Source: Acetobacteraceae bacterium (GTDB lineage Bacteria; Pseudomonadota; Alphaproteobacteria; Acetobacterales; Acetobacteraceae). From it: 43,427 nucleotides of DNA. The position numbers and the translations under genes were made by a program. Of this stretch, positions 1 to 43,427 are shown one piece after another. The notes under the pieces are model-generated. The model saw nothing but the letters and a program-made list of their open reading frames with translations. It searched no databases and had not been told where the DNA came from. Location: NCBI GenBank assembly GCA_027487675.1, contig JAIYDD010000075.1, positions 1 through 43,427 of the forward strand, written 5' to 3'. Numbering within the stretch: position 1 is the stretch's first letter; each line of letters starts with the position of its first letter.

Positions 1-1310
1 ACGCCATCCACCGCGACGGCGTATTGCGCATCGCCGGCCCAGGCATCCTGCGACAGGCGCAGCACCAGCGTGTCGGGGCCGGTGCCGGCCGCCAGCGTCG
101 CCGGCGCGCGCGGGGCGGGGGGCGTGGGGGGCGTCACGGGCGTGGTCGGCGTGGTCGGCGTCGTCGGCGTGGTCGGCGTCGTCGGCGCCGTCGTCACCGT
201 CTCGCCGATCCGCAGCCCCTCCGCCCGCACCCAGATCGGCAGGCCCTGGTCGTCATGGACCGCGTTGCCGCGCCCGGTGCCGTCGGCGCCCGCCAGGCGC
301 CCATAGCCCTTGCCGTAGTAGAGCGTGCCGCCCGAGGGCAGCGCGCCCGAGAACTCGATGCGCAGCGTGTCGCCATCCACCACCGAGACGGCGCTGCCCG
401 TCACCGTCCCGCCCGCGCCCTGCACCGACCAGCCGACGCCGCGCGCCGCATCCGGATCGAGCGCCGCGAAGCCGCCGGCGCCGTCATGCGCCACGTCCAC
501 CAGCAGCACGTTGCCGCCCGTGGGCGTCGCGCGCACCACCTGCGGCCCCTGGTCGGCGATGTTGCCGCCCGCCTGCGCCACCGGAGAGCCGGGCTTCGCA
601 TAGGGCGCGAATTCCTCCGCGATGGCGCGCGCGGCGCGCATCGCGGTCTGCATGCCGTCCTCGGCATCCATGTGCGACCCGCCATATTCGCGCGTCGCCT
701 CGTTGCCGTCGTAGTTGTCGTTGTCGATGTCGGTGTCGAGCGTGCGCGCGCCGATGCGGGCGTTGAAGGACGCATCGGCCGCCAGCCGCTCCATCCCCTG
801 GCGGATCGCGTCATGGCCCTGCGGCGAGCCCCAATAGGGCATGGCGGAGACGAAGACATAAGGCGTGGTCTCCGCCCCCTGCCCCAGCGCGCCACGCAGT
901 TGCTGCGCGTCGTAGCGCACGGCGGAGACCCATTGTTCCTCGGTCAGGCCGGCGTTGCGCGTGTCGGATTCGCTGTGGAACCACAAGACCGCCGTGGGGT
1001 CGTCCTTGCGGGCCGCGGGAAGGCCGTTGACCCTGTTCAGCAACGCCTGTTCCTGCGACCCGGTCGTCCAGCCCTGCCGCCAGTCGCCGCCCACCGGGCG
1101 CAGCCATTCGCCGATCAGCGCGGTGCCGCTATGCGCCGTGGCGCTGCCGGCATCGTAGCGCTCATAGACGAGGTTCACCCGGTCGGCGGTGCCGTCGAAG
1201 CCCAGCAGGCGCTGCACCTCCCGCACCAGGGCGCCGCTGCCGGCCCAGCCATTGCTCTCCATCATCAGGATCGCGTTGGACTGGCCGCGGACGAGAAGGT
1301 TCAGTTCCAT
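1..1310 (-). CDS. Secreted SGNH/sialate-O-acetylesterase-like hydrolase with C-terminal carbohydrate-binding-like domain (partial, 3' end outside window)
   Basis: The frame is open from an ATG at 1310 to the window edge (436 codons seen, no stop), so the C-terminus is missing. A GGGAG ribosome-binding site lies about 7 nt upstream. Near the N-terminus is the SGNH block I motif RGQSN. Around residue 110 is LWFHSESDT, resembling the W-x-x-ESD block of CE6-type esterases, and later GGSHMDAEDG may carry the catalytic His. A second, beta-rich part follows, then a Thr-Thr-Pro repeat linker, then GTGPDTLVLRLSQDAWAGDA, which resembles calcium-dependent xylan-binding modules (CBM36/60 type). No classical signal peptide is visible, so export by a type I system is possible (inference). 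The family suggests deacetylation of polysaccharide; the substrate is unknown. Confidence 0.7.
   Translation of the reverse strand, partial: MELNLLVRGQSNAILMMESNGWAGSGALVREVQRLLGFDGTADRVNLVYERYDAGSATAHSGTALIGEWLRPVGGDWRQGWTTGSQEQALLNRVNGLPAARKDDPTAVLWFHSESDTRNAGLTEEQWVSAVRYDAQQLRGALGQGAETTPYVFVSAMPYWGSPQGHDAIRQGMERLAADASFNARIGARTLDTDIDNDNYDGNEATREYGGSHMDAEDGMQTAMRAARAIAEEFAPYAKPGSPVAQAGGNIADQGPQVVRATPTGGNVLLVDVAHDGAGGFAALDPDAARGVGWSVQGAGGTVTGSAVSVVDGDTLRIEFSGALPSGGTLYYGKGYGRLAGADGTGRGNAVHDDQGLPIWVRAEGLRIGETVTTAPTTPTTPTTPTTPTTPVTPPTPPAPRAPATLAAGTGPDTLVLRLSQDAWAGDAQYAVAVDG
138..195. repeat. 9-bp-based microsatellite encoding the Thr-Thr-Pro linker
   Basis: GTCGGCGTG and GTCGGCGTC alternate, giving about six 9-bp units on the plus strand. 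On the coding minus strand they read as a (Thr-Thr-Pro)n linker between the hydrolase and the binding-like module of the surrounding gene. Nearly identical in-frame units could slip during replication and change linker length. Confidence 0.8.
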
Positions 1311-1408
1311 GCGGGGCTCCCGGGCCGGATGGCGGGGGCGCCGCTGGGGTGCGGCGCCGGGCCGCGCCCCGATCACGAAAGCGGGAGCGGCCCGGGCTCG
1401 CGTCTAAG

Positions 1409-1438
1409 TGTATACGTCGGACTGCTCAAGTCACGGAA
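1409..1438 (-). promoter_or_regulatory. Possible promoter of the SGNH hydrolase gene
   Basis: The spacer between treS and the hydrolase gene is less GC-rich than its surroundings. On the minus strand it holds TATACA (plus-strand 1409-1414), a good -10 candidate about 100 nt before the hydrolase ATG. The -35 candidate 16-17 nt upstream is poor, so this is only a suggestion. Confidence 0.25.
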
Positions 1439-4726
<3,288 letters not shown>

Positions 4727-4868
4727 GCCCTCTCCCCCTGATCCAGCCGGCCGCAACGCGGCACGCCAGCGTTGGTTCCGGACCGGGACGGCACGACCTT
4801 CGGTTGCGGCTGGCGCTGGCGCCCTGGCTTGACCGGCGCGGGGGCGGCACGCAGCCTGCCGCCCGACG

Positions 4869-6164
4869 ATGCCACGCCCGGATGCGATGCCAGAGCCCAA
4901 GCCGCGCCCCGTCCGGGCGCTGTTCATCCACCAGAATTTCCCCGGCCAATGGGCGCACCTGGCGCCCGCGCTCGCGCAGCGCCCGGGCGCCGAGGTCTGG
5001 GCGCTGGGCGAGAAGGAAGGCTATGCCGCGCCCGGCGTGCGCTACGTGGCCTATGGCGCGCCGGACGGGCCGGGCGCGCAGACGCATCGCTACATCCGCG
5101 GCCTGGAGGGCGCGATCCGCCGCGGCCAGAAGCTGGCCAACCGCCTGGTGCAGCTGCGCGACCGCGAAGGGCTGAGCCCCGATCTCATCGTCTGCCACCC
5201 CGGCTGGGGCGAGGGGCTGTTCCTGAAGGACGTGTTTCCGCGCGCGCGCTGCGTCTACTACTGGGAGTTCTACTACAACGCGCACGGCCAGGACCTGGGC
5301 TTCGACCCCGCGCAGCCGGTCGGGCTGGACGAGGCGGCACGCGTCCGCGTGATGAACGCGACGCAGCTGCTGTCGCTGCAGGCGGCCGATTGGGGCATCA
5401 GCCCGACGCGCTGGCAATGGAGCCGCTACCCGGACTGGGCGCGGGCGCGCATCAGCGTGCTGCACGAAGGCGTGGACACCGCGCGCTGCGCGCCGCGCGC
5501 CGGCGCCGTCTTCCGCACGCCGCAGGGCCGCGAATTCCGCAAGGGCGATCCCGTGATCTCCTTCGTCGGGCGGCACCTGGAGCCCTATCGCGGCTTCCCG
5601 TCCTTCCTGCGCGCGCTGGCGATCATGCAGCGCGCGCGGCCGGACCTGCAGGCGGTGGTGGTGGGCGCGGACGGCGTCTCCTACGGCAAGAAGCCCGAAG
5701 GGGCCGCGCATTGGCGGGAGAAGATGCTGGCGGAGCTGGACGGGCAGCTCGACCTCTCGCGCATCCACTTCACCGGCCGCGTCGCGCATGACGCGCTGCA
5801 CGAGCTGTTCCGCGTCACCGCCGCGCATGTCTACCTGACCTATCCCTTCGTGCTGTCCTGGTCGATGATCGAGGCGATGGCCTGCGGCGCCGTCATCGTC
5901 GGCTCCGACACGCCGCCGGTGGCGGAGGCGATCGCGCATGGCCGCACCGGGCTGCTGGTGCCCTTCTTCGACCCCGAGGCCATCGCGCGCACGACGCTCT
6001 CCGTGCTGGCCGACCCGGCGGCGCATGCGCCGATCGGCGCCGCCGCGCGCGCCAGCGCCATCGCGCGCTACGACCTGGCGACCGTCTGCCTGCCGCGGCA
6101 GCTCGCGCTGCTGGACCGCATCCTGGCGGGCCAGGCGCCGAAGCCCGGCTCGTGGGATGGATGA
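4869..6164 (+). CDS. Glycosyltransferase, GT-B fold (GT4-like)
   Basis: The 431-residue protein opens with RALFIHQNFPGQWAHLAPAL, typical of GT-B N-domains, and has a C-terminal Rossmann domain with FVGRHLEPYRGFPSFLRAL and the donor-binding region EAMACGAVIVGSDTPPVAEA. It should transfer a sugar to a cell-surface polysaccharide or other acceptor in the cytoplasm; donor and acceptor cannot be read from sequence. It is divergent from treS, with 142 bp between starts. The dTDP-rhamnose genes follow 99 bp downstream, so a rhamnose-containing polymer is a reasonable guess. Start choice is uncertain: in-frame ATGs at 4869 and 4887 both lack a clear ribosome-binding site. Confidence 0.85.
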   Translation: MPRPDAMPEPKPRPVRALFIHQNFPGQWAHLAPALAQRPGAEVWALGEKEGYAAPGVRYVAYGAPDGPGAQTHRYIRGLEGAIRRGQKLANRLVQLRDREGLSPDLIVCHPGWGEGLFLKDVFPRARCVYYWEFYYNAHGQDLGFDPAQPVGLDEAARVRVMNATQLLSLQAADWGISPTRWQWSRYPDWARARISVLHEGVDTARCAPRAGAVFRTPQGREFRKGDPVISFVGRHLEPYRGFPSFLRALAIMQRARPDLQAVVVGADGVSYGKKPEGAAHWREKMLAELDGQLDLSRIHFTGRVAHDALHELFRVTAAHVYLTYPFVLSWSMIEAMACGAVIVGSDTPPVAEAIAHGRTGLLVPFFDPEAIARTTLSVLADPAAHAPIGAAARASAIARYDLATVCLPRQLALLDRILAGQAPKPGSWDG

Positions 6165-6263
6165 AGGCGGGCGACAAAGCGCGACGGCGATGCAGGGTGG
6201 AGTTTGCGTTGCGCTGCCTCGCGCGCTGCGTTATGCGCGCTGCATCGGGGATCCGGAGCCAGG

Positions 6264-6896
6264 ATGCCGAACGATCTCTCAAGACCCGCGCGATTGGTGA
6301 ACGAAACCTCGCTCGTCGACGCGCCGGCGCGGCGCTGCGGCAACATCGAGGCCTGGGGCGTCGGCCTGGACGGGCCGCTGCTGCTGTCCGCGCGCCGCTT
6401 CGCCGATGCGCGCGGCGCCTTCGTCGAGACCTACAGCCGCCGCGACTTCGCCGGCATCGGGATCGAGGAGGATTTCGTCCAGGACAACCAGTCGCTGTCG
6501 CGCGCCGTGGGCACGGTGCGCGGGCTGCATTTCCAGCTGCCGCCCAGCGCCCAGGCCAAGCTGATCCGCGTGCTGCGCGGCCGCATCCTGGACGTGGTGG
6601 TGGACCTGCGCCGCGGCTCGGCCAGCTTCGGCCGCGCCGCGCTGGCCGAGCTGTCGGCGGAGAACGGGCTGATGTTCTACGTCCCCGCCGGCTTCGCGCA
6701 TGGCTTCGTGACGCGCGAGCCGGACACGGAAGTCGCCTACAAGGCCAGCGCCTTCTACGACCCCGCCGCCGATCGCGGGCTGGCCTGGGACGACCCGGCG
6801 CTCGGCATCGACTGGGGCGTCGATCCGGCCGCGGCCACGCTGTCGGACAAGGACCGGCGCTGGCCCGGCCTCGCCGCGCTGGGCCGCGTGTTCTGA
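6264..6896 (+). CDS. rfbC: dTDP-4-dehydrorhamnose 3,5-epimerase
   Basis: This 210-residue cupin-fold enzyme performs the third step of dTDP-L-rhamnose synthesis. Family signatures are present in order: [32 protein letters not shown] with the catalytic His, VVVDLRRGS with the partner Asp, and [13 protein letters not shown]. The ATG at 6264 has a weak GGAG upstream and leaves an N-terminal extension of about 25 residues relative to the usual ~185; a GTG at 6297 would trim it. The stop is followed two nucleotides later by the rfbD start, so the genes are co-translated. Confidence 0.92.
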
Positions 6897-6898
6897 CC

Positions 6899-7810
6899 AT
6901 GCGCGTGCTGGTCGCGGGGCGGCAGGGCCAGCTGGCGCAGGCGCTGTGCGCCCGGCTGCCGCGCGACGGGCATGCGGTGGTGGCGCTGGGCCGGCCCGAG
7001 CTCGACATCGCCGATGCCGACGGCGTCGCGCGCGCCCTGGACGCGGCGCGGCCGGACCTCGTCGTCAACGCCGCCGCCTACACCGCCGTCGACCGCGCGG
7101 AGGACGAGCCGGAGGCCGCCTTCGCCGTCAACCGCGACGGCGCCGCGAACCTCGCCCGCGCCGCGGCCGCCGCCGGCGTGCCGCTGCTGCATCTCTCCAC
7201 CGACTATGTCTTCGACGGGCTGAAGGGCGCGCCCTATGTCGAGACGGATGCGCCGAACCCGCTCGGCATCTACGGCCGCAGCAAGGCGGCAGGCGAGGCC
7301 GCGGTGCTGGCCGCGCATCCGCGCAGCCTGGTGCTGCGCACCGCCTGGGTGTGCAGCGCCACCGGCGCGAACTTCATGCGCACCATGCTGCGCCTGGCAG
7401 CCGAGCGGGAGGAGCTGCGCGTGGTGGCCGACCAGCTCGGCGCGCCGAGCTTCGCCGAGGACCTGGCGGACGCCATCGCCGCCATGGCGCCCCGGCTCGT
7501 CGCGGCGCCGGCGGGCGACGCGGCTTTCGGCATCTTCCACCTGACCGGCGCGCCGCACGCCAGCTGGCACGGCTTCGCGGAGGCGATCCTGGCCGAGGCG
7601 GCCGCCCGCGGCCATCCGCGGCCGCGCCTGCTGCCGATCACCACCGGGCAGTATCCGACGAAAGCCCGACGGCCGCCCGATGGCCGCCTCGATTGCGCCA
7701 GGATCGCGCGCCTCCATGGCATCCGGCCCGCTCGATGGCGCGGCTCGCTCGCGCGCTGCCTCGACATCCTGCTGGGGCCGCCGCGCGGGGAGAAGGAACA
7801 GGCGCCATGA
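6899..7810 (+). CDS. rfbD: dTDP-4-dehydrorhamnose reductase
   Basis: This 303-residue extended-SDR enzyme makes dTDP-L-rhamnose from the 4-keto sugar. The dinucleotide-binding start is [16 protein letters not shown]. It continues with [40 protein letters not shown] and the catalytic YGRSKAAGE (Tyr-x3-Lys). A late [18 protein letters not shown] is typical of RfbD. It begins two nucleotides after rfbC and its stop overlaps the rfbA start as ATGA. Confidence 0.93.
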
Positions 7811-8685
7811 AGGGCATCGTGCTGGCAGGCGGGGCGGGCACCAGGCTGCACCCCGCGACGCTCGCCGTCTCCAAGCAGCTGCTGCCGGTCTACGACAAGC
7901 CGATGGTCTACTACCCGCTCTCCGTCCTGATGCTCGCGGGGATCCGGGAGATCATGCTGATCTCCACGCCGCACGACCTGCCGCTGTTCCAGCGCCTGCT
8001 CGGCGACGGCTCGGCCTGGGGGCTCAGGCTCGCCTACCAGGTGCAGGAGAAGCCGGACGGCATCGCGCGCGCCTTCATCCTGGCGGAAGACTTCCTGGCC
8101 GCCGAACCCAGCGCCCTCGTCCTCGGCGACAACCTCTTCTATGGCGACGAGCTGGAGGCGCGCTGCAAGGAAGCCCGCGGCAACGCCGCCGGCGACGGCG
8201 CGACCGTCTTCGCCTATCGCGTCGCCGATCCGGAACGCTACGGCGTGGTGGAGTTCGACGCCGAAGGCCGCGCGCTGACCATCGAGGAGAAGCCGAAGGC
8301 CCCGCGCTCCTCCTGGGCCGTGACGGGCCTCTATTTCTACGACCATCGCGCGCCGGCCTTCGCGCGGGCCCAGAAGCCCTCCGCACGTGGCGAGCTGGAG
8401 ATCACCGACCTCAACCGTGCCTATCTGGAGGAAGGGTCGCTGCGCGTCGTGCGGCTCGGCCGCGGCTATGCCTGGCTCGACACCGGCACGCATGACAGCC
8501 TGCTGGAAGCCGGCGAGTTCGTGCGCGCGATCGAGAAGCGCACCGGCCAGAAGATCGCCGCACCCGAAGAAATCGCCTGGCGCATGGGCTTCATCGACGC
8601 GGCGCAGCTGCGCGCCCTGGCCGCGCCGCTGCGCAACAGCGGCTATGGCCGCTACCTCGAGGATCTGCTGGCCCGCGAAGGCTAG
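7807..8685 (+). CDS. rfbA: Glucose-1-phosphate thymidylyltransferase
   Basis: The 292-residue enzyme makes dTDP-glucose, the first step of dTDP-rhamnose synthesis. The nucleotide-binding signature is [16 protein letters not shown]. Then come [29 protein letters not shown] (metal-binding Asp), [17 protein letters not shown] and ITDLNRAYL, all as in RmlA/RfbA of normal length. Translation is coupled to rfbD by the ATGA overlap. The 4,6-dehydratase gene rfbB, needed for a complete pathway, is not in the window and must be elsewhere. Confidence 0.95.
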
Positions 8686-8738
8686 CCGCCCGCCCCGCGC
8701 CGTGCTGCGATGCGCGCCGGGACGGCGGGGACGGACGC

Positions 8739-9944
8739 ATGCGGGAGACGCGCATCGGCATCGTGGGCGCCGGCCCGGTCGGGCTGGTGCTGGCGCTGAG
8801 GCTCGCGACCCTCGGCGTGCCCTCCCTCGTCATCGAGGCGGAGACGGTGCTGGCGGAGGAGTTGCGCGCCTCCACCTTCCACCCCCCGACGCTCGACCTG
8901 CTCGACACGCTCGGCCTCGGCGCGCCGCTGGTCGCGCAGGGGCTGGTGACGCCCAGCTGGCAGGTGCGGCGGCACGAGGACGGCGCGCGGGCGGTTTTCG
9001 ACCTGTCCGTGCTCGCCGCCGACACCGCGCATCCCTACAGGCTGCAGGCGGAACAGCTGAAGCTCTCGCGCCTGGTGCTGGCGAAGCTGGCGGCCGGGCA
9101 CGCCGGCACGGTGGAACTGCGCTTCGGCGCGCGCGTCGAGCAGGTGGCGCAGGACGAAAACGGCGTCACGCTGTCCGGCCTCGGGCTCGATCCGCTGCGC
9201 GTCTCTTTCGCGGTCGGCTGCGACGGCGCGCGCAGCGTGGTGCGCCACGCGATGGGGCTCGACTTCCCCGGCGACACCTATCCCGAGACGACGATCCTGG
9301 CGACGACGTCCTTCGACTTCGCCGCGGCGATGGAGGGCCTGTCCAACGTCACCTATGTCTGGACCCGACACCCGGCCTTCAGCGGCACCTTCAGCCTGCT
9401 GCGCGTGCCCGGGCTGTGGCGCGCGAGCCTCTATCCCGCGCCGGGCGAGAGCGTGGACGACGCGCTGCGGCCGGAGGTGGTGGAGGCGAAGCTGCAGGCC
9501 ATCCTGCCGCGGGAGGTGCCCTATGAGGTGCGCGACCTGCGCCCCTATCGCATCCACCAGCGCATCGCGGCCGACTACCGCCGCGGGCGGCTGCTGCTGG
9601 CCGGCGATGCGGCGCATCTGAACAGCCCCGCCGGCGGCATGGGCATGAATGGCGGCATCCACGATGCCTTCGAGCTCGCCGCCCACCTGGCGCCGGTCTG
9701 GCGCGGGGAGGCGGCGGACAGCCTGCTCGACCGCTACACGCGGCGGCGCCGGCCGGTGGCCGAGCGCGAGATCATCGCCCAGGCCGACCGCAACCGGGCG
9801 CGGATGCGGGAATCGGACCCCGCGCGGCGCGCCGCGCTGCTGGCCGACCTGCAGGCCGTCGCGGCCGACCCGGCGCGGGCGCGGGAGCACCTTCTTCGCT
9901 CCTCGATGATCGCCGGGCTGCGCGCGGCGGCGGAGGTCGCATGA
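8739..9944 (+). CDS. FAD-dependent monooxygenase (PheA/UbiH-type)
   Basis: The 401-residue protein has the three signatures of the flavoprotein aromatic hydroxylase group: N-terminal RIGIVGAGPVGLVLALRLAT (GxGxxG for FAD), the mid-protein DG motif AVGCDGARSVVRHAMGL, and RLLLAGDAAHLNSPAGGMGMN (GD motif binding FAD ribityl). NAD(P)H would be the reductant; the substrate is unknown. There is no C-terminal thioredoxin-like domain, so it resembles the shorter members. It is 53 bp after rfbA in the same direction but probably unrelated to rhamnose synthesis. The ugp operon follows after 120 bp. Confidence 0.85.
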   Translation: MRETRIGIVGAGPVGLVLALRLATLGVPSLVIEAETVLAEELRASTFHPPTLDLLDTLGLGAPLVAQGLVTPSWQVRRHEDGARAVFDLSVLAADTAHPYRLQAEQLKLSRLVLAKLAAGHAGTVELRFGARVEQVAQDENGVTLSGLGLDPLRVSFAVGCDGARSVVRHAMGLDFPGDTYPETTILATTSFDFAAAMEGLSNVTYVWTRHPAFSGTFSLLRVPGLWRASLYPAPGESVDDALRPEVVEAKLQAILPREVPYEVRDLRPYRIHQRIAADYRRGRLLLAGDAAHLNSPAGGMGMNGGIHDAFELAAHLAPVWRGEAADSLLDRYTRRRRPVAEREIIAQADRNRARMRESDPARRAALLADLQAVAADPARAREHLLRSSMIAGLRAAAEVA

Positions 9945-9962
9945 CCGCCGCGTCATGAGCCG

Positions 9963-9995
9963 TTGAGCCGGGCCTTCATCTGACCGTCATATATC
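9963..9995 (+). promoter_or_regulatory. Possible promoter of the ugp operon
   Basis: The 120-bp spacer before ugpB contains an unusually AT-rich word (CATATATCTG) and an upstream TTGAGC at 9963. The spacing between TTGAGC and TATATC is 21 bp, longer than ideal, so the exact hexamers are uncertain. A strong GGAGAGGA ribosome-binding site at 10051-10058 precedes the ugpB ATG. Confidence 0.3.
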
Positions 9996-10064
9996 TGTAA
10001 AAGGGATGCAACGCGGTCCCGATACCAGCCCGCGGCCAACGCTTGCCCAGGGAGAGGAAAGCCC

Positions 10065-11405
10065 ATGTTCCGCCGCACGATGATGGCCGGCGCCGTTGCG
10101 CTCGGCCTCGCTGCCGCGCCCGCGATGGCGCAGCAGCAACCGGTCGAGATCCAGTTCTGGCACGGCCTGACCCAGCCGCTGGGCGGCATGCTGGAAGGCT
10201 TCGCCAACGAGTTCAACCAGAGCCAGAACCGCTTCCGCGTGGTGGCGTCCTTCCGCGGCAGCTACCCCGAGACGATGGTCGCCGCCATCGCCGCCTTCCG
10301 CGCCGGCCAGGCGCCGCACGTCGTGCAGATGTTCGAGGTGGGCACGGGCACGATGATGGCCGCCGGCCGCGCCATCAAGCCGCTGCACGAGCTGCTGGCC
10401 GAGAACAACGTGCAGATCGACTTCAACGACTACCTGCCGGCGGTGCGCGGCTACTACAGCCTGGCCGACGGGCGGATGATGTCGATGCCGTTCAACAGCT
10501 CGACCGCCGTGGTGTTCTACAACAAGGACGCCTTCCGCCGCGCCAACCTGAACCCCGACAGCTTCCCCGAGACCTGGGAAGGGCTGGAGCAGGCCGCCCG
10601 CGCGCTGCGCGCCGGCGGCAGCACCTGCCCGATGACGACCGCCTGGCCGACCTGGGTGCAGGTGGAGCAGTTCAGCGCTATCCACAACGTGCCGCTGGCC
10701 AGCCAGGGCAACGGCTTCGGCGGGCTGAACGCCGAGCTGCGCATCAACAACCCGGCGATGGTCCGCCACCTGGACAATTTGGTGCGCTGGCAGCGCGAGG
10801 GCCTGTTCCGCTACGGCGGCCGCGACGGTGCGGCGGACGCGCTGTTCCCCTCGGGCGAATGCGCGATCATCTTCGCCTCCTCCGGCCTGCGCGCGCGCAT
10901 CCAGCGCGAGGCGCAGTTCCAGTGGGGCGTGGCCATGCTGCCCTACTACCAGGGCACGACGCCGATCAACTCGATCATCGGCGGCGCCAGCTTCTGGACG
11001 ATGAACCGCGGCCCGAACGCCAGCCGCAGCGCCGATGAGTTCCGCGGCGTGGCGGAATTCTTCCGCTTCCTGGCGCAGCCCGAGATCGTGCGCCGCTGGC
11101 ACGTCGACACCGGCTTCCTGCCGGTCCGCCAGTCCGTCTTCCAGGCCGTCGAGCAGTCCGGCTTCTACAACCAGAACCCGGGCGCCGACATCCCGATCCG
11201 CCAGCTGCTGCGCGGCGGCGGGCAGATGACCGAGAACTCGATGGGCATCCGCCTGGGTGGCTTCGTCGAGATCCGCACCATCATCCAGGAGGAGATGGAG
11301 CGTGCCTTCCAGGGCCAACAGACCGCGGAGCAGGCGCTGAACAACGCCGTGCAGCGCGGCAACGTGGTGCTGCGCAACTTCGAGCGGCAGAACCGCGGCT
11401 CGTAA
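10065..11405 (+). CDS. ugpB: ABC transporter periplasmic binding protein, UgpB-like
   Basis: The 446-residue protein has a Sec signal peptide (RR start, hydrophobic stretch, cleavage after ...APAMA at about residue 22). The mature protein starts with VEIQFWHGLTQPLGGMLEGF, typical of UgpB, the binding protein for sn-glycerol-3-phosphate and glycerophosphodiesters. Further UgpB-like features are LADGRMMSMPFNSSTAVVFY and GASFWTM with LAQPEIVRRWHVDTGFLPV. It would deliver substrate to the UgpA/UgpE permease encoded downstream. A terminator-like hairpin separates it from ugpA, consistent with excess binding protein. Substrate is inferred from family and could be another polyol phosphate or sugar. 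Confidence 0.88.
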   Translation: MFRRTMMAGAVALGLAAAPAMAQQQPVEIQFWHGLTQPLGGMLEGFANEFNQSQNRFRVVASFRGSYPETMVAAIAAFRAGQAPHVVQMFEVGTGTMMAAGRAIKPLHELLAENNVQIDFNDYLPAVRGYYSLADGRMMSMPFNSSTAVVFYNKDAFRRANLNPDSFPETWEGLEQAARALRAGGSTCPMTTAWPTWVQVEQFSAIHNVPLASQGNGFGGLNAELRINNPAMVRHLDNLVRWQREGLFRYGGRDGAADALFPSGECAIIFASSGLRARIQREAQFQWGVAMLPYYQGTTPINSIIGGASFWTMNRGPNASRSADEFRGVAEFFRFLAQPEIVRRWHVDTGFLPVRQSVFQAVEQSGFYNQNPGADIPIRQLLRGGGQMTENSMGIRLGGFVEIRTIIQEEMERAFQGQQTAEQALNNAVQRGNVVLRNFERQNRGS

Positions 11406-11424
11406 CCGCGGGCGCGATCGCCGG

Positions 11425-11453
11425 GGGGGCGGGCCGCGCGCCCGCCCCCTTTT
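11425..11453 (+). terminator. Intrinsic-terminator-like hairpin between ugpB and ugpA
   Basis: A perfect 10-bp stem, GGGGGCGGGC pairing with GCCCGCCCCC, closes a 5-nt loop and is followed by TTTT. It lies between the ugpB stop and the ugpA ribosome-binding site. Partial termination here would lower permease expression relative to the binding protein. Confidence 0.7.
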
Positions 11454-11477
11454 GCGTTTCGACAAGAGGGGCAAGCC

Positions 11478-12359
11478 TTGCGCAAGAAGGTCATCTTCAA
11501 GGGTGTCGCCCTGCCCTACCTGCTGCTGATGCCGCAGCTTCTGGTGACCGCGGTCTTCTTCTTCTGGCCGGCGGGGCAGGCCATCTACGGCTCCTTCCTG
11601 CGCGAGGACGCCTTCGGCCTGTCGCGCGAATTCGTCGGCTTCGAGAATTTCCAGGACGTGCTGTCGGACCCGAACTACCTGTCCGCGGTCTGGAACACCG
11701 TCGTCTTCTCCTCCTCGGTCGCCGTCATCGCGCTCGGCGCGGCACTGTTCCTGGCGGTGCAGGCGGACAAGGCGATCCGCGGCGCGGATGCCTACAAGAC
11801 CATGCTGATCTGGCCCTATGCGGTCGCGCCCGCGGTCGCCGCCGTGCTGTGGCTGTTCATGTTCCATCCGCAGATCGGCCTGTTCGGCAAGCTGATCAAC
11901 GGCATGGGGATCCGCTGGGACTACAAGGTCAATGGCGACCAGGCGATGCTGCTGGTGATCCTGGCCGCGGCGTGGAAGCAGGTGAGCTACAACTTCATCT
12001 TCTTCCTGGCCGGGCTGCAGTCGATCCCGCGCAGCGTGCTGGAAGCCGCCGCCATCGACGGCGCGCGCCCCGTGCGGCGCTTCTGGACGGTGATCTTCCC
12101 GCTGCTGGCCCCGACCAGCTTCTTCCTGCTGGTGGTCAACATCGTCTACGCCTTCTTCGACACCTTCGGGATCATCCACGCCCTGACGCAGGGCGGCCCG
12201 GGCAAGGCGACGGAGACGCTGATCTACAAGGTGTATGTGGACGGGGTGCAGAACCTGAACTTCGGCGCCTCGGCGGCGCAGTCCGTGGTGCTGATGGCGA
12301 TCGTCATCGCGCTGACGGCGATCCAGTTCAGGTTCATCGAGCGCAAGGTGCATTACTGA
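11478..12359 (+). CDS. ugpA: ABC transporter permease, UgpA-like
   Basis: The 293-residue inner-membrane protein has about six hydrophobic segments and the ABC permease EAA loop [20 protein letters not shown], which docks on the ATPase UgpC. The MalF/UgpA family context is clear ([20 protein letters not shown] start, late [17 protein letters not shown]). The start is TTG at 11478 with AAGAGGGG upstream; no ATG is available nearby. Its stop overlaps an ATG (TGATG at 12357-12361) that may have been the original ugpE start before the element at 12369-12858 inserted. Confidence 0.9.
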
Positions 12360-12376
12360 TGGACGCGCACGAAAAG

Positions 12377-12417
12377 CCCTCTCCCCCCTTGGGAGGAGAG
12401 GGTTGGGTGAGGGGGGG
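12377..12417 (-). repeat. Left inverted copy of the palindromic repeat
   Basis: The hairpin CCCTCTCCCCCC / GGGAGGAGAGGG (arms 12377-12388 and 12391-12402) is followed by TTGGGTGAGGGGGG. It is the reverse complement of the copy at 12812-12852 apart from a few bases in the hairpin tip. Confidence 0.85.
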
Positions 12418-12421
12418 TCCC

Positions 12422-12766
12422 TCAGCCCTTCGCACGCATCCGCGCGTGGCGAAGGATGTCGGCGAGCACGCCCTCCACGTTGTCGGCGACATCGCTGTTC
12501 CAGTAGCGCAGCACCTGCCAGCCCATGGCCGCGAGCTGCGCGTCCCGCGCCGCGTCACGCGCCCCGCCGTGCTGCCCGCCATCCACTTCAACGATCACCC
12601 GCGCCTCGATGCAGGCGAAATCGGCGGTATAGGGCGGGATCGGGTGCTGGCGCCGAAACTTGAAGCCGTGCTGGCGGCTGCGCAGGGCGGACCACAGGCT
12701 GCGCTCGGCGTCCGTCGCGTCCCGGCGCAGGCGGCGGGCGCGGGTGTGGGCGGGTGGTGCGGGCAT
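12422..12766 (-). CDS. DUF559 endonuclease-domain protein
   Basis: The 114-residue protein matches the DUF559 family, a PD-(D/E)XK-like fold related to Vsr mismatch endonucleases. Visible signatures are ARRLRRDATDAERSLWSALR (conserved Glu), GFKFRRQHPIPPYTADFACI (conserved Asp), VIVEVDGGQH (E-x-D active-site strand) and a C-terminal WQVLRYWNSDV. All expected acidic residues are present, so it is probably an active nuclease rather than a relic. It lies on the strand opposite to the ugp operon, tightly enclosed by inverted palindromic repeats, with no methylase or antitoxin nearby. A role in spreading or maintaining the repeats is an inference; the biological function of DUF559 proteins is not established to my knowledge. 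Confidence 0.85.
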   Translation of the reverse strand: MPAPPAHTRARRLRRDATDAERSLWSALRSRQHGFKFRRQHPIPPYTADFACIEARVIVEVDGGQHGGARDAARDAQLAAMGWQVLRYWNSDVADNVEGVLADILRHARMRAKG

Positions 12767-12811
12767 CGGATGCGAGGCTAGGCGATGCAGCGACGACCTG
12801 GCCAGCCTGTT

Positions 12812-12852
12812 CCCCCCTCACCCAACCCTCTCCCCCCTGCGGGGGGAGAGGG
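12812..12852 (+). repeat. Right copy of the palindromic repeat
   Basis: CCCCCCTCACCCAACCCTCT runs into a perfect hairpin, CCCTCTCCCCCC (12826-12837), loop TGC, GGGGGGAGAGGG (12841-12852). It is the inverted partner of 12377-12417 and ends 18 bp before the ugpE start. Confidence 0.85.
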
Positions 12853-12870
12853 CTTCGTCGGGGCCCTTCG

Positions 12871-13776
12871 ATGCTGATGCGCGACACCACGGCGGAAGAC
12901 CTCGCGCTGGCCCGCGCCACGGCACGCCGCCAGGCGCGCAGCCGCTGGGTCGCGCATGCGATCCTGGCCTTCGGCGTGCTGATCTTCGCCTTCCCGATCT
13001 GGATCACCATCGTCGGCTCGACGCATGACGTGAACACCATCGGCCGCGGCGAGGTGCCGCTGTGGTTCGGCACGGAGGCCATCGCCAACTACCTCTCCGC
13101 CTGGCTCACCGGCGGGTCCGGCGTGCGGCAGACGGGCGCGGTGCCGGTCTGGCTGATGCTCTGGAACAGCGCGGTGATGGCGGTGCTGATCGCGGTGGGG
13201 AAGATCGCGATCTCGCTGCTGTCGGCCTATGCGGTGGTGTTCTTCAGCTTCCCCGGGCGCATGGTCTGCTTCTGGCTGATCTTCATCACGCTGATGCTGC
13301 CGGTCGAGGTGCGCATCATCCCGACCTTCGAGGTGATGGTGAACCTCAACCTGATCAATTCCATGGCCGGCCTCGTCGTGCCGCTGGTGGCCTCCGCCAC
13401 CGCGACGCTGCTGTTCCGGCAGTTCTTCCTGACCATCCCCGACGAATACGTGGAGGCCGCGAAGATCGACGGCGCGGGGCCGATGCGCTTCTTCAGGGAC
13501 GTGGTGATGCCGCTGTCGGTGACGAATGTCGCGGCGCTGTTCGTCATCCTCTTCATCTATGGCTGGAACCAGTATCTCTGGCCGCTGCTGATCGTCTCGG
13601 ACAAGGACCTCGAGACGGTGGTGGTCGGCATGACCAAGATGATCGGCTCGGGCGACCAGCAGAACGAGTGGAACGTCATCATGGCGACCGCCGTGCTGGC
13701 GATGCTGCCGCCGGTGCTTGTCGTGGTGCTGATGCAGCGCTGGTTCGTGAAGGGCCTGACGGAGACGGAGAAGTAG
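12871..13776 (+). CDS. ugpE: ABC transporter permease, UgpE-like
   Basis: The ~301-residue inner-membrane protein has hydrophobic segments from about residue 27 ([20 protein letters not shown]). It carries [11 protein letters not shown], typical of UgpE/MalG N-terminal periplasmic loops, and the EAA loop [20 protein letters not shown] for contact with UgpC. The ATG at 12871 (alternative 12877) was chosen because upstream codons fall in the palindromic repeat. No good ribosome-binding site precedes it (GTCGGGGCCCTTCG). The inserted element separates it from ugpA, to which it was probably once directly coupled. Its expression may depend on read-through across the element. Confidence 0.88.
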
Positions 13777-13778
13777 CC

Positions 13779-14867
13779 ATGGCGACCTTGTCCCTCTCCT
13801 CCGTCCGCAAGCAGTTCGGCCAGACGCAGGTGCTGCACGGCATCGACCTCGAGGTCCAGGACGGCGAGATGATCGTCGTCGTCGGCGCCTCGGGCTGCGG
13901 CAAGTCCACGCTGCTGCGCATCGTGGCGGGGCTGGAGACGCCGTCCTCCGGCATCGTGCGCATCGATGGCCGCGACGTGACGCAGCTGGAACCGGCCGAC
14001 CGCGACATCGCGATGGTGTTCCAGAACTACGCGCTCTACCCGCACATGACGGTCTTCGAGAACATGGCCTATGGCCTGAAGATCCGCCGCGTCTCCGCCC
14101 CCGAGATCCGCCGCCGCGTCGACGAAGCCGCGGGGATGCTGGAGATCGGCCACCTGCTGGACCGCAAGCCGCGCCAGCTCTCGGGCGGGCAGCGGCAGCG
14201 CGTCGCGATGGGCCGCGCCATCGTGCGGGAGCCGAAGCTGTTCCTGTTCGACGAGCCGCTGTCGAACCTCGATGCCAAGCTGCGCGTGCAGATGCGCGCC
14301 GAGATCCGGCGGCTGCAGAAGCGGCTCGGCGTGACGTCGCTCTTCGTCACGCATGACCAGGTGGAGGCGATGACGCTCGGCGACCGGCTGGTGGTGATGC
14401 ACCAGGGCCGCGCGGCGCAGGTGGCCTCGCCCATGGAGGTCTGGGGCGTGCCGGCCGATACCTATGTCGCCGGCTTCATCGGCTCGCCGGCGATGAATTT
14501 TCTCTCGGCCACGCTGGCGCTCGGTGGGCGCGGCGCGGCGCTGCAGGCGGGGCCGGTGCTGGCCTTCGCGGACGGGCCGCGCGCCGGCGCCGACGGCGCG
14601 GCGCTCGCCATCGGCATCCGGCCCGAACACGTGCTGCACGAGGACGGGCCGGGCGCGCTGCCGCTGGCGGTGGACCTGGTGGAGCCGCTGGGCTCCGAGA
14701 CCGTCATCCATGGCCGCCTGCCGGGGGGCGAGACGCTGGTGGCGCGGCTGCCCATCGCCGCGAGCGCGATCGGGGATGTGCTGCCGGTGCGCCTGCCGGC
14801 GGAGGCGTGGCATGTCTTCGCCGAGGGCGGCGCGCGGCTGCCGGTGGCGCAGGCGGTGGCGGCGTAA
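13779..14867 (+). CDS. ugpC: ABC transporter ATP-binding protein, UgpC-like
   Basis: The 362-residue ATPase has Walker [11 protein letters not shown]-loop [13 protein letters not shown], signature [15 protein letters not shown], Walker [18 protein letters not shown] and switch His in [12 protein letters not shown]-terminal TOBE/MOP-like domain (IGIRPEHV...) is typical of the MalK/UgpC group. It starts 3 nt after the ugpE stop and powers the UgpA/UgpE permease. The operon ends here; a palindromic repeat follows 50 bp later. Confidence 0.93.
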
Positions 14868-14915
14868 AGGACTGGCCGGCGGCGCGAACGGGCAGGCTGC
14901 GGCTGGATCGGTGAA

Positions 14916-14963
14916 GCCCCCCCTCACCCGGCCTCTCCCCCCCTCGGAGGGAGAGGAGAAGAG
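14916..14963 (+). repeat. Solo copy of the palindromic repeat, GGCC variant
   Basis: CCCTCACCCGGCCTCTCCCC leads into CCTCTCCC / GGGAGAGG (14932-14939 and 14949-14956). It has GGCC where the DUF559-flanking copies have AACCC. No nuclease gene is attached. It sits between ugpC and the next gene. Confidence 0.75.
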
Positions 14964-15013
14964 ATGGCGCGGGTCGGTTGAGGCGGCGCGGGGCGGGGCT
15001 GTAACCTGCACGC

Positions 15014-17158
15014 ATGGACACCCCGCCCGAGGCGCCGGAAGACCTGCTCGCCCGCGCCGATGCGCTGCGCGACGCGCGCGACTGGGGCGCCGCCGAGGCG
15101 GCCTATCGCGCCTATCTCGCGCTGCGCCCGCTGCATTGGCAGATCCATGTCCAGCTCGGCCATGCGGTGAAGGAACAGGGCGACCCGGTCGCCGCGCTCG
15201 ACCATTACGCCCGCGCCGCGGCGCTGGCGCCGCAGGACCCGGACCCGCTGCTGCAGGAAGGCCACACGCTGCGCCTGCTCGGCCGCGGGCGGCTGGCGGC
15301 GGAGCGGATGGCGGCCGCCCTCGCCCTCGCCCCGGAGGACGCGCTGCTGCGGCGGGAAGCGGCGCTGACCCGCCACCGGCTGCTGGACGCGCCCCAAGAA
15401 CCGCCGGCGCCGCTGCCCCTGCCGCCGCCCGGCCCGCCGACGCAGCTGGCCTTCGACGTCACCGACCTGCTGGACTACATCCGCGACGCCCGCACGCCGA
15501 CCGGCATCCAGCGCGTGCAGGCCGGCGTGCTGGGCGCGCTGCTCGACCTGCCGGGCCTCGGCGCGCCGCTGCTGCTGGTGGCCTACGATCCCTCCGCCTG
15601 GCGGTGGTGGCATGTCTCGACGGAGCGGTTCCGGCGCGTGCTGGACCTCGCCCGGCTCGGCGCGGCGGAGGACGACCCGCCCTGGCGGGATGCGGTGCGC
15701 GCCGTGGTCGCGCCGGATGCGCGGCCCGACGCGCCGCTGGTCGATGGCGCGGTGCTGGTCAATCTCGGCAATGCCTGGGGCATCGAGGATTACTGGCGCG
15801 GGCTGCGCCTGCTGCGCCGGCGCGTCGCGCTGCGCTACGTCGCCTTCGTGCATGACTGCGTGCCGCTGGCGATGCCGGAGCATTGCCTGGAGCTGACGAC
15901 GCAGCTCTACGCCCGCTGGTTCTCGGCGCTGGCGCTGCATGCGGACGGCATGTTCTGCAATTCCCGCGCGACGGCGGGCGAGTTCGCGGGCTTCGCCGCG
16001 CCGCTCGGCCTGCGCGCCCGCCCCACCCCCCTGCCCTTCGCGGCCGAGCCGCCGCCGCGCGCGGGCCAGGCGCTGGCGGCGGCCGATGCGCTGGGCCTGG
16101 TGCAGCCGGACGAGCGCTTCGTGCTGTTCGTCGCCACGCTGGAGTCGCGGAAGAACCACCTGCTGGTCTTCCAGGCCTGGCTGGAGCTGGTGCGCCGCCT
16201 CGGGCCCGCGCGCGTGCCGAAGCTGCTCTGCATCGGGCGCGCCGGCTGGCGGGCGGAAGCGGCGCTGGCCTTGCGGGAACGCTCGCCGGAGCTGCGGCGG
16301 AAGGTGGTGATGGCGGCGGGCGTCTCCGACCTCGCCTTGGCGGGGCTGACGCAGCGCTGCCTGTTCGGCGTCTACAACTCCTTCCACGAGGGCTGGGGGC
16401 TGCCCGTGACGGAAAGCCTGGCCGCCGGCAAGCCCTGCGTCGTGCCGGCGCATTCGGGGCTGGTGGAGGCGGGCGCGCCGGGGGCGGTGTTCTTCCCGCC
16501 GGGCGACCTGCCGGCGCTGGTGGCGACGCTGGAGCGGCTGGTGACCGACCCGGATCACCTGGCGGCGGCGGCGGCGCGGATCGACCTGGGTGCGGTGCCG
16601 CGCAGCTGGCGCGACGCGGCGGAGGTGGTGGCGACCACGCTGGCCGCGCCGCCCGCCGAGGCGCCGGCGCGGCCGGCCTTCCCGCTCGGCGCGCGGCTGT
16701 CGCTGGGGCTTGCGGCGCCGCCGCCCGATCTCGGCGCCGCCTGGGGCGAGGCGGTGCGGGAGGGGCTGGGCTGGTGGTGGCAGGACGGGTTCGGCTGCTG
16801 GACCCGCGACGGGGTGGCGACGCTGCTGCTGCCGGCGGGGGTGCCGGCGGGCACGCCGATGCGCGTGCTGCTGGAACTGCGCGGCCCACCGGGCGGGCTG
16901 GCGCTGCGGCTTCGGCTGCGCGGGGCGCGGCCCCTGCCCTGGCAGCGGCTTCGGCTGGCGGAGGGCGAGGACGCGACCTGCGTGCTGCTGGGCGAGGCGG
17001 GCGGGGCGGGGCTGGCGGTGGACCTCGATTCCGGGGATGGGGTGGCGCTGGGCGACCGGGCGAAGCGGCGGGTCGGGGTCGGGGTGCGGGCGGTGATGGC
17101 GTGCCGGGAGGACGACCTGCCGGCGCGGCTGGCGGCGCTGGAACGCGCGGCGGGGTGA
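15014..17158 (+). CDS. TPR-containing glycosyltransferase (GT4-like)
   Basis: The 714-residue protein has three parts. Residues ~1-125 are two to three TPR-like helical repeats (WGAAEAAYRAYLALRPLHWQ, VAALDHYARAAALAPQDPDP). After a Pro-rich linker, residues ~150-560 form a GT-B glycosyltransferase: FDVTDLLDYIRDARTPTGIQ, VAFVHDCVPLAMPEHC, FVATLESRKNHLLVFQAW, YNSFHEGWGLPVTESLAAGK. The last ~150 residues resemble no domain I recognise; they are rich in beta-type sequence and contain GLGWWWQDGFGCWTRDG. A role in surface polysaccharide or glycoprotein assembly is likely. Only repeats, and no coupled gene, lie on either side. Confidence 0.82.
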   Translation: MDTPPEAPEDLLARADALRDARDWGAAEAAYRAYLALRPLHWQIHVQLGHAVKEQGDPVAALDHYARAAALAPQDPDPLLQEGHTLRLLGRGRLAAERMAAALALAPEDALLRREAALTRHRLLDAPQEPPAPLPLPPPGPPTQLAFDVTDLLDYIRDARTPTGIQRVQAGVLGALLDLPGLGAPLLLVAYDPSAWRWWHVSTERFRRVLDLARLGAAEDDPPWRDAVRAVVAPDARPDAPLVDGAVLVNLGNAWGIEDYWRGLRLLRRRVALRYVAFVHDCVPLAMPEHCLELTTQLYARWFSALALHADGMFCNSRATAGEFAGFAAPLGLRARPTPLPFAAEPPPRAGQALAAADALGLVQPDERFVLFVATLESRKNHLLVFQAWLELVRRLGPARVPKLLCIGRAGWRAEAALALRERSPELRRKVVMAAGVSDLALAGLTQRCLFGVYNSFHEGWGLPVTESLAAGKPCVVPAHSGLVEAGAPGAVFFPPGDLPALVATLERLVTDPDHLAAAAARIDLGAVPRSWRDAAEVVATTLAAPPAEAPARPAFPLGARLSLGLAAPPPDLGAAWGEAVREGLGWWWQDGFGCWTRDGVATLLLPAGVPAGTPMRVLLELRGPPGGLALRLRLRGARPLPWQRLRLAEGEDATCVLLGEAGGAGLAVDLDSGDGVALGDRAKRRVGVGVRAVMACREDDLPARLAALERAAG

Positions 17159-17171
17159 GGGTGGCGCGCGG

Positions 17172-17662
17172 CGGGCCAAAGTGGCTGTGTCAGCTTGTCG
17201 ATTTGGTGCTTTAGCGTTTTGGGCATTGGCGGGCGCGCGCGGCGGAGCGTGACGATTCAGCGATGTACGGGTAAAGTGACTGTGTTACATTGGCTTTTTG
17301 GCGCTTTGTCTAATCTGACGCATGCGCAGCGGCGTGGCGGCGGCGGACGGCAAGCCGAACTGGCTGTGTCGCCTCGGCGCTCAGGCGCTTTGGGAAGCGG
17401 ACGGCGAACGCGGCCGGGCGTTCTCATCCAGCGATATCCGGGCGAAGTGCCCGTGCCACATGGGCCTTTTGGCGCTTTGGCCGGTCTGGCGCATCTGCGA
17501 TGGCATGGGGGGCGGCGGATGGCGAGCCAAAGTGGCTGTGTTGCGTTGGCGGTTTAGCACTTTGACCAGCGGAGGGCGTACGTGGCTGGGCGTTCTGATT
17601 CAGTGGCATCCGGGTAAAGTAGCTGTGTCACATTGGTCTTTTGGCGATTTAGGCGATTCTAT
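17172..17662 (+). repeat. Six degenerate ~86-bp tandem units
   Basis: A core resembling AAAGTGGCTGTGTCACATTGG followed by TTTTTGGCGCTTTG recurs at 17178, 17273, 17357, 17444, 17529 and 17616 (spacings 95, 84, 87, 85, 87). Alternate units are more alike, giving a higher-order period of about 172 bp in three copies. The cores are clearly less GC-rich than the genome. In units 2, 4 and 6 one reading direction gives related peptides (IQRCTGKVTVLHWLFGAL, IQRYPGEVPVPHGPFGAL, IQWHPGKVAVSHWSFGDL), but frames shift between copies and no convincing gene spans the array. Function unknown. Confidence 0.7.
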
Positions 17663-17883
17663 GCGGGGTGGCTTGCCGGGGTGGCGTCCGGTGCCCGATG
17701 GGGCGCCCGCCGGTTCTGCTGCCTTGCCGCTTTGGCGTGCGGTCCGTGGGGGGCCGGGACCGGCAGCGGTGGGTGACGGCGCCTCCCGGCGCCGGATGGG
17801 GGGTCGGGCGACCGCTGTCGCCTGGCGGGGTGCGGCGGGCGGCCTGGTGCGCGACGTGGGATGGGGGTCGCGTGGCGTCGCAG
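17663..17883. other. Non-coding stretch between tandem array and palindromic repeats
   Basis: No gene, RNA or regulatory site could be recognised here. Open frames exist on both strands but lack ribosome-binding sites and family resemblance. Confidence 0.5.
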
Positions 17884-17927
17884 GCCCCCCTCACCCGGCC
17901 TCTCCCCCCGCGGGGGGAGAGGGGAAG
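17884..17927 (+). repeat. Solo palindromic repeat, GGCC variant
   Basis: CCCCTCACCCGGCCTCTCCC merges into a perfect 24-bp palindrome, CCTCTCCCCCCG / CGGGGGGAGAGG (17899-17922). It is the same family as the copies at 14916 and 12812. Confidence 0.75.
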
Positions 17928-17959
17928 TATCTGGCGCACCCGACGCACGCGCCGCGGAA

Positions 17960-17986
17960 CTCACCCCTGCGCGGGGAGAGGGGAAG
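17960..17986 (+). repeat. Truncated palindromic repeat
   Basis: CTCACCCCTGCGCGGGGAGA keeps the TCACCC lead and the right hairpin arm (GGGGAGAGGGG) but lacks most of the left arm. It looks like an internally deleted copy 33 bp after a complete one. Confidence 0.6.
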
Positions 17987-18066
17987 GCAGGCGCGCGGAA
18001 GCGGGGTGGCGTTGCCATTCTGTTCACGGCGGGCGCCGGAAGTCCAGCGCTTTCCGCCCCGCCGAC

Positions 18067-18080
18067 TTGATCCGCCGCAA
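18067..18080 (+). promoter_or_regulatory. Possible FNR/FixK-type site upstream of hemN
   Basis: TTGATCCGCCGCAA matches the left half of TTGAT-N4-ATCAA perfectly and the right half at three of five positions (CGCAA). It lies 36 bp before the hemN ATG. hemN is commonly oxygen-regulated by FnrL/FixK in alphaproteobacteria, which makes the match plausible but not proven. Confidence 0.35.
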
Positions 18081-18115
18081 GGCGCCGCCTTTGCCACCGG
18101 GGCAGGCTGCGGCGC

Positions 18116-19462
18116 ATGGACGCCCTGCCCGACCCCCGCGCCCGGCTCGAAGCCTATGCGCGCCAGAACCTGCCCCGCTACACCTCCTACCCCACCGCGC
18201 CGCATTTCGGGCCGCTGGAGGACGCGACCTACCGCGCCTGGCTCGGCCGGGTGACGGCGGCGGACAGCCTCTCGCTCTATCTCCACGTGCCCTTCTGCAA
18301 GTCGCTCTGCTGGTATTGCGGCTGCCACACCTCCGTCACCCGCTCCGTCGCGCGGCTCTCGCGCTATGCCGATGCGCTGGCCGCGGAGGCCGGGCTGCTC
18401 GCCGCGGCGCTGCCTTCGCGCGCGCCGGTGGCGTCGCTGCATTGGGGCGGCGGCACGCCCTCGGCGATCGGCGCGCGCGGCCTCTCGCACGTCATGGCGA
18501 GGCTCCGGCGGCACTTCGCCTTCGCGCCCGGGGCGGAGCTCTCCATCGAGATCGACCCGCGCGTGCTGGACGCGCCGCTCTACGACGCGATCGCGGAGGC
18601 GGGGTTCACGCGGGCCAGCCTCGGCGTGCAGGACATGGACGATGCGGTGCAGCGGCGGATCAGCCGCGTGCAGCCGGCGGCGATGGTGGAAGGCGTGGTG
18701 CAGCGCCTGCGCCGCGCCGGCATAAGCGGCGTGAACTTCGACCTGATGTACGGCCTGCCCGGCCAGGACGCCGCGCATGTGGAAGCCTCGGCCCGCTTCG
18801 CCGCGGCGGAAGGCGCGGACCGCGTCGCCGTCTTCGGCTATGCCCATGTGCCCTGGATGAAGCCGCACCAGAAGGCGATCCGGGAGGAGGAACTGCCCGG
18901 CGCCATCGCCCGCATGGAGCAGGCCGAGGCCGCCACACGCGCGCTGCGCGCGGCGGGCTACGTGGAAGTCGGCCTCGACCATTTCGCGAGGCCGGACGAC
19001 CCGATGGCGGTGGCGCTGCGGGAGGGCACGCTGCGCCGCAACTTCCAGGGCTACACCACCGATGCCGCGCCGGTGCTGCTCGGCCTCGGCGCCAGCGCGA
19101 TCGGGGCGCTGCCGCAGGGCTATGCGCAGAACCTGGCCGATGAGCGGGCCTATCTGGCGGCGGTGGAAGGCGGCCGCCTGCCGGTCGGACGCGGCCTCGC
19201 GCTGACCGAGGAGGACCGGCTGCGCCGCGGCATCATCGAGGCGGTGATGTGCGACCTCGCCCTCGACCTGCGGCGCGTGCCGCAGGCGGTGTGGGACGGC
19301 GCGCAGGCGCGGCTCGCGCCCCTGCTGGCCGACGGGCTGGCGGCGCTGGAGCCGGGGCGGCTGGTGGTGACGGAGGCCGGGCGGCGCTTCGTGCGCCATG
19401 TCGCGGCCTGCTTCGACGCGAAGCTGGGCCAGGCGCCGGCGCGGCACAGCAGCGCGGTGTAG
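18116..19462 (+). CDS. hemN: Oxygen-independent coproporphyrinogen III oxidase
   Basis: The 448-residue radical-SAM enzyme decarboxylates coproporphyrinogen III to protoporphyrinogen IX without O2 for haem synthesis. The iron-sulfur motif CKSLCWYCGC gives Cys61, Cys65 and Cys68 (C-x3-C-x2-C) with the extra Cys70 typical of true HemN. The N-terminal LPRYTSYPTAPHF, HWGGGTPSAI and NFDLMYGLPGQ fit HemN rather than HemW. Length is normal. It is preceded by a gene-poor repeat region and converges on a histidine kinase gene 13 bp away. Confidence 0.93.
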   Translation: MDALPDPRARLEAYARQNLPRYTSYPTAPHFGPLEDATYRAWLGRVTAADSLSLYLHVPFCKSLCWYCGCHTSVTRSVARLSRYADALAAEAGLLAAALPSRAPVASLHWGGGTPSAIGARGLSHVMARLRRHFAFAPGAELSIEIDPRVLDAPLYDAIAEAGFTRASLGVQDMDDAVQRRISRVQPAAMVEGVVQRLRRAGISGVNFDLMYGLPGQDAAHVEASARFAAAEGADRVAVFGYAHVPWMKPHQKAIREEELPGAIARMEQAEAATRALRAAGYVEVGLDHFARPDDPMAVALREGTLRRNFQGYTTDAAPVLLGLGASAIGALPQGYAQNLADERAYLAAVEGGRLPVGRGLALTEEDRLRRGIIEAVMCDLALDLRRVPQAVWDGAQARLAPLLADGLAALEPGRLVVTEAGRRFVRHVAACFDAKLGQAPARHSSAV

Positions 19463-19475
19463 CGCCGCCCCCCCT

Positions 19476-22400
19476 TCACGCCGCGCGCGCCGCGCTGCGC
19501 ACCAGCGCGGCCAGCTGCGCCTCCACCGCCTCCACGCTCACCGGCTTGCGCAGCACGGCGAAGGGGCCGGTGCCGGCGGCTTCCTCCAGCACGCCCTGCG
19601 CGGCGTCGCCGACATGGCCGGTCACCACCAGCGCCGGCAGGCCCGGCCGGCGCTGGCGCGCGGCGCGCACCAGGGCGAGCCCGTCCATCCCCCCCGGCAT
19701 GGCAAGGTCCGTCACCAGCGCATCCACCGCGAGCCCGGCGTCCAGCAGCGCCAGCGCGGCCGGGCCGTCCTCGGCCTCCGTCACCGCATGGCCGCGGTCG
19801 GCCAGCCCGGCCGCCAGCACGGTGCGCACCGCCGCCTCGTCATCCACCACCAGCACGGCTGCGGGCGGCGCCTCGGCCGGGGCGGGCTGCGTCCCGGTCG
19901 CGCCCGTCGCGCACGCCCCAGCGGCGCGCGGCAGCAGCAGCGCGACCGTGGTGCCCTGCCCGGGCGCGCTCTCGATGCTCAGCGCGCCGCCCGACTGCTC
20001 GGCGAAGCCGCGCGCCATGGCCAGCCCGAGCCCGGTGCCCTTGCCCTGCGGCTTGGTGGTGAAGAAGGGCTCGGTGGCGCGGGCCAGCACCTCGGGCGGC
20101 ATGCCGGCGCCGTCATCGGCCACCGCGATGCGCAGGTAGTCGCCGGCCGGCAGCTGCGGCGGCGGGGCGGCGGCGCGCGCGGCGGAAAGGCGGATGCGCC
20201 CGCCGCAAGGCGGCATCGCGTCGCGCGCATTGCTGGCCAGGTTCACCAGCACCGATTCCAGCTGGCCGGCATCGGCCAGCAGCGGCGGCAGGCCGGGCTC
20301 CGCCGCCACCTCCAGCGCCACCGCGGGGCCGAGCGTGTGGCGCAGCATCTGCGCCAGGTCGTCGAGCAGCGCGCCGGGGTCGACCGGCGCCGTCTCCAGC
20401 TTGCCGCGGCGGGCGAAGGTCAGCAGCCGGCCGGTGACGGCGGCACCACGCTGGGTGGCGTCCGCCGCCAGCTCGAGCAGCCGCTTCGCGCCCTCCGGGT
20501 CGCGCGCCAGGCGCCGCGCGGCCAGCGCGATGCCGCCCTGGATCGCCTGCAGCACGTTGTTGAAGTCGTGCGCGACGCCGCCGGCCAGCTGGCCCAGCGC
20601 CTCCATCTTCGCCGATTGCGCCAGCCGCGCCTCGGTCTCGCGCAGCGCGGCGGTGCGCGCCTCGACCAGGCGTTCCAGCTCGGCGCGGTCGCGCGCCAGC
20701 ACGGCTTCCGCCTCCCGCCGCGCGGTGACGTCGAAGTTCAGGCCGACCAGCCGGGCCACCCCGCCTTCCGCGTCGCGCAGCGCATCGCCATAGGCGGTCA
20801 GCCAGCGGATGCGGCCATCGGGCAGGCGGATGCGGAATTCGTGGTGCAGGATGCGCCCCGGCTCGCGCAGCACGGCCTCGACCGCGGCGTCGAGGGCCGG
20901 CAGGTCGTCGGGGTGGATGCGGCCGCGATGGGCGTCCCGCCCGGGATGGCAGGAAGCGGGGTCGAAGCCGAACAGCTCGAACTGCCTGGCGTCCCAGACC
21001 ACGCGGCCGGTCGCGATCTCCCATTCCCAGGTGCCCATGCGGCCGGCTTCAAGGGCGCGGCGCAGCCGTTCCTCCCCCGCCCGCAGCGCCGCCTCGGCGC
21101 GGGCGCGCTCGGCCGCCTGCCAGAGCCGCGCGCCCGTCGCCTCCGCCGCCGCGGTCTCGATCGCGGTCCAGAGCCGCGGCGCCGCGGCCTGCACCAGCAG
21201 CACCGCGACCAGCCGGCCGGCGCGCGCCAGCGGCACGGCCAGCCGGCTGCCCGCCGCGGCCGGCGCCATCGCCGCGTCCCGCGGCAGCGCCGCTTCGCGG
21301 AGCAGCAGCGTGTTCCCCGCCTCCAGCGCCCGGAGCGTCGCCGCGTCGAGGTCCCCGGCCGCCATCGCCGGCCCGCGCGCCGGGTCCAGCTCCAGCAGCG
21401 CGACGCGCGCGGCGCCGAGCTGCTCGGCCAGCATCCCGCAGGCGGCGTCGATGATCGCGTCCGGCTCCGCCAGGTCGCGCAGCCGCTGGTCGAGCGCCAG
21501 CAGGTAGCGGTCCAGCCCTTCCCGCGCGCGGCGCGCATCGTCCGCCCGCCGCGCTTCCGTCACGTCGAGGAAGGAGACGCCGAAGCGCGGCCCGCCCAGC
21601 GCGAAGGCGTGGCAATCCAGCACCCGGCCGAGCGCGGCGACCGCCATCTCAAAATGCCGCGCCTGCCCGGTCGTGACCACGCGGTCATAGGCGTCGATCC
21701 AGGCGCGCTCGATGCCCGGGATCACCTCCGTCACCAGGCGGCCGCGCGCCGCCTCGACCGGGATGCCGGTCATGCGCTCGAAGCCCGGGTTGACCTCGAC
21801 GTAGCGGAAATCCGTGGCGCGGCCGGCCGCGTCGCGGACCATCTCGCAGATGCAGACCCCTTCGTGCAGGCGCGCCAGCAGGTCGCGCCAGCGCGCCTCG
21901 CTGGCCGCCAGCGCGTCGCGCGCCCGGCGCTCGGCGTCCACGTCGAGCAGCGCGACGACGCCGCCGGTCAGCCGTCCCTGCGCGTCGCGCACCGGCCGGC
22001 CGAGGATGCGCGTCCAGGCCAGCGTGCCGTCGCCGCGCTGGTAGAGCACTTCGAGGCTCGGGTTCTCCTCCCCCGCCGTGACCATCCGCGCCAGCGGATA
22101 GTCGTGGCTGGCGACGCGGCGGCCATCGGCATGGAAGGCCACCCATTCGCCGTAGCTCTCGATGTCGGGGGAGCGCAGCACGGGGTGGCGCAGCAGCGTC
22201 TCGACATAGCGGTTGCCGCCGATGATCCGCCCGGAGGGCAGCTCGGCCATCACCAGCCCGACGGGGACCGTCTCCACGATGGTGCGCAGCCGCGCCTCGT
22301 TCTCCGCCAGCGCGGCTTCGCGCTGGGCCAGGTCCGCGACGCGGTCCTTCAGCTCCGTGGCCAGCCGCGCGCGGGCGGCCGAAAGCTCCGCCACCCGCGC

Positions 22401-22781
22401 CTGTTCGCGCTTCACCTGCGCGAGCGAGGTCCGCATCAGGTGGATGACGATGCAATTCACCAGCTGCACGGCGACGAAGAAGCCGAGCGCGATGCCATCG
22501 GCGGCACTGGCCAGCCCGAAGGCGCCGAAGGGCGGCATGAAGAACCAGTTCGCCGCCGCAGTGCTGAGCGCGGTGACCATCAGCCCCGGCCCGAGCCCGC
22601 CCACGAAGGCCGCCAGCAGCACGGCGGGGAAGAAGGTCAGGAAGGGGAAGCCGACCGGCGGCAGCACCGGGGCCAGCAGGAGGCGCGCGCCGAGCGCGGC
22701 GGCGAAGGCCAGCAGGCCGAAGCCATAGGCGGCCGGCCGGCTGCGCGACAGGGCCGGCGACTCACGCGGGGGCGAAGACAT
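19476..22781 (-). CDS. Hybrid sensor histidine kinase (DUF4118-PAS-PAS-GAF-PAS-HisKA-HATPase-REC)
   Basis: The 1101-residue membrane kinase starts with four hydrophobic segments (~15-115, KdpD-like DUF4118, including FPFLTFFPAVLLAAFVGGLG). Next comes a coiled coil, then PAS-like domains (~165-280 and ~290-410), a GAF-like region (~420-575) and a third PAS/PAC (~590-710, GTWEWEIATGRVVWD). The phosphoacceptor is His738 in GGVAHDFNNVLQAI. The ATPase has N-box LVNLASNARDAM, DDGAGMP and GKGTGLGLAMARG. The C-terminal receiver (~975-1095) has VLVVDDE and phosphoacceptor Asp1025 in VTDLAMPGG. All key residues are intact. The ligand is unknown and no partner regulator is adjacent. Confidence 0.9.
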   Translation of the reverse strand: MSSPPRESPALSRSRPAAYGFGLLAFAAALGARLLLAPVLPPVGFPFLTFFPAVLLAAFVGGLGPGLMVTALSTAAANWFFMPPFGAFGLASAADGIALGFFVAVQLVNCIVIHLMRTSLAQVKREQARVAELSAARARLATELKDRVADLAQREAALAENEARLRTIVETVPVGLVMAELPSGRIIGGNRYVETLLRHPVLRSPDIESYGEWVAFHADGRRVASHDYPLARMVTAGEENPSLEVLYQRGDGTLAWTRILGRPVRDAQGRLTGGVVALLDVDAERRARDALAASEARWRDLLARLHEGVCICEMVRDAAGRATDFRYVEVNPGFERMTGIPVEAARGRLVTEVIPGIERAWIDAYDRVVTTGQARHFEMAVAALGRVLDCHAFALGGPRFGVSFLDVTEARRADDARRAREGLDRYLLALDQRLRDLAEPDAIIDAACGMLAEQLGAARVALLELDPARGPAMAAGDLDAATLRALEAGNTLLLREAALPRDAAMAPAAAGSRLAVPLARAGRLVAVLLVQAAAPRLWTAIETAAAEATGARLWQAAERARAEAALRAGEERLRRALEAGRMGTWEWEIATGRVVWDARQFELFGFDPASCHPGRDAHRGRIHPDDLPALDAAVEAVLREPGRILHHEFRIRLPDGRIRWLTAYGDALRDAEGGVARLVGLNFDVTARREAEAVLARDRAELERLVEARTAALRETEARLAQSAKMEALGQLAGGVAHDFNNVLQAIQGGIALAARRLARDPEGAKRLLELAADATQRGAAVTGRLLTFARRGKLETAPVDPGALLDDLAQMLRHTLGPAVALEVAAEPGLPPLLADAGQLESVLVNLASNARDAMPPCGGRIRLSAARAAAPPPQLPAGDYLRIAVADDGAGMPPEVLARATEPFFTTKPQGKGTGLGLAMARGFAEQSGGALSIESAPGQGTTVALLLPRAAGACATGATGTQPAPAEAPPAAVLVVDDEAAVRTVLAAGLADRGHAVTEAEDGPAALALLDAGLAVDALVTDLAMPGGMDGLALVRAARQRRPGLPALVVTGHVGDAAQGVLEEAAGTGPFAVLRKPVSVEAVEAQLAALVRSAARAA

Positions 22782-23043
22782 GCGGCGTCGGGGCCTGGGG
22801 GGCGGGGCACATCGGGGTACATCCGGCGCCCTGACCCCGATGGGTGCCGGTGCAGCGAGGATTTCGTATACTCTTCACCTGGGACTGCCTCAAGCGCGGG
22901 TCCTCCCGGGCGTCACGCGGCCGCGTGACGGACGCAGCCTGCCGCGTCCGCCGCCAAGGGGCCAGCCCCATCGGCGGGCCGCGGTCTTGCGCCGCGGGCC
23001 AGTCCCCGCGACCCTGGCCCGCCACGGCGCAGCGGAGAGGATC

Positions 23044-25335
23044 ATGGCCTTCGACGTGCTTCCCGGGCTCGGCGCGCCGCTGCGGCGGCTCGAGGATCCG
23101 CGGCTGCTGACCGGCGGCGGGCGCTATGCGGCGGACCTCGCGACGCCGGGGGCGCTGCATGCGGTGTTCCTGCGCTCCCCGCACGCCCATGCGCGGGTGC
23201 TGGGCGTGGACGCCGCGGCGGCGCGGGCGCTGCCCGGGGTGGTCGCGGTGTTCACGGCCGAGGACACCGCCGCGCTCGGCCACAACCCGGCGGTGACGGA
23301 ACTGCGCGACGCCGAAGGCCGCCGCCACGCCGAGCCGCCGCGCCTGCCCATCCCGCAGGGCCGCGTGCGCCATGTGGGCGAGATCGTGGCGATGGTGGTC
23401 GCCGAGACCCTGCATGCCGCCCGCGACGGGGCGGAGGCGGTCGAGGTGGACTACGACCCGCTGCCCGCGGTGGTGGAGGGCGACGCCGCGCTGGCCCCCG
23501 GCGCGCCGGCGCTGCATGCCGAGGCGCCGGGCAATTTGGTGCTGGACTACCGGCGCGGCGACGCGGCGGCGACGGAGGCCGCCTTCGCCCGCGCCGCGCA
23601 TGTGGCGCGCGTCGCGCTGCGCTCGCCGCGCATCCTGGCCGGCTACATCGAGCCGCGCGCCGCGATCGCGGCCTTCGACGCGACGACGGGGCAGGTCACG
23701 CTGACCACGCCCTCGCAGGGGGTGCACCTGATCCAGCGCATCCTCTGCGACCACGTGCTGCACTGGCCGCGGCAGAAGCTGCGCGTGGTGACGCAGGATG
23801 TCGGCGGCGGCTTCGGGCCGAAGCTCAACCCCTACCCGGAACAGGCGCTGGCCTGCTTCGCGGCGGACCGGCTGCGGCGCGACATCCGCTGGGAGCAGGA
23901 CCGCACGGAGCACCACCTGGCCGACGCGCATGCCCGCGACCTGGTGGCGGAGGCCGAGCTGGCGCTCGACGCCGAAGGCCGGTTCCTGGCGGTGCGGGTG
24001 GAGGCGGTGGCGAATTTCGGCGCCTATGTCTCGACCGTGAACCCCACCATCCCGACGGCCGGCATGGCGAAGGTGCTGTCCGGGCTCTACGCGATCCCCG
24101 CCGCCTTCATCCGGATGCGCGGCGCCTTCAGCAACACCGCGCCGGTGGATGCGATCCGCGGCGCCGGCAAGCCGGAGACGCTGGTGCTGCTGGAGCGGCT
24201 GGTGGACATCGCGGCGCGCGAGACCGGGCGCGACCCCGTCGCGCTGCGGCGGCTGAACCTGCTGCGGCCGGCGGATTTCCCGCACACGACGCCGCTCGGC
24301 TACCGCTACGATTGCGGGGATTATGCGAAGCTGCTGGACGCGGCGCTGGAGCTGGCGGGGTGGGAGGGCTTCGCGGCGCGGCGCGCGGCGGCCGCGGCGC
24401 GGGGGATGCGGCGCGGCATCGGGATCGCCTGCCACCTGCATGCGACGGGCGGCTGGGGCGACGAGACCTCGGTCGTCGAGGTGCTGCCCGATGGCCGCAT
24501 CGCCGCGCGCACCGGCACGCAGAGCCAGGGCCAGGGCCATGCCACCGCCTATGCCCAGGTGATCGCCGCGGTCTTCGGCGTGACGCCCGACATGGTGCAG
24601 GTGACGCAGGGCGACAGCACGGCGCTGGCGCGCGGCGGCGGCACGGGCGGGTCGTCCTCGACCATCATCTCGGGCGGCACGCTGGCGCGCGCGGCGCGGG
24701 AGGCGATCGAGAACGGGCGCGACGCGGCGGCGGAGCTGCTGGAAGCGGCGCGCGCCGACATCGAATGGCGCGCGGGCGGCTACGAGGTGGCGGGCACCGA
24801 TCGCCGGATCGGGCTCGCCGCCGTCGCCGCGCATCGCGGCGGGATCGAGGGCCGCGCCGAGTTCGAGGGGACGGTGGAAAGCTGGCCCGCCGGCGTCGCG
24901 GTGGCGGAGGTCGAGGTCGATCCGGAGACCGGGCAGGTCGCGCTGGACCGCTTCTGCTCGGCCGTCGATGCCGGCACGGTGGTGAACCCGATGCTGCTGG
25001 CCGGCCAGCTGCATGGCGGCTGGGCGGCGGGGATCGGCAATGCGCTGGGCGAGGCCGCGCGCTACGACGCCGACGGCCAGCTGCTGAGCGCGACGCTGAT
25101 GGACTACGCCATGCCGCGCGCCGAGGAGCTGCCCGGCTTCGCGCATGTGCTGGTGCCGGTGCCGACGCCGAACAACCCGCTCGGCATCAAGGGGGTGGGC
25201 GAGCTGCCGACCAACGGCGCGCCGGCCGCCGTCGTCAACGCCGTGCTGGACGCGCTGGCCGCGGATGGCGTGCGCGCGCTGCCGCTGCCGATGACGCCGG
25301 ACGCGGTGTGGAAGGCGATCCGCGCGGCGCGCTGA
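23044..25335 (+). CDS. Xanthine dehydrogenase-family molybdopterin-binding subunit (CoxL/aldehyde oxidase type), orphan
   Basis: The 763-residue protein is the molybdenum-cofactor subunit of a hydroxylase: N-terminal RRLEDPRLLTGGGRYAADL, QDVGGGFGPKLNPYPEQ, TGTQSQGQGHATAYAQ, and GIKGVGELPTNGAP with the likely catalytic Glu720. The active-site loop reads AIRGAGK (370-376), close to the AYRGAGR loop of form II CoxL-like enzymes and unlike the AYRCSFR loop of true CO dehydrogenase, so CO oxidation is unlikely. The FAD and 2Fe-2S subunits are not encoded next to it. An aromatic or heterocyclic substrate is suggested by the downstream genes. Start at 23044 follows GAGAGGATC. Confidence 0.9.
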   Translation: MAFDVLPGLGAPLRRLEDPRLLTGGGRYAADLATPGALHAVFLRSPHAHARVLGVDAAAARALPGVVAVFTAEDTAALGHNPAVTELRDAEGRRHAEPPRLPIPQGRVRHVGEIVAMVVAETLHAARDGAEAVEVDYDPLPAVVEGDAALAPGAPALHAEAPGNLVLDYRRGDAAATEAAFARAAHVARVALRSPRILAGYIEPRAAIAAFDATTGQVTLTTPSQGVHLIQRILCDHVLHWPRQKLRVVTQDVGGGFGPKLNPYPEQALACFAADRLRRDIRWEQDRTEHHLADAHARDLVAEAELALDAEGRFLAVRVEAVANFGAYVSTVNPTIPTAGMAKVLSGLYAIPAAFIRMRGAFSNTAPVDAIRGAGKPETLVLLERLVDIAARETGRDPVALRRLNLLRPADFPHTTPLGYRYDCGDYAKLLDAALELAGWEGFAARRAAAAARGMRRGIGIACHLHATGGWGDETSVVEVLPDGRIAARTGTQSQGQGHATAYAQVIAAVFGVTPDMVQVTQGDSTALARGGGTGGSSSTIISGGTLARAAREAIENGRDAAAELLEAARADIEWRAGGYEVAGTDRRIGLAAVAAHRGGIEGRAEFEGTVESWPAGVAVAEVEVDPETGQVALDRFCSAVDAGTVVNPMLLAGQLHGGWAAGIGNALGEAARYDADGQLLSATLMDYAMPRAEELPGFAHVLVPVPTPNNPLGIKGVGELPTNGAPAAVVNAVLDALAADGVRALPLPMTPDAVWKAIRAAR

Positions 25336-25403
25336 CGGGGCTTGCCGCGGCGGCGCCGGCTGCGCAGCATCGGCGCCCGACCATCCCGCCGGAGGATCAT
25401 CGA

Positions 25404-26162
25404 ATGGGCTCTGCCGTCACCGTGCCGGAGGGCGGGTTCCGCTTCGTCCCCGGCGTCTACCAGTACAGCGCCGGCGTCGCGGCCGAGCCCGGCTTCGCGC
25501 TGCACCGCTACCGCTTCGCCGAGCCCGTGCCGCTGATGCAGGGGTTTGGCCGCATCGCGCGGGTGCTGGAAGGGATCGGCCGGCCGAAGGCCGCCTTCGC
25601 GGCCTGCGAGCTGCGCTCCCCCGCGCCGTTCACGGAGGCAGGCTTCGCGGCCTTCAACCGCGTCTATGGCGGCGTGCTCGGCGAATGGGGGCTGTTCCGC
25701 GACGGGCTGAACCCGGTCGCGCGCAGCAATGTCTGCCCCGAGCTCGCGCCCCCGGCCGAGCCCTGCTTCCACGCCTTCGTCGTCAGCGTGCCGGCCGCCG
25801 ATGCGCCGCCCTCCTTCGCCGTCGCCGGCAGCGGCGAGGCGGCGGAAGGCCGCGGCAACTACCGGGACAACACCGTCGCGCTCGGCGATCTCTCGCCGGC
25901 CGGGATGCTGGCCAAGGCGCGCTGGGTGCTGGGCGAGATGGAGCGGCGGATGGCCGTGCTGGGCGCCGGCTGGACGGCGACGACCGGCGTGCAGGTCTAC
26001 ACCGTGCATGACATCCATCCCTTCCTGGCCACCGAGATCGTGGCGCGCGGCGCGGCGCGGCACGGCGTGACCTGGCAGTTCTGCCGCCCGCCGGTGGTGG
26101 ACCTGGAATACGAGATGGATTGCCGCGGCATCCAGGCCGAGCACGTGCTGCCCGCCGGCTGA
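25404..26162 (+). CDS. CnbZ/RidA-like putative deaminase
   Basis: The 252-residue protein starts with GGFRFVPGVYQYSAGVAAEP, which I associate with proteins named 2-amino-5-chloromuconate deaminase (CnbZ-like), a RidA-like group. Other conserved-looking stretches are LRSPAPFTEAGFAAFNRVYG, GLNPVARSNVCPELAPP and GVQVYTVHDIHPFLATEI. If the association is right it would deaminate an amino-muconate-type ring-cleavage product, fitting the catabolic neighbourhood. GGAGGA at 25391 fixes the start. It follows the molybdenum subunit by 68 bp. Family assignment is from memory and moderate. Confidence 0.55.
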   Translation: MGSAVTVPEGGFRFVPGVYQYSAGVAAEPGFALHRYRFAEPVPLMQGFGRIARVLEGIGRPKAAFAACELRSPAPFTEAGFAAFNRVYGGVLGEWGLFRDGLNPVARSNVCPELAPPAEPCFHAFVVSVPAADAPPSFAVAGSGEAAEGRGNYRDNTVALGDLSPAGMLAKARWVLGEMERRMAVLGAGWTATTGVQVYTVHDIHPFLATEIVARGAARHGVTWQFCRPPVVDLEYEMDCRGIQAEHVLPAG

Positions 26163-26282
26163 CCGCACGCTGCCCGGCGCGCGGGCAGGCGCGGCGCCGC
26201 GCGCCGCCCGCCCGAGCGGATGGCCGCTTGACGCGGGGCGAGGCTTGCGCGACCGAATGGGGGGCATACGGAGCATTCGCGC

Positions 26283-27266
26283 ATGACGTCCGGCATCCGC
26301 CTTTCCCGCCGCGTGCTCGGCCTCGGCGCCGCGTCGCTCGCCCTGCCGGGGCTGGCGCGCGCGCAAGCGGCCTGGGCGCCGACCCAGCCGGTGCGCGTCA
26401 TCATCCCCTTCCCGCCCGGCGGCACCATGGACCCGGTGGTGCGCATCGTGCAGGAGATCCTGACGCGCGACCTGGGCCAGCCGGTGGTGGTGGAGCACCG
26501 CCCGGGCGGCGCCACCGTGGTCGGCACGCAGGAAGCGCACCGCGCCCCGGCCGACGGGCACACCATGATCATGGTCGCCAACAGCTTCGCCGCGAACGTC
26601 ACGCTGCGCCAGAACACGCCCTACAACGGGCTGCGCGACTTCGCGCCGCTGGTGATGGCGACCGTGGTGCCGCATGTGCTGGCGGTGCATCCTTCCGTCG
26701 CGCGCGATTTTTCCGGTTTTCTCGAAGCCGGCCGGCGCGCCGGGGCCGGCCTGTCCTTCGGCTCCTACGGGATCGGCACCTCGAACCATCTGGGCGGGGA
26801 GCAGTTCCGCGAGATCGCGCGGCTGAACGCGACGCATGTGCCCTACACCAGCCCGTCGCAGGCGCACACCGACCTGGTGGGCGGGCGGCTGCAGTTCATG
26901 CTGGCGAACCTGCCGGACATGATCCAGCCCGCGCAGCTCGGCCAGGTGCGGGCGGTGGCGATCAGCGCGGAACGCCGCGTGCGCGAATTGCCGGACACGC
27001 CGACCATGGCGGAGCTGGGCTTCCCGCTGGTGCTGTCCGACAGCTGGTTCGGCCTGGTCTGCCGCAGCGCCGTGCCCGCCGCGGCGCGCGCGCGGCTGGA
27101 AGCCGCCTGGATCGCCGCGCTCAACCGGCCGGAGGTGCGCGGGCGGCTGGAGGAGATGGGCTTCACCGTGCTGGCGCACCCCGCCGAGCGCTTCGGGCAG
27201 GAGATCCGGCGCTACGCCGATGTCTATGCCGAGGTGATCCGCGCCAACAACATCCGCGTCGAGTAG
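26283..27266 (+). CDS. Bug/TctC-family tricarboxylate-type periplasmic binding protein
   Basis: The 327-residue protein has a Tat-like signal (SRRVLGLGAASLALPGLARA, cleavage near residue 27). Bug-family signatures follow: VRVIIPFPPGGTMDPVVRIV, VVVEHRPGGATVVGTQEAHR, LNATHVPYTSPSQAHTDLVG and RVRELPDTPTMAELGF. Such proteins bind small carboxylates or aromatic acids in the periplasm. No TctA/TctB permease genes are in the window, as is usual for the numerous orphan Bug proteins. The next gene begins 38 bp later. Confidence 0.9.
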   Translation: MTSGIRLSRRVLGLGAASLALPGLARAQAAWAPTQPVRVIIPFPPGGTMDPVVRIVQEILTRDLGQPVVVEHRPGGATVVGTQEAHRAPADGHTMIMVANSFAANVTLRQNTPYNGLRDFAPLVMATVVPHVLAVHPSVARDFSGFLEAGRRAGAGLSFGSYGIGTSNHLGGEQFREIARLNATHVPYTSPSQAHTDLVGGRLQFMLANLPDMIQPAQLGQVRAVAISAERRVRELPDTPTMAELGFPLVLSDSWFGLVCRSAVPAAARARLEAAWIAALNRPEVRGRLEEMGFTVLAHPAERFGQEIRRYADVYAEVIRANNIRVE

Positions 27267-27304
27267 CGACGCGCGCCGCCGCCCACGAACCGGGGAGGAG
27301 ACGC

Positions 27305-28291
27305 ATGGCACGGCTGCGGCCGACCATCGCGGTGTGGGACTACGACCGCACGCGCCCGCTGATCGACGGCCGCGTCACGGTGGAAGGCTGCGATCCCGTC
27401 TGGCTGCACGACATGCCGATCGAGACGATGTTCTCCCGCGCCCTCGGGCATGCCGAGTTCGACGTCTCGGAACTGTCCTTCTCGAACTACATGGCGCTGA
27501 CGGCGCGCGGCGCCTGCCCGTATCTGGGGCTGCCCATCTTCCCCTCGCGCAGCTTCCGGCACGGCGCCTGGTTCGTCGCCGCGGGGTCGGGCATCACGGC
27601 GCCGGAGCAGCTGCGCGGCCGGCGGATCGGCGTGCGCGAATACTCCATGACCGCCGCCGTCGTCGCGCGCGGGCTGATGGAGGACGAGCACGGCCTGGCG
27701 GCGCGCGACGCGACCTGGGTGGTGGGCGACGTGGAGGAGCGGGAGCGCAGCCACATCCCGCTGCCCGACCTGCCCGCGGGCTTTTCCGTCGAACGCGCGC
27801 CGCAGGATCGCTTCCTGGTGGACATGCTGCTGGCCGGCGAGATCGACGCGCTGCTGGCCTACAAACCTCCAAAACTGCTCGCCAAGGGCGATCCGCGGCT
27901 GCTGCGCCTGTTCCCGGACTACGAGGCGCGGGAGCGCGACTATGCGAAGCGCACCGGCATCTTCCCGGTGATGCACCTGATGGGCATCCGCCGCGATGTC
28001 GCGGCGCGAGAGCCATGGCTGGCGATGTCGCTGATGGCGGCCTTCACGGCGGCGAAGGACCTCGCCATCGCCGATCTGGCGATCGTGCAGGCGCTGAAAA
28101 TCGCGCTGCCCTGGGCGCCGGCGGAATTTTCCCGCACACGCGAGGCACTCGGCGAGGATTACTGGCCCTATGGCGTGGCGCGCAACCGCCGCGCGATCGA
28201 GGCGCTGGCGCGCTGGCACCATGCGCAGGGCCTCTCGCCCCGGCCGCTGACGGTCGAGGAGCTGTTCCTGCCGACGACGCTCGGCACCTGA
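27305..28291 (+). CDS. 4,5-dihydroxyphthalate decarboxylase-like protein (periplasmic-binding-protein fold)
   Basis: The 328-residue protein has no signal peptide: it starts MARLRPTIAVWDYDRTRPLI, like Pht5-type 4,5-dihydroxyphthalate decarboxylases, which use a binding-protein fold as a cytoplasmic enzyme. Other family-like segments are FDVSELSFSNYMALTARG, LRGRRIGVREYSMTAAV and a late GEDYWPYGVARNRRAIEAL. A strong GGGGAGGAG precedes the ATG. Location between two binding proteins and next to a molybdenum hydroxylase subunit fits an aromatic-acid pathway; the actual substrate is unknown. Confidence 0.7.
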   Translation: MARLRPTIAVWDYDRTRPLIDGRVTVEGCDPVWLHDMPIETMFSRALGHAEFDVSELSFSNYMALTARGACPYLGLPIFPSRSFRHGAWFVAAGSGITAPEQLRGRRIGVREYSMTAAVVARGLMEDEHGLAARDATWVVGDVEERERSHIPLPDLPAGFSVERAPQDRFLVDMLLAGEIDALLAYKPPKLLAKGDPRLLRLFPDYEARERDYAKRTGIFPVMHLMGIRRDVAAREPWLAMSLMAAFTAAKDLAIADLAIVQALKIALPWAPAEFSRTREALGEDYWPYGVARNRRAIEALARWHHAQGLSPRPLTVEELFLPTTLGT

Positions 28292-28322
28292 CACCGCCGC
28301 ACATATCGGGAGAGACAACGCG

Positions 28323-29324
28323 ATGACCACCGCCATCCGCCGCCGCGCCCTGCTGGCCGCCCTGCCCGCCGCCGCGCTCGCCGCCCCCGCGCTCGGCCAG
28401 CGCCGCTGGTCGCCGGGCGACCGCTTCACGCTGCGCATCGCGGCCAGCCAGCCGGTGCAGCCGATCTACGCGATCAGCGTCGCGCAGAAGGCGATCATCG
28501 AGCGGACCATCCCCAATGTCCGCGTCGAGGTCATCGCGACGCAGGGCGGGATCGAGAACGCCAACCTGATCAAGGCCGGCGACGTGGAGGCGGCGAACGG
28601 CAACACCGCCGGGGCGTACTCCGTGCATCACGGCCGCTTCGAGGCGGAGCGCGAGCGCCCCTTCCCCGAGCTGCTGTCCTGGATGCCGGGCTACGACGCG
28701 CCGCAGGGCATCATCGTCAACCCGAACAGCCCGATCCGCCGCTTCGCCGATCTGCGCGGGCGGCGCATCGCGCTGGGGCCCGTGGGGTCGGGGGCGGAGG
28801 CGGTGGTGACCTCCACCATCCGCGCGCTGGGGATGACGGATCGCGACTTCGGCAACGTGCTGCGCACCGATCCGCGCCAGGGCTTCAACGCGCTGGCCGC
28901 CGGCAACGTGGACGCGGTGATCTGGGGCACCGCGCATCCGGCCGGCGCGATCACCGAGCAGGTCACTTCGCGCAATGTCGGCTTCGTCTCCTTCACCGCG
29001 GAGGAGCTGGCGCCGGTGACGCGCGACCTGCCCTACATCAACGCCGCCACCCTGCCCGCCGGCGTCTATGCGACCCAGACCGCGGAGATGCTGTGGCCGA
29101 GTGCCGGCGTGCACCACTGGATCGGCGCCCGCGTGCCCGAAGAGCTGGTCTACCGCGCCACCAAGGCGATCTGGGACGCGCGGGAGGAGCTGGTGCAGCG
29201 CCATGCCTCGCAGCGGCTGCTCTCGGCCGCGATGGTGCGCGCGCAGGCCGCGATGGTGCCCTTCCATCCGGGGGCGGCGCGCTATTTCGTGGAAGCGGGC
29301 ATCCTGACGAACGCGCAAGGGTGA
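28323..29324 (+). CDS. TAXI-family TRAP transporter solute-binding protein
   Basis: The 333-residue protein has a signal peptide (RRRALLAALPAAALAAPALG, cleavage about residue 25). Its TAXI-type sequence includes FGNVLRTDPRQGFNALAAGN and VDAVIWGTAHPAGAI. Its stop overlaps the GTG start of the fused permease (GTGA), so the two proteins form one transporter. TAXI-TRAP systems take up small carboxylates using an ion gradient. Confidence 0.87.
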   Translation: MTTAIRRRALLAALPAAALAAPALGQRRWSPGDRFTLRIAASQPVQPIYAISVAQKAIIERTIPNVRVEVIATQGGIENANLIKAGDVEAANGNTAGAYSVHHGRFEAERERPFPELLSWMPGYDAPQGIIVNPNSPIRRFADLRGRRIALGPVGSGAEAVVTSTIRALGMTDRDFGNVLRTDPRQGFNALAAGNVDAVIWGTAHPAGAITEQVTSRNVGFVSFTAEELAPVTRDLPYINAATLPAGVYATQTAEMLWPSAGVHHWIGARVPEELVYRATKAIWDAREELVQRHASQRLLSAAMVRAQAAMVPFHPGAARYFVEAGILTNAQG

Positions 29325-31192
29325 CCCACCGGCGCGCGCTGGCGGGGCTCGATCTCGGCCTCTGGCTCGGCATCGGGGTGGCGGGGCTCGGGGTGCAGCT
29401 GTGGCTGCTCTACCTGAACCCGATCAGCCCGCTGCTGCATGCGATGGGCTTCCTGACCGTGGTGATGGTGCTGGCCTTCCTGCGCTTCGCGCCGCGGAAG
29501 CTGGCGCCGGGCGCGTCGCAGCGCGTGCCCTGGCATGACTGGCTGCTGGCGGCGGCGAGCGTCTCGCTGCTGGTCTACGCCAACCTCGACTACGCGCAGT
29601 ATGTCCGCCGCGCCGCCATCCCGCGCCCGCCCGATGTGTGGATGGGGCTGCTGTTCCTGGCGCTGCTGCTGGAAGCCGGGCGGCGCGCCATGGGCTGGAT
29701 CCTGCCGCTGATCGGCATTGCCGCCATGGCCTATGCGCTGGCCGGGCTGATACTGCCGGAGAGCTGGGATTTCGGCCCGACGCTGACGCTGCGCCGCGTG
29801 GTCGGCACGCTGACCATGACGGAGCTCGGCCTGTTCAGCGAACCGACGCAGGTGGCGCTGCGCTGGATCTTCCTGTTCGTCGCCTTCGGCCAGGCGCTGA
29901 TCCTGATCCGCGGCGACGTCTTCTTCGAACGCATCTCGATCCGCATGGCCGGCGGGCTGCGCGGCGGGCCCGCGTATATATCCGTGGTGTCGTCCGCGCT
30001 GGTCGGCACGGTGTCCGGCAGCAACGTCGCCAACGTCATGATGGGCGGGCAGGTGACGATCCCGCTGATGGAGAAGGTCGGCTACGGCAAGACCCGCGCC
30101 GCGGCGATCGAGGCGGTGGCCTCCACCGGCGGCGCGCTGACGCCGCCGGTGATGGGCGCGGGCGCGCTGATCATGGCCGAACTCGCCAACGTCCCCTACG
30201 CGGACATCGTCGCCTCCGCCGTGCTGCCGGCCATCCTGTTCTACATCGCGGTCACCGCCTATGTGTACGGCGCCACCATCCGCCTCGGCATCGGCGTGGG
30301 CGCGATGCGGGAGGAGACGCCGGCCTGGCGGCTGCTGCTGGCCTACTGGCCGGTGCTGGTCGGCGTCACCTGGCTGGTCTGGCGCATCGCGGATGCCTAT
30401 CCGCTGGAACACGCCGCCCTGCAGGCCACCGCGATCATCCTGGGCGGCGGCCTGGTCATGGCGCGGGACGCCTTCACCCTGCCGCGGCTGCGCGACGCCA
30501 TGGCGGGGCTGATCGACGGCACGCTGGAGATCGGGCTGGCCTGCGCCGTCTCCGGCATCCTGGTCGGCGTCATCCTGGTGACCGGGCTCGGGATCGAGCT
30601 GTCCAGCTTCGTCGTGGCGCTGGGGCGCGATTCGCTGCTGGCGGCGCTGGTGGCCACCATGCTGGTGGTGATGCTGCTCGGCATGGCGGTGCCGGGGATC
30701 GCGGCCTACATCATCGCGGCCGCCGTCTGCGCGGCGCCGCTCGCGGAACTCGGCGTGCCGCTGCTCGCGGCGCACATGTTCATCTTCTACTTCTCGCTCT
30801 TCGCGGGGCTGACGCCGCCGGTGGCGCTCACCGCCTTCGCCGCCGCCGGCATCGCGGGGTCTGACCCGTTCCGCACGGGCTTCCTGGCGATGGTGATCGC
30901 GGCACCCGCCTATCTGCTGGCCTATTTCATGGTGCTGCAGCCGCAATTGCTGCTGCTCGGCGGCGACGGGCTGTCCATCGCGCTGGCCTTCGCGAGCGCC
31001 GCGCTCGGCGTCGTCGCCTTCGGCCTCGGCTCGGCGGGGGCGATCTTCGCGCCGCTCGGCCGGGCGGAACGCGTGGCGCTGGCGCTGGCCGGCGTCGCGC
31101 TGGTGGATGCGGGGCTGCTGACGGACCTGCTCGGGCTCCTCATCGTCCTGGCCGTCGGCTGGCGCAACCGCCGCGCGGCGCGGTCCGGCTGA
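29321..31192 (+). CDS. TRAP transporter fused permease (DctQM type)
   Basis: The 623-residue inner-membrane protein has about 16-18 hydrophobic segments. The N-terminal part corresponds to the small DctQ subunit. The rest is DctM-like, with RMAGGLRGGPAYISVVSSAL, GTVSGSNVANVMMGGQVTIP, AASTGGALTPP-type segment VASTGGALTPPVMGAGALIM and FYFSLFAGLTPPVALTAFAA. These are characteristic of the TAXI-associated TRAP permeases. The start is GTG at 29321, overlapping the binding-protein stop; no ATG is near. Confidence 0.9.
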   Translation: MTHRRALAGLDLGLWLGIGVAGLGVQLWLLYLNPISPLLHAMGFLTVVMVLAFLRFAPRKLAPGASQRVPWHDWLLAAASVSLLVYANLDYAQYVRRAAIPRPPDVWMGLLFLALLLEAGRRAMGWILPLIGIAAMAYALAGLILPESWDFGPTLTLRRVVGTLTMTELGLFSEPTQVALRWIFLFVAFGQALILIRGDVFFERISIRMAGGLRGGPAYISVVSSALVGTVSGSNVANVMMGGQVTIPLMEKVGYGKTRAAAIEAVASTGGALTPPVMGAGALIMAELANVPYADIVASAVLPAILFYIAVTAYVYGATIRLGIGVGAMREETPAWRLLLAYWPVLVGVTWLVWRIADAYPLEHAALQATAIILGGGLVMARDAFTLPRLRDAMAGLIDGTLEIGLACAVSGILVGVILVTGLGIELSSFVVALGRDSLLAALVATMLVVMLLGMAVPGIAAYIIAAAVCAAPLAELGVPLLAAHMFIFYFSLFAGLTPPVALTAFAAAGIAGSDPFRTGFLAMVIAAPAYLLAYFMVLQPQLLLLGGDGLSIALAFASAALGVVAFGLGSAGAIFAPLGRAERVALALAGVALVDAGLLTDLLGLLIVLAVGWRNRRAARSG

Positions 31193-31196
31193 GGGC

Positions 31197-32990
31197 ATGG
31201 CGGCGCAGGCCGGGCCGCCCGGATGGCGCGGCGGCGCAGCCCGCGGCATATGCGCCCCCATGCCGCCCAGCCCTGGCCCGGACATCGCCCCGACCGCCCC
31301 GACGCCGGTGGCCGCGCTGCGCCAGCTGGCGTCGCGCGGCGCCGGCCCGCCGCTTCTCGTCACCTTCAGCGCCGCGCCGGCGGCCGAGCTGCGGCCCGAA
31401 GCCTTCGGCGCGGGCAGCGCCTTCAACCTGGTCATGCGCGGCGAGCCGCTGCGCGTCCTCCAGGCCTTCGGCGCCGCGCCCGGCGCCGCCCCCGCCCCGA
31501 TGTCCTTCGCCGCCCTGCAGGCCCGCATCTTCGGCACGGCGGCGAAGGAAAGGCTGCTGGCGCGCTTCGTCGATGCCGGCACGCCGGCCCGCTTCCTCGC
31601 CGCGCGCCGCGGCCTGCTGCGCCGCTGCGCCGGCCTGCTGCTGGAAGCCGAGGCGGTCGCGGCGGCCGACGCGCTCGCCGAACTCGGGTTCCAGCCGGTG
31701 GCCGAAGCCGGCCCGGGCTGGGTCCTGCTGGCGCCCGCCGGGGAGCCCTCGCAGCGCCCCGCCGCCATGGCCGAGCCGGCGGCGGTGCCCGCGCCCATCC
31801 CCGACCACCGCATCGACCGGCTGGTGATCCTCGACCCCTGCCTGGAGGGAGCCCGCGGCCACTACCTGCCGCTCGCCCTGGCCTATACGCGCGGCGCGCA
31901 GGCGCTGGGGGCGGAGGTCGCCTGGGCCTGCCATGCCCGCTTCGACGGAGAGGGCCTGCCGCCGGGCGTCGCGCTGCGCCGCTGCTTCGCCCGGTCCTTC
32001 TTCGATCTCGGCCCGCGCGATCCCCGTCCGCGCGACCTGGGCCCCGAACTGGCGCCGGCGCTGCGCGAGACGCTGGAAGCGCTCGGCGGCCCCGGCACCC
32101 ATGCGCTGGCCCACAGCGCCGATCCCGGCCTGCTGCGCGCGGCGCTGCTGGTGGCGCAGGCCATGCCGGCGCTGCCCGCCGCGCTGCATCTGTGCATCCC
32201 CAACCATCCCTGGCAGATGCCCTTCGCGGCCGAGGGGGCGGACCCGATGGAGGTGCTGGCCGCGCTGGCCCGCACGCCGCAGCACGGCCGATCGATCTTC
32301 CTGTGGGCGGAGACGCGGACGGTGGCGGGGGAGCTCGGCCGGCGGCTCGGCCTGCCGGTGCCGGTGCTGCGCCTGCCCGCGCCCGCCTGGGCCGATGGCC
32401 GCGCGGAGCCCCCGGCCGGCGAAAGGCTGGCGCTGGCCTTCCTCGGCGAGGCGCGGCTGGGCAAGGGCTTCCTCGACCTGCCGGAGCTGGCCGCGGCGCT
32501 GGAGGCGGCGCCGGGCCTGGCCGCGCGGGTGGAGCTGCGCGTGCATGCGCTGCCGCCGCATGACGGCTTCACGCGCCGCCACCGCGCCGCGCTCGACCGC
32601 CTGGCGGGGCTGGGCTGCGTGACGCTGCGCGAAGGGCGGCTGGACGATGCCGGATACCGCGCCTTCGTCGGCGCGGCGGACGCCGTGCTGCTGCCCTACG
32701 ACCCGCGCCACTACAATGGCCGCGGCACCGGCATCCTGTGCGACGCGCTGGCGGCGGGGCGGGCGGTGGTGGCGCGCGCCGGCGCCACCATGGCCGAGCA
32801 CGCCGAGGAAGGCGTGGTGCTGCTCTACCGCACGCCGGCCGAATTCGTCGCCCGCGTGGCGGAGCTGGCGGCGTCCCGGGCAGGCATCTCGGCGGCCGCC
32901 ATGCAGGCCGCGCCGCGCTTCATCGGCCGGCGCAACGCGGTGGCGGTGGTGGCTTCGCTGCGCGACCGGCTGGCCTTCGCCCCGGGCTGA
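31197..32990 (+). CDS. Glycosyltransferase-like protein (GT-B)
   Basis: The protein is 597 residues from the ATG at 31197, which lies just after GCTGAGGGC and the permease stop. An ATG at 31260 would remove a low-complexity N-terminus, and I cannot decide between them. The first ~190 residues show no recognised domain. From about residue 200, [20 protein letters not shown] starts a GT-B-like region. Near the C-terminus [20 protein letters not shown] and [19 protein letters not shown] look like the donor-binding site. Function is probably sugar transfer to a surface polymer; it is unrelated to the transporter upstream. Confidence 0.7.
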
Positions 32991-33004
32991 GCGGTGCCGG
33001 CCGA

Positions 33005-33847
33005 TCAGTCGAAGACCGGCGCCGGCCCGAAGGCGCGGTCGAGCGCCACGTGCCCGGCCGGCGTCACCGCGACGGCCCGCGTTCCCTCGACGCGGCGGAT
33101 CCAGCCCTGCGCGAAGCAGGCCCGGCAGAGCGCCGCGCCGACCGCGCCCGCGATGTGCGGCCGCCGCTCGCTCCAATCCAGGCAGGGCCGGCAGAACACG
33201 CGGCCGCGGCCGGCCCGGCGCGACGCGCCGGCGTCCAGCTCCACCCCCAGCCCGTGCAGGAAGGCCATGCCGGCCTCGGTCACCGCCCCGCCATCGGCGG
33301 ACAGCTCGACCAGCCCGCGCTGCACCATGCGGTCGGCGATCGCGACCGCGACCTGCCCGGCCAGGTGGTCGTAGCAGGTGCGGGCGCGGCGCAGCGCCGC
33401 GTCGCGCGGCCCGACGCGCGGCGCCCCGGGCCGGGACAGGGCGAGATCGCCGCCGGCGATACCCATCCCCGCGCCGCCCGCGGCGCCCATCCCCGCGCCG
33501 CCGGCGGCGCCCACCCCAGCGCCGCCCGCGGCGCCCACCCGCGCGCCGGCAGCGGCGCCGATTCCCGCGCCGGCAGCGGCGACGGCCATGATGCTTTCCA
33601 GCATCTGCGCCACCGCCGCCGAGGCCAGCCGGTGGTAGCGGTGCCGCCCCTGGCGCTCCATCGCCAGCAGCCCCGCCGCGGTCAGCCGCGCCAGATGGGC
33701 GCTGGCGGTCGGCGGCGCCACTCCCGCGGCCTCCGCCAGTTCCCGCGCGGTCAGCGCCCGCCCGTCCATCAGCGCGGCGAGCATGTTCGCCCGCGCGGGG
33801 TCCCCGACCAGGGCGGCGGTCTCGGCGAAGGCGGTCACGGTCAGCAT
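33005..33847 (-). CDS. ArsR-family winged-helix regulator with Gly/Ala repeat insert
   Basis: The 280-residue protein starts [20 protein letters not shown] and continues with an Ars[24 protein letters not shown], then [32 protein letters not shown]. After the HTH comes an unusual Gly/Ala/Met repeat (~residues 89-130), then a C-terminal domain with [16 protein letters not shown] and [12 protein letters not shown]. Its four cysteines could bind metal or sense redox (inference). A frame extending upstream to 34282 is antisense to the neighbour genes and was rejected. It is divergent from the NIPSNAP gene, and a perfect palindrome between them is its likely operator. Confidence 0.85.
33462..33581. 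repeat. Five 24-bp tandem units inside the ArsR-type gene
   Basis: CCCATCCCCGCGCCGCCCGC starts a 24-bp unit found at 33462, 33486, 33510, 33534 and 33558 with few changes. On the coding strand each unit encodes eight residues such as GAAGGAGM, so copy-number change stays in frame. Confidence 0.85.
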
Positions 33848-33879
33848 GGCGGCCCCATCATGCGCCAGCGCGCGACGGA

Positions 33880-33903
33880 ATGCTTCGGCCGCCGCCGAAG
33901 CAT
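33880..33903. promoter_or_regulatory. Candidate operator of the ArsR-type regulator
   Basis: ATGCTTCGGC, spacer CGCC, GCCGAAGCAT is a perfect inverted repeat with 10-bp arms in the 108-bp divergent spacer. It is 33 bp from the regulator start and 53 bp from the NIPSNAP start, ideal for control of both directions. Confidence 0.6.
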
Positions 33904-33955
33904 CCGCCGCCCCCCGCCCGCTATCACACCCCCACCCGAACGGAGCCGCCCCGCC

Positions 33956-34297
33956 ATGATCACCTGCTTCATCCGCTACCGGATCGACCCCGGCCGGCCG
34001 GAGGCCTTCGCCGAATACGCCCGCAACTGGGGCCAGGCGATCCCGCGCTGCGGCGCCGGGCTGATCGGCTATTTCGGCCCCCATGAAGGCTCGGCGACCA
34101 CCGCCTACGGCGTCTACGGCATCGAGGACCTGGCCGCCTACGAAGCCTATCGCGCCCGGCTGCGCGAGGACCCGCTGGGGCGCGAGAACTTCGCCTTCGC
34201 CCGGCGCGAGCGCTTCATCCTGAAGGAGGACCGCATCTTCCTCCGCCTCGTCTCCGCCCCGCATGCCCCGCTGGTCCGGCACGGGACCGGCCGGTGA
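33956..34297 (+). CDS. NIPSNAP-family protein
   Basis: The 113-residue protein is a dimeric alpha/beta-barrel type: [20 protein letters not shown], then [20 protein letters not shown], as in bacterial NIPSNAP proteins. Its biochemical role is not established in bacteria. Its stop overlaps the GTG start of the next, also ferredoxin-fold, protein (GTGA), so the two may form a heteromeric unit. It is divergent from the ArsR-type regulator and probably repressed by it. Confidence 0.85.
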
Positions 34298-34641
34298 TCG
34301 CCGTCATCTTCGAGGTCTGGCCCGCCGAGGGCCGCCGGCAGGAATACCTCGACCTCGCCGCCGCGCTGCGGGAGGAGCTGTCCGCCATGGACGGCTTCAT
34401 CTCCGTCGAGCGCTTCGAGAGCCTGGCCGAGCCCGGCAAGCTGCTGTCCCTGTCCTTCTGGCGGGACGAGGCGGCGGTGCGCGCCTGGCGCGAACGGCCC
34501 GGCCATCGCACGACCCAGGCGCGCGGGCGCGCGGGGACCTTCCGCGACTACCGCCTGCGCATCGGCGCCGTCCTCCGCGACTACGGCATGCGGGACCGGG
34601 ACCAGGCGCCGGCCGACAGCCGGGCGGCGCACCGCGCCTGA
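34294..34641 (+). CDS. Antibiotic biosynthesis monooxygenase (ABM) domain protein
   Basis: The 115-residue protein has the ABM ferredoxin-like fold: [60 protein letters not shown]. Members include cofactor-free oxygenases and haem-degrading enzymes, so the reaction is open. It starts with GTG at 34294, overlapping the upstream stop. The C-terminal ~20 residues are charged and look unstructured. Confidence 0.87.
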
Positions 34642-34869
34642 CCGGCCGCGCGGCCGCGGCGCGGCGCCGCCATCCGGTGCGGCGATGCGCGGGCCGGCCG
34701 CGCCTTGCCGCCGCGCGGCGCGATTCGATGCGGACCGCGCATCGCCGCGCCTCGTAACGCGGCCCGGCGCGCGGGCGAAGCAGGTTCAGGCGCCGTCGCG
34801 GCCGCGCCGCGCCAGGTGGCGCTGCGCCGCAGGGCGCGCCGCGCCGTCGCGCCGGAAGGAGAGCACGCC

Positions 34870-36108
34870 ATGCCCATCGCCCCCCCACGACCCGCCAGCT
34901 ACGACAAGGCGGTCGCCCTGGTGCTGCAAGGGGGCGGCGCGCTCGGCAGCTACCAGGCCGGCGTCTACGAAGGGCTTGCCGAATCGCCCTACCTGCCGGA
35001 CTGGGTGGCCGGCATCTCGATCGGCGCGATCAACGCCGCGATCATCGCCGGCAACCCGCCCGCCCGCCGCGTCGCGCAGCTGCGCAGCTTCTGGGAGAAG
35101 GTGACCTCCCCGCCCTCGCCCTGGGGCAACTGGCTCGAGATGACGCTGCCGCTGTTCCCCGCGCAGCGCCGGCGCCTCGGCGCGGCCAGCGCGCTGGTCT
35201 TCGGCCAGGACGGCTTCTTCGGCCCGCGCAACGCGCTCGCCTGGATGGCGATGGAAGGGCCGACCAGCGTCTACGACACCGACGCGCTGCGCTCGACGCT
35301 GGAATCCCTCGTCGACTTCGACCGCATCGCCGCCGGCGAGACGCGGCTCAGCATCGGCGCGGTCAATGTCCGCACCGGCAACTTCGCCTATTTCGACAGC
35401 GCCGAGACCCGCATCCGGCCGGAGCACATCATGGCCTCCGGCGCGCTGCCGCCGGGCTTCCCGGCGGTGGAGATCGACGGCGAGCACTACTGGGATGGCG
35501 GCCTCGTCTCCAACACCCCGCTGCAATACGTGCTGGAGAAGATCCCCCGCCGCAGCCGCCTGACCTTCCAGGTCGACGTCTTCCACGCCCGCGGTCCCGC
35601 GCCCGCCAACCTGTCGGACGTGGCGGAGCGCGAGAAGGACATCCGCTACAGCAGCCGCACCCGCGCCGCCACCGACACCGTCCGCCTGCAGCACGACGTG
35701 CGCCACAACATCAACACGCTGTGGGAGAAGCTGCCGGCCGAGCTGCGCGACACGCCGGAAGGCCGCTTCCTCTACCATTTCGGCTGCGTGACGACCATGG
35801 ACATCGCCCAGCTGATCTACCGCCCCGACGAATGCCAGGGCCATTCCAAGGACTACGATTTCAGCCGCGGCACGATGGAGGAGCGCTGGGCGCAGGGCAG
35901 GCGCGACGCGGAGGCGACGCTGCTCGCCGCGCCCTGGCTGGCGCCCATGCCGCCCGAGCTCGGCGCGCGCACCTTCGACGTGCCCGGCGAGGCGCGCCGC
36001 CGCGCCGCCCTGCCCGCGCCCGTCGCCGCGCCGGCGCCGCAGGCCGCGCCGGCCATATCGGATGCGGCGGCGCTGGCCGCGCGCGCCGCGCGCCGGGCCC
36101 GCGCCTGA
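34870..36108 (+). CDS. Patatin-like phospholipase with DUF3734-type C-terminus
   Basis: The 412-residue hydrolase has the oxyanion-hole motif [13 protein letters not shown], the nucleophile Ser50 in GISIG and the dyad Asp209 in [10 protein letters not shown]. The C-terminal part ([39 protein letters not shown]) matches the DUF3734 extension seen in alphaproteobacterial patatins. It ends in an Ala/Pro-rich tail. GGAAGGAG precedes the ATG. It heads an operon with ketone-body genes (TGATG overlap with the next), so its substrate could be stored polyhydroxybutyrate or lipid (inference). Confidence 0.9.
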
Positions 36109-36863
36109 TGCGCGCCGCCGATGTGCGCGCCGGCGCCTTCGCCATGCCGCGCACCAGCCCGTCCTATCCCGCCGGTCCCTATCGCTACGTGGACCGCGAG
36201 GTGCTGGCCATTACCTACCGCACCGATGCCGCGCGGCTGCGCCGCCTGCTGCCCGAACCGCTGGCGCCGCGCGGGGCCGAGGCGCGGCTGCTGTTCACGC
36301 GGATGCCGGACAGCACGGGCTTCGGCGACTATGCGCTGGTGGCGCAGGTGATCCCGGCCTGGCTGCCGGATGGCGACGCCGCGGGCTACGTGCACGCCAT
36401 GCACGTCAACGCCCATGCCGCCAATTCCGGCGGGCGCGAGCTGTGGGGCTTCCCGCAGAAGCTGGCGCGCCCGGCGCTGCGGGTGGAGCGCGACACGCTG
36501 CTCGGCACGCTCGATGTGGGACCGGTGCGCGTCGCCACCGGCAGCATCGGCTTCAAGCACCGCGCGGCGGACCCCGAAGCCGCGCTGGACGCGGTGGCCG
36601 GCGTGGGCGTGACGCTGAAGATCATCCCGCATGTCGATGGCCGCCCGCGCATCTGCGAGCTGGTGCGCTTCCGCTTCGGCGAGCTGCGCTGCAAGGGCGC
36701 CTGGCGCGGCCCCGCCGCGCTCAGCCTCTCGCCGCACGCACTCGCCCCGCTGGCGGAACTGCCGGTGGAGCAGGTGCTGGACGCGGTGCATGTCGTCTTC
36801 GACGGCACGCTCGAACCGGGCGAGGTGATCCACGACTACCTGGCGGAGGCGCCCGCCCGATGA
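36108..36863 (+). CDS. Acetoacetate decarboxylase-family protein lacking catalytic residues
   Basis: The 251-residue protein clearly belongs to the family ([67 protein letters not shown]). Compared with Clostridium acetobutylicum Adc as I recall it, Lys115 (Schiff base) is Gln117 here, Glu76 is Leu77 and Glu61 is Leu62. Arg29 is kept (Arg30). It therefore cannot decarboxylate by the known mechanism. It may bind acetoacetate, catalyse something else, or partner the intact paralogue encoded next. Coupled by TGATG upstream and ATGA downstream. Confidence 0.87.
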
Positions 36864-37597
36864 CCCGAGACGAGATCCGCGCGCAGGCCTTCGCCATGCC
36901 GCTGACCAACCCGTCCTATCCGATGGGCCCCTATCGCTTCGTCGACCGCGAATACCTGATCATCACCTACCGCACCGACCCCGAGGCGCTGCGCCGCGTG
37001 GTGCCGGAACCGCTGGAATTCGACGCGCCGCTGGTGAAGTACGAATTCATCCGCATGCCCGATTCCACGGGCTTCGGCGACTACACCGAAAGCGGCCAGG
37101 TCATCCCGGTGCGGCTCGGCCAGGAGCATGGCGGCTACGTGCACGCGATGTTCCTGGACGACGACCCGCCGATCGCGGGCGGGCGCGAATTGTGGGGCTT
37201 CCCGAAGAAGCTCGCCGCGCCGACGCTGCGGGTGGAACGCGACACGCTGCTCGGCACGCTCGATGTGGGCCCCGTCCGGGTGGCCACCGGCTCGATGGGC
37301 TACAAGCACCGCGCCGTGCCCGATGCCGCGCTGCGCGCCGCTCTCGCCGAGCCCGGCTTCCTGCTCAAGGTCATCCCGCATGTCGACGGCACGCCGCGCA
37401 TCTGCGAGCTGGTGCGCTACCGCCTCTCGGACGTCGTGCCGCGCGGCGGCTGGACGGGGCCCGCGGCGCTCGAACTCGCCCCCCATGCGCTGGCGCCGGT
37501 GGCCGACCTGCCGGTGCGCGAGGTGGTCTCGGCCGTGCATCTCGTCGCCGACCTGACGCTCGACCTCGGCGAGGTCGTGCACGACTACCTGCGATGA
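36860..37597 (+). CDS. adc: Acetoacetate decarboxylase
   Basis: The 245-residue enzyme converts acetoacetate to acetone and CO2. All catalytic residues are present: Arg30, Glu62 in LVKYEFIRM, Glu77 in DYTESGQ and the Schiff-base Lys116 next to Lys117 in GFPKKLA. Length and the ending EVVHDYLR match classical Adc. It is about half identical by eye to the degenerate paralogue just upstream, indicating tandem duplication. It starts at an ATGA overlap, and the dehydrogenase follows after 35 bp. Confidence 0.92.
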
Positions 37598-37632
37598 CCC
37601 TTCCCCCACCGACGCCGCGAGGATTGCGCCGC

Positions 37633-38415
37633 ATGCCGAAGCTCCAGGACCAGGTCGCGATCGTCACGGGTGCGGCCAGCGGCATCGGCCGCGGCATCGC
37701 GCTGCGGCTGGCGATGGAAGGGGCGACGGTCGCGATCGCCGACCTGGCGCTGCCGGCGGCCGAGGCGACGGCGGCGGAGTTCGTGGCGAACGGCCTGAAG
37801 GCCACAGCGGTCGCGATGGATGTCAGCGACGAGGCGGCGGTGGAGGCCGGCGTCGCCCGGGTGCTGGAGGCGACGGGGCGCATCGACATCCTGGTCAGCA
37901 ATGCCGGCATCCAGATCGTGCATCCGGTGCATGAATTTCCGCTGGCCGAGTGGCGGAAGATGCTGGCGATCCACCTGGACGGCGCCTTCCTGACCACGCG
38001 CGCCTGCCTGCGCCCGATGTATGCGGCCGGGCGCGGCAGCATCGTCTACATCGGCTCGGTGCATTCGAAGGAAGCGTCGCTGCTGAAGGCGCCCTATGTC
38101 ACCGCCAAGCACGGGCTGATCGGGCTGGCCAAGGTGGTGGCCAAGGAAGGTGCGGCGCATGGCGTGCGCGCCAACACCGTCTGCCCGGGCTTCGTGCGCA
38201 CCCCGCTGGTCGAGAAGCAGATCCCCGAACAGGCTGCCGCGCTCGGCATCACCGAGGAGGAGGTGATCCGCAAGGTGATGCTGAAGGACACGGTGGACGG
38301 CGAATTCACCACGGTGGATGACGTGGCCGAGGCGGTGCTGTTCTTCGCCGCCGCCGGGTCCAATGCCATGACCGGCCAGTCGCTGATCGTCAGCCATGGC
38401 TGGAGCATGGAATAG
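37633..38415 (+). CDS. bdhA: 3-hydroxybutyrate dehydrogenase (SDR)
   Basis: The 260-residue short-chain dehydrogenase has the NAD-binding [28 protein letters not shown], the catalytic Ser in IGSVHSK and Tyr-x3-Lys in [26 protein letters not shown] is characteristic of BdhA. It would interconvert 3-hydroxybutyrate and acetoacetate, the substrate of the decarboxylase upstream. ATG 37633 was chosen with GAGGA upstream; an ATGA-coupled ATG at 37594 would add 13 residues. Confidence 0.88.
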
Positions 38416-38424
38416 CCCCGCGCG

Positions 38425-38475
38425 CCAGACTACGATCGGCGATGAGTGAATCGCCAATCCTGGTCTGGCCATTTG
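38425..38475. terminator. Likely bidirectional terminator between bdhA and the AraC-type gene
   Basis: A long imperfect hairpin has outer arms CCAGAC / GTCTGG (38425-38430, 38463-38468) and inner arms GGCGAT / ATCGCC (38438-38443, 38450-38455). A T-rich run, TTTGTTTTC, follows. It lies between two convergent genes. Confidence 0.5.
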
Positions 38476-38527
38476 TTTTCTCGCGTGATTCACGCCTTCG
38501 AGCGTTCCGCCCTCCGGCGATCACGCT

Positions 38528-39442
38528 CTACCCCTTCCGCGCCTTCCGCCACGCCCCCGGCGTGGCGCCGGCATGGCGGCTGAACACCGTGGTGAAATGC
38601 GCCTGGTCGGCGAAGCCGCAGGCCTGCGCCACCTGCGCCAGCGGCAGCGTGCCTTCCGCCAGCAGCCGCTTCGCCTCCTCGATCCGGCAGGCGGTGACAT
38701 GGGCGCGCGGCGTGCGGCCGGTGGCGGCGCGGAAGGCGCGGCAGAAATGCCAGGCGGACAGGCCGACCTCGTCTGCCATCGCCTCGATCCCGAAGCTCTC
38801 CGCCAGGTTCGCCCGCACGAAGGCCTCGACGCGCGCGACGCGCTCGGGCGACAGCGCCGCGACATCCCGCGGCGGCGCCGCGCGCGGCGCGGCCAGCCCC
38901 AGCAGCCGCGCGACCAGCGCCAGCAGCACGCCATCCTCGAACAGCCGGCGATGCGGGCTCTCGCCCGGCGGCTCGGCCCACAGCACCTCGAACAGCCGGG
39001 CGAGCTGCGCGCAGCGGAAGGGCGCGGCATGCAGCGCGCCGAGCGACGGCGGCCGCCCATCCCCCCCGGCCTGCGACGCCAGCCAGCCCACCAGCGGCGC
39101 GGGCAGGGACACGAAGCTCTTGCCATGCGCCGCATCCACGGCGAAGCGGGTGGCGACGTCGGGCGCCTTCAGCACCATGTCGCCGCGGCGGAACGGCACG
39201 TCGATCCGCCCGGCGCCGATGTCGAAGCGCATGCGTCCCGTGCCGCCTTCGTTGATCGCCAGCGTGTAGTCGGGGGTCGGCGGGTCGGGGAAGTCGCCGG
39301 CGGGCTGGGCGAAGCGCACCAGCGTGACCTGGCCGCTGCCGGCATGGCGCAGCGCCCGCGTGTAACGCGCATAGCCGCCGCCGCCATACACCTCGGCCAG
39401 GCTCGCATAGGCGCCGACCTGCTGCGTCACCTCGGTACCCAT
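38528..39442 (-). CDS. AraC-family transcriptional regulator
   Basis: The ~304-residue regulator has an N-terminal ligand-binding-like part (residues ~1-190, with FRRGDMVLKAPDVATRF). It has a C-terminal double HTH: VEAFVRANLAESFGIEAMAD, GLSAWHFCRAFRAATGRTPR, CRIEEAKRLLAEGTLPLAQV and ACGFADQAHFTTVFSRHAGA. The ATG at 39442 directly follows GAGGAAGG; an ATG at 39463 adds seven residues but has no ribosome-binding site. The inducer is unknown. It converges on bdhA and is divergent from the sigma-like/Rieske cluster, so it could control either. Confidence 0.88.
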   Translation of the reverse strand: MGTEVTQQVGAYASLAEVYGGGGYARYTRALRHAGSGQVTLVRFAQPAGDFPDPPTPDYTLAINEGGTGRMRFDIGAGRIDVPFRRGDMVLKAPDVATRFAVDAAHGKSFVSLPAPLVGWLASQAGGDGRPPSLGALHAAPFRCAQLARLFEVLWAEPPGESPHRRLFEDGVLLALVARLLGLAAPRAAPPRDVAALSPERVARVEAFVRANLAESFGIEAMADEVGLSAWHFCRAFRAATGRTPRAHVTACRIEEAKRLLAEGTLPLAQVAQACGFADQAHFTTVFSRHAGATPGAWRKARKG

Positions 39443-39642
39443 CCTTCCTCGTGGCGCCACCATGGCGGGGGGGCGGGGGCGCGGTCAAATGCTGCCTGCG
39501 GGGGGGCCGCCCCCCCTCGCGGCCGGCCTTGTGCGGTCTTGCGCAGGAACGCCGTTCCATGGCGTGGCACGCGGCTGCAAGACCGCGGCGCCCGGCCGGC
39601 GCAGCATCGCCCCCGTTGAGGAAGGTCACGATCGGGGCACGC

Positions 39643-39987
39643 ATGGGCCAGGCGCCTTCAGGCATGGGCTGGCAGGACGCGTCGCGGCTGCGCGCGCTGA
39701 TCGGCGCGTCGCAGGCCGGGTCCCCGGCGGACCATGCGGCGCTGCTGACCCTGGCGGCGGGGCGGGCGCGCGGCCTCGCCCGGGCGTCCGGCGCGCGCGA
39801 CTGCGAAGCCGCGGTGCAGCAGGCGCTGCGGCTGATACATGCGCTGCGCCGCACCTACCACCCGTCGCGCTGCCCGCTGTCCTGGCTCGACGCGCTGATC
39901 GGCCGGGCGCTGTCCCGCGCGCCCGGCGTCGATGCTGCACTGCGTAACGCCGCGCCGCCGGCGCGCGAAGACCCGATGCGCGCCTGA
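39643..39987 (+). CDS. Small sigma-70 region-2-like protein
   Basis: The 114-residue protein reads like ECF sigma region 2 without region 4. LRALIGASQAGSPADHAALL is followed by RDCEAAVQQALRLIHALRRT and YHPSRCPLSWLDALIGRALS, matching the ECF pattern of a DAEDxVQExLLxxH helix and TYDPxRPFxPWLxxI. Several usual residues are altered, so polymerase binding is uncertain. The start is provisional: GGGG lies six nt upstream, with GAGGAAGG further off. Two small membrane proteins follow, which could act as partners. It may be a degenerate sigma factor or an unrelated helical protein. Confidence 0.5.
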   Translation: MGQAPSGMGWQDASRLRALIGASQAGSPADHAALLTLAAGRARGLARASGARDCEAAVQQALRLIHALRRTYHPSRCPLSWLDALIGRALSRAPGVDAALRNAAPPAREDPMRA

Positions 39988-40021
39988 CCCGACGCCGGCC
40001 GCGACAGCCTCCGGAGTGACG

Positions 40022-40240
40022 ATGTCGAGACCCCTCGCCGAGTTCCTGGTCGCCGCGGCCACCGGCTACGGCGCCATCGGGCTGCTGGTCGGGCTGGCCT
40101 TCCTGCTGTTCGGCCTGGACCGGGTGGAGCCCGCGGCGCGCGGCGCCTTCGGCTTCCGCCCGCTGATGCTGCCGGGCCTGGTGCTGCTGTGGCCCTGGGT
40201 CGCGCTGCGCTGGGCGGCGCTGGCGCGGCGCGGGGCGTGA
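40022..40240 (+). CDS. Small two-helix membrane protein
   Basis: The 72-residue protein has hydrophobic segments at about residues 8-32 (ATGYGAIGLLVGLAFLLFGL) and 46-66 (FRPLMLPGLVLLWPWVALRW). GGAG precedes the ATG. Its place in a tight series ending in a membrane Rieske protein suggests a subunit or assembly partner of that complex. No named family was recognised. Confidence 0.7.
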   Translation: MSRPLAEFLVAAATGYGAIGLLVGLAFLLFGLDRVEPAARGAFGFRPLMLPGLVLLWPWVALRWAALARRGA

Positions 40241-40246
40241 CGGGCG

Positions 40247-40396
40247 ATGCGGCTGCGGCACCGGCGCGCCCATCTGCGGGCCTGGCTGGCCCTGGCGCTG
40301 GTCATCCCCGCGATCCTCGTCCTGGCGCTTGCCATGGCCGGCGGCCCGCCGGACGAGGCGCCGCGCCGCCTGGCCGAACCGGCGGGCCGCGCATGA
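40247..40396 (+). CDS. Very small single-helix membrane protein
   Basis: Six nt after the previous stop an ATG opens a 49-codon frame: basic MRLRHRRAHLRAW, a hydrophobic LALALVIPAILVLALAMAGG, then a short polar tail. The layout (positive inside, one helix) and operon position support it being real. No homologue was recognised. Confidence 0.55.
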   Translation: MRLRHRRAHLRAWLALALVIPAILVLALAMAGGPPDEAPRRLAEPAGRA

Positions 40397-40430
40397 GGCC
40401 CGCCCAAGGGCGCCCGCCGGTCGCCGCGCG

Positions 40431-42332
40431 ATGAGCGCCCGCCATGTCCCGGTCGGCTGGACGCCGGCCAAGCGCGCCTATGACGCCGTGCTGGCCATCG
40501 GCATCCTCGGCTACCTGCTGGCCTTCCTGCACCTGGCGCCGATGCTGGGCGACCCGGACCAGGCGCTGGACGGGTCGAGCCTCGCCATCAAGGCCTATGG
40601 CAGCTGCGCCTTTCTGCTGCTGACGCTGGCGCTGGCGATCGGGCCGCTGGCGCGGCTCGATCCGCGCTTCCTGCCGCTGCTCTACAACCGCCGGCACCTG
40701 GGCGTCGCGACCTGCCTGGTCGCGGCGTCCCACGCGATGGAGGTGCTGGGCTGGCACTTCAACTACAGCCCCGTCGACCCCTGGGTGGCCATGCTGTCCA
40801 GCGAGCCGCCGCCCGGCGCCGCGCCCGGCATCCCCTTCGTGCTGCCCGGCCTGCTGGCGCTGCTGGTGCTGCTGGTGCTGGCGGCGACCAGCCACGATGT
40901 CTGGCTGTCCTTCCTCGGCCCGCCGGCCTGGAAGGCGCTGCACATGGCGATCTACCCGGCTTATGCGCTGGTCGTTGCCCATGTCGCCTTCGGGGCGCTG
41001 CAGGACCAGGCGAGCCCGGTGCTGGCCGCGGTGGTGGTGGGTGGCGGGCTCGGCGTCGCGGCGCTGCACCTGCTGGCCGCGCTGCGCGGCCGGGATGGCG
41101 ACGCCCCCGCGCGGCCCGCGGACGATACCTCCCCCGCGCCGCCCGCGGACGACACCCCCCCCGCGCCGCCCGCGGACGACACCCCCCCCGCACCGCCCGC
41201 GGACGACACGCCCTGGATCGATGCCGGCCCGGCCGCCGCGGTGCCCGAGGGCCGCGCCCTGACCATCCGCCCCGCGGACGCGGAGGCGGTGGCGATCTTC
41301 CGCCACGAGGGCCGGCTTTCGGCGGTGAGCAATCTCTGCGCCCACCAGAACGGCCCGCTCGGCGAGGGGCGGATCGTCGATGGCTGCATCACCTGCCCCT
41401 GGCACGGCTTCCAGTACCGGCCGGAGGATGGCTGCGCGCCGCCGCCCTATACCGAGAAGCTGGCGACCTATCGGCTCGCGCTGCGCGACGGGAGGCTGCT
41501 GCTCGACCCCCGCCCCAACCCGCCCGGCACGCGGGTGGAGCCGCTGGCGCTGCCCGGCCCGGATCCGGCCGTGCCCGCCCCGCCCTTCTTCATCGGCTGG
41601 TCGAAGGCGCTGGACCCCGGGCTGCGCCGCCACGTGCTGGGCGCCGCGGCGGGCATGGCGCTGGGCTTCCCGCTGCTCGGCCTGGCGCTGGGCGCCACCG
41701 CCTTCGACCCCGCCGGCCCCGCCTTCGCCACCGTCCCCGGCGAGGCCCTGCCGGCCGACCTGCCGCAGCCGGCCACGCTGCGCGGCGTGGTGGTCGATGC
41801 CCCCTACCCGCTGCTGCACCTGCCGCCCGAGCGCCCGGGCGACCGCGGCCGCACCCTGCTGCTGGCGCGCGACGGCAAGCTCGGCGCGCCGGAGGGCTCG
41901 CGGGCGCTGGCCGGCCGGCTGGTGGAGGCGGAGGGCTTCATCCTGCGCCGCGGCGGCATCGAGATGCTGGTCACCAACGACCCGCCCCGCCCGATCGCCG
42001 ACGCGCCCGCGCCGCGCGCCCCGGCGCGGCAGCCGCTCGGCCGCTGGCGCATCCAGGGCGAGATCTGCGACGGCAAATGCGCCGCCGGCGGCATGCGCCC
42101 GGGGACCGGGATCGGGCACCGCGCCTGCGCCACGCTCTGCCTGGATGGCGAGATGCCGGCGGTCTTCGTCGCCACCCGCCCGGTCGCGGGCCATGCCTTC
42201 CTGGTGCTGGGCGATGCCGCCGGCGGCCCCGCCCTGCCCGCCTTCCGCGACCTGATCGCCAGCCGCGTGACGCTGGAGGGCGAGGTCGAGCGCGTCGGCG
42301 ACATCCTGGTGTTCCGGGCGGAGCGGCCATGA
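40431..42332 (+). CDS. Ferric-reductase-like haem membrane domain fused to Rieske 2Fe-2S domain and Cys-rich C-terminal domain
   Basis: The 633-residue protein has three parts. Residues ~15-215 are a MsrQ/ferric-reductase-like membrane domain with candidate haem ligands His101, His109, His171 and His184. An acidic-proline repeat linker (~228-260) leads to a Rieske domain (~265-365) with C303-x-H305 and C322-x2-H325. After a further hydrophobic segment (~400-425), the C-terminal ~200 residues contain EICDGKCAAGGMRPGTG and HRACATLC, a conserved-looking Cys/His pattern I cannot name. It should pass electrons between a membrane haem and an iron-sulfur centre. Its stop overlaps the next small gene (ATGA). 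Confidence 0.8.
   Translation: MSARHVPVGWTPAKRAYDAVLAIGILGYLLAFLHLAPMLGDPDQALDGSSLAIKAYGSCAFLLLTLALAIGPLARLDPRFLPLLYNRRHLGVATCLVAASHAMEVLGWHFNYSPVDPWVAMLSSEPPPGAAPGIPFVLPGLLALLVLLVLAATSHDVWLSFLGPPAWKALHMAIYPAYALVVAHVAFGALQDQASPVLAAVVVGGGLGVAALHLLAALRGRDGDAPARPADDTSPAPPADDTPPAPPADDTPPAPPADDTPWIDAGPAAAVPEGRALTIRPADAEAVAIFRHEGRLSAVSNLCAHQNGPLGEGRIVDGCITCPWHGFQYRPEDGCAPPPYTEKLATYRLALRDGRLLLDPRPNPPGTRVEPLALPGPDPAVPAPPFFIGWSKALDPGLRRHVLGAAAGMALGFPLLGLALGATAFDPAGPAFATVPGEALPADLPQPATLRGVVVDAPYPLLHLPPERPGDRGRTLLLARDGKLGAPEGSRALAGRLVEAEGFILRRGGIEMLVTNDPPRPIADAPAPRAPARQPLGRWRIQGEICDGKCAAGGMRPGTGIGHRACATLCLDGEMPAVFVATRPVAGHAFLVLGDAAGGPALPAFRDLIASRVTLEGEVERVGDILVFRAERP
41115..41212. repeat. 27-bp tandem repeat in the Rieske linker
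   Basis: CCCGCGGACGAC-type units start at 41115, 41142, 41169 and 41196. Each encodes nine residues, PADDTPPAP, forming an acidic proline-rich hinge between the membrane and Rieske domains. Confidence 0.9.
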
Positions 42333-42529
42333 AGGGCGCGCTGCTGACCCTCGGCGCCCTGGCCGGCGGATGGGCGGCCTGGGAGGCCGCCGGCTGGCTC
42401 GCGCCCCTGCTGACGCCGGGTGGGGCGGAACTGGTGCTGCGGGGCGGGATCGCCATGCTGCTGATCGGCGCGCTCGCCCGCGGTCTGGACCACATCGCGG
42501 CCCAAGGGGGGCAGGACGAGCATGGCTGA
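42329..42529 (+). CDS. Small membrane protein in the Rieske operon
   Basis: The 66-residue protein starts at ATGA on the Rieske stop. It has two hydrophobic stretches (LLTLGALAGGWAAWEAAGWL and LVLRGGIAMLLIGALARGL). It overlaps the SDR start by 8 nt. Overlaps at both ends indicate co-translation. No family recognised. Confidence 0.65.
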   Translation: MKGALLTLGALAGGWAAWEAAGWLAPLLTPGGAELVLRGGIAMLLIGALARGLDHIAAQGGQDEHG

Positions 42530-43244
42530 GACGACAGGCGCGACGGCGCAGGTGGTGCTGGTGACCGGCGCCGCCGGCAATCTGGGCCGCGCGGTGGCGG
42601 CGCTGCTGGCGGCGGAGGGCGCCGCCCTCGTCGCGATCGACCGCGCCGCGGGCCCGCTGGAGGCGATGGTGGCCGCGCTGCCCGGCGAAGGCCGGCACCT
42701 GGCGCTGCCCGGCGTGGACCTCGGCGACCCTGCGGCCTGCGCGGCGGCGGTGGCGCAGGCGATGGCGCGCTTCGGTCGGCTGGACGGCGCGGCCCATACC
42801 GTCGGCGGCTTCGCCGGCGCCACCATCGAGGAGGGCGGGCCGGAGCTGTTCGAGCAGATGTTCCGCCTCAACACCATGACCACCGCCAACGTGCTGCGCG
42901 CCGCCATCGCGGCGATGCGCCCGGCCGGGCGCGGCAGCCTGGTGGCCGTCGGCGCGACCAACGGGGTGCGGGCGCCGGCCGGGTTGGCGGCCTATGCGGC
43001 GTCGAAGTCCGGCGTGCACCGGCTGGTGGAAGCCTATGCGGAGGAACTGAAGCCGACCGGCATCCGGGTGAATGCGGTGCTGCCCGGCACGGTGGACACG
43101 CCGCAGAACCGCGCCGCGATGCCCGATGCCGACCCGTCGCTCTGGGTGGCGCCGGCGCAGATCGCCGCGGTGGTGGGCTTCCTGCTGTCGGACGCGGCGT
43201 CCGGCGTCACCGGCGTGCTGCTGCCGGTCACCGCGCGGGGCTGA
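42522..43244 (+). CDS. Short-chain dehydrogenase/reductase
   Basis: The 240-residue SDR has VLVTGAAGNLGRAVAALLAA (cofactor site with Asn-Leu-Gly instead of the usual GIG), an HTVGGF where most SDRs have NNAG, and the catalytic YAASKSGVHRL. GIRVNAVLPGTVDTPQNRAA is typical of the family. Substrate unknown; operon linkage suggests it supplies or uses reducing equivalents of the Rieske system. Confidence 0.87.
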   Translation: MAETTGATAQVVLVTGAAGNLGRAVAALLAAEGAALVAIDRAAGPLEAMVAALPGEGRHLALPGVDLGDPAACAAAVAQAMARFGRLDGAAHTVGGFAGATIEEGGPELFEQMFRLNTMTTANVLRAAIAAMRPAGRGSLVAVGATNGVRAPAGLAAYAASKSGVHRLVEAYAEELKPTGIRVNAVLPGTVDTPQNRAAMPDADPSLWVAPAQIAAVVGFLLSDAASGVTGVLLPVTARG

Positions 43245-43322
43245 GCCGCCGCGGCGCGGCCTTTGGGGCACGGCCGCGCCGGGGCAATCGCATGCCCGGC
43301 ACGAGGAGTGATACGGCCGGCG

Positions 43323-43427
43323 TCATTGACTGACCTGTGCCCACGGTCGTTGGGCGATGGCGGTGATGCGTTCGGGTTGGTTGGTGAGCCAGTTCCAGGC
43401 GTCGCAGCAGGCGTCGAGGATGTCGTC
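43323..43427 (-). CDS. IS630-family transposase, C-terminal end (partial)
   Basis: Read on the minus strand, the last 34 codons before a TGA at 43323-43325 give LDACCDAWNWLTNQPERITA and then IAQRPWAQVSQ, the usual ending of IS630-type DDE transposases. The rest lies beyond the window. The element end is probably near 43313, but its inverted repeat cannot be confirmed with one end only. Confidence 0.75.
   Translation of the reverse strand, partial: DDILDACCDAWNWLTNQPERITAIAQRPWAQVSQ

Follow-up and report, generated by a model that had tools for sequence, protein, structure and literature searches.

Introduction

In the RAYT/REP systems (REPtrons and REPINs), as described in the accessible portions of the literature, one small gene lies between two inverted palindromes, related palindromes are dispersed through the genome as singlets and inverted doublets, and a genome may hold several lineages, each with its own palindrome type and usually as distinct single copies (PMC2817692, PMC3116915, PMC3733652). 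The CGTC-tagged REPs, which are abundant in Alphaproteobacteria, are reported in the available part of PMC3733652 to be without a dedicated transposase and to be missing from Acetobacteraceae. Nuclease genes have also been proposed to behave selfishly: those of the PD-(D/E)XK family COG4636 are suggested to proliferate in genomes, although this is another nuclease family than the one considered here, and cognate palindromes are not named for it in the available text (PMC551604). The family considered here, DUF559 (PF04480), includes YcjD of Escherichia coli and VsrA of Caulobacter. In the part of the VsrA paper that was available, repeats are not mentioned and the string 'palindrom' has 0 occurrences (PMC12907096), and a literature search of open-licence papers found none that joins DUF559 to palindromic repeats.

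A DUF559 unit between ugpA and ugpE

The window, that is, the whole stretch of 43,427 nucleotides that was analysed, comes from an Acetobacteraceae bacterium and contains a ugpBAEC operon, whose products UgpB, UgpA, UgpE and UgpC each exceed their own NCBIfam cut-off. Between ugpA (11478–12359, + strand; PRK10561, 381 bits, cut-off 335) and ugpE (12877–13776, + strand; PRK10973, 360 bits, cut-off 297; with 12871 or 12877 as its possible start codon) lies a unit of 476 nt (12377–12852, with no strand assigned to the whole), composed of a left repeat, a DUF559 gene and a right repeat. The gene (12422–12766, − strand) is antisense to the operon and encodes a Vsr/homing-endonuclease-like protein of 114 aa that matches PF04480. 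The left repeat is formed by an outer hairpin, CCCTCTCC..GGAGAGGG (12377–12402, − strand), and an inward tail, TTGGGTGAGGGGGG (12403–12416, − strand), and the right repeat by an inward tail, CCCCCCTCACCCAA (12812–12825, + strand), and an outer hairpin, CCCTCTCCCCCC..GGGGGGAGAGGG (12826–12852, + strand). The two are mirror images, with both tails facing the gene: from the outside inward, each reads CCCTCTCCC-loop-GGGAGAGGG, then TT, then GGGTGAGGGG, and the inverted pair extends over 34 nt with 88% complementarity. The coordinates, the Pfam match and the complementarity confirm the sequence-only reading of a 114-residue nuclease gene enclosed by inverted palindromic repeats inside the ugp operon. 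Of the solo copies which that reading had placed at 14916, 17884 and 17960, the first two hold as tail plus hairpin (14917–14956 and 17885–17924, both + strand), whereas the third (17960–17982, + strand) is a hairpin-only relative (repeat family D4). Downstream of the operon, at 17165–17655, there are also three direct repeats of 148 nt with a spacing of 171–172, two of which are 62% and 76% identical to the reference copy.

The window gene is the sole DUF559 match in the source genome (5.18 Mb, 288 contigs), where the strict pattern CCCTCACCCN{0,3}CCCTCTCCC detected 64 copies, 35 forward and 29 reverse, against 0 for its control. With a looser hairpin-plus-tail pattern, in which nested matches are counted separately, there were 108 matches against 13. 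The strict copies formed six close pairs, four of them inverted with tails inward and two in tandem. A search for Y1_Tnp (PF01797) in this genome returned no match.

The locus thus resembles the RAYT/REP arrangement, as far as the available sources describe it, in having a gene flanked by two inverted palindromes and many dispersed copies. It differs in that the enzyme belongs to PF04480 rather than to the Y1/HUH transposases and in that the repeats, read directly in the window, have a hairpin-plus-tail structure without the GTAG tag; the Y1 transposase and the GTAG tag are both defining REPtron features. With the CGTC REPs it shares short palindromes, but the window hairpins lack a CGTC tag at their ends, and the source belongs to the family from which, in the text available, such REPs are reported missing.

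Flanking repeats across DUF559 loci

A total of 200 DUF559 loci were sampled: 30 from the family (drawn from 200 genomes), the 30 top matches of the class, 60 further class loci chosen by hand among the places listed for 385 genomes of the class, and a named group comprising the best 80 of at least 574 loci. Of the 192 core domains recognised in these loci by a profile (see below), ten were unscorable, eight for short flanks and two for runs of N. Using a motif-free test, we compared the 300-nt left flank of each gene with the reverse complement of its right flank and set the result against shifted windows of the same locus, which numbered roughly 20 to 630 according to locus length. Before deduplication, 149 of 182 loci beat every shifted window; after dropping five duplicates (the same genome present in two collections), 144 of 177 did so (named 60/72, class-top 23/29, class-more 45/56, family 16/20), and 135 of 167 when ten loci whose flanks are homologous to those of another member were also removed. 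By the same test, 33 of the 177 deduplicated loci lacked a significant flanking pair. These data extend the association proposed for the window to DUF559 genes elsewhere and refute its absence beyond this locus.

The positive loci include Xanthomonas, Dyella, Thiobacillus, Caulobacter, Bradyrhizobium and Desulfobacca, together with metagenome-assembled genomes (MAGs) labelled SAR202 Chloroflexi, Chloroflexus, Nitrospirae and Omnitrophota, labels that could be wrong. A confinement to Acetobacteraceae is therefore not supported, since other Alphaproteobacteria, Beta-, Gamma- and Deltaproteobacteria and the MAGs with Chloroflexi, Nitrospirae and Omnitrophota labels are positive as well.

When one repeat pattern was applied to 187 deduplicated loci, the innermost copies pointed tail-in in 176 cases and tail-out in 35, with 57 loci being tail-in on both sides and 49 having no copy under this pattern. 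A repeat copy was present in 3 of 241 control windows, and the association also holds in AT-richer loci. Nine family matches of a different type (L022–L030), whose open frames range from 292 to about 1800 aa and in most cases exceed 1000, had no repeat copy in the retrieved DNA. Reading by eye, limited to three loci, showed DUF559 genes flanked by inverted palindromes of other sequence types in Deinococcus (L318), where they are tail-out, and in Pseudanabaena (L319), and a DUF559 gene on a Sphingomonas plasmid (L320) with no palindrome on its 5' side.

Genome-wide copy number and RAYTs

Copies of the hairpin-plus-tail pattern were counted in 385 alphaproteobacterial genomes, a DUF559 match being considered strong at an E-value of at most 1e-20. 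Three or more copies were found in 74 of the 92 genomes that have a strong DUF559 match and in 23 of the 293 others (OR 48, p 5e-41), and at least ten in 57 of 92 versus 11 of 293. As these counts take in nested matches and the copies beside DUF559 itself, it is the threshold of ten that leaves ample room for copies adjoining the gene. Ten of the 92 DUF559 genomes had zero copies under the pattern. Given that genomes are not independent, carriers were also compared with non-carriers within families: across 35 discordant families, carriers had higher counts in 30, lower in 2 and tied counts in 3.

A RAYT-like set of 40 was chosen by a weak E-value plus a long open frame, before any comparison with repeat counts. 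The threshold of three copies was reached in 57 of the 71 genomes that have DUF559 but lack Y1, in 14 of 17 with DUF559 and a RAYT-like gene, in 3 of 23 with a RAYT-like gene only and in 19 of the 242 that lack both DUF559 and Y1. Y1 genes taken together were not associated with the repeats (OR 1.3, p 0.45), and RAYT-like genes showed a weak excess (OR 2.4, p 0.012), which counts against the DUF559 reading. The dispersed repeats track DUF559 rather than RAYTs.

None of the six RAYT-like loci that were read carries the DUF559-type repeats. Two of them, L246 and L247 (in G193 and G150, respectively), are flanked by GTAGGGCGGATG-type repeats, as judged by eye. Both genomes contain many CCCTCTCCC repeats and gave no DUF559 match in the family search, so that either two repeat systems coexist in them or one of the systems is orphaned. 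When the pattern was loosened further, every one of the 27 chosen genomes or records gave matches, against 0 to 11 for the reversed control; the counts (nested matches included) extended from 1, for the L147 genome, to 520, for Azospirillum, with 3 in the E. coli record.

Repeat variants and nuclease lineages

Within the genus of the source organism, a DUF559 match was detected in 9 of 15 genomes, one of the nine being a long fused protein. Genome G206 carries four DUF559 genes and G202 two, of different lineages; one of the genes in G206 matches that of Roseomonas sp. AR75 exactly, which makes the genus probably Roseomonas-like. The lineage found at ugp is accompanied by CCTCTCC/GGGTGAGG repeats, most other lineages of the genus by CCTCCCC/GGGTGGGG repeats and the L012/L282 lineage by a GGGAGGGGG tail, and within one genome, in both G206 and G202, the repeat variants follow the nuclease lineage. 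Across loci, with genomes present in two collections excluded, protein identity and repeat similarity were weakly but significantly correlated (Mantel r 0.144, p 0.004, 141 loci), also after removal of the flank-homologous loci (r 0.156, p 0.007, 133 loci).

Unit ends, possible movement and empty sites

Two loci of a single genome (L074 and L205, both in G501) have DUF559 genes that are 74% identical and repeats that are nearly identical, and their flanks gave no BLAST match to each other. The right boundary of similarity falls a few bases past the hairpin; on the left, the two loci resemble each other from the hairpin inward, a boundary read from the sequences because the alignment itself ran on for about 50 nt of weak similarity past the left hairpin. 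In this two-locus comparison the unit is bounded by its own repeats. It was the only informative one among four paralogous or related pairs, the other three alignments running through the flanks. Between L078 and L198, located in two different genomes belonging to one family, 81% is shared and the flanks are unrelated.

At the ugpA–ugpE junction, the unit is present in 3 of 15 genomes of the same genus, a different filler of about 150 nt in 7 and neither in 5, and it is found at 0 of 7 loci from other genera; the relatives thus do not all carry the gene at the same place. The three ugp-site genes form one group in the DUF559 tree (support 82/91) with 68–72% identity. In the ugp tree, the three carriers are not sisters, and the sister row of each lacks the gene and has the filler. 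Considering that the three genes group together at this level of identity, a recent jump into ugp is rejected; one old insertion with patchy retention, loss, replacement or transfer fits best. The filler, which is rich in GC palindromes (L036, L037, L038, L041, L043, L044 and L045), recurs at the L282 locus and is possibly another dispersed element.

A second site, L271, holds the unit in G203 only. The same site has a solo repeat in G152, repeat pairs in G204, G206 and G210, a tail-tail palindrome in G200, none of these repeats in G201, G202 and G207, and unrelated DNA in G205, G208, G209 and the source genome. Inspection by eye of the ugp and L271 sites revealed no target-site duplication; the host flanks at both have diverged. 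At orthologous loci such as L107/L127, L130/L153 and L157/L183, DUF559 is 76–81% identical at the nucleotide level and the flanks 85–92%, a lower conservation that fits a gene which is selfish or evolves fast.

The enzyme

The window protein is a member of PF04480 (E 3.4e-36, 123.9 bits, cut-off 20.6). A profile built from 17 loci gave 192 core domains at a score of at least 60 (four loci had no match and five domains scored lower). Residues E15, D43, D56, H60 and D65 are present in the window protein and kept in 188–192 of the 192 domains, 7 of which contain an internal stop, so most DUF559 copies look capable of catalysis, as judged from these alignments. The putative catalytic residues align with those named for Caulobacter VsrA, a member of the same Pfam family whose proposed active-site spacing also matches, according to the available part of the source (PMC12907096).

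An AlphaFold2 model (56 sequences, pLDDT 87.4) gave Foldseek matches at E-values up to 1e-3 to 3hrl, a Neisseria endonuclease-like protein that came first, and to two chains of the EDxHD homing endonuclease I-Bth0305I (PDB 3r3p; E 1e-4, TM-score by target 0.75). The likeness to I-Bth0305I extends to a weak sequence match (E 0.019), but that enzyme is listed as a mobile-intron protein, whereas DUF559 shows no sign of an intron and is bounded by palindromes. The fold match to Vsr (1vsr) was moderate (E 0.013, TM 0.41–0.47), and the protein remained under the cut-offs of both the Vsr family TIGR00632 in NCBIfam (26.1 bits, cut-off 97.85) and the YcjD equivalog (103.8, cut-off 218). From the model and these comparisons, DUF559 is best read as a single-domain EDxHD/Vsr-type nuclease. 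Weak matches to the C-terminal parts of the large anti-phage proteins ProA and Hhe were also obtained. The domain thus seems to occur in fusions with large helicase-like proteins of defence as well, and these lack the repeats.

Origin of the association

The flanking inverted repeats are conserved and preferentially oriented, and the catalytic residues are near-invariant. The gene and its two palindromes probably form one minimal mobile unit, similar to a REPtron but with an unrelated nuclease. The dispersed repeats would be the cognate ends of this nuclease and its non-autonomous derivatives, and we infer both that it cuts the palindrome and that it is what drives the spread. The REP/RAYT-like arrangement initially proposed thus stands in its general architecture (144/177 loci) and in its genome-level association (385 genomes), with neither a recent ugp jump nor a limit to Acetobacteraceae.

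An unlikely alternative is that DUF559 is a hitchhiker inserting into or beside palindromes that another enzyme has spread, the palindromes serving as targets for insertion, the role that REPs have for some insertion sequences according to the available text of PMC1525189. This would account for the repeat pairs and solo repeats at the L271 site in relatives without the gene, for the at least three copies in 19 of the 242 genomes without DUF559 or Y1, and for repeats of similar type adjoining DUF559 in many phyla. It would not explain why copy number follows DUF559 within families, why distinct DUF559 lineages in one genome carry distinct repeat variants, or why the innermost copies are oriented 176 to 35; moreover, Y1_Tnp, the sole other enzyme compared, does not track the repeats.

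Less likely still, DUF559 would be a Vsr-like host repair enzyme, as has been suggested for Caulobacter VsrA, and the palindromes incidental, for instance bidirectional terminators or scars. The Vsr-like fold and residues are consistent with such a role, as are the conserved place of ycjD in 3362 of 5426 E. coli genomes and, in the part of the source available, the findings reported for VsrA (DUF559), which is SOS-induced and to which the SOS response of a methyltransferase mutant is due (PMC12907096). However, incidental repeats would neither track DUF559 genome-wide nor keep inward tails on both sides, and the nine matches of a different type lack repeat copies. A host-repair role and a repeat-spreading role are compatible and do not exclude each other.

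It is very improbable that the repeats owe their spread to a RAYT (Y1/HUH transposase), whether still present or since lost: apart from the weak excess in RAYT-like genomes, which remains, the source genome has no Y1_Tnp, few RAYT-like-only genomes reach three copies, and the RAYT-like loci carry no DUF559-type repeats, two of them, in repeat-rich genomes, having the GTAGGGCGGATG type instead. RAYTs as the main driver were rejected on the family and class tests together with these six loci. Finally, chance or composition, which the GC-richness of the repeats and of most of the genomes might suggest, is refuted by the shifted-window, reversed-pattern and control-window controls, and the pattern holds in AT-richer loci.

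Proposed mechanism and implications

If the gene and its palindromes form a mobile unit, DUF559 may recognise the palindrome as a single-stranded hairpin, a cruciform or a slipped hairpin and would nick the folded or slipped repeat; repair from another copy, in a break-and-copy, homing-like process, could then spread the repeat, with or without the gene. For a PD-(D/E)XK-type hydrolase, a covalent phosphotyrosine intermediate like that of RAYTs is not expected.

The tail nearly reproduces the 3' arm of its hairpin, differing by a single base in 108 of 266 parsed repeats, and the change is A to T in 65 of these 108, or 65 of all 266. Pairing of the outer arm with the tail would consequently leave, in such repeats, a T.T mismatch, the kind of lesion that a Vsr relative might sense. 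The mismatched outer-arm-to-tail fold was less stable than the plain hairpin in 4 of 4 repeats, and, at 65 of 266, a T.T-mismatch rule for every repeat is not supported. A broader proposal, which we regard as tentative and rather doubtful, is that DUF559 founds a class of minimal elements in which a hydrolytic Vsr/homing-type nuclease spreads palindromes across phyla via a slipped-fold T.T mismatch, a nick and repair, many RAYT-independent palindromes being its products.

The association provides a candidate partner enzyme for widespread GC-rich palindromic repeats in genomes without RAYTs. It also places DUF559/YcjD/VsrA, currently regarded as a mismatch-repair-like family, in a genomic context. 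Palindrome spread would have evolved at least twice, with unrelated enzymes, if the repeats are indeed driven by the nuclease.

Nuclease-driven spread is directly testable with ycjD of E. coli K-12 and vsrA of Caulobacter. The ycjD gene lies between sapF and fabI, and in the 3362 genomes mentioned above it is present with its surroundings, most of the stretch being matched. A clean empty site in E. coli was rejected: the two ycjD-less strains that were opened contain a five-gene cassette of MFS, outer-membrane, RND and TetR efflux genes at this position, and the site therefore represents a replacement rather than a clean insertion. A repeat of the same type as at the other DUF559 loci is located on the 3' side of ycjD, and upstream of the gene (L266) there is a perfect inverted repeat, TCTTGTCAGAATGAGGTG, which is unlike the DUF559 repeats.
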